A DNA stretch of 35,152 nt from a virus. The stretch covers positions 1 through 35,152 of IMG/VR virus record IMGVR_UViG_3300027704_000069; one strand, written 5' to 3'. The notes below the pieces were generated by a model that did not search any database, was not told the origin of the DNA, and worked only from the letters and a program-made list of their open reading frames with translations. Numbering within the stretch: the stretch's first letter is position 1; every line of letters begins with the position of its first letter. A program made the translations under genes and the position numbers. Below, in pieces: positions 1 to 35,152 of the stretch.

Positions 1-500
1 AACGGGCTAGCATTGTTCATAACGTCACAGTAAATATTATTCATCTGCACGTAGTTAATGTTCCAACAGAAATCTACCTGTGCTCGCTTGTCGCCAGCTG
101 GTGCATTTTCATGTGTTTGCATTCCATACACGACTTCTTTTGGCCAACACTTGATGCCGCCATTGCCGTATACTAGTCCATTGACTTCATTTTTTCCAGC
201 CCAACTAATAACATCAGTGTCTCTAATTTTTTGCATATCAATCTCAACACCAAAGAAGTCATCATGTACAATGTCAAAGAAGTCATCATGTACAATATTG
301 TCTGCGTCTATTGTAATAAATCTATCTGTCTCTGCTAAGTCAGCTGCTGCCTTGTGTGCTGCGTCGCTTCCAAATACTCCATGGCTACGTTTAGCCCACG
401 GTGCTTTGTTAATTAAGTCGTTATAGTTTTCATCTGCATTGGGTTCGTCGTAGCTGATGAAAACTATATCAAACTCATTAATGCTAGTCATGTTGCTCAT
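1..500 (-). CDS. Glycosyltransferase-like protein, C-terminus cut by window edge
   Basis: Only the first 166 codons are in the window; the frame is open to base 1. The ATG at 500 is chosen because AGGAGA lies five bases upstream; it overlaps the end of the upstream gene by 17 bp. The N-terminus (FDIVFISYDEPNAD) and an acidic DAD triad at residues 65-67 (RFITIDADNIV) look like the nucleotide-sugar and metal binding region of a GT-A glycosyltransferase. Similar proteins occur beside tail-fibre genes in marine T4-like phages (family recollection, not a search). Residues about 69-84 contain a direct duplication (IVHDDFFD IVHDDFFG) from a 24-bp tandem repeat just after the DAD triad. It is the last visible gene of a row with two other transferase-like proteins. 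Acceptor and sugar are unknown. Confidence 0.6.
   Translation of the reverse strand, partial: MSNMTSINEFDIVFISYDEPNADENYNDLINKAPWAKRSHGVFGSDAAHKAAADLAETDRFITIDADNIVHDDFFDIVHDDFFGVEIDMQKIRDTDVISWAGKNEVNGLVYGNGGIKCWPKEVVYGMQTHENAPAGDKRAQVDFCWNINYVQMNNIYCDVMNNASP
251..298. repeat. 24-bp in-frame tandem duplication in glycosyltransferase gene
   Basis: Two copies, 251-274 and 275-298, match at 23 of 24 bases. They add eight residues without shifting the frame, directly after the putative metal-binding DAD triad. Confidence 0.9.
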
Positions 501-1473
501 GTGTATCTCCTTCTGTGCTTATCGATAAGTAATTGTTCTTGTATAATAGTAAAGGGTTCTTTGGCCAATTAAAATTTATATTCAACTTATGCGTATCTTG
601 TAATAATTGATTAACTGACATTTCAAATCCACCCACTAAGTTATCTATGTGTTCATCACATACAACAACTTTTAGTTTGTTTTTACCTTCAAAGTAATAT
701 AGTTGTGATTCTTCTATTTTACTTGTAACTTGCATAACATTATCTACTACGTTAATATTTATGCTATTTTTATCTGCGACATTTGATCGTTGTAAAATTC
801 TATTTGTTTCTATTGATATTATGTTATTTTTTGATAACAATGCCCAGCCATAGTTATTAAACACTGACTTTGCATACAAACTAATGTTTTGCCAGTCGAC
901 TTGTTCGTTGATCATATCTGTAAGGTCTACTATTTGTATTCCAGTTTGAAAAAGCTTCAGCGGGTCTATGTTAATAATTTTAATTAAATAATCAGGATCA
1001 TTCTTTTTTGTAACAAATATATCTAAGAGGTTGCTCTCTGTAGTTGATATTGCTTTTATGTCACTTAAATTTTTAATACTGGAAATATTATTTCTATTAG
1101 CTTCAACAATAATCTTAGTATCATCATAAAATATTTTTACAAATATTTCAGAAGTAGTTGGGTCCATGTTTTTAATAAACGGAATCAGTTTATTATGTTT
1201 TGATTCTATTACTAATGTTGTACTACGAACATCAACATCCCATTTCTCATTAACAATATCCCATATTATTCCGTGCTTCTTTAAACTAGCAGTTCCATTT
1301 GCAAGCCGCTTACAAATTGGATTAGTACTTTCAGTTTGAATATGAGCTGTGTTATTTACCACCATAGCACTAGCATTGATACGAAGTATCTTACCAGTGT
1401 CTTTATCAAACACTACAAAGTAAGAACGAGGCTTATCGTTTTTCTGTGGCTTTATAAGTGTCTTGGTGTCCAT
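484..1473 (-). CDS. Uncharacterised phage protein, 329 aa
   Basis: I do not recognise this protein. It is rich in Asn, Ile and Lys and shows no signal peptide, membrane segment or catalytic motif. It starts at ATG 1473 with AGAGGA upstream, inside the 3' end of the preceding transferase-like gene (41 bp overlap), and runs 17 bp into the next gene, so it is translated as part of the same unit. The N-terminus (YFVVFDKDTGKILRINA) has the feel of a beta-hairpin module seen in phage virion proteins, but that is weak. Lying between transferase-like genes downstream of tail fibres, it could take part in virion decoration or be an accessory fibre component. This is inference from position only. Confidence 0.75.
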   Translation of the reverse strand: MDTKTLIKPQKNDKPRSYFVVFDKDTGKILRINASAMVVNNTAHIQTESTNPICKRLANGTASLKKHGIIWDIVNEKWDVDVRSTTLVIESKHNKLIPFIKNMDPTTSEIFVKIFYDDTKIIVEANRNNISSIKNLSDIKAISTTESNLLDIFVTKKNDPDYLIKIINIDPLKLFQTGIQIVDLTDMINEQVDWQNISLYAKSVFNNYGWALLSKNNIISIETNRILQRSNVADKNSININVVDNVMQVTSKIEESQLYYFEGKNKLKVVVCDEHIDNLVGGFEMSVNQLLQDTHKLNINFNWPKNPLLLYKNNYLSISTEGDTHEQHD

Positions 1474-2287
1474 TAAAAATATCCTCTGTCATAAACTCTT
1501 GTTCTCCGTAATATAGATTAGTAGCTATTGCAAAGTTTTGAATCTTTACTTTAGCTCCACTACTGTTCCATATATTTAATCTATCAGTCCACTTGTCCCA
1601 CTTCCCGATCTTCCCATCAGTTAGTGTAAGTGGCATATTAATTGTGTGCATAATATTATCATGTATAGCACTATCTTCAAATCGTACAACACTATTTAAT
1701 AAGCTGTACATAATATCTGAATCATAATCTGAAGGTCGGTGTTCTTCGTTGAAATAATGAGCATACACATCTCTCCAGTTTTGCATATACACATCAGCTA
1801 GTTTAAAAAATGCAAGTGCTAAATCAGTATCATGTTTAAAATAAAACATATGCGAATGAACTGTGAGCAGTTTATATTCTTCTTCGCACATCTTAAACTT
1901 TTTATTAGTTAACGCTTGGCCGTTAAAGCTATACGATTTATTAAAGAAATACATATCATAATGGTCTTCTAAATATTCCCAGGCGCTGTTGTGATTTTCT
2001 TTAACAAGACTTGCACAATTAATTACAATGTTATGTACATACGGAGTTCCCCAGTATAATTGCCAATCATTCACTCTAGTAATTTCGCTAGATGGGTACG
2101 GCAAATCTATTAGATAATCAAATACATCAATATAATGAGATGGTACTCGATCAATATAGTTAGTTAATAATGCAACACTTGCATCTTTGTTATGTATCTT
2201 AATACTATATGCTAAAGCAGTTGCTTGCTCATATTCAAAGTCTTGCATCGCTACTATTATATAGCCTCTGTGTTCTTTTTCAGACAT
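1433..2287 (-). CDS. Glycosyltransferase-like protein, 284 aa
   Basis: The N-terminus (GYIIVAMQDFEYEQATALAY, then SVALLTNYIDRVP) follows the opening beta-alpha-beta pattern of GT-A nucleotide-sugar transferases, where a strand is followed by a helix that samples the acceptor. A clean DxD motif is not obvious; SDYDSDIMY near residue 190 is the nearest acidic cluster, so catalytic activity is uncertain. ATG 2287 has GGAG four bases upstream, and the gene overlaps the upstream transferase-like gene by 8 bp and the downstream gene by 41 bp, indicating tight translational coupling. By context it belongs to the post-fibre transferase row. Alternative: a catalytically altered relative that recognises a glycan or structural partner. 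Confidence 0.5.
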   Translation of the reverse strand: MSEKEHRGYIIVAMQDFEYEQATALAYSIKIHNKDASVALLTNYIDRVPSHYIDVFDYLIDLPYPSSEITRVNDWQLYWGTPYVHNIVINCASLVKENHNSAWEYLEDHYDMYFFNKSYSFNGQALTNKKFKMCEEEYKLLTVHSHMFYFKHDTDLALAFFKLADVYMQNWRDVYAHYFNEEHRPSDYDSDIMYSLLNSVVRFEDSAIHDNIMHTINMPLTLTDGKIGKWDKWTDRLNIWNSSGAKVKIQNFAIATNLYYGEQEFMTEDIFNGHQDTYKATEKR

Positions 2288-3176
2288 CGAACTCCTCCAT
2301 TAATCCTGGTAACATTCTTTCTAATGCTCGCTTATTCATAACATGTATATCTTGTTTATCTACTTTGACTAAAATGTTTTTCCACGTTTCTTTTTGATCG
2401 TGTGCTATTATTATCCATTCGTTAAGTCCGTGTGTTTCTATAATGTCATCTTTCTGGCTCACATTAACTAACGAAGTATCATCAAAGTTTCCAATATGTA
2501 AATGTGTTTGGGTATCTTGCATGCCAGAAAGTATGTGTACTGCAATGCTCACACAATAATCTGTGCGGAACAATCTACTTGGAAAGTTATATAAGTATTG
2601 ATAAAATGCATAGTTGTCTGCAACATGTGCCCATGTGTCAAAAAATAATTTACTAAAATTGCTACGGTCGAAGTACACAACAGTACTCCACCACATTTTA
2701 ATTCCTGCATCATACAGGACACGTTCTTGTGGCGATGGTAATTCGTTTCTAACTGATAGAGCGTTATCAAACATACAAACTGGACTGTCACCATCAAAAT
2801 ACTTTAACAGTACATCAGTTTTTACAATGTAGTCAATGTCTAATAGTAAGGTTTGTTCAAATGGACTGTATTCGTAAATCTTATGTTTGTTACTATTATT
2901 AAACTGTGCAGCAAACTCAGACCACGGGCTATCGTAATGACGTCTGTGATTTGGTTTCATCTCATCATTAGTAATTACTATGTAATCAAAAGAATCTTCT
3001 ATAAGTTCTTTTGAATGAGTTTGAGATAGCCAGTTATCAGATCCTTCGTCAGTAATTAAGCACACTGGTAGTTTAAGATTCTCTTTAACATACTTAGAAG
3101 CCAGTATAGCCATTTTTACATAATCAAGTTGCTCATTGTTATAAGCAAAAAAACATACACCTTTTTGTTCGTTCAT
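2280..3176 (-). CDS. Glycosyltransferase-like protein with DID motif, 298 aa
   Basis: The protein opens with a GT-A-like pattern (GVCFFAYNNEQLDYVKMAIL, then LPVCLITDEGSD). At residues 110-120 it carries TLLLDIDYIVKT, a typical hydrophobic strand ending in the DxD motif that binds the metal and nucleotide sugar. Later FDNALSVRNELP and MWWSTVVYFDRS fit the acceptor-side strands of the family. The start is placed at ATG 3176, overlapping the previous stop as TAATG; a TTG two codons upstream is possible but no Shine-Dalgarno supports it. It sits between a 115-residue protein and a second transferase-like gene, in one transcription unit with a late-type promoter at 3568. The substrate cannot be read from sequence; modification of fibres, host lipopolysaccharide or phage DNA are all possible. 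Confidence 0.65.
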   Translation of the reverse strand: MNEQKGVCFFAYNNEQLDYVKMAILASKYVKENLKLPVCLITDEGSDNWLSQTHSKELIEDSFDYIVITNDEMKPNHRRHYDSPWSEFAAQFNNSNKHKIYEYSPFEQTLLLDIDYIVKTDVLLKYFDGDSPVCMFDNALSVRNELPSPQERVLYDAGIKMWWSTVVYFDRSNFSKLFFDTWAHVADNYAFYQYLYNFPSRLFRTDYCVSIAVHILSGMQDTQTHLHIGNFDDTSLVNVSQKDDIIETHGLNEWIIIAHDQKETWKNILVKVDKQDIHVMNKRALERMLPGLMEEFDV

Positions 3177-3523
3177 TACCAATCCATTATTTTTTTAATG
3201 TTGCGAGATTTCTTTATCTTTTCGTTCTCAATATCAAATTCAGTGGTGGCGCTTGTGTATGCATCCATTAATTTCTCAAGTAATTCATTTAAACTCTTTA
3301 CTGTAATTGGGTTGTTCTTACTATCAATGATAATAGATTTCTTATGCTTCATGTCTATTAATGTTTTTATAAATGAAATTGTTTCGTGGTTAGCGATAAA
3401 CACGCCACCTGCATAGTGTACAATTTGTAGTTGTGCAACTCTGTTTCTAATATTTCTTTTTTGATTGTTGATTGTTAACGCATAGTTGCTGAATTCCAAT
3501 GCTTTTTCTAACCGTTCGTCCAT
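3176..3523 (-). CDS. Small conserved phage protein, 115 aa
   Basis: A charged, mostly helical protein with no recognised domain. A central segment reads VAQLQIVHYAGGVFIANHET and the C-terminus is Lys-rich (KIKKSRNIKKIMDW). ATG 3523 has a strong AAAGGAG six bases upstream. It heads the transferase unit, 39 bp downstream of the transcription start predicted from the CATAAATA element at 3568-3575, and is coupled by TAATG to the first transferase-like gene. Small proteins of this kind precede transferases in related phages as far as I recall; function unknown. It may help fold or regulate the downstream products, which is inference. Confidence 0.75.
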   Translation of the reverse strand: MDERLEKALEFSNYALTINNQKRNIRNRVAQLQIVHYAGGVFIANHETISFIKTLIDMKHKKSIIIDSKNNPITVKSLNELLEKLMDAYTSATTEFDIENEKIKKSRNIKKIMDW

Positions 3524-3567
3524 AGAGTTCTCCTTTTAGAATATTATTATATACATACATAATACAC

Positions 3568-3575
3568 TATTTATG
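3568..3575 (-). promoter_or_regulatory. Late promoter element CATAAATA
   Basis: On the minus strand this reads CATAAATA, one base from the T4 late consensus TATAAATA. It lies 45 bp before the ATG at 3523 in an 83-bp gap between genes and recurs in the same form at 6670, 20291 and 20887. Confidence 0.6.
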
Positions 3576-3606
3576 GTTAGTTGTCAATGGTGTTTTGTGG
3601 ATTAGT

Positions 3607-5043
3607 TTAAGGGTTTTCGAAACGATTATCGTTATCTGTTGTATCAGCAGTTTGATTCCAGTTATTTCCTGGATCGGTTGCTGTCCATTCGCCTAGTTGT
3701 TGGCCAAATAATGTAACAACAATAGCTGCAGACGCAGCTGGTGCTGTTGTAAATGTAATAACTTGTCCGGCTACCGTATAATCATATGCAAGTTTTTGGT
3801 CTACGCCTGCTACTGTTACAGTGCCTACAGTGTATGAGCTGTTTGGATAAAGCGAGTATATTACTGTAAAGTCTGTTTGATTTAATACCCCTACAAGGTT
3901 TTCTATTATATCTGGATGACTTTCTGATGCATCAACATTTACTTTAGTCCACGGTGTGTGTTCTGTTACAACTGGAGCAGTTGGATTAATAAACTGATAC
4001 AGTGTTCCGCCTGCTGTAAAATATCCTGCCGGGTCTGATAATGGAGTAGTGGCTGGTTGAGCATATCCAGAACTTAATGTTATTGGTTGTGTAATAAGCA
4101 TGTCGTCTTCAGCGTCTTCCACTAGTATGATCCTAGTGTATACATTAAAAGTTCCACCTACTTCATCTGCTCTTAATTGTATTCTAATTCTTCTGCTGTT
4201 ATACTCGCTGTACACATAAACATATGCATGTGAGTATGTATTACCGGTGTCATATTTAAATACTCCAGCATCTAGTATAGTTGTAAAAGCGCCACTAAGT
4301 TGATTAATGCCTGTGTAAAATCCCTTTAGTATAATTGAGCTTGTAGACATAACATCATATTGTGTTTCACCTGAATCGTTGTCAACAACAATTCTACATC
4401 CTTCTGCACCAATTCTAATACTATCAAACTGTTCAAATATCTGTTGCCATACCATGTTGCTTGCTGGGCCGCCAGCTGTCATTGATAATTCTAACGTAAG
4501 CTCTCCACCACTGTTAAAAAAGTGTCTTGCTTTGTTGTAGTTTGTAAATGCAAACTTATGAACTACTTCTAAATCTTCTTCCCAGTCTTGTGTGTTTATT
4601 GATGTAGCTTCAGCAACACTAAGGTTAAGTAGGTCTACTTTATACTTAATAGGGTCTATCTCTGTTATGCTTGATATTATGTTAGGATGTATAATAGTAG
4701 AAATTATTTCGCTTTCTGTTATCACCTGTGGACTTATTGTTGCCACTGGTAATTTTGCATCATCAATATGATGATACCCTGTGTTTATTTGAGATATAAC
4801 TTGATTGACGTGATCTGCAAATATTTTATCGCCAGTTGTAATAGTATTACCAGTATCGACATTTACAACGTCAGATGCTATTTGTCCCCAACCATATCGT
4901 CGATTAAGATCTGTATGGTGTGCTGCGTCGAAGGCATACGAACTGCCGTTCCAGTATTCATTATAATAATCAGTGAGAGCAATCAAATCAAGTGCATTGA
5001 TTTTTACTCCTGATACTGCTGGATTTGGTATCACAGTAGGCAT
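3607..5043 (-). CDS. Virion structural protein, probably tail-fibre/baseplate associated, 478 aa
   Basis: The N-terminal third is mixed (INALDLIALTDYYNEYWNG, then DVVNVDTGNTITTGDKIFAD), followed by a beta-rich region containing HFFNSGGELTLELSM, a motif I associate with large phage tail proteins. Residues about 378-444 form a beta-domain (FTVIYSLYPNSSYTVGTVTV ... VITFTTAPAASAAIVVTLFG) that recurs in the giant protein at 6686-16807. The start ATG 5043 follows GGAGTAAAG. It lies 4 bp after the fibre gene and 83 bp before the transferase unit. No enzyme motif is seen. It is probably a fibre or fibre-attachment component, from position and composition; the exact T4 counterpart is not identifiable. 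Confidence 0.65.
   Translation of the reverse strand: MPTVIPNPAVSGVKINALDLIALTDYYNEYWNGSSYAFDAAHHTDLNRRYGWGQIASDVVNVDTGNTITTGDKIFADHVNQVISQINTGYHHIDDAKLPVATISPQVITESEIISTIIHPNIISSITEIDPIKYKVDLLNLSVAEATSINTQDWEEDLEVVHKFAFTNYNKARHFFNSGGELTLELSMTAGGPASNMVWQQIFEQFDSIRIGAEGCRIVVDNDSGETQYDVMSTSSIILKGFYTGINQLSGAFTTILDAGVFKYDTGNTYSHAYVYVYSEYNSRRIRIQLRADEVGGTFNVYTRIILVEDAEDDMLITQPITLSSGYAQPATTPLSDPAGYFTAGGTLYQFINPTAPVVTEHTPWTKVNVDASESHPDIIENLVGVLNQTDFTVIYSLYPNSSYTVGTVTVAGVDQKLAYDYTVAGQVITFTTAPAASAAIVVTLFGQQLGEWTATDPGNNWNQTADTTDNDNRFENP
3711..3908 (-). repeat. Dispersed beta-domain repeat, copy A
   Basis: About 200 bp in the 478-aa structural gene resembles 10105-10301 in the giant gene at DNA level, with long identical stretches at both ends (for example AATGTAACAACAATA and TGTAAAGTCTGTTTGA). 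Both copies are read in the same frame and encode TFTTAPAAxAxIVVTL. Confidence 0.75.
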
Positions 5044-5047
5044 TTTT

Positions 5048-6049
5048 TTACTTTACTCCGACTATTACTTCTATTGTGCCTGGCCCTAATGTTGTTTTAG
5101 ATTCCAATGCTCTTCCAATAACATGTTGCCAGCTGTATTCATTAACTGCATCAACTGATTGTCCGTGCCCTGGTAAGTTACTAGAGATGATTCTATCACC
5201 CTTTTTAATTATGCCAGTAACGTTACATGGTACTCTACCAAGTAATGCTACTCCAACAGTAGTACCCTGAAGCATACTATTCATTAACAATGCTGGATCT
5301 GTAGTTACAATTCCTAACACTTCGCTATCTAATTCATTTTTTGCATCAGTAACATCATGCTCGCTATCACATAGTATTACAACTGTGCCTGGTGCATGTT
5401 CTATATCTGAAGTGTATAGCTCCGCAACGTCAGCGTATTGTGCGTATGTTGCAGTTCCACGAAACTTCATAGCCTTTGTGCTATCAGTATTTAAATTAAT
5501 ACCTGAACCAATTGTTGCTGCACCTGCTACGCTTGTACTGCCACTATCTCTAAAGAAAGGTTCATATACAGTTTCGCTAGGATTAATAACCCAGTCTGCA
5601 GTGCCGTCGCTTGTAATTGATACTGGAACGCCTTTTACTGTGTGTACTAATACAGTATGAGAAACTGGTGTAGGTGTTGCAGAATCTAATATATTAACAA
5701 CATCGTTGCCTGTTTGTGTAGAGTGAAGTAGTAACCATTCACCTGTTGTACCAGCAGTAGTAATATGCCAAATCTTAAGAGCCTTATTACTAGTAGTAGT
5801 ATCCCACCATAGTTGTCCTTCTGTAGGAGTAACTGGTGCTGTGTCGCTAGCAAAATTCTCTAATAACTTAACAGAGTTTTGTGCTATTGCTTCACCGTAA
5901 CCGATGAAGTCTTTGCCAACTAAACTTAATGTTGTATCTACATTAAGATCGTTTGCTTGTACTGATATCTGTGATGTACCAGCTGTGCCGTCTGTGCCAT
6001 TTAATGGACTTCTTGCTATTGTGTATGCTGTGTTTGATGTAATAGCCAT
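5048..6049 (-). CDS. Tail fibre protein with C-terminal ADVAE-type domain, 333 aa
   Basis: The N-terminal half has the pattern of marine T4-like fibre/structural proteins: SLVGKDFIGYGEAIAQNSVK, then LLENFASDTAPVTPTEGQLWWDT. The EGQLW(W/Y)DT element is typical of these proteins. From about residue 200 the C-terminal domain starts with YADVAELYTSD and APGTVVIL, followed by EVLGIVTTDPALLMN. This resembles the conserved C-terminal domain found on many phage fibres, related to self-cleaving or chaperone-like fibre tips. I cannot identify a cleavage residue with certainty. ATG 6049 has AGGAG eight bases upstream. It is sandwiched 4 bp or less from both neighbours, so it is in one unit started by the promoter at 6670. 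Confidence 0.75.
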   Translation of the reverse strand: MAITSNTAYTIARSPLNGTDGTAGTSQISVQANDLNVDTTLSLVGKDFIGYGEAIAQNSVKLLENFASDTAPVTPTEGQLWWDTTTSNKALKIWHITTAGTTGEWLLLHSTQTGNDVVNILDSATPTPVSHTVLVHTVKGVPVSITSDGTADWVINPSETVYEPFFRDSGSTSVAGAATIGSGINLNTDSTKAMKFRGTATYAQYADVAELYTSDIEHAPGTVVILCDSEHDVTDAKNELDSEVLGIVTTDPALLMNSMLQGTTVGVALLGRVPCNVTGIIKKGDRIISSNLPGHGQSVDAVNEYSWQHVIGRALESKTTLGPGTIEVIVGVK

Positions 6050-6052
6050 AAA

Positions 6053-6649
6053 TTAAACTCCTGCTCTTATTCTTAGAGTATATAATATCTCTAATTTTCT
6101 ATTTTTACTTTTTTGGATAGGGTGGAAAATCAAATGAGTTAAGTAAGTACCTGCTTCGGTAATTAACCCAATCTCATCAAATACAAACTCCTCAGCTGCA
6201 CCAGTGTTGTAATTATCAACGGTAGCTGCATCTGCTGGAAAATTATAATCTAAAATTACCTTACATTCTAAATCTGAGTATGGTTGATTGTCTGCATCGT
6301 TTACAGTAAATGTTGTTACTGCTACTTGCAAGTCTACTGCTGGTGTTACTGAATTATCTTTACTTGCAGTATACAATCCTTTACTAGTTTCACCGGATAC
6401 CTTTGGTTCATTATATGTAATGTTACCGCTTGCATCTATTGTTGTGCCTCCATATCCAAACGCTAATTTAGATATAAAATATCCTTTACCATCTGACTTT
6501 TGATTAGCTATTGATTTAGCAACTGCTAGTGCAAAGTTCTGAAAGTTAATTGCGTTATATTTGTCAAGTAGAACTTCGCCTGAATCAAAGTCTTTGATTA
6601 AAACGTGTCCTTCTACGTTAACACTTGAGTTTTCTTTTAATGTTTTCAT
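6053..6649 (-). CDS. Virion structural protein, fibre-associated, 198 aa
   Basis: The N-terminus (VNVEGHVLIKDFDSGEVLLD, then NAINFQNFALAVAKSIAN) matches a pattern I associate with small structural proteins encoded beside tail fibres. The C-terminus is beta-rich (EEFVFDEIGLITEAGTYLTH) and ends with a basic strand. There is no catalytic motif. ATG 6649 is preceded by AAGGAATAGGGATA. The CATAAATA late element at 6670-6677 would give a 15-nt leader, so this is the first gene of the fibre unit. Function by analogy: component of the fibre-baseplate attachment; this is inference. Confidence 0.65.
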   Translation of the reverse strand: MKTLKENSSVNVEGHVLIKDFDSGEVLLDKYNAINFQNFALAVAKSIANQKSDGKGYFISKLAFGYGGTTIDASGNITYNEPKVSGETSKGLYTASKDNSVTPAVDLQVAVTTFTVNDADNQPYSDLECKVILDYNFPADAATVDNYNTGAAEEFVFDEIGLITEAGTYLTHLIFHPIQKSKNRKLEILYTLRIRAGV

Positions 6650-6669
6650 TATCCCTATTCCTTATACAC

Positions 6670-6677
6670 TATTTATG
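6670..6677 (-). promoter_or_regulatory. Late promoter element CATAAATA
   Basis: Minus-strand CATAAATA in the 36-bp gap between the giant structural gene and the 198-aa gene. The predicted start near 6664 leaves a 15-nt leader that still contains the ribosome binding site AAGGA. Confidence 0.6.
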
Positions 6678-6685
6678 CCTAGCAT

Positions 6686-9600
6686 TTATAATGTAATTCC
6701 CTGGCCCAGTGCTTGCAACTCTTGTGCTAAGACCGAACTTGGGCTTGTTTGTAATAATTCTTCTGACAACGCTTGGTATTGCAATGTAGTTGCAGGATTA
6801 CTAAACGTAAGTCCTGCTACTTCTGTTATTGATTTACCAATTGCTGCTGATATTGCAAATGTTCCTGATACTTCGCGTGTTGTAATACTAAGTAACGTTG
6901 CACTAGTCTTTGCAAATTCTATTAACTCACCACCTATGTATGCAAACCCGGTTGCACTAAATGCTCCAAAGGTACCGCTTATAGTAGTGTCAGCTACACC
7001 CAATGGTGCAGTTATTGTTGTTCGTTTTGTTTCTTGTAATGCGTGTGCTACAACTACACCAGCTTTGTCTTGTATATGTACAAACGTTCTTGAAGTAGCA
7101 GCCTCTGTACTTCCAACTACGTTAGTCTGTACATTAATTCTTAATGATTCAGTTGGCGTAAGTTCTACAGTAGATTCTTCTTTCGGTGCATACTTTGTTA
7201 CTACCGTACTAACCTTTGTATGGAAAGGTTTAACTTCTTGTATGTAACCTAATACATTACTAATATTATTTTTCTTATATTTCTTAGTAGTTGAATCTAT
7301 TATGTTGTTTAATTCTAATTTAATGTATGTTGTTTTCCTAACCCAGTTTGTTTGTGCAAACGAGCTTAGTGTGTGATTCACAATACTAAAGAACAGCGTA
7401 TTCATGTAATGTACGTTGTAATGAACAAATATATCCTTTTGTAGTGCTGTAATTATTGTTTCCCAATACTCTGCTATGTCTGCTTGATCGAACGGAGTAG
7501 AATCAAATGCTGCCATGTCCCAACCACCTTCTAGTGTTAACAGGTCTACGTTAAATTGAATTGTGATATTCTTCTTTAATACTAAATCCCATTTATTAGT
7601 AACATCGTTGTATGCATAAATCTCGCTTCTATTGCGTTGCACCGCAGTGTCAAACACAGCAATCTTAGCAACTACGTGAAAGTCTCTATCAATGTTAGCC
7701 AGGTCTGCATAGCTAGTAACTGTTGTTGTATGATTAGTGGTGCCAGTGTATGACGCTAATCTATAATCATGCCATGTCCATAAACGTTTAGGAAAGCCAT
7801 TAGCTATGAATGTTCTATCCCATGTGTCTTTATATTCTTGATCCAAGTTAATGTGCTGAAGCAACATATTGATTGTTACTGCTGCATTTCTTCTAGCATC
7901 AGTTAAATCATTAAACCATGTCTGACCAATGTCTATGTCATCTCCGAATCTATTAAATCTATGTAATGATTGGAAAGGTAAAAGATTTTTAGCAGTATCT
8001 CTGCCAGCTAAGTTTTGCCTCATACCATTTATATAGTACTCTGGAATTAAATCAGAATCTTTTGTAATAAGTGTCCACTCATTATGTGACTTATATTTGT
8101 CGCCTGCTTTGTTAATTTGTATTACAGTATTTTTATCATCAACGTAATATTGAATATTATCAATAATAAATTCTTTGTCTCCAACAACTGCAAACCAACT
8201 GATGCCACTTGTTGTTGGATCCTCAATTATGTTCGCTACGTCAAATGCTGACAATTCTCTTGTATCAGATATAGTTGTTTTATTTTTAACCCAATAGTAA
8301 TACACATCATTGTAAGAGTTTGTTTGTTTGTTCCATTCTTTAGCTATGGTATAGTAATATAAATGCTCATCGGCTACACTATCATATACTGAAAATGCAG
8401 CGCCTGTTGCTATTGTGCCTAAAATTTCTGTACTATTTTTAACAGCGTCATTATAGTCGTCTGGTGGAACTGATGCCTTAACCCATTCCCAAACAACTAC
8501 TTCGCTTCCAGGATATAGCATGCCCCATACTACTGATTTATAAGCAGTAGAGCCTTGGTCGTAATCATAGTATCTAACTTTACTTGTATCCCACCATCTA
8601 GTTCCTAGTTGTTCTTCACCCCAAGCCGAATCTGTATCAATAAGCTGATTTGTATCCGATGACGTTGTATAAATTGCATTATCGGAAACATTAATGTAGT
8701 CTAGGTTTTGTTGTGCTATACCAGGGATAATCTTTCTCATAGGATCCCATGCTTCTAATTGTACTTTTGATTTATTATCTTTGTGGTTGTAAATTACAAT
8801 ACTATCAATATCAGTGTTAGTAGGTCTGTGTGTGGTTTGACGTACAATATCAGTCCAGGTGTTTCCTGTTGCTGTTTTATATACGTATGTTCCTAACAAT
8901 CCGCCAACAGTTAATGATGATGCAAACACAAGTTTATTAGTTGGTAAGTTCCAACGTGTGTTTGCTATTGTATTATTTCTCGCCGGTACGTCTTTAAATC
9001 TAGTTGTTACTAATGGTTTAACAGAAACTGCGTTGCCACACTTCTCAATAAATTCATCTATGTAAAAAATTCTATCAGCATATGATCCAATTCCAAGTTT
9101 AGTTATTTTGTGTATACCGTCAATGTTAGGTGTAGTGGTTGTGTTTAGTAATTGTACAAAATCACCTACTTGTAACATGTGTGATACGTCTGTTGTTATC
9201 TCTGCGTCATTTCCATCCTTGCTCGATACACCTGCACATATACCACATGTGCTTCCGTCTGTACTTTTTGTAAACAACGGTACTTGTGCTGCACCAAAGT
9301 GTTGTACTTGTAACACATTCCACCCATAGAACTTAGTAACAATTGATCCACTAGATGCTATTTCAAAGTCACTGTCATTTGTTACTAGAATATTATATAA
9401 TGCATCATCGTCATCAGTTGCTGCAAATGAAGCTGGTGATGTGATAAACGTATTTTTAATTGTACTTCCTATTGCAGTAACCGTTCCAGTTGATAATCCT
9501 GCTAGAGTATTAAAATTAGTAGCTCCTAATTCGAGACTTGCTTCTGGTGATGTTATTACTATCGCATTACCCAATTCAACAATAGTAACAGTTGAATTTG

Positions 9601-12600
9601 CTGCTGTTAGTTTGGTTTGAATCTGAATAACTGCTTCTGCTGTTTTTGTATCTCTGTTAGTACTAGTAGAAGTTACAGCATAGGTTGCATTAAGACCAAG
9701 CACAGTTCTAGGGTCTCCAGATATAGTTAATCCGTTTGAATTATTATTTATACTTGTTAACACTAGCTTATTAGCTACAACCGCTGCAGAAACTTTACTT
9801 GTTAATGACGATGCGTTATTAATAGATTGTGCAACTTGTGTTACTGATAGAGCTATTTCAGAAGTAACAGTAGTACTTGCTGGGTGAGTTGTTGTTCCAC
9901 CCGATGGGAGTCCTAACTCAGTATTAGTAGCACTTGCTGATAATACTATAGAGTCTGTTATAAGTCCCATTGCTCTGCTTAACTGTAGCGTTAGTGGGTA
10001 AAGTCCATTTGTATTAATAGATGCTGTTACAAAACTTGTTCCAGTATAAGTATTAATCTTGTCTACAACCTCAGTGGCATTCATGCTGTTAGTCACGTGT
10101 ACTAATGTAACAACAATAACTGCGGCAGCAGCTGGTGCTGTCGTAAATGTTAGTGTTTGTCCAGTTATATTAAATCCAGTTTCAGCGGTGCCATCCACTG
10201 TTACTGTTACAAGACCTGTACTATATGTGCTAGCTGAAAGTGCTTGTGCTATTGTAAAGTCTGTTTGACTCGTTACACCTGTAAAGTTTTCAATTACGTT
10301 TGCTGGTGTTGTATCAAAATCAACTACTATAGAATTTAGTGTAATACTTTTACCTGTAACATCAGCTATAGCAACTGGTGTTGTATACGGTGTTGTATTG
10401 CCTGTTAGCTCTGCACCTGCTGTAACAGTAGTTACAAGACCATTATTTACAAAGTTAATATTTACTGGCACTCCGCCGTGTGTAATAGTAAGTGGTCCAA
10501 GGCTAGGTAAGAATGTTGGATTTGAAACTGAACCAGTTGCTGTGATATCATTGTAGATAGTTGCTGTGATATCATTGTAGATTGTATTGGTATCATTAAA
10601 AGCAAACTGTGGTATTCCTGCAATATTTACTAATGTTCCGTTTGGAAATGATGCATTTGTTTCTGATCCTGTCACTACAATATTATCTGTTGCAACAGTC
10701 AATCCAGTAAAGTCTACTATACAATTCCATAGTTGCCCGTTGTGTCTTACTTGCTCACCCTTTTTATAACTTGTATAATTATTCCAAGTAGGTATTTTTG
10801 CAAATGCTGCTGTCTTATCAAACGCAGCACTAATACCAGCTGCATTTTCAATTTGGTATTTTGTTTCTGTTTTAAGTGTTTCGCCACCTGTTAGTATGCC
10901 AGCAACAGAATCATTGTAGCTTAATGTATCAAACGTAATTACCTTATCATTAACTGTCTTAGCGTTTGTTTTATATATTACATTAGCCTTAATGTCTGCT
11001 ATAGATGTAGGTGCTGCATTTAATGATACAGTTTGTGGGGACGAGTTAATATCACTTGATACTATTTCTATCTCAAGTGGATCTTCCATGTCGCTATTAC
11101 CAAGTGTAGATTGTCTAAACATATATTGTTCAAATGCTGAAACTGATGAATTGTCACCACTTAGTAAATTGCTTTTGCCTATGTGTTGTAACGCATTCTT
11201 TGTACCTTTTTCTTTAATTACACCTTGGTAGTAATTTGTAAGTACGTTCTTATCAATCCCTATGCCATCTAGTAATTGTCCATCTACATTGCCTATTGTT
11301 AAATCTTTTGCTTTTGTAAATGCCTCATTAAATTCGTTTACGTCTGTTCTATAAATGTCGTCTACACTTTGCACTGCACTGTCAAAGTTTTGTACAATAT
11401 GATTATCAACTACTAAGTAACCCGGTGCTTTCTTTTCACCTGTCCAATTACTTGTTCGTTGTCCTCTTACTAACAAACGTTCTTGGCGTCTGTTCTTAAT
11501 GTCATCAAACAAATGTATTCCTAGCTTTGTTTTGTTTTCAAATATTACAACATGTTCATAATCTAATACTGCACTAGTAATACTTCCTATAAATTCTTTA
11601 TTCTTTGTTTCAATGTTTACTGTTCCATCTGTACGCGATATGCTTAAATCACTTGTCTGTAATCTATTAGAATTAGTATCTAGTACATCGTTGTTGTTAT
11701 ATTCTAGTTGATTATATTCATATACATGACCGTGTGTTGGCTTGAACTTTATTTCTCTGCCTAGTTGTAAAATGTATAGATTATCAACTTCTGCAGTTAC
11801 CGACCAAGTAACAAAATCAGCTGCGGAACTATCGCCGTCATATACAATTGTGTATCCGCTTGTTCGCATCCATTCCCAATAGCCTCGTATAAAGTTATAT
11901 GTGTCCTGCACCCTTTCAAAGACAACATCATATTCTGCTATGCTAGCTGTTGCTACAAAATCATTATATCGTCTTACTTGTTGATTCGCAATAGTCTGTG
12001 TTGTGTAATTTGTTGCTCTTACTAAGTTTGGCTCAAAGAATTTAAACTCTCTGTTGTTATTACTTAGACCTGATACTGTCCAGCCAGTTAGTGTTTTTTT
12101 AATAATTACTGCACTTGCTGTAACTGAATCTGTTACCGCGCCATTGTACATTTCAATATTAAAATCGCCTTCACCGAGTATAAAATCACCCGAGATGCTG
12201 CTGTCTGCAGATATATCTAGTAAATGTTTACTAGTAAATCCAGATAACTTTTCTTGTAGTTTAGTTGTTAAGTTACTATACAATTCACTTTGACTAATGT
12301 TGTTATGATTTCTACGAATATAATTGTACTGTGCTTGTGCTATTCCGTTCGCTACAAATGGAATCTTTTTAAGTTCAATGTCTACACAAATATCATTTGC
12401 TGCACCAGTTGTACCTACATAAGAAAGTACTGGTGTGTTAGTAAAGTGTAAGCCACGTTCTATTAAACTTATGCTATCAATTGTGCCAGTGTTTGGGCCA
12501 GTGCCTTCTTTAAAATTATATGTTGCTTTAGCAATAGTACTATCGTAATCATCTAATATTTTAAACCACCCAGTTCTTTCTGCAGCAGTTGGTGGATTAG

Positions 12601-15600
12601 TACCTGTAAGTGTTATATTAGAAATTGAACTTCCATAAACCTCTCCAGGCATTTTATAATCAACACTTGCTGGAAGCAATTCATTGTAACGACCTACGTT
12701 TGCTATTTTTGAATAAGTCCTACTAATAAATCCAGGCTGAAAGAATGCTGTCCATGCTTTTGCTGGAAGTAATTTTGATATAGCATCTACTGTCATTGCT
12801 TGTCCATTTGCTGCCGAGCGCCAGTTAATTTCAACTGGTCCCCAATCACCAAACACAAAGTCTGCTTCTTTTGCAACATTTGTAACATTACTATTTGGGT
12901 CTAACACTACGCTAATAGATTCCAATGTGCCATCTGTTTTAACTGGGCATCTAGTTGACCAGTCCCAATTGTGTCTTGCATATTTTACATCCTGTACTAT
13001 ATTTGAATAAGCTGGATTCTCTACTATGCCGTTTATTAATGCCTTATGTAGTGCTACTCTCTTAGATGCATCTGTCCAACTATAATAAGTATCCCACCAG
13101 CTTGGTTTAAATCCATACCCGAGCATGTGCCACGGAGTAATATGTGGAGTACACGTTCCAAATAAATGTGTGTATGCACCCTTGTAGTGTCCTGGCAACG
13201 TAGTACCAAAATCTTCATATGTGTTTATTGTGCTGTAATTCCAAGTAGTTTCATCAGATGCACTATAGTAACCAGTTGTGTTTAAACTTGTAATACTATT
13301 ATGTTTTGCCCATTGGTAGTAATATTTTTCTAAATAATTATTTAAATCATTTATTGCAAACCAAGAGCTTGTATGTTTGGATGGAATAAATTCAATTGGT
13401 GATGCTATTCGTTCTGCAGCTAGCCAGCCATACATAATATCAAATTTCACTATTCCAGCAAATATACGTTTTTCCATTTCAAACACTACTGCATTAACCG
13501 GATCAAATGTTGCGCCTGCATTTATATTTTCAATATCTTTTCCAGTTACATCTATTTGCATGCCGTCGTGTGTATATAATGTGTTTAAATGTACTTGAGG
13601 TTCAACACCGTATGCTAATCCAAGTTTTACCATGCTAGGTGGAATAAAACAAGGCTCGTCCATTTGAGAATAATAAATTTCTACAACTGCATTAGTTCCT
13701 GGCGCAGTGCTTAACAAAACTGTATCACCGTTAATAGTGTAATCAGTATCCTTAAGAAGAAGTTTTCTACTAGAGCTTTCTGTTAAGTAGACATATACAT
13801 GGTCTCTAATATTAAGATCACCATTAAATATATATCTTGTTTTAAATTTTGTTGTTGTAGCATTTTTTGTTATAAACGATTGCATGTCATCTGTTTGTGT
13901 AAACAGCATGTTAGACGCTTTGTATAAACCATCATCATGTTTATTTTTAATAACTTGTTGTATTGCTTTGTCAGTTAAGTTTTGTATACTTGTAGCACCT
14001 GTTGTACTATATACTCGTCTGGCTTGTGCTATAACTCTGTTTCTAAAACCTACATAATCATTTGCCTGTTCGTTTAATGCACCAGTGATACTTAGTTTAC
14101 TGTCAGAATAATTAATATCATTCATTATACTAATATCTTCTGACATAAAGATAGTGCCTCCGTAATATGGAGTATGTGGAATACTTGCAAAGTTATTCTC
14201 ACCAAATGTGTTGCCGCTAAAGTTTGGCATAGCATTTAATTTGCTTTCCCAATGGCTAAGTGTTTCACTTATTGTAAATGTGCTTATTGGAGTATTGTGT
14301 ACGTTATGAGTTAGCACATCTGGTAAACTTGTATTTGTTGTTTTATTTGTTAAGTCGTTATTATTCCAATAAAAATCTACAATGTCGCCTTTCTTAAAAA
14401 TACTATTATCAATTGTAGTAGTAGTAAAAGCAGCATTTTGTGTTTCTTGTGAATTCAATACTTCCTTACCATTAACTATAGTTTTATGAAATAAGTTATC
14501 CCATTTATTTGTTATGAAAAATGTTTGTAAAAGTACGCCATTAACTAATACATCAAATTGTTTATTGTTACTAGATGCACTTGTTGTTATAGTTGTAGTT
14601 GTTCCTACTGTTGTAGTTGTAATTTCAGACTGTGTGGAAAATGTTATTGTATCACTTGTTAAATTATGCAACACAAACTCTTGTCCTACACCTACCATAT
14701 AAAGGCTAGCTGTACCTACTCTTGCTGTAGATTGTACACCATCACTATTAACAATTGTTATAGCAAGCTGATCGCCAGATGATTGATATCTAACTGCATC
14801 TGAATGAACGTAATACGATTGTGTTGGTCTCCAGTTACTTTGTCCATAAGGAATTACTAATGGAGCATCATCAATTGTTATTTCGTATTGAATGTGTTCA
14901 CTTGCACCTGCTGATTTACCAGCCGGTGTGTATATTGATTTTAATACATCACTCTGTTTAAACAACGTATAACCTGTTTGGGCTTTAGTGTGTGATAAGT
15001 TATCATTTTCAACATGTTGGAAACTATTTAAATACTTTTTAGTTATAATAAAGTTTTCAAATTCATACTCGCCACCCTTTGGTGTATCTTTAAAACATAA
15101 TACTTTTCCTAGTTCGCTGTCTAATACTGTTCCAGTTCCTTTTTTGTATCCAAATATATTTGCGCCTTTGAATCCAATACCGTTTATGTTTTCTAATCCA
15201 ATGCCTTCTTGATTATACAATCTATACAATGGGTATTGATTTATTTTAGTTTTTTGTTGTGCTAATTTAATTACGCCTGCTTCTACAAATACGTCTGCAT
15301 CATTCCATAAACTATTTGTACTATTCTTAATAGAGAATGTATTGTTGTTAGTTAATGTAACAGATGCTGGTGTAGCTCCTACTGTGTAATACTTAAGGTC
15401 TGTGCCGTCTATGTAAACATAAGTAGTACCTGCTGCAAATGCTGCTATTGTTGCTGATTCAGCTGCGGTAACGCCATGGTCAACTGCTAACTTATTTTCT
15501 GCTTGGGTATCTGCTTCGTTATGTTCGTGTTTGCTACATTCCCACATGTTTAGTCCAGCGTTGTATTCAATAATAGGTCTAAGTGCTTGTCTGGTTTGTT

Positions 15601-16807
15601 TTAGTATTTCAGAAAAATTATAATTAGGTAGTAATGTTTTTAACTTATTAATTGTGCTGATGTTTACCCAATGGTTTGCTCTGCTCCATGCACTTTGAAG
15701 TGCGTCATGTTTTGCAACAACAATATAATCTTTTAATGGAGTTACTGGTAATCCGCTGTTATACATTACATTATTTGTTGGAGATACTGTTAGTCCAGCT
15801 AATTCTTTTGTAGTTGCGGATGCTATTGCAACATCACCAGAAGTAGGATCAACTGTTACTGAAAATATATCTGTATTATTAGTTGCACCGTGTGTCCAAC
15901 TTCCGGTAAACTTTACAAATACATTGTTAGCAAGTTGAGTAGGATTATCAATACTTGTATCAAAAAGGAAGCCATCAAATATTGGAAGCCTTGATGTGTT
16001 TGCATTAAAGGCTGTAATTCTAGCCTCTGGTGTTCCTGTGTATGTAGTAGCAGTGCCTGGGCTCACATTAAATATTTTTGGATTAGTATATACTCCATCA
16101 GTTGATTGTGTGTGCTTTACTGTATTATTATATACTCTAGTTCCAGTAGCATTAAAATATTCGTGTAATCTATGTTTGCCTGTTGAACCTGATACTAAAT
16201 ATGTTTTGTTTAATATAGCCGCATGTCCTGACCCAGTAAATTTAATTAGCATGCCTTCTTCAACAGTAAACGTATTGTTGTCGTCTGTTATAGTAGATAA
16301 TCCTGTTGCTATATCTGTTGTTGGGTTTTTAGCAGCGCCTGTCCATATACTTTCGTATACCGGCAACTCTTCTACCCAGTGATAGTTTTTATAATTAATA
16401 AATTTATCAATGTCAATTGGTGGATTAAAACTATATAAGCTAGAAGCATAAGCAGCATTATAATTATATGTAGCAAAGTTCTCATTAATAGAATGTGCAA
16501 CATCGTCAAATGTAATCATATTAGTTACATTGTCACTGTTGTCATATGAGATAACTCCAGGTTGTAATTGGTTCTTAGTACGTAATGCTTTATGAAACTT
16601 TGGTTCCAAGTACGTATCAGTTGATAATGCATCCTTGCCTGTTCTGCTTCCAATATAACCATTTAAATCTTCAAGCGGTCCTTTTGAAACCATTTGATCT
16701 AATGTACTGTCTAACCAATTTTTATTTAACTCTGTTTGAAATACCTTCGGTAAAAACTTACTTGTCTTTATATTGTTAACTGAATTTTGGCCTGCTTTCT
16801 TTTTCAT
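6686..16807 (-). CDS. Giant baseplate/tail structural protein, 3373 aa (gp7/gp8 position)
   Basis: This single frame covers 10.1 kb with no internal stop. ATG 16807 has AGGAT upstream and lies 3 bp after gp6, the place of gp7 in T4. The N-terminus (FLPKVFQTELNKNWLDSTLD and GPLEDLNGYIGSR) is typical of the very large structural proteins of marine T4-like phages. The middle has Trp-rich conserved blocks (HMLGYGFKPSWWDTYYSW near residue 1220, FVFGDWGPVEINWRSAANG). Residues about 2075-2480 are low-complexity, Thr/Ala/Asn-rich beta repeats that look inserted, including a domain shared with the 478-aa structural protein and an exact 24-bp tandem duplication. The end carries GELIEFAKTSATLLSITTRE, a module common in phage tail proteins. 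T4 gp7 is about 1030 residues, so this is over three times longer. It probably forms the outer baseplate wedge; gp7 identity is by position, not proven. Confidence 0.8.
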   Translation of the reverse strand: MKKKAGQNSVNNIKTSKFLPKVFQTELNKNWLDSTLDQMVSKGPLEDLNGYIGSRTGKDALSTDTYLEPKFHKALRTKNQLQPGVISYDNSDNVTNMITFDDVAHSINENFATYNYNAAYASSLYSFNPPIDIDKFINYKNYHWVEELPVYESIWTGAAKNPTTDIATGLSTITDDNNTFTVEEGMLIKFTGSGHAAILNKTYLVSGSTGKHRLHEYFNATGTRVYNNTVKHTQSTDGVYTNPKIFNVSPGTATTYTGTPEARITAFNANTSRLPIFDGFLFDTSIDNPTQLANNVFVKFTGSWTHGATNNTDIFSVTVDPTSGDVAIASATTKELAGLTVSPTNNVMYNSGLPVTPLKDYIVVAKHDALQSAWSRANHWVNISTINKLKTLLPNYNFSEILKQTRQALRPIIEYNAGLNMWECSKHEHNEADTQAENKLAVDHGVTAAESATIAAFAAGTTYVYIDGTDLKYYTVGATPASVTLTNNNTFSIKNSTNSLWNDADVFVEAGVIKLAQQKTKINQYPLYRLYNQEGIGLENINGIGFKGANIFGYKKGTGTVLDSELGKVLCFKDTPKGGEYEFENFIITKKYLNSFQHVENDNLSHTKAQTGYTLFKQSDVLKSIYTPAGKSAGASEHIQYEITIDDAPLVIPYGQSNWRPTQSYYVHSDAVRYQSSGDQLAITIVNSDGVQSTARVGTASLYMVGVGQEFVLHNLTSDTITFSTQSEITTTTVGTTTTITTSASSNNKQFDVLVNGVLLQTFFITNKWDNLFHKTIVNGKEVLNSQETQNAAFTTTTIDNSIFKKGDIVDFYWNNNDLTNKTTNTSLPDVLTHNVHNTPISTFTISETLSHWESKLNAMPNFSGNTFGENNFASIPHTPYYGGTIFMSEDISIMNDINYSDSKLSITGALNEQANDYVGFRNRVIAQARRVYSTTGATSIQNLTDKAIQQVIKNKHDDGLYKASNMLFTQTDDMQSFITKNATTTKFKTRYIFNGDLNIRDHVYVYLTESSSRKLLLKDTDYTINGDTVLLSTAPGTNAVVEIYYSQMDEPCFIPPSMVKLGLAYGVEPQVHLNTLYTHDGMQIDVTGKDIENINAGATFDPVNAVVFEMEKRIFAGIVKFDIMYGWLAAERIASPIEFIPSKHTSSWFAINDLNNYLEKYYYQWAKHNSITSLNTTGYYSASDETTWNYSTINTYEDFGTTLPGHYKGAYTHLFGTCTPHITPWHMLGYGFKPSWWDTYYSWTDASKRVALHKALINGIVENPAYSNIVQDVKYARHNWDWSTRCPVKTDGTLESISVVLDPNSNVTNVAKEADFVFGDWGPVEINWRSAANGQAMTVDAISKLLPAKAWTAFFQPGFISRTYSKIANVGRYNELLPASVDYKMPGEVYGSSISNITLTGTNPPTAAERTGWFKILDDYDSTIAKATYNFKEGTGPNTGTIDSISLIERGLHFTNTPVLSYVGTTGAANDICVDIELKKIPFVANGIAQAQYNYIRRNHNNISQSELYSNLTTKLQEKLSGFTSKHLLDISADSSISGDFILGEGDFNIEMYNGAVTDSVTASAVIIKKTLTGWTVSGLSNNNREFKFFEPNLVRATNYTTQTIANQQVRRYNDFVATASIAEYDVVFERVQDTYNFIRGYWEWMRTSGYTIVYDGDSSAADFVTWSVTAEVDNLYILQLGREIKFKPTHGHVYEYNQLEYNNNDVLDTNSNRLQTSDLSISRTDGTVNIETKNKEFIGSITSAVLDYEHVVIFENKTKLGIHLFDDIKNRRQERLLVRGQRTSNWTGEKKAPGYLVVDNHIVQNFDSAVQSVDDIYRTDVNEFNEAFTKAKDLTIGNVDGQLLDGIGIDKNVLTNYYQGVIKEKGTKNALQHIGKSNLLSGDNSSVSAFEQYMFRQSTLGNSDMEDPLEIEIVSSDINSSPQTVSLNAAPTSIADIKANVIYKTNAKTVNDKVITFDTLSYNDSVAGILTGGETLKTETKYQIENAAGISAAFDKTAAFAKIPTWNNYTSYKKGEQVRHNGQLWNCIVDFTGLTVATDNIVVTGSETNASFPNGTLVNIAGIPQFAFNDTNTIYNDITATIYNDITATGSVSNPTFLPSLGPLTITHGGVPVNINFVNNGLVTTVTAGAELTGNTTPYTTPVAIADVTGKSITLNSIVVDFDTTPANVIENFTGVTSQTDFTIAQALSASTYSTGLVTVTVDGTAETGFNITGQTLTFTTAPAAAAVIVVTLVHVTNSMNATEVVDKINTYTGTSFVTASINTNGLYPLTLQLSRAMGLITDSIVLSASATNTELGLPSGGTTTHPASTTVTSEIALSVTQVAQSINNASSLTSKVSAAVVANKLVLTSINNNSNGLTISGDPRTVLGLNATYAVTSTSTNRDTKTAEAVIQIQTKLTAANSTVTIVELGNAIVITSPEASLELGATNFNTLAGLSTGTVTAIGSTIKNTFITSPASFAATDDDDALYNILVTNDSDFEIASSGSIVTKFYGWNVLQVQHFGAAQVPLFTKSTDGSTCGICAGVSSKDGNDAEITTDVSHMLQVGDFVQLLNTTTTPNIDGIHKITKLGIGSYADRIFYIDEFIEKCGNAVSVKPLVTTRFKDVPARNNTIANTRWNLPTNKLVFASSLTVGGLLGTYVYKTATGNTWTDIVRQTTHRPTNTDIDSIVIYNHKDNKSKVQLEAWDPMRKIIPGIAQQNLDYINVSDNAIYTTSSDTNQLIDTDSAWGEEQLGTRWWDTSKVRYYDYDQGSTAYKSVVWGMLYPGSEVVVWEWVKASVPPDDYNDAVKNSTEILGTIATGAAFSVYDSVADEHLYYYTIAKEWNKQTNSYNDVYYYWVKNKTTISDTRELSAFDVANIIEDPTTSGISWFAVVGDKEFIIDNIQYYVDDKNTVIQINKAGDKYKSHNEWTLITKDSDLIPEYYINGMRQNLAGRDTAKNLLPFQSLHRFNRFGDDIDIGQTWFNDLTDARRNAAVTINMLLQHINLDQEYKDTWDRTFIANGFPKRLWTWHDYRLASYTGTTNHTTTVTSYADLANIDRDFHVVAKIAVFDTAVQRNRSEIYAYNDVTNKWDLVLKKNITIQFNVDLLTLEGGWDMAAFDSTPFDQADIAEYWETIITALQKDIFVHYNVHYMNTLFFSIVNHTLSSFAQTNWVRKTTYIKLELNNIIDSTTKKYKKNNISNVLGYIQEVKPFHTKVSTVVTKYAPKEESTVELTPTESLRINVQTNVVGSTEAATSRTFVHIQDKAGVVVAHALQETKRTTITAPLGVADTTISGTFGAFSATGFAYIGGELIEFAKTSATLLSITTREVSGTFAISAAIGKSITEVAGLTFSNPATTLQYQALSEELLQTSPSSVLAQELQALGQGITL
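10105..10301 (-). repeat. Dispersed beta-domain repeat, copy B
   Basis: Partner of 3711-3908, encoding residues about 2169-2234 of the giant protein (DFTIAQALSASTYSTGLVTV ... LTFTTAPAAAAVIVVTLVH). A weaker third relative may be near 13680-13800 (DYTINGDTVLLSTAPGTNAV). Confidence 0.75.
10535..10582. repeat. Exact 24-bp tandem duplication in giant structural gene
   Basis: 10535-10558 and 10559-10582 are identical. On the minus strand they encode IYNDITAT twice (residues about 2076-2091). The frame is preserved. Confidence 0.95.
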
Positions 16808-16809
16808 TG

Positions 16810-19800
16810 TTAATATCCTGTTTTACTAATGTTTGTGGCTGTAATGTTTTCAATAATATCTATGTCGTCAGTGTCTACGTCTGGTATAATAAGTTCGTTA
16901 CTGTTTGGTGTGTATTCAAACAAATCACCAAAGCCGCTATTAGTACCCTGTGGGACAATAACAAAACTACTTAGCACACCTGCAAGTTGCTTGTGTACGT
17001 ATGCTGCCAGTTCTGTAAAGTAAAATGTTTCACCAAAATCCCAATTACTTGCATCAAAAAAGTTATTGATTGCAGTAACGGTTCTTGATTTTAAATCACT
17101 ATCTGTAATATTCGAACCATACAATTTAATTATTCTAAACTTTGCTTGAAGATGCTGTTCTGCATAATTACCAAACATTGGTTTATACTTAACTGGTTTA
17201 AAGACAATAGTATCACTAATTGCTTTCTTTTCAACTACACCTGTAAATTTCATTCCTAGTTCATAACTAGTGGGTGGAAGTGGCTCGACTAATACTGTGC
17301 CTTTTAAATAGTTTTTATATTCTGTATCATATGCTTTTGTTAATGCAAATACATCTATAACATTTGTAAAGCTAGGATCAACTACTTGGTTTTCAGAAGC
17401 AATGTGCTCCCATTCAAAGTTTAAGCCTGTGGTTCCAATTGCAGATGTTTCAATAAACACATCAGGGTTGTCTGGTCTACTGTCAGCGTTTCCATCTATT
17501 AATGTTAATCTGTAAATAGTTGAATCTGTATTTTCAAATCCGTAAACATAGTAAGAACCAATAGTAGCTATGCTTCCAGAGCTAACTCCAATTAACCCTA
17601 TCTTATCACGTTTTGCTTTTTTAGTATAAGTTCCTAGTTCTAATTCATTTGTAATGTTTCCTAGTTTTACTGAAGCACTACTAAAATTAATTCTCGTTGT
17701 TCTTAAGTAAATATCAAATGCTGTTCCTGTAGAATTAAAATAAACTACCCAGCTTGTAGGCAGGGTATCAAATGTTGGAAAGGCATCGCCTGCATTAAAT
17801 ACAGCAGGGCTAGTATCAACTAACCAGTTTTTATTTATATAATCATATCTTATAGTAAACGATCTATTTGCTTTTATATAAGCTAATATTAGATTTTGTT
17901 CTTTTACAGAAAACGTTCTAGCTAATGCAGGGTATATAATATTAATTGTTGCATTGTCTGGAATTACAGTATCTAATGTAATTGCACCAGTGCCGTCTGC
18001 TCGTTTGCCAGTTGGCGAACCTGCTGCAACTCCTGTTCCTTCTATACCAAGTCCGTGTGCAAATATATCAACTACTTTCGCCCACTTAGTTGTACTACCT
18101 GATGTAAATTCAATCAATGCGCCAGGCGTAATATGTTTCATATAATCTGTTGCTGTAGTTCCAACTCTTGTAATAACTGCAGATTCTGTGATATAACCAG
18201 TTAATAATCCTGTTGCTGTTTCGCTTGGATTCTGCCATACAACTGAATTAGGAGTGTAAGAATGCGTTGTATCTCTTAATGTTGTAAATGCATTACGAAA
18301 TCCAATATAATATAAATTAACAAATTCATCATTATTTAATATATTCTTAATATGTTTGTCATATACTAATTGCGGACTATCTGTTGAAGCTGTTGAAACT
18401 GAGATTAATTTGTCCGTTTTATTTACAGCCGCATCTTTACCTGTTAGGTATAAATTGCTGTATGTTCCTGTAGGGTCACTAAACTTTGAATATCTGCTGT
18501 GCCCACTAAATGTTCTGTTAATACTCTTTATCTTTAATATACCGCCTGTTGCATTTCCTAACAATGTATTGTAGTCTTGTGCTGTAATCATTCTATCTTG
18601 ACTTGCATAATTCTTTGGAGCAGCTTCTCTTATTTCATCTAACGTTTCATTTGCACTTGCATTTGAAATTGGTTGCTTTAACTGTATGCCAAATGTTGCA
18701 GTATATAAGTTGCCATCAGCACCTGTGTAGTTTACCTGTACTCTTTTATTTGGTAAATCATCTGGTCTAACAATATACGTACTGTTTACACTTGTTCTGT
18801 ACCAGACTCTAATTGTATCCTTAGGAATATTGCCAAATGTTTTGTCTGCGAATAAAATTGATATTTTATTATCTTCTCTAGTCTTGACACTAAATATATC
18901 TCGTTGACCTGAAGCTAAGTTATTATAAATTACATTACTATTAACGTCTGTAACTTTTGACCATTCTTTAGTAACATTGCTTGTGGTATTAATATTTTGT
19001 ACCCACACATCTGTGCTGTTTACATTTTTAGCACCAATATCTAATGAGATATTATCAATTGGGCTTGCTATATTAAAATCTTCATAGAACAGGCTACCTT
19101 GTTTAACTCCAAAAAAGAAACCCGTGTTAGTACTCTTTATGCCCTTGCCATCATTTTTAAAATAAATTCCGACACTACCTACTGGGTTTGGAGATTTTTC
19201 TGTAAATGTTGTTGCTGTATTATCATAATCACTGCTTATAACATTATATACAGAAGATGTACCTAGTACCGATCCAGTTACATCAAATTTAATTTGGTTG
19301 GGAGTATTGTTAAGATCATAGAAGTCTGTTGTTACATTATTAATTACTACAGATTTTTTTGGACTACCGTATTGATTATTGTTTTCCAGAACTGCATTAA
19401 CAACTGTAATAAAGTCATCTAAATTATTAACATTATTACTTATTTCATACATTATATCTTTGCCGCCTAGACTATCGCCTGCACTTCCAATAATTGCTTC
19501 GTTCGTTTTAACACTCATTACTTTCATCTCACCGTACGCTGGCACGTTACGTCGTGGTTGATATCCTAAAAATTCTGCTAATTTATAAACTGATTCTTGT
19601 CTTTGTGATGTGCTTATAAAATTGTTTCTTGCATTCAAGTCTAGCCTGTATGCTAAGTTGTGTCCAAACTGTGCAACTACATCTAGTAGTGATACAACTA
19701 CATCTAGTAGTGATACAAATTCAGCTGATTCTACCCAGTCATTGTAGTTCTCTGGATAATTATTGCGAACATGATCGACCATAGCAGAACGAATTGTATC

Positions 19801-19899
19801 ATAATCAAATGCTTGAAAGTTAGCATTAATATATGATTCGTAAATTACTGTGTAGTCTTCAGCTGCAAATAGTTTATTTTGTCTTGATTTCTGTGCCAT
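16810..19899 (-). CDS. 6: Baseplate wedge subunit gp6
   Basis: The 1029-residue protein has the gp6 hallmarks: an N-terminal helical region (SYINANFQAFDYDTIRSAMV, DHVRNNYPENYNDWVESAEF), then QFGHNLAYRLDLNARNNFIS and a middle part that resembles gpJ-type baseplate proteins (EAAPKNYASQDRMITAQDYN). gp6 dimers tie neighbouring wedges together in the T4 baseplate. T4 gp6 is about 660 residues, so this one carries extra beta-rich insertions in its second half. ATG 19899 lies 2 bp after gp25, and gp25-gp6-giant protein form one unit. Residues 62-75 are a direct duplication (VSLLDVV VSLLDVV) from a 21-bp tandem repeat in an otherwise conserved-looking motif. Confidence 0.9.
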   Translation of the reverse strand: MAQKSRQNKLFAAEDYTVIYESYINANFQAFDYDTIRSAMVDHVRNNYPENYNDWVESAEFVSLLDVVVSLLDVVAQFGHNLAYRLDLNARNNFISTSQRQESVYKLAEFLGYQPRRNVPAYGEMKVMSVKTNEAIIGSAGDSLGGKDIMYEISNNVNNLDDFITVVNAVLENNNQYGSPKKSVVINNVTTDFYDLNNTPNQIKFDVTGSVLGTSSVYNVISSDYDNTATTFTEKSPNPVGSVGIYFKNDGKGIKSTNTGFFFGVKQGSLFYEDFNIASPIDNISLDIGAKNVNSTDVWVQNINTTSNVTKEWSKVTDVNSNVIYNNLASGQRDIFSVKTREDNKISILFADKTFGNIPKDTIRVWYRTSVNSTYIVRPDDLPNKRVQVNYTGADGNLYTATFGIQLKQPISNASANETLDEIREAAPKNYASQDRMITAQDYNTLLGNATGGILKIKSINRTFSGHSRYSKFSDPTGTYSNLYLTGKDAAVNKTDKLISVSTASTDSPQLVYDKHIKNILNNDEFVNLYYIGFRNAFTTLRDTTHSYTPNSVVWQNPSETATGLLTGYITESAVITRVGTTATDYMKHITPGALIEFTSGSTTKWAKVVDIFAHGLGIEGTGVAAGSPTGKRADGTGAITLDTVIPDNATINIIYPALARTFSVKEQNLILAYIKANRSFTIRYDYINKNWLVDTSPAVFNAGDAFPTFDTLPTSWVVYFNSTGTAFDIYLRTTRINFSSASVKLGNITNELELGTYTKKAKRDKIGLIGVSSGSIATIGSYYVYGFENTDSTIYRLTLIDGNADSRPDNPDVFIETSAIGTTGLNFEWEHIASENQVVDPSFTNVIDVFALTKAYDTEYKNYLKGTVLVEPLPPTSYELGMKFTGVVEKKAISDTIVFKPVKYKPMFGNYAEQHLQAKFRIIKLYGSNITDSDLKSRTVTAINNFFDASNWDFGETFYFTELAAYVHKQLAGVLSSFVIVPQGTNSGFGDLFEYTPNSNELIIPDVDTDDIDIIENITATNISKTGY
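19674..19715. repeat. Exact 21-bp tandem duplication in gp6
   Basis: 19674-19694 and 19695-19715 are identical and in frame, encoding VSLLDVV twice at residues 62-75 of gp6. Confidence 0.95.
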
Positions 19900-19901
19900 A
19901 A

Positions 19902-20285
19902 TTAAAACTCTGCGTCTTGTTCGAATTCTCTGTCGAACTTAATCTGTAACTCTGTTACAGTTGTTGTTGGTAAGTAAATAAGTTCTACACTAATTGTAAC
20001 TGCGTGTTTGTCTGCATTGACTTTAACGTGTGTATTACTAACATTAAATCTTGGATCGTATGTTATTACGTTATATACTTCTTCTTCTATTGCATCCAGT
20101 GTTGATTGATCCAGTGGTTCAAAGACGTATAGTGGCAAGTCACACCCAAATGTAGGGTCTGTCCATTTCTCTCCTTTACGGATTTTGAAATGATTTAGTA
20201 AGTCTTGCTTAGCCAAATCTATGCCAGTCAGACGTTGACTAGTGTAGGGATTGTTTATTGTTGTATAGCCGATTATATTACTCAT
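19902..20285 (-). CDS. 25: Baseplate wedge subunit gp25
   Basis: A 127-residue protein of the GPW/gp25 family, the lysozyme-like-named baseplate protein that starts sheath assembly. It shows the family core: an N-terminal helix (TGIDLAKQDLLNHFKIRKGE), then TDPTFGCDLPLYVFEPLD, and DPRFNVSNTHVKV near the C-terminal beta sheet. The usual EPR triad reads EPL here. The length is close to T4 gp25 (132). ATG 20285 has no Shine-Dalgarno. Instead a CATAAATA late element ends six bases upstream, so transcription is predicted to begin at or next to the A of the start codon. It is followed at once by gp6. Confidence 0.93.
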   Translation of the reverse strand: MSNIIGYTTINNPYTSQRLTGIDLAKQDLLNHFKIRKGEKWTDPTFGCDLPLYVFEPLDQSTLDAIEEEVYNVITYDPRFNVSNTHVKVNADKHAVTISVELIYLPTTTVTELQIKFDREFEQDAEF

Positions 20286-20290
20286 ACAAC

Positions 20291-20298
20291 TATTTATG
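20291..20298 (-). promoter_or_regulatory. Late promoter element CATAAATA abutting gp25 start
   Basis: Minus-strand CATAAATA, five bases before ATG 20285. With the T4 spacing (element at -13 to -6) the +1 base would be the A of the ATG, giving a leaderless mRNA. Confidence 0.5.
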
Positions 20299-20318
20299 CG
20301 ATTAATTATCTATGTAGT

Positions 20319-20861
20319 TTATGATTGGAGAATTAGCTTATCTTCTGGCCATTTTATGTAATCTTGCCAATATAAACATGGAATTATTATTTGATGTGTC
20401 TTTTCAGAGTAGTTTATCTTGTGCCAACTTGGAACAGTTGGGATGTTGATTGGAGTTGATAGCTTATCGCCTTTTTTAACATTGCATGGACCACATGCAC
20501 TTACTGTGTTCTCCCACGTAAGTCTACCACCGCGTGACTTAGGAATTACATGATCTATTGTTAACTCGGCAAAAATGAATTGATCACCACAATACTGACA
20601 ACAATGATCGTCTCTTAGGTACAAATTCCGTCGCGAGTATTTTGCTTTAACCGGTTGCTTATGATATGTGTTTAACATGATTATACTAGGACACGGTATA
20701 GTAATTGATTCCGAATGTAAGTACACGTCATCATAACTTCTAATTACACGCACCTTCTCCAGAAAGACAGCCTTGACTGCATCTTGCCAACTAACGGTGC
20801 TTAATGGTAATATTGATAATGGTTGCCCATCAGCGTTCAGTAGTAATACACTGTTATTCAA
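20319..20861 (-). CDS. HNH endonuclease, 180 aa
   Basis: The N-terminus (LLLNADGQPLSILPLSTVSW) and core match the free-standing HNH nucleases common in bacteria and phages. A zinc knuckle is formed by C88-C91 (CQYC) and C123-C126 (CGPC), flanking the ELTIDHVIPKSRGG motif (DH at 103-104) and Asn118 in the WEN segment, so all catalytic positions look intact. No ATG is available before the conserved N-terminus. The start is TTG 20861 with AAGGA eight bases upstream. It has its own late-type element (20887) and lies inside the baseplate block between the lysozyme-like gene and gp25, a placement typical of mobile homing nucleases, though a DNA-packaging or defence role is possible. Confidence 0.9.
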   Translation of the reverse strand: MNNSVLLLNADGQPLSILPLSTVSWQDAVKAVFLEKVRVIRSYDDVYLHSESITIPCPSIIMLNTYHKQPVKAKYSRRNLYLRDDHCCQYCGDQFIFAELTIDHVIPKSRGGRLTWENTVSACGPCNVKKGDKLSTPINIPTVPSWHKINYSEKTHQIIIPCLYWQDYIKWPEDKLILQS

Positions 20862-20886
20862 GATTATATTCCTTGTGATTATAAAG

Positions 20887-20894
20887 TATTTATG
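20887..20894 (-). promoter_or_regulatory. Late promoter element CATAAATA
   Basis: Minus-strand CATAAATA in the 37-bp gap upstream of the HNH gene. The predicted start near 20881 leaves a 20-nt leader with AAGGA. Confidence 0.55.
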
Positions 20895-20898
20895 GGTT

Positions 20899-21624
20899 TT
20901 AACTTAGTTGTTTTACTAAAAGTCTTTTTTTACTTTCAGTCATGTTTGCTAAGAATCTATTCGTTTCAGCATAGTAAACATACTCTGCTTGTGTTTTTTG
21001 TTCGTCTGTAAGTTGGTTAGTTTTATAATCTTTAATAAGACGTTGTAAATTTTGTTCTTTAATAAGAGTCCTATCTTTATAAGAGCCATAATCACTTAAC
21101 ATTAATATCTTGGCTTCAAGTTGTCTGGTTGTTCGGTCAAGTCCACTAAGTGTTAATGCAGTTGCTACATGATCCCATTTTCTATCTTTAATATCATCTA
21201 GTATATAAAACTTTCTATCTTCAGTTCCTACGTAACTAAATGTGCTAGTTGCAATATATAAACTTAACATGGCATCGTATTGCGACTGTGTGAGTGTTGA
21301 TAATGGAAATATTTTTTTAAATATACGTTCTTTATCTTTAAACATTTCTAAATAAAGTGTATAGGCTGCTGATTCTATTAATCCAGTGCCTGCTATTGCA
21401 TCAGCATCTTTGCTTGCATATCCAATTGTTGTTACGCCGTCGAGTGTGCTTTTATATCCTTTCCAATTGATTAATCTAAGTTTAAAGTTAATTATTTTAT
21501 CACTTGCTTCTAAGTCAGATAAGTTAACTAATGTATTTGTTGATATTGCATCTATGTCAGTAAATAGACTGTAGTCTATTAGATTTTTTGCATCAACGGT
21601 TGATTGTAAATTAGTAACTGGCAT
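20899..21624 (-). CDS. GH24 lysozyme-fold protein lacking the catalytic Glu, 241 aa
   Basis: Residues 47-175 follow the phage lysozyme (GH24) pattern: LRLINWKGYKSTLDGVTTIG aligns with the catalytic hairpin, LTQSQYDAMLSLYIATSTF (111-129) with the conserved LTxxQxDAL...F helix, and GLDRTTRQLEAKIL (161-174) with the GLxxRRxxE element. The catalytic Glu of the EG pair is Lys (K55-G56) and the GYG motif is GYA, so hydrolase activity is unlikely. Residues 1-46 and the helical tail from about 175 are unrelated to lysozyme. ATG 21624 overlaps the gp5 stop as TAATG and has AAGGAAG upstream. Position directly after gp5 suggests a structural role at the puncturing device, where T4 carries its lysozyme inside gp5. 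Family assignment is by eye. Confidence 0.65.
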   Translation of the reverse strand: MPVTNLQSTVDAKNLIDYSLFTDIDAISTNTLVNLSDLEASDKIINFKLRLINWKGYKSTLDGVTTIGYASKDADAIAGTGLIESAAYTLYLEMFKDKERIFKKIFPLSTLTQSQYDAMLSLYIATSTFSYVGTEDRKFYILDDIKDRKWDHVATALTLSGLDRTTRQLEAKILMLSDYGSYKDRTLIKEQNLQRLIKDYKTNQLTDEQKTQAEYVYYAETNRFLANMTESKKRLLVKQLS

Positions 21625-22823
21625 TATGTTCTTCCTTTATTAACTGGTGCTTTTTCTGTAACTCCCTTAACACCAAGCCATGGATGATGTTCTGGTACTC
21701 TACTTGCTGCACTTGTTAGTACATTATCGTTTACTGTTTGATTTTGTATTGTAGTTTTTGTTGGAGCTTTAGCTGCTGGCCCATTCATATCTATTTGTGT
21801 GCCAACCATAATGAGGTTTCCAACAGCATTCAGATGATAGTTTTGTGCATGTACTTTAATATCTAATGCACTGTGTACATCTATTCCACCAACGCTTGTT
21901 TCTAATTTTATTCCATCGCTGCCGGTGCTTTTTATATTAACACCTTGCTCGGCTTCCATATTAATACTGCCTTTTGCGTGTACATTGTAATCACCTTCAG
22001 TGTGAACGCTTACTCCGCCTTTACTATAAATGTCTACTTTACCGTCGTTATCCATTTCAATCCAAGCATCTCCGTTTTGTGTTGTAACAAATATAAATCC
22101 TGAAGTATCGTCTAATAATATTTGAGCGCCTTCTTTAGTTCTTAGTCTAATGTTTTTACTTGTTCCAGTTTCATCACCATCATCTAATGTAAACACATGA
22201 CCGTCACGTGTTGTTATGCCAAATACTTTACTTGGTGACTCTCGTCTCGCACTACTTTGACTATGGCCTCTTACGTAATCTAAACTTAATCCTTGCTCGG
22301 TTAATATTGCTTGCATTTTAGTGTCTGCTGGCTTAGTATCAGGATCATTGTTATCATGTGGATTTTTTTCCATTGCAGATCCAGTTATTACATCACCGCC
22401 GTTATAAACGTTGCCACTTGATCTTCCGCCCATCATAGCATTTCTGTCTTTTGCTATAAGTGATCCAATTACAATGCCCTGTTCCACACTGCTCGTAAAT
22501 GCAACCACTACGTTTGTTCCAACTTCGGGCGGTTGCGGCCACATGCCGTAACTTACTGGCGTTTCGCTATCTAGTGTGACGTCTTTTCCGCTGTCTAAAA
22601 TTTTAGTGTGTCCGCCGAACGGAACTGCTAATAAACATATAGTTTCAGTGTCTTTTGAACCGAAGTCAGCGATTCGTACAGTTATTCTTCCTGTATATAA
22701 ACTATCTGTATTAGTAATTACTTCTGCAATATATATTCCGTGCAGGGTATTAATATTTTCTGAGCCGCCTTGCAGCCCTCTTTTTGAAACTTTTACTCCG
22801 TCACTTTTTAGTATTCCTGCCAT
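21624..22823 (-). CDS. 5: gp5-like baseplate central spike (OB fold and beta-helix)
   Basis: Residues about 28-125 form an OB-fold domain as in gp5/VgrG spikes (GIYIAEVITNTDSLYTGRIT, then PQPPEVGTNVVVAFTSSVEQ). After a linker, residues about 205-345 are a regular beta-strand array (VDIYSKGGVSVHTEGDYNVH, GSINMEAEQGVNIKSTGSDG) expected to trimerise into a needle. The tail SRVPEHHPWLG is seen in marine T4-like gp5 proteins. Unlike T4 gp5 (575 residues) there is no lysozyme domain between the OB fold and the needle. ATG 22823 has GGAGG five bases upstream, one base after the hub gene stop. It punctures the outer membrane during infection. Confidence 0.88.
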   Translation of the reverse strand: MAGILKSDGVKVSKRGLQGGSENINTLHGIYIAEVITNTDSLYTGRITVRIADFGSKDTETICLLAVPFGGHTKILDSGKDVTLDSETPVSYGMWPQPPEVGTNVVVAFTSSVEQGIVIGSLIAKDRNAMMGGRSSGNVYNGGDVITGSAMEKNPHDNNDPDTKPADTKMQAILTEQGLSLDYVRGHSQSSARRESPSKVFGITTRDGHVFTLDDGDETGTSKNIRLRTKEGAQILLDDTSGFIFVTTQNGDAWIEMDNDGKVDIYSKGGVSVHTEGDYNVHAKGSINMEAEQGVNIKSTGSDGIKLETSVGGIDVHSALDIKVHAQNYHLNAVGNLIMVGTQIDMNGPAAKAPTKTTIQNQTVNDNVLTSAASRVPEHHPWLGVKGVTEKAPVNKGRT

Positions 22824-22824
22824 G

Positions 22825-25266
22825 TTATCCTCCGTATTCTAATTTTATTAATTGCGGTAATGTTAATAATGTATTGGTTGTTATATCTTTCATACCGTTT
22901 AATGTTTGTGTAAACGCTCCACCTTGGAACCTGCTGTCTATTGAGATTATTTTATAAATACCCGAAGACACCAAATCAACAGGGCCTTTTATTTGAAGTT
23001 CTAAAAGATCATTAACGTTAGGATTATATTGTAAAAATGCTATTAATGCATCTTGTGTCTCCCAGTCTGGCAATGATACTGTTCCATCTACAGCCACATT
23101 CTTTTTATTTCCCATCCAGTATGGGTCGCCTTTTATTTCAATTGACAACGACATTGCATCTTGTTCTCGTCTTGCTGATTCTGATAGAATGTTTGCTATC
23201 AATGAATTACTTGTATCTGTTGTAGATTTTCCAGCTTGCTCTTCTATCGATAGTTCTCTTTTTTCATAGTTAACTAGATCATTATATAATGCATCAACAT
23301 TATACTTAGTATCTTCTAAGTATACGCTAGTGTCTTCAGCGGGTCTTGGATTTTTCGTAGTAGTATCTATTATAGAACCCGAAAACTGTTGCATTGCATC
23401 TGCATGATAAAAACCATCCATGGGAGTTCTTGCTGTTACAAATAATGCTTCTAAATCAAGTTGATAATTTATTACTTCTATGTTTGTTCCTGAATATAGA
23501 TATGTATATAATTTTTCAATAGGCATGTTTTTAAATTTTTCATTTTGAAAATTAGTATCAGTAAAGTTTGTTACATGACTGCCTTCAGCTGGAACAGTTC
23601 CAGAGTATCCTATTGCGATTGTTAATTTAATTATAATTGGTTCAAATGCAGTACCATCCTCTTCGGTTAATGTGCCTCTAACTATTGATGTAGCTTTCTG
23701 GCCAATCTTAGCATATGACATTTCAGGTGTAACTACAATATAAGGAGTTCTTTCTAGTGCGTTCATTTCAGTTACAAATTTAGACCACGTAGGACAGTTT
23801 TTTTGTATTGCGTCTTTTATATACGAAGGTAATGCAGTTTCAGATTTAACTGTTAGCTGTGCCATATCTACGTTTGTAAGCGACGTAGCATGGCCAGCTG
23901 CTGTTGTTGCATCCACTACACCCACCCACGGTTGTGAGTCTAGTGTAAAATCTTTAACTAGTTTGGTGTATCTTGCTTTTGTTTTTGTTGACTGATTAAA
24001 TACAATTTGAAACGTCTTTGCTTGAACGCCGCCGGACGTTATCTCCCTTTCACTCAATTTATTTAGCTCGGCTGCATTTAATCCAGCTTGTAATTGTGAA
24101 GCAAATGTGTCTACTGTGTTAAAGTTATTAACGTTAATATTGGTATGCGTTACAGCTTCCGTTAGTGCAACCTTTATGAAATTCATTGCAACAATATTAT
24201 ACCTGGTGCCTCCTGGGCTAGTTGTGCTTCTAATTTGACTTATACGAATAGGATAGAAGAAAACACCTGGGTACTTAGTACTGCCTCCGGTGGTTGCATC
24301 TCTGCCAATAAATTCTAATTTTAATACATAATTTTGAGAATATAAATTTTGAGGTTTGTTTAATTTTACACCAGCTCGTAAAACTTTATCTAAAAATGTA
24401 AAGCCTAACGTTTCAAATAAATCAAATTGTATTATACCTGGTGTAGTATTACCGTGTGCTTGTCCTGGTGTAACTCTTGACGCCATTGCAAAGTTATCTA
24501 ATGTAAACTCAGTAGTGACTCCTTGTTCGGCTACAATCTTTGCTTTATCAGCGGTTAGTGCTGCGGTATCATTGCCATATAAGATTGATGTGTCATTCCA
24601 TACTTCGTTGCTTACAATATACAGCGTCCATTTATATGAGGGGCTGTCTACGGTACTCATCCAGTTAGGAGTTATAACAGAGTCTGATGTGTTAGCAATC
24701 TTGTTTTTATTAGTACCTTTAGCTGAAGCAGTGTCTGTAGATTGTTTTGCGTATTCGTTTCTTGGGCCTTCAAAATTTCCTGGATTAAAATCAGTTTCTT
24801 GTCCTGCAAGTTGGTTTTCAGATAATGGCGACCCGTTTGCTAAATTAACACCAGTTTTTAGAATCGCATCTGTGTATTTGCCATCAGCACCTACTGTTGC
24901 GCCTTCTTGGTGCGCCATTGATTTAATTAGTTTGGCAGTGAGTTCTGGATTGTCTTTTAATGATCCTAAGTCAGCATTTGCATCAACACCTAAATCGCTT
25001 GCTACTTTAGCAATATATGCGTCAGTCTTATTGTAGTCTGGTGGCCCCGGAGGCGCCCACCTTGTTATAATATCAGCTATTGAATTGTTTCCATGCTTTT
25101 CTTGACTTGTGTATAAATTCTTTGCGGCTGCTCGTACACCGTACTCTGGATTAGAAAATTTAACAAAGCCAGCATTACTGCCTTTGGCGCCCACCCAGGT
25201 GTCATTACTTGTTCTAATGTTTAATGGATTGTTATTTCTATCAGATAGTGATGGTAGTGTTGCCAT
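22825..25266 (-). CDS. Baseplate hub protein with N-terminal peptidoglycan-hydrolase-like domain, 813 aa
   Basis: Residues 1-150 (LSDRNNNPLNIRTSNDTWVG, GFVKFSNPEYGVRAAAKNLY, ITRWAPPGPPDYNKTDAYI, VASDLGVDANADL) belong to a virion-associated domain known from other phage structural proteins and believed to act on peptidoglycan. The rest is a long beta-rich protein: TPNWMSTVDSPSYKWTLYIV at about residue 200, and near the end LSIEIKGDPYWMG plus SSGIYKIISIDSRFQGGAFT, which fit gp27/gpD-type hub proteins that cradle the gp5 spike. ATG 25266 has only a weak AAGG upstream; the gene starts 1 bp after gp53. The hub identity rests on position between gp53 and gp5 and on the C-terminal motifs. I infer that this hub, not gp5, brings the cell-wall-degrading activity. 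Confidence 0.7.
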   Translation of the reverse strand: MATLPSLSDRNNNPLNIRTSNDTWVGAKGSNAGFVKFSNPEYGVRAAAKNLYTSQEKHGNNSIADIITRWAPPGPPDYNKTDAYIAKVASDLGVDANADLGSLKDNPELTAKLIKSMAHQEGATVGADGKYTDAILKTGVNLANGSPLSENQLAGQETDFNPGNFEGPRNEYAKQSTDTASAKGTNKNKIANTSDSVITPNWMSTVDSPSYKWTLYIVSNEVWNDTSILYGNDTAALTADKAKIVAEQGVTTEFTLDNFAMASRVTPGQAHGNTTPGIIQFDLFETLGFTFLDKVLRAGVKLNKPQNLYSQNYVLKLEFIGRDATTGGSTKYPGVFFYPIRISQIRSTTSPGGTRYNIVAMNFIKVALTEAVTHTNINVNNFNTVDTFASQLQAGLNAAELNKLSEREITSGGVQAKTFQIVFNQSTKTKARYTKLVKDFTLDSQPWVGVVDATTAAGHATSLTNVDMAQLTVKSETALPSYIKDAIQKNCPTWSKFVTEMNALERTPYIVVTPEMSYAKIGQKATSIVRGTLTEEDGTAFEPIIIKLTIAIGYSGTVPAEGSHVTNFTDTNFQNEKFKNMPIEKLYTYLYSGTNIEVINYQLDLEALFVTARTPMDGFYHADAMQQFSGSIIDTTTKNPRPAEDTSVYLEDTKYNVDALYNDLVNYEKRELSIEEQAGKSTTDTSNSLIANILSESARREQDAMSLSIEIKGDPYWMGNKKNVAVDGTVSLPDWETQDALIAFLQYNPNVNDLLELQIKGPVDLVSSGIYKIISIDSRFQGGAFTQTLNGMKDITTNTLLTLPQLIKLEYGG

Positions 25267-25267
25267 G

Positions 25268-25552
25268 TTATGCGAACCTTGTAGGGACTAAAATAATTAC
25301 ACCTTCCTTAAAGTCTATTATTGGATCTTTTAATTTGTCTTGATTGAATAATGCAAATACCCACCATAATTTAGCATTGCCATATAAGTCATATGCTAGC
25401 AAGTCTGGTTTCTCATCATACTTTGCGTCTAGTGTTACGCTAGTTGTTGTTGTATTTTTTACATCAATGCTATTTACGTCAAGTACATCTAGGTATTGAT
25501 TATTAATAGTGCTTGTATTTCTGTATACACTATCTTGTCTATATGAAGCCAT
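25268..25552 (-). CDS. 53: Baseplate wedge subunit gp53
   Basis: A 94-residue protein whose C-terminal half is the gp53/LysM-like fold: KPDLLAYDLYGNAKLWWVFA, then NQDKLKDPIIDFKEGVIILV and the closing PTRFA. In T4, gp53 (196 residues) clamps the wedges to the hub; this copy is about half that length, as in other marine T4-like phages. The start is placed at ATG 25552 because AAAGGAGGT lies eight bases upstream. A longer reading from 25588 would give 12 more residues but has no such site and overlaps the previous gene further. With this start the overlap is 14 bp. Confidence 0.88.
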   Translation of the reverse strand: MASYRQDSVYRNTSTINNQYLDVLDVNSIDVKNTTTTSVTLDAKYDEKPDLLAYDLYGNAKLWWVFALFNQDKLKDPIIDFKEGVIILVPTRFA

Positions 25553-26186
25553 TAGTGTTACCTCCTTTAAGTAGATTGCCGCTTGCAAATGTTCGTATGT
25601 TAAAGTTATCTTTAATTCGTTTTGGTGTAAGTTGTGTTGTTAATTCAGCTGCAACTAATACTAGTGTTGGTACGCTGATCAGTTCACCGCCAATGTTAAC
25701 TTCAACGTAGTCAGTATCCTCTGGTAACGTGTATGTAAAGTTTCTTAGCACTACGGGAACATTTTTGGCATGTACTGTTCCATAACAACTAAATTTTAGT
25801 ATTGGTGGTGGAGTACCTGCTTTAGCGCCTGCTTGAATACCAAAGTCTGATTTCATACAAGACTTTAAGAAATGTAATGCTGCTGCTGTATATTTTGCTT
25901 CTTCTATTGTGTTTGAAGCAAACATAGCTGTTACTGACATATTAGGATTTGGAGTATTCATGTAAAAGTTTTGTTGAGATATGGATCCAGTTGTTTCGTG
26001 TGTTCCATAGTTTGCACTGTGGCTCATCATAATAGTAGGAGTAAGTGGGAATACTATTCCTAGATCTTTTCCTCCGGCATGTACAAGTGGACTTAATATG
26101 TGGTTCGTTAATCCTCCGGTACCAGCGTCAAATGGCTTACCTTTTTGTTTCATTACTAGTTTTGCTTTGTGTGTTATACCTGCCAT
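25539..26186 (-). CDS. Baseplate/tail-tube-initiator-like protein (gp48/gp54-like), 215 aa
   Basis: The middle of the protein (FPLTPTIMMSHSANYGTHET, then NMSVTAMFASNTIEEAKYTA, LHFLKSCMKSDFG) is the pattern of the small baseplate proteins that cap the hub and start the tail tube: a strand, a helix with (Y)TAAALHFL(K/R)S, and a following FG. The segment FSCYGTVHAKNVPVVLRNFT also fits. In T4 this role is taken by gp48 and gp54, which are longer, so the exact counterpart is open. ATG 26186 overlaps the upstream stop as TAATG. It lies between the nucleotidyltransferase gene and gp53 in the unit started at 26862. Confidence 0.6.
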   Translation of the reverse strand: MAGITHKAKLVMKQKGKPFDAGTGGLTNHILSPLVHAGGKDLGIVFPLTPTIMMSHSANYGTHETTGSISQQNFYMNTPNPNMSVTAMFASNTIEEAKYTAAALHFLKSCMKSDFGIQAGAKAGTPPPILKFSCYGTVHAKNVPVVLRNFTYTLPEDTDYVEVNIGGELISVPTLVLVAAELTTQLTPKRIKDNFNIRTFASGNLLKGGNTNGFI

Positions 26187-26833
26187 TACGTTAGCCTCTC
26201 TTCTATAAACCCAAATACTTGAGGGTCCATCTTACCAAAGAATTTTGTAAACTCTTGTTGTTTTTGTTCTGGACTAGCTTCGCTTGCCATTGTCTGTCTA
26301 AAGTCGCTTGCACTCATTCCACCTTGCATAACTGGTGCTACGTATACGTAACCTCTATCTTGTGCAGTTGGAATTAATTCGTCCATATTGTCTGGCATCT
26401 TATGTAAGAAACCTTCGCCACCTGTTGCAAGTCTGTCTGCATCTTTTGCACCATAAACAAGTATTGTTGCAGTAGTTTCTGGGTCTTTGCCAATAGCTGC
26501 TAAATCTGGTCGATATGGATTTGTGTTGATTATCTTATCCCCAGGTATATTAAACATCTTATTCATAATGGATGCCTTCTCATCAAATGTAAATGGATTC
26601 TTACTGAGTTCGCCTCGTTGAATATCAGTAAGTTTTCCTGTTGCATCTGCTTTTGCAATAAGTCCTTGCACTTTTGCAGACACCATTGTGGCGATAAATA
26701 CATTATCCGCACCAAACTTGTTTACAAGATGATTATATACATCTTGATGTGCTTTGTGCATAGGCTGGAATCGACCGCCATAGAATACGGCAATGTCGCT
26801 TACTCCTTCTTTTAAAATGTGTTCAATTAACAT
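26186..26833 (-). CDS. NMN-adenylyltransferase/cytidylyltransferase-like enzyme, 215 aa
   Basis: The nucleotidyltransferase signature is at residues 18-29 (YGGRFQPMHKAH), where HKAH stands for the HxGH motif that binds the triphosphate. Near residue 171 the protein has GGMSASDFR, matching the (I)SxxxxR motif that completes the ATP site. The GRFQP variant is most like NadM/NadR-type NMN adenylyltransferases, which make NAD from NMN and ATP; cytidylyltransferases share the fold, so the substrate is not certain. ATG 26833 has GGAGAG eight bases upstream. Unusually for a metabolic enzyme it heads the late baseplate unit, with the GATAAATA element at 26855 giving a 16-nt leader. Confidence 0.75.
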   Translation of the reverse strand: MLIEHILKEGVSDIAVFYGGRFQPMHKAHQDVYNHLVNKFGADNVFIATMVSAKVQGLIAKADATGKLTDIQRGELSKNPFTFDEKASIMNKMFNIPGDKIINTNPYRPDLAAIGKDPETTATILVYGAKDADRLATGGEGFLHKMPDNMDELIPTAQDRGYVYVAPVMQGGMSASDFRQTMASEASPEQKQQEFTKFFGKMDPQVFGFIEERLT

Positions 26834-26854
26834 GATACTACTCTCCGTTCGTAG

Positions 26855-26862
26855 TATTTATC
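26855..26862 (-). promoter_or_regulatory. Late promoter element GATAAATA
   Basis: Minus-strand GATAAATA, 22 bp before ATG 26833, in the 97-bp divergent gap facing the gp55 operon. Confidence 0.55.
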
Positions 26863-26878
26863 AATTTAAAATAAGTGG

Positions 26879-26907
26879 TTGACGAAACTGCATTCATTTA
26901 GTATAAT
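26879..26907 (+). promoter_or_regulatory. Sigma-70 promoter of the gp55-gp47-gp46 operon
   Basis: TTGACG (26879-26884), a 17-bp spacer and TATAAT (26902-26907), eleven of twelve consensus bases, 23 bp before ATG 26931. Confidence 0.85.
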
Positions 26908-26930
26908 GTAAGCTAATAAAGGAAAAATCA

Positions 26931-27860
26931 ATGGAAAAATCAACAAAAACATTCTACTTAACAAACAAAGATATGTTAAGAGAGATACATAATAGCAAAA
27001 TGTCTTATTGCTGGACACGAGATGATAATTATTTACACTACGATTTAATTGTAACTGGCTTTAACGAAGTAACAAAAGAAGCAACAGACGAAGCTAAACA
27101 AATTAGAGCAACACGTTTACAAAAACTTGCACACCAAGTAGAGGTTAAGCGTTGGGAACAAGGGCTAACAGGAAGAAAAACTAAGCCAAGGGCTGCAGAT
27201 TATGTAGTCGATGTTGACACTATACAGGACGATGATATTGTATTACGTGTAATGACGTTTGAACATGTGCCTGAAGAGAACAGAAAAAACAAACCTAAAA
27301 CAGAAGCTGACTTACATTCTAAATGTAACTTCCCTCCGTTCAAACATTATGCTATGATAAAAGGCGATTGGACAGAAGTAGCAAGAAGTCATTGGGATGG
27401 TGGTAAAGATAATGGACACTTTAGCGTTACACATGGTAAAACAAACGACACATTAGCTCGTATGTATCTTAAACTGTGTCAACGATATAGTATGCGTGGT
27501 AACTGGCGTGGGTACACTTATGTAGACGAAATGCGTGGACAAGCACTATTACAGCTTGCACAAATTGGTTTACAGTTTAATGAACTTAAATCACAAAACC
27601 CATTTGCATATTATACAGCCGCAATTAATAATAGTTTTACACGTGTTCTTAACTTAGAAAAACGTAGTCAAAACATTAGAGATGATTTATTGGAAGAAGA
27701 AGGACTCAACCCAAGTAGCACAAGAACATTCAATGCTGAATGGGCTGCACACATTACTAGAGAAACTAAATTAAAAGAAATATCACCAACCTTAAAGAAA
27801 GGTCAAGTAACTGAATACGCTGACGAAGACAACGACGAAGAAATCAAAACTGGAGAATAA
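26931..27860 (+). CDS. 55: Late-transcription sigma factor gp55
   Basis: Residues about 170-275 carry the gp55 core as found in marine T4-like phages: NWRGYTYVDEMRGQALLQLA, QIGLQFNELKSQNPFAYYTA, AINNSFTRVLNLEKRSQNIR, then DDLLEEEGLNPSSTR. In T4, gp55 replaces sigma-70 on host RNA polymerase and reads TATAAATA boxes. Such boxes are present at several places in this window. The protein is 309 residues against 185 in T4, mainly through an N-terminal part (residues 1-160) with a conserved-looking FPPFKHYAMIKGDW segment of unknown role. ATG 26931 follows AAAGGA. It is the first gene of the operon and its stop directly abuts the gp47 start. Confidence 0.88.
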   Translation: MEKSTKTFYLTNKDMLREIHNSKMSYCWTRDDNYLHYDLIVTGFNEVTKEATDEAKQIRATRLQKLAHQVEVKRWEQGLTGRKTKPRAADYVVDVDTIQDDDIVLRVMTFEHVPEENRKNKPKTEADLHSKCNFPPFKHYAMIKGDWTEVARSHWDGGKDNGHFSVTHGKTNDTLARMYLKLCQRYSMRGNWRGYTYVDEMRGQALLQLAQIGLQFNELKSQNPFAYYTAAINNSFTRVLNLEKRSQNIRDDLLEEEGLNPSSTRTFNAEWAAHITRETKLKEISPTLKKGQVTEYADEDNDEEIKTGE

Positions 27861-28883
27861 ATGTTTTTTGATAAAGCAGTAATTTTTACTGATATCCACT
27901 TCGGTATGAAGAATAACAGTAGACATCATAATCAAGATTGTGAAGATTTTATTACATGGATGATAGACGAGGCTCTTAAGCGAGGCATTAAAAAATGTTT
28001 CTTCTTAGGTGACTGGCATCATAATCGTGCTAGCATTAATGTTAGTACACTTAACTATACCACTAGTAACTTACGTAAACTCAATGATAGCTTTGATGAA
28101 GTTATTATGATTACTGGCAACCACGACTTATATTATCGTGAGAAGCGAGAAATTCATAGTTTGTCAATGATTGAAGAGTTTAAGAAAATAAGAATGATAA
28201 ACAATGAATCGTTTATCGAAGATGGCGTAGCATTTATTCCTTGGCTATGCGAAGACGAGTGGAAGAAATTAAAAGAGATTGATTGTAAATATATGTTTGG
28301 TCATTTTGAACTTCCTAGTTTTTATATGAACGCACTTGTGCAAATGCCAGACCACGGTGGACTTAAAGCAGAAGACTTAGCTCGACCAGAGAAAGTATTC
28401 AGCGGACACTTTCATAAACGACAAGAACGTGGCAATGTAATTTATCCAGGCAACTGCTTCCCTCACAACTATGCTGATGCATGGGATGATGACAGGGGCT
28501 GTATGTTTTTAGATTGGGATGGCACCATTGAATACTTAGCATGGCCCGATGCTCCAAAATATAGAACTCTAACATTAAGTAAACTAATTGATGATCCAGA
28601 CAAGTATTTGTCTAGTAAAACATATTGTCGTGTAAGTTTAGATGTTGGTATTACATACGAAGAAGCTAACTTTATTAAAGAAACATTTGCTAAACAGTAC
28701 GGCTTGCGTGAGATATCTCTTATGCCAAGTAAGAAAGAAGAACATACACAAGATTGGAACAACGGTGTAGACATTCAAGTTGAGAATGTAGATACTATTG
28801 TACTCTCGCAATTACAATCTGTACAAAGTGACACTATTAAAAAAGAGTTGCTTGTAGACATTTATACAGGACTAACAACATAA
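27861..28883 (+). CDS. 47: Recombination endonuclease subunit gp47 (Mre11-like)
   Basis: A 340-residue calcineurin-type metallophosphoesterase with all metal-site motifs: DIH at 11-13, GDWHH at 50-54, GNHD at 86-89, then GHFE and SGHFHKR. gp47 pairs with gp46 as the phage Mre11-Rad50 complex that resects DNA ends for recombination-dependent replication and host DNA breakdown. The length matches T4 gp47 (339). Its ATG follows the gp55 stop without a gap, with GGAG inside the end of gp55, and the gp46 gene starts one base after its stop. Confidence 0.95.
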   Translation: MFFDKAVIFTDIHFGMKNNSRHHNQDCEDFITWMIDEALKRGIKKCFFLGDWHHNRASINVSTLNYTTSNLRKLNDSFDEVIMITGNHDLYYREKREIHSLSMIEEFKKIRMINNESFIEDGVAFIPWLCEDEWKKLKEIDCKYMFGHFELPSFYMNALVQMPDHGGLKAEDLARPEKVFSGHFHKRQERGNVIYPGNCFPHNYADAWDDDRGCMFLDWDGTIEYLAWPDAPKYRTLTLSKLIDDPDKYLSSKTYCRVSLDVGITYEEANFIKETFAKQYGLREISLMPSKKEEHTQDWNNGVDIQVENVDTIVLSQLQSVQSDTIKKELLVDIYTGLTT

Positions 28884-28884
28884 T

Positions 28885-30597
28885 ATGTTAAGAATTAAGA
28901 ATATCACCGTAAAGAATTTTATGAGTGTGGGCAACGTCACACAGGCTGTTCACTTTGATAAAGCAGGATTAACACTTGTACTAGGTAACAATTTAGACTT
29001 AGGTGGAGATGGTTCACGTAACGGAACAGGCAAAACAACAATTGTTAATGCATTAAGTTATGCACTATATGGCGCAGCACTTTATAATATTAAGAAAGAT
29101 AACTTAGTTAATAAAACTAATAACAGTAAGCCTAATACGTTTAGGTATCTAGTTAATGACATAGATAATAACGAAGGCGCAACTGATGAGATGCAAGGCG
29201 AAGGAAGACAAAGTCAACATGTAATTGAACAAACATTAGGTATGAGTCATACTATGTTTAAGCATATTGTTGCATTGAATACATATACAGAACCGTTTCT
29301 TAGTATGCGAGCTAACGATCAACGTGATATGATTGAACAGTTACTCGGTATTACTAAACTTAGTGAAAAGGCAGACATACTTAAAGAACTATTAAGAGGC
29401 ACCAAAGATAGAGTAACAGAAGAGTCATATAAAATTAAAGGTGTCGAAGCGGCTAACGAACGCATTGGTAACAGTATTAAAGACTTAGAGCGTAGACAAA
29501 AGCAATGGAGTCAACAACTTACAGATCGTATACAAGATTATACCAGTGAAATAAATTTACTAGAACATATTGATATTGATAAAGAAATAAAAGCACACGA
29601 AGAATTTGCTGAATTTAATAAAAAGAAAGCACAAATTGATACATTAACTGCTGAACTTGCTAGGCTTGCAAGCAGTACTGATCGAGAACAGAAACGTTTA
29701 GTTAAAGCACAATCTGACTTAGACTCTACATTAGAACATAAATGTTATGCATGTGGACAAGAGATACACGACGACCAACATGATAAAATTGTTGCACAAA
29801 AAACCGAACTTGTTAATGAAAGTCAAAAACATATTGATGATGAAAATGAATTAATAGCAGAATATACGCTAGGAATAAGTACATTAGGCGAGCTAGGTAC
29901 TGCTCCAAGAATTGAATATAATACAGTAAATGAAGCATATAAACATTCTTCTAAAATTGATAAACTACAAATATCATTAAATAGTGCAGAAAAAGAAATT
30001 AATCCTTACATAGAACAAATTGATAGTTTAACAGAAACTGGGCTACAAGAAGTAAAATGGGAAGAGGTAAATAGACTTGAAGAACTAAAAGAGCATCAAG
30101 ACTTTTTGTTAAAACTATTAACTAATAAAGATAGCTTTATACGTAAAAAGATTATTGAACAAAACTTACAGTTCCTAAACACACGTTTAGAATATTATAT
30201 TACACGATTGGGATTACCGCATGAAGTACAATTCCAAAGTGACTTAACAGTAACTATTACACAACTTGGACAAGACTTGGACTTTGATAATTTATCACGT
30301 GGTGAACGTAATAGACTTATACTTGGTCTTAGTTGGGCGTTCCGAGATGTATTTGAGAGTATGAATTATCCTATTAACTTTGTTTGCATTGACGAACTTG
30401 TTGACAGTGGTATGGATGCTGTTGGTGTAGAAAGTGCGTTAGGTGTATTAAAGAAAATGGAACGTGACAGAGAGAAAAATATCTTGCTTATCTCACATAG
30501 AGATGAATTAGTAGGACGAGTGCATAGTGTTTTACAAGTTACTAAAGAAAATGGCTTTACTACATTTGATACTGAGATTGAAGTAATAGACGCCTAA
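28885..30597 (+). CDS. 46: Recombination endonuclease subunit gp46 (Rad50-like ATPase)
   Basis: A 570-residue SMC/Rad50-type ATPase. Walker A is GSRNGTGKT at 43-51; two charged coiled-coil arms flank a zinc hook CYAC at 287-290; the ABC signature LSRGERNR begins at about residue 470; Walker B FVCIDE follows near 500, then LLISHRDEL. This is the full domain set of gp46, close to T4 gp46 (560). The partner gp47 is directly upstream. The stop codon overlaps the start of the next small gene as TAATG. Confidence 0.96.
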   Translation: MLRIKNITVKNFMSVGNVTQAVHFDKAGLTLVLGNNLDLGGDGSRNGTGKTTIVNALSYALYGAALYNIKKDNLVNKTNNSKPNTFRYLVNDIDNNEGATDEMQGEGRQSQHVIEQTLGMSHTMFKHIVALNTYTEPFLSMRANDQRDMIEQLLGITKLSEKADILKELLRGTKDRVTEESYKIKGVEAANERIGNSIKDLERRQKQWSQQLTDRIQDYTSEINLLEHIDIDKEIKAHEEFAEFNKKKAQIDTLTAELARLASSTDREQKRLVKAQSDLDSTLEHKCYACGQEIHDDQHDKIVAQKTELVNESQKHIDDENELIAEYTLGISTLGELGTAPRIEYNTVNEAYKHSSKIDKLQISLNSAEKEINPYIEQIDSLTETGLQEVKWEEVNRLEELKEHQDFLLKLLTNKDSFIRKKIIEQNLQFLNTRLEYYITRLGLPHEVQFQSDLTVTITQLGQDLDFDNLSRGERNRLILGLSWAFRDVFESMNYPINFVCIDELVDSGMDAVGVESALGVLKKMERDREKNILLISHRDELVGRVHSVLQVTKENGFTTFDTEIEVIDA

Positions 30598-30767
30598 TGG
30601 ATGAAGAAGAACTAAAAGCCATTAATAGTACTAAAGCAGAGTACGTAATGCGCCATGCACCACATACAATAAACGAAACTGATCTAGGTATCGATACTTT
30701 AGATTTAGTTAAAAAGGCAGTAGATGAGTGGATCGAAGAACAGCAACAATTGTCCTTGGACATATAA
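30597..30767 (+). CDS. Small acidic phage protein, 56 aa
   Basis: This short frame starts at ATG 30597, overlapping the gp46 stop as TAATG, which is the usual coupling in this genome. The product is acidic and helical (MDEEELKAINSTKAEYVM at the start, VDEWIEEQQQ near the end) and has no known motif. Its last 44 bp overlap the start of the next gene in another frame. Support is the coupling and the gap-free fit between gp46 and the GIY-YIG-like gene; function unknown. Confidence 0.7.
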   Translation: MDEEELKAINSTKAEYVMRHAPHTINETDLGIDTLDLVKKAVDEWIEEQQQLSLDI

Positions 30768-31173
30768 CAACGTAGTAGTTGAAGAACTACCTACAGACTG
30801 TGAGGGATTTGTTTACTTAATTACAAACCTTACTAACAATAAAAAGTACATAGGCAAAAAACTAGCAAGGTTTAAAACAACTAAGCCTCCGCTTAAAGGC
30901 AGGAAGAACAAAAGACGTGGCACTAAGGAAAGTGACTGGAGAACCTATTGGGGGTCTTCAGATCATTTAAATGCAGACGTATTAACTATTGGATCTGATA
31001 AGTTCACACGTGAAATAATACACTATTGTCCTAGTAGAGGTATATTAAGTTACATGGAAGCAAAAGAACAATTCGACCGTGGAGTATTAGAAACAGATGA
31101 ATACTATAATGGTATCATTAATGTAAGAGTTGGAAGTTCAAAAATTCTTACTGAGCATCTGAAAAAAGGTTGA
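30724..31173 (+). CDS. GIY-YIG-like nuclease domain protein, 149 aa
   Basis: GFVYLITNLTNNKKYIGKK at residues 28-46 is the GIY-YIG signature (here VYL and YIG), followed by the basic stretch KGRKNKRRGTKESDW, then TYWGSSDHLNADV and a YMEAKEQFD helix with the expected Glu. Proteins of this kind, positioned near gp46, are common in marine T4-like phages as I recall. A homing nuclease or a repair nuclease are both possible; there is no separate DNA-binding domain. ATG 30724 overlaps the 56-aa gene. The stop codon overlaps the -35 box of the promoter for the downstream ncRNA candidate. Confidence 0.7.
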   Translation: MSGSKNSNNCPWTYNNVVVEELPTDCEGFVYLITNLTNNKKYIGKKLARFKTTKPPLKGRKNKRRGTKESDWRTYWGSSDHLNADVLTIGSDKFTREIIHYCPSRGILSYMEAKEQFDRGVLETDEYYNGIINVRVGSSKILTEHLKKG

Positions 31174-31198
31174 CAACATATACTGCTTCTGCTATAAT
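31170..31198 (+). promoter_or_regulatory. Perfect-consensus sigma-70 promoter
   Basis: TTGACA at 31170-31175, a 17-bp spacer and TATAAT at 31193-31198, all twelve consensus bases. The -35 box shares bases with the stop codon of the GIY-YIG-like gene. No coding sequence follows for 690 bp. Confidence 0.9.
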
Positions 31199-31204
31199 AA
31201 AACA

Positions 31205-31672
31205 AGAAGTGCGGTTTTAACTGTATTATCAGCTAATAATTAAAGCATCAGATAATTAATAGTATAAAGACCCAACAACACCCAAATAATTAAACAGACA
31301 TAAAGTCACGCAAACATCGGCACAGCTTCACAAACGTACTATCCCCGGCTAACAGTAAAACCACTATAAAACTAATAACGGCTTAAAGGCTCTGACTAGT
31401 AGAGATCGCTCTACTCACCTTGAGGTTACTTCGTTGTGACCGGAACTGGTGTGCCAACTATGTCAATACACTGATTTGACAAATCAAAATGATCAAGCTC
31501 TACGAACGCTCGTAACTTGAGGATAGTCCAAAAGTCGATACTATGGCTCCGGATGTTTCTGCGTTAGAAAAGCAGTATGTAATAAGGGTACAGCATAACC
31601 GCCCTTCCTAGGTGTTAAACTAGGTTTACTATAGTACTTGTGGCTGGATACCTATGTAAGGGTATTTTTTTT
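31205..31672 (+). ncRNA. Structured noncoding RNA candidate, about 470 nt, unknown family
   Basis: The stretch lies between a perfect sigma-70 promoter and an intrinsic terminator and has no open frame of 60 codons on either strand. Hairpins seen in order: 31233-31262 (AT-rich, one mismatch); 31399-31414 (GTAGAG/CTCTAC, 4-nt loop); 31416-31451 (CACC and GGTTAC paired with GTGACC and GGTG); 31472-31486 (TGATTT/AAATCA); 31493-31520 (TCAAG and TACGA paired with TCGTA and CTTGA); 31559-31575; 31584-31606 (AAGGG/CCCTT); 31607-31624 (CCTAG/CTAGG); and the terminator stem. GACTA at 31394-31398 can pair with TAGTC at 31524-31528 and so enclose four of these in one junction. GC is higher here than in the flanking AT-rich DNA. 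It does not match tmRNA, RNase P RNA, tRNA or a full group I intron by eye. Early expression is predicted from the promoter. Function unknown. Confidence 0.65.
31648..31672 (+). terminator. Intrinsic terminator of the ncRNA candidate
   Basis: Stem ATACC (31648-31652) with GGTAT (31661-31665), followed by an unbroken run of eight T at 31665-31672. The stem is short, so efficiency may be moderate. Confidence 0.7.
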
Positions 31673-31699
31673 GCACTTGGCTTTGTATAAGCTAAGTGT
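31673..31699 (+). other. Strong hairpin directly after the terminator
   Basis: CACTTGGCTT (31674-31683) pairs with AAGCTAAGTG (31689-31698) around a 5-nt loop; ten pairs with one G-U, and a further G-U pair outside. No T run follows. It may back up the terminator or protect the 3' end of a read-through RNA. Confidence 0.6.
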
Positions 31700-31736
31700 G
31701 ATTAGAAAACCATGTAAAAGTACCATATGTTATTCA

Positions 31737-31744
31737 TATAAATA
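31737..31744 (+). promoter_or_regulatory. Late promoter element TATAAATA
   Basis: A perfect T4 late consensus on the plus strand in the AT-rich gap, 149 bp before ATG 31893. The surrounding 31700-31810 is otherwise plain AT-rich sequence, so chance occurrence is possible. Confidence 0.45.
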
Positions 31745-31810
31745 TAAGTATATCAAATGTTTATATAATCAATATAATTTTATACAATTAAACTAAAATA
31801 AAAGCGTAAG

Positions 31811-31842
31811 CAAAAAACAACAAGTAAAGCGATTAGCTTTAC
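31811..31842 (-). terminator. Possible minus-strand intrinsic terminator
   Basis: On the minus strand GTAAAGC-taatc-GCTTTAC (31842-31824, seven perfect pairs) is followed by TTGTTGTTTTTTG. It could end the gp26-like unit transcribed leftward, after running antisense through the gene at 31893-32345. Confidence 0.45.
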
Positions 31843-31845
31843 GTA

Positions 31846-31873
31846 GTTGATGATATCGTAGATATCAATTAAC
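31846..31873. other. Long inverted repeat in the leader of the 150-aa gene
   Basis: GTTGATGATATC (31846-31857) and GATATC-A-ATTAAC (31861-31873) form a 12-bp stem with one bulged A and a 3-nt loop. It ends about 20 bases before the start codon of the plus-strand gene. Confidence 0.6.
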
Positions 31874-31892
31874 ATTAGAATAATGGACAGTT

Positions 31893-32345
31893 ATGACTTT
31901 AGACGAATTTACAATTAAGTTTCTACAGTTTGTAGAAGAATCAATAGAAAATAAAAAAGATGATGGGTATCCTGTTTGTCCATATGCACGTAGTGCTAGA
32001 ATGAAACAGACATTACAGTTTATTGATGCACGTGATGATCTTACGACTTTAGAATCGTTTGATCCTGTTACGTATCAAATGGGTATATGTTGGTTGGGTG
32101 ATGTAGATGATATAACTCCAATAGAAAAAGTTTGCGAGGAGTTGTCGGTAAAGAATGATAACTTGCTATACTTTACTAGTACAAGAACAAGTGGACATTT
32201 TGTTAAGAATTTTACGGATTGTGTGTTTGTACAGCGTAAAGATGATTTATTAGAAAAGCGTACACACTTAAAAGATAATACAACATACTACGATAGTTGG
32301 CCAATAGACTATTACAAGTTAATTACCGGACCGAACCACTCCTAG
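31893..32345 (+). CDS. Uncharacterised phage protein with CPYAR motif, 150 aa
   Basis: I do not recognise this protein with confidence. It has VCPYARSARMKQTLQFIDAR near residues 28-47, recalling the CP(F/Y)A(K/R) motif of small uncharacterised proteins such as the DUF1415 type. A later block is YFTSTRTSGHFVKNFTDCVF, and the protein is acidic and soluble. ATG 31893 has only a weak GGA upstream, after a leader with two hairpins. Its 3' end overlaps the end of the opposing gp51-like frame by 23 bp. A late element lies at 31737. The function is open; the conserved Cys may be redox active or bind metal. Confidence 0.75.
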   Translation: MTLDEFTIKFLQFVEESIENKKDDGYPVCPYARSARMKQTLQFIDARDDLTTLESFDPVTYQMGICWLGDVDDITPIEKVCEELSVKNDNLLYFTSTRTSGHFVKNFTDCVFVQRKDDLLEKRTHLKDNTTYYDSWPIDYYKLITGPNHS

Positions 32346-32595
32346 ATTTATTTATTTCCTCAACACGATTATTCATACGCTCAATTAATAGTTTAATACT
32401 ATCAACTGGCATTTGCATTACGTCTTGATAACTAATTGCTCCTTCGCTGCGAATCACTATATCTAAATAGTTACTTTCTAGATCTTTCTGAATCTTATTA
32501 TATCGTTCAACTAACTCTGCTATTTCTTCGGGTCGACGAGAAGCTATCAACCCGCGAAAAAATTTGCAATATCTAAGTCCACGGAAGTTTTCCAA
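32323..32595 (-). CDS. Second frame of gp26-like pair (gp51-like), probably made by -1 frameshift
   Basis: The frame encodes a helical, charged product (IASRRPEEIAELVERYNKIQ, then MPVDSIKLLIERMNNRVEEI). In T4 gene 51 follows gene 26, so gp51-like is the positional call; the sequence itself is not clearly gp51. It has no ATG before residue 60. The only early starts are TTG 32595, inside gp26, and a TTG overlapping the gp26 stop, both without a Shine-Dalgarno. The frame is -1 relative to gp26 and the overlap holds a slippery sequence with a hairpin (32529-32565), so the likely product is a 352-residue gp26 fusion: gp26 through Phe274 plus 78 residues of this frame. The 3' end overlaps the opposing gene by 23 bp. 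Confidence 0.7.
   Translation of the reverse strand: MENFRGLRYCKFFRGLIASRRPEEIAELVERYNKIQKDLESNYLDIVIRSEGAISYQDVMQMPVDSIKLLIERMNNRVEEINKSRSGSVR
32529..32565 (-). promoter_or_regulatory. Candidate programmed -1 ribosomal frameshift signal
   Basis: In gp26 codons the minus strand reads gcA AAT TTT TTC, giving two overlapping canonical heptamers: A AAT TTT (32565-32559) and T TTT TTC (32562-32556). Immediately downstream CGGGTTGA (32554-32547) pairs with TCGACCCG (32536-32529), eight pairs with one G-U and a 10-nt loop. The gp26 TGA stop is within the 5' arm of the stem. Confidence 0.7.
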
Positions 32596-33380
32596 TCATG
32601 ACCACAGTCTTGACAGTTAGCGTTAAATTCAGTTTCTAATCCACTTTCACTTAACTCTTCTACCTTACCTTTAATTATATCATAGTCTGCTCTGGTAATA
32701 GTTTGCAACCATTCTTTAATTAATGCTTTGTCAGTAATGACTTCGGTATCTTTTCCTTGCACACTTACAATACTGTGTGTAATTAAAGCAACAGTAAGTT
32801 CAGCAATTTCAACAAATGTTTTTCCAAATAGATCGTTTCTAGCACCATCATCTAGTGCCTCATTACCTAATCCTTCAATCATTTTTTGTTGTTTAATTTG
32901 TTGTACTTGCAGTGTAGTTCTATCACGTAACGTGTACGGATTGCAAACAATCTTAAAATTACTAGGCAATGACACACTTTGATCTATTGATTCTGTGTCT
33001 ATTACTTTAGATATCATAATATTTGCATCCAGCGTCAACTGATTATCAAATTCACATTTTGGACATTTAACATCCATGTCAATGTTTTTACCATAGCTCG
33101 CTTGTCTAATACCTACTAAGATTACAAGCAAATCACCTACTGGCATTGATTCTGGATCCTCAATGTCTGGGCAACAACTTCTGATTAAACTTATTGTGGC
33201 TTCTCCGTTAAACAGTGCGTCTGGTGTTTTAGTAATAAGCTCGTCCCTTGCAGTCATAGCGTATACTGCTAATTCATTGTCAATACTAAGTTTCGGCAAA
33301 TTTGTGTAAAATTTACCACCACTTGGTAGCGGAATATATAAAGCAGGCTTACGATATGCTTGAATTAATGGGTTTGTCAT
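32547..33380 (-). CDS. 26: gp26-like baseplate hub / tail assembly protein, 277 aa
   Basis: The protein fits the T4_baseplate (gp26-like) family as found in T4-like phages: YIPLPSGGKFYTNLPKLSID at 15-34, DELITKTPDALFNGEATISL at 46-65, and a four-Cys zinc site made by CPKC (106-109) and CQDC (256-259). The helical middle (DRTTLQVQQIKQQKMIEGLG) and zinc fold are shared by related tail proteins. gp26 is needed for hub assembly in T4. ATG 33380 lies 55 bp after the start predicted from GATAAATA at 33441. Its end overlaps a second frame through a slippery site, the arrangement of lambda G/GT tail chaperones, so it may work as a tape-measure chaperone. The next gene, transcribed divergently, looks like a tape measure. 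Confidence 0.75.
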   Translation of the reverse strand: MTNPLIQAYRKPALYIPLPSGGKFYTNLPKLSIDNELAVYAMTARDELITKTPDALFNGEATISLIRSCCPDIEDPESMPVGDLLVILVGIRQASYGKNIDMDVKCPKCEFDNQLTLDANIMISKVIDTESIDQSVSLPSNFKIVCNPYTLRDRTTLQVQQIKQQKMIEGLGNEALDDGARNDLFGKTFVEIAELTVALITHSIVSVQGKDTEVITDKALIKEWLQTITRADYDIIKGKVEELSESGLETEFNANCQDCGHDWKTSVDLDIANFFAG

Positions 33381-33416
33381 TTATTTTCTCCAATTATATA
33401 CGTATATTATGAATAG

Positions 33417-33424
33417 TATAAATA
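33417..33424 (+). promoter_or_regulatory. Late promoter element TATAAATA
   Basis: Perfect T4 late consensus on the plus strand, 62 bp before ATG 33487. Predicted start near 33430. Confidence 0.7.
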
Positions 33425-33440
33425 CAGTATATTACAATAG

Positions 33441-33448
33441 TATTTATC
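33441..33448 (-). promoter_or_regulatory. Late promoter element GATAAATA
   Basis: Minus-strand GATAAATA, 60 bp before ATG 33380, same form as at 26855. Predicted start near 33435, so its transcript crosses the plus-strand element at 33417. Confidence 0.55.
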
Positions 33449-33486
33449 CGAATTAAAACACCAGTTAATATAATAAGGCAGAAAAC

Positions 33487-35152
33487 ATGAGTCCAGAAGA
33501 AATTGAACAGATAAGCAAACAGTATCCTTGGGCAACCGAGGATACACTAGACCGAGTTAACCAGGTGTTTGGCAACACTAACATTACCATGTCTCAAATT
33601 GCAGCCGGTCTTAGTAAATCAAAAGTTGCAGATATTCGAAAAATAAGACGAACCGCAGAAACTGCTGGTGAGGAAGCAACAGCAACTCAAAAAGTAGTAT
33701 TAGCAACGGCTAAGCGAACTCAGAGTACATTAAAAACAATGATAAGCGACTCGAGTCCAGCAGATGCTATTGCAGAACTGGCGCACGAAGGTGCAAAGTT
33801 ACTAGCAAATGCCGGACAAGCTATAACAGGATTTACTAGTAACTTAGGAGCCGGCGGTAAAGCGGCCAGTGTTCTAGGAAACACAGTAGCGTGGGCAGCA
33901 GTGGCAACTACTGGGCTTGGAGTTATTTACGCAAAGTTATTAACTGAACAAGAAAAAATGGTAAGAGGATTAATAGAAGTTGGTAGTATTGCATCAGATT
34001 TGGATAGATATACTTACTTAAGAAGCTCTGCGGCTGCATTAGGAATGGGCCTCGGCGACCTTGCAGAAATTACCGACGCAACTAAACCTTTTATAGTTTC
34101 AGCCGGTGGCTCTGTACTTGAAGGACAAATAAAATTAACTGAGTTTCTTGCAAACATAGACGATGACAAAACATTTAATGATTTTGGTATGGCAGTCCAA
34201 GACCAATCCAAATGGCTTGCACAAGAACTAGAAATGTTATACCAGATACAAGAAGTTAGCGAACTTAATGCTATGACTAAAAGACGAGTAATGGACTCAT
34301 TTGAATCTGCAAACAAACTTGCGTTGTTCATAGGTGATTCGCTTGGAACACAACGAGACGTAGCACTTGCGGCAAGGGATGAAGCAAGAATGAATATAGA
34401 TTTTAGAGTATCACTAATGCAAAACGCTCAGTGGATAGCAGACAACCTTGGCATTAATGCTAAAGAAAATATTGATAATGCACAAGGATGGTTCGCAATG
34501 CTATCTAAAGCTTCTATGAGTTCTATGACTGACGATATAAGCAAATCAGTCTCTTCGTTTGTAGGTAACATATCATTTGATCAGACTGCTGCAAACGACA
34601 TACCAGAAGAGCTAGCTGCCAGATTAATAGCAGTAGGCAACGGTGCGTTTGAGAAGTATATAAAATTAATAGAAGATATAGGACTATCAAATATAAAAAC
34701 AGAGGCACAGGCAGCATATCAATGGACAGACTTTGTTGAAGCAGTTAAAGGTGCAGAAACAAAGATAGCAGCCTATGATCCTCTATTACAAAGTGCAAAC
34801 CTGTTAATAGCAGAATCTAAACTAATTCCAGTGGGATTTTTTGATAAGGATTTAAGTGAACTAGAAAGTACTAGTTATTATAAGAAGTTTATAGATAGAG
34901 CAGATGGAACTATTGATGTACTTGATGACTTTGCAGTTACTTTTAAAAATATACAAGAACTATTAACACCAGGATTTGAAAGCACAGGCAAAGGGTTCGA
35001 GGCCTTAACAGGTAGTTTAATGAAATTTGGTGAGCATATAAGTAACTTTTTTCAAACCGACCCCGATTACTATACTGTAACCGAGATAGGTAATACTGGT
35101 CTTGCTACTGAATCATACCAAGTGCTTGATGTTAAAGACTCGGGCTTAGAAA
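33487..35152 (+). CDS. Tape-measure-like tail protein, C-terminus cut by window edge
   Basis: The frame is open for 555 codons to the window end. ATG 33487 follows AAGG at about nine bases. The product is rich in Ala, Ser and Lys and almost wholly helical (KVADIRKIRRTAETAGEEAT, then AKRTQSTLKTMISDSSPADA). One hydrophobic segment lies at about residues 128-152 (SVLGNTVAWAAVATTGLGVI). After it come long amphipathic helices (EKMVRGLIEVGSIASDLDRY, VSELNAMTKRRVMDSFESAN). This is the make-up of tail tape measure proteins, which set tail length and span the membrane on ejection. T4 uses gp29 (590 residues) for this; no clear gp29 motif is seen, so it may be another large virion protein. It lies divergent from the gp26-like pair with a perfect late promoter. 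Confidence 0.6.
   Translation, partial: MSPEEIEQISKQYPWATEDTLDRVNQVFGNTNITMSQIAAGLSKSKVADIRKIRRTAETAGEEATATQKVVLATAKRTQSTLKTMISDSSPADAIAELAHEGAKLLANAGQAITGFTSNLGAGGKAASVLGNTVAWAAVATTGLGVIYAKLLTEQEKMVRGLIEVGSIASDLDRYTYLRSSAAALGMGLGDLAEITDATKPFIVSAGGSVLEGQIKLTEFLANIDDDKTFNDFGMAVQDQSKWLAQELEMLYQIQEVSELNAMTKRRVMDSFESANKLALFIGDSLGTQRDVALAARDEARMNIDFRVSLMQNAQWIADNLGINAKENIDNAQGWFAMLSKASMSSMTDDISKSVSSFVGNISFDQTAANDIPEELAARLIAVGNGAFEKYIKLIEDIGLSNIKTEAQAAYQWTDFVEAVKGAETKIAAYDPLLQSANLLIAESKLIPVGFFDKDLSELESTSYYKKFIDRADGTIDVLDDFAVTFKNIQELLTPGFESTGKGFEALTGSLMKFGEHISNFFQTDPDYYTVTEIGNTGLATESYQVLDVKDSGLE

Follow-up and report, generated by a model that had tools for sequence, protein, structure and literature searches.

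Does the gp26-like gene of this virus encode one protein or two? On the minus strand the gene ends in ATT GCA AAT TTT TTC GCG GGT TGA TAG, and a second open frame overlaps it in -1. An initial annotation had proposed that a programmed -1 frameshift joins the two frames. Our analysis of the window (the whole 35,152-nt stretch of viral DNA) and of 122 distinct homologues strongly supports this proposal. The heptamers, the frames, their conservation, the coding selection on the extension and the homology to T4 gp26/gp51 are all observed directly, and we are highly confident that the locus carries a conserved programmed -1 frameshift, which would make a 352-aa long form (TAC-NC) from the gp26-like gene. 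By analogy, the locus would be a TAC-N/TAC-NC tail assembly chaperone pair of the T4 superfamily.

The slippery site and the stem-loop

The short form (TAC-N) is a 277-aa protein encoded in the zero frame (32547..33380, minus strand). Its ATG start is preceded, at a distance of 7 nt, by a GGAG ribosome binding site (33388..33391, minus strand; context TTGGAGAAAATAAATG). The protein matches PF12322 (T4_baseplate) with an E value of 1e-18 and 68.2 bits, against a gathering cut-off of 24.5, and phrog_150 (baseplate hub) with an E value of 1e-19. The AF2 model of the short form has a pLDDT of 90 and its BFVD matches are T4-like baseplate hub assembly proteins; a PDB sequence search and Foldseek against the PDB returned no TAC-like fold for this model or for that of the extension.

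Frame reading confirmed two nested heptamers in the gp26 zero frame on the minus strand, A AAT TTT at 32559..32565 (heptamer 1) and T TTT TTC at 32556..32562 (heptamer 2). The zero-frame stop TGA follows at 32547..32549 (minus strand), with a second stop, TAG, at 32544-32546. Slipping at either heptamer gives the identical product, ...DIANF-FRGLIASR..., of 275 + 77 = 352 residues, the length originally proposed for the fusion. The 77-codon -1 extension (TAC-C; 32326..32556, minus strand), a predicted helical domain, ends at a TAA (32323-32325, minus strand). Upstream, the -1 frame is closed by a TGA at 32596..32598 (minus strand) and hence offers no full-length independent ORF. The second frame thus overlaps the gp26-like gene in -1 and has no usable start or ribosome binding site, as had been claimed.

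A possible stimulator lies just downstream, where a stem-loop of 8-9 bp spans the zero-frame stop (32529..32554, minus strand). The 8-bp hairpin of the initial annotation folds as described, extending to 9 bp in the window with a folding energy of -14.4 kcal/mol over a 59-nt segment; it starts 1 nt after heptamer 2 and 4 nt after heptamer 1. Stimulators are usually spaced 5-9 nt from the slippery site, so the 1-4 nt found here is shorter. Judged from the window sequence alone, the hairpin is only mildly more stable than shuffled sequences (z -1.0). In an alignment of 18 distinct near-clade sequences, 95.8% of cells remain paired and 8 cells are compensatory, compared with 2.4 in shuffles; covariation that was indistinguishable from shuffles in a 6-sequence alignment thus became distinguishable with 18. 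No common stem was found in the distant lineages folded, and the element, conserved within the near clade, may therefore be a clade-specific stimulator at most.

Conservation of the site and reading of the second frame

The tally of relatives comprised 164 loci with 122 distinct C-termini, down to about 20-25% identity, from jumbo phages, cyanophages, Aeromonas phages and Rhizobium phages. A zero-frame heptamer lies no more than 45 nt from the stop in all of them (122/122). T TTT TTC occurs in 115 of the 122 and T TTT TTT/G in 4; A AAT TTT is present in 52 and is the sole heptamer in 3. The exact sequence AAATTTTTTC recurs in 14 close relatives (73-83% identity). One relative (L110) has an N-to-G change that turns A AAT TTT into G GGT TTT, which is still slippery. 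Jumbo phages at 24-35% identity, including PA5oct, Atu_ph07, SCTP-2, 121Q, GAP32, RaK2, CBB, BF, Munch and XacN1, carry T TTT TTC or T TTT TTT together with the homologous -1 frame. In every complete cyanophage relative examined, T TTT TTC precedes the gp26 stop by 10 nt and a -1 extension is present. The heptamer also occurs in Aeromonas phage phiAS5 and Rhizobium phage IC12, and RL38J1 (L097) has T TTT TTG, the P2-type heptamer. A profile search yielded 80 loci that show the same picture; 78 of them were additional to the earlier ones. The codon preceding TTT ends in T in 54 of 54 sequences across seven residue types (N, S, H, D, Y, A and R); over 12 lineages the chance of this under codon usage is ~10^-10, a figure to be taken as a guide only, the site having been located by the T run itself.

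The extension is conserved along with the site. Nearly all relatives not cut short carry a homologous -1 frame that runs on for about 58-80 codons, four contigs (L060, L141, L142 and L146) being cut or broken within it. Among close relatives its dN/dS is about 0.1-0.3 (dN 0.03-0.25 versus dS of 0.5 or more) and changes fall mostly at third codon positions; the extension is under purifying selection. An AF2 model (pLDDT 88) places helices at residues 9-36 and 51-75. Pfam and PHROG searches with the window's extension gave nothing convincing, and tblastn with the extension alone returned two weak phage matches only. Each of these falls at the equivalent junction, in the -1 frame. Of the features that the initial annotation had proposed to align across relatives, the heptamer was kept throughout (122/122) and no conserved start was found, while the hairpin held in the near clade and not in the distant lineages folded.

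Could chance or a sequencing artefact have placed a poly-T run close to a stop, ahead of an accidentally open -1 frame? With 34 in 10,676 codons, heptamers in the zero frame are common enough in this AT-rich window that a single one near a gene end, taken alone, is within chance. Among the 24 coding sequences of the window that were examined, the gp26-like gene alone has such a heptamer near its stop. Because the heptamer is conserved in all 122 distinct relatives, which come from independent genomes and include cultured and finished phages, the arrangement as a whole is far beyond chance, and the purifying selection on the extension argues likewise. Conservation rules this reading out, and we give it practically no weight. 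Separate initiation is also very improbable, though slightly less so. The second frame would then be a gene of its own, starting at TTG 32595, which lies 13 codons before the slip point, or at TTG 32550, which overlaps the TGA (TTGA) and would be reached by stop-start coupling. Two relatives (L008 and L010) do have an ATG at the upstream place, but another (L004) has no start there, CTG replaces the overlapping TTG in L005 and several other near relatives, and PA5oct lacks ATG, GTG and TTG throughout the extension. In the relatives compared, neither a conserved start nor a Shine-Dalgarno sequence at any candidate start of the extension was found, as against the GGAG at the gp26 start. As a finding that would refute the frameshift, the initial annotation had named homologues that lack the slippery site and whose second frame has an ATG and a ribosome binding site; the comparison revealed the opposite, and separate initiation would leave the invariant heptamer unexplained.

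A further alternative accepts the frameshift and concerns its product, which might be a structural component of the baseplate hub rather than an assembly chaperone. PHROG and many records do label gp26 a baseplate hub protein, and Leiman et al. (2010) noted support for gp26 in the hub, though in their list both gp26 and gp51 are chaperones of hub assembly. Against a structural role, the T4 particle lacks gp51, yet gp51 is needed for assembly (Leiman et al., 2010), and a short/long pair produced by frameshifting is the feature that typifies tail assembly chaperones. Two papers (PMC10885494 and PMC12846349) also use Vladimirov et al. (2022) for the chaperone assignment. We regard a structural product as unlikely, if less so than the two readings without a frameshift.

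Under the frameshift reading with a chaperone product, most ribosomes would stop at the TGA at 32547-32549 and release the 277-aa short form, and at A AAT TTT / T TTT TTC a fraction would move back by one nucleotide, a step that in the near clade the stem-loop spanning the stop may promote. The slipped ribosomes would read 77 more codons and yield the 352-aa long form, whose C-terminal domain is predicted to be helical. If the pair works as gpG/gpGT does in lambda, the role of the short form would be to coat the tape measure protein, and that of the long form to recruit tail tube subunits.

Four loci were left out of the tally. In three PF12322 relatives, Streptococcus phage GXN1 (L037 3727), Streptomyces phage GiJojo (L038 3517) and LR756508 (L032 3745), the downstream open frame lies in +1, and each has TTT C near the equivalent slip position; a switch from -1 to +1 frameshifting is possible in these phages. 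In GiJojo (L038 2029-6177) the PF12322 gene and its extension are flanked by the genes for the tail tube and for a long tail protein, which is where tail chaperones classically lie. The fourth, LR756511, has GGGTTTTTTC about 70 nt before the stop. One could go further and regard the signal as an unusual tuned element, with two nested heptamers usable in tandem, a stop-codon stem 1-4 nt downstream and the extension moved to the +1 frame in some distant relatives. We hold this view only tentatively and consider it rather doubtful; if true, the family would show a frameshift that switches direction or is replaced by gene duplication, as in T4.

Flanking genes and a probable structured RNA

The divergent neighbour of the gp26-like gene (33487..35151, plus strand; at least 555 aa, cut by the window end) had no family match in family searches. 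Its position is conserved and its RaK2 homologue is annotated as similar to tape measure protein; from these two observations it is probably the tape measure protein.

A covarying RNA of about 280 nt was detected at 31375-31655 (plus strand), within the gap at 31174-31892. Its nucleotide identity among near relatives is about 75-85%, and it has 58 consensus pairs, 22 of them with compensatory changes. Compensatory cells numbered 54, versus 14.3 expected from shuffles and 1-9 in slid controls. No Rfam family matched at E 5, and the element is not a tRNA or tmRNA. A model of the 3′ part matched 15 additional, more distant relatives with E values of 0.1 or lower; in each the RNA lies downstream of the chaperone gene and on the opposite strand. 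The element is probably a new structured non-coding RNA and may be more novel than the frameshift.

Elsewhere in the window, an HNH endonuclease-like ORF (20319-20861, minus strand; phrog_16726, E 3e-34) sits among tail and baseplate genes, and a single ORF of 3373 aa (6686-16807, minus strand) has weak Pfam matches only.

Relation to T4 gp26/gp51 and to other chaperone pairs

The initial annotation had likened the locus to a T4 gene 26-51 pair, and this comparison has to be recast. Each of the two T4 proteins matches the full length of PF12322 (gp26, E 9e-64; gp51, E 4e-52), and gp51 consists of a gp26-type domain plus about 48 residues. phrog_634 matches both the -1 ORF of cyanophage Syn19 (E 2e-27) and residues 147-246 of T4 gp51 (E 1e-23). 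Since gp26 and gp51 both belong to PF12322 and the cyanophage -1 extension maps on the added part of gp51, T4 has, by homology, two genes for the short and long forms, with gp26 as the short and gp51 as the long form. Genes 26 and 51 are separate and divergent, not tandem, gp51 being a full-length paralogue with the extension fused to it, whereas the phage of the window has one gene with a shift. The window's own extension aligns modestly with the T4/cyanophage extension (hhalign E 9e-5, probability 59, 36 columns). Independent annotators describe gp26, gp51 and gp28 as tape measure protein assembly chaperones.

Cyanophages such as Syn19 and S-PM2, among others, have the same gp26 with T TTT TTC and a -1 extension, part of which is annotated in public records as a separate short gp51 with an internal ATG start. 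Cyanophage gp51 was reported to lack the first ~200 residues (Sullivan et al., 2010, PMC3037559), and the passages of that paper on gp51 offer no frameshift explanation. The "truncated gp51" is the -1 extension, and the frameshift would account for the missing ~200 residues. The passages also report gp51 as missing in Aeromonas phage Aeh1 (PMC3037559). In Aeromonas phage phiAS5 (L096 2935-3884) both T TTT TTC and an extension in -1 are present, and the frameshift explanation might apply to Aeh1 as well. In many public phage genomes, extensions now listed as hypothetical, omitted or called truncated gp51 can be re-annotated as the tail of a frameshift product. The family, with one frameshifted gene in most of its lineages but two genes in T4, is also useful for following the gain, loss and replacement of frameshifting.

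The initial annotation knew of no described case for the T4 gene 26-51 pair. According to later papers, however, the tail assembly chaperones of T4-like phages had already been reported (Vladimirov, Gautam and Davidson, Virology 2022, 566:9-15, as cited in PMC10885494 and PMC12846349). The PRFect paper (PMC10885494) cites this work for T4-like phages with one short and one long TAC gene, and the Adele paper (PMC12846349) for poly-T sites of -1 frameshifting in T4-like TAC-N genes. The mechanism is thus known in kind for T4-like phages since 2022, and the window is a well-supported new example. Vladimirov and colleagues are said to have found frameshifting conserved in several T4-like groups, with T4 using genes 26 and 51. 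The protein family is the same in that work and here, T4 gp26/gp51; the two nested heptamers, the stem covarying within a clade and the wide tally are additional here. In lambda, slippage occurs at G GGA AAG and the tape measure gene follows immediately after the gene pair, whereas the gene of the window is divergent from the likely tape measure gene and not in an operon just upstream of it. The lambda gpG/gpGT and P2 E/E+E' pairs are also short and long chaperones from a single gene, the long form arising by a -1 slip close to the 3′ end of that gene (Xu, Hendrix and Duda, 2004; Christie et al., 2002).
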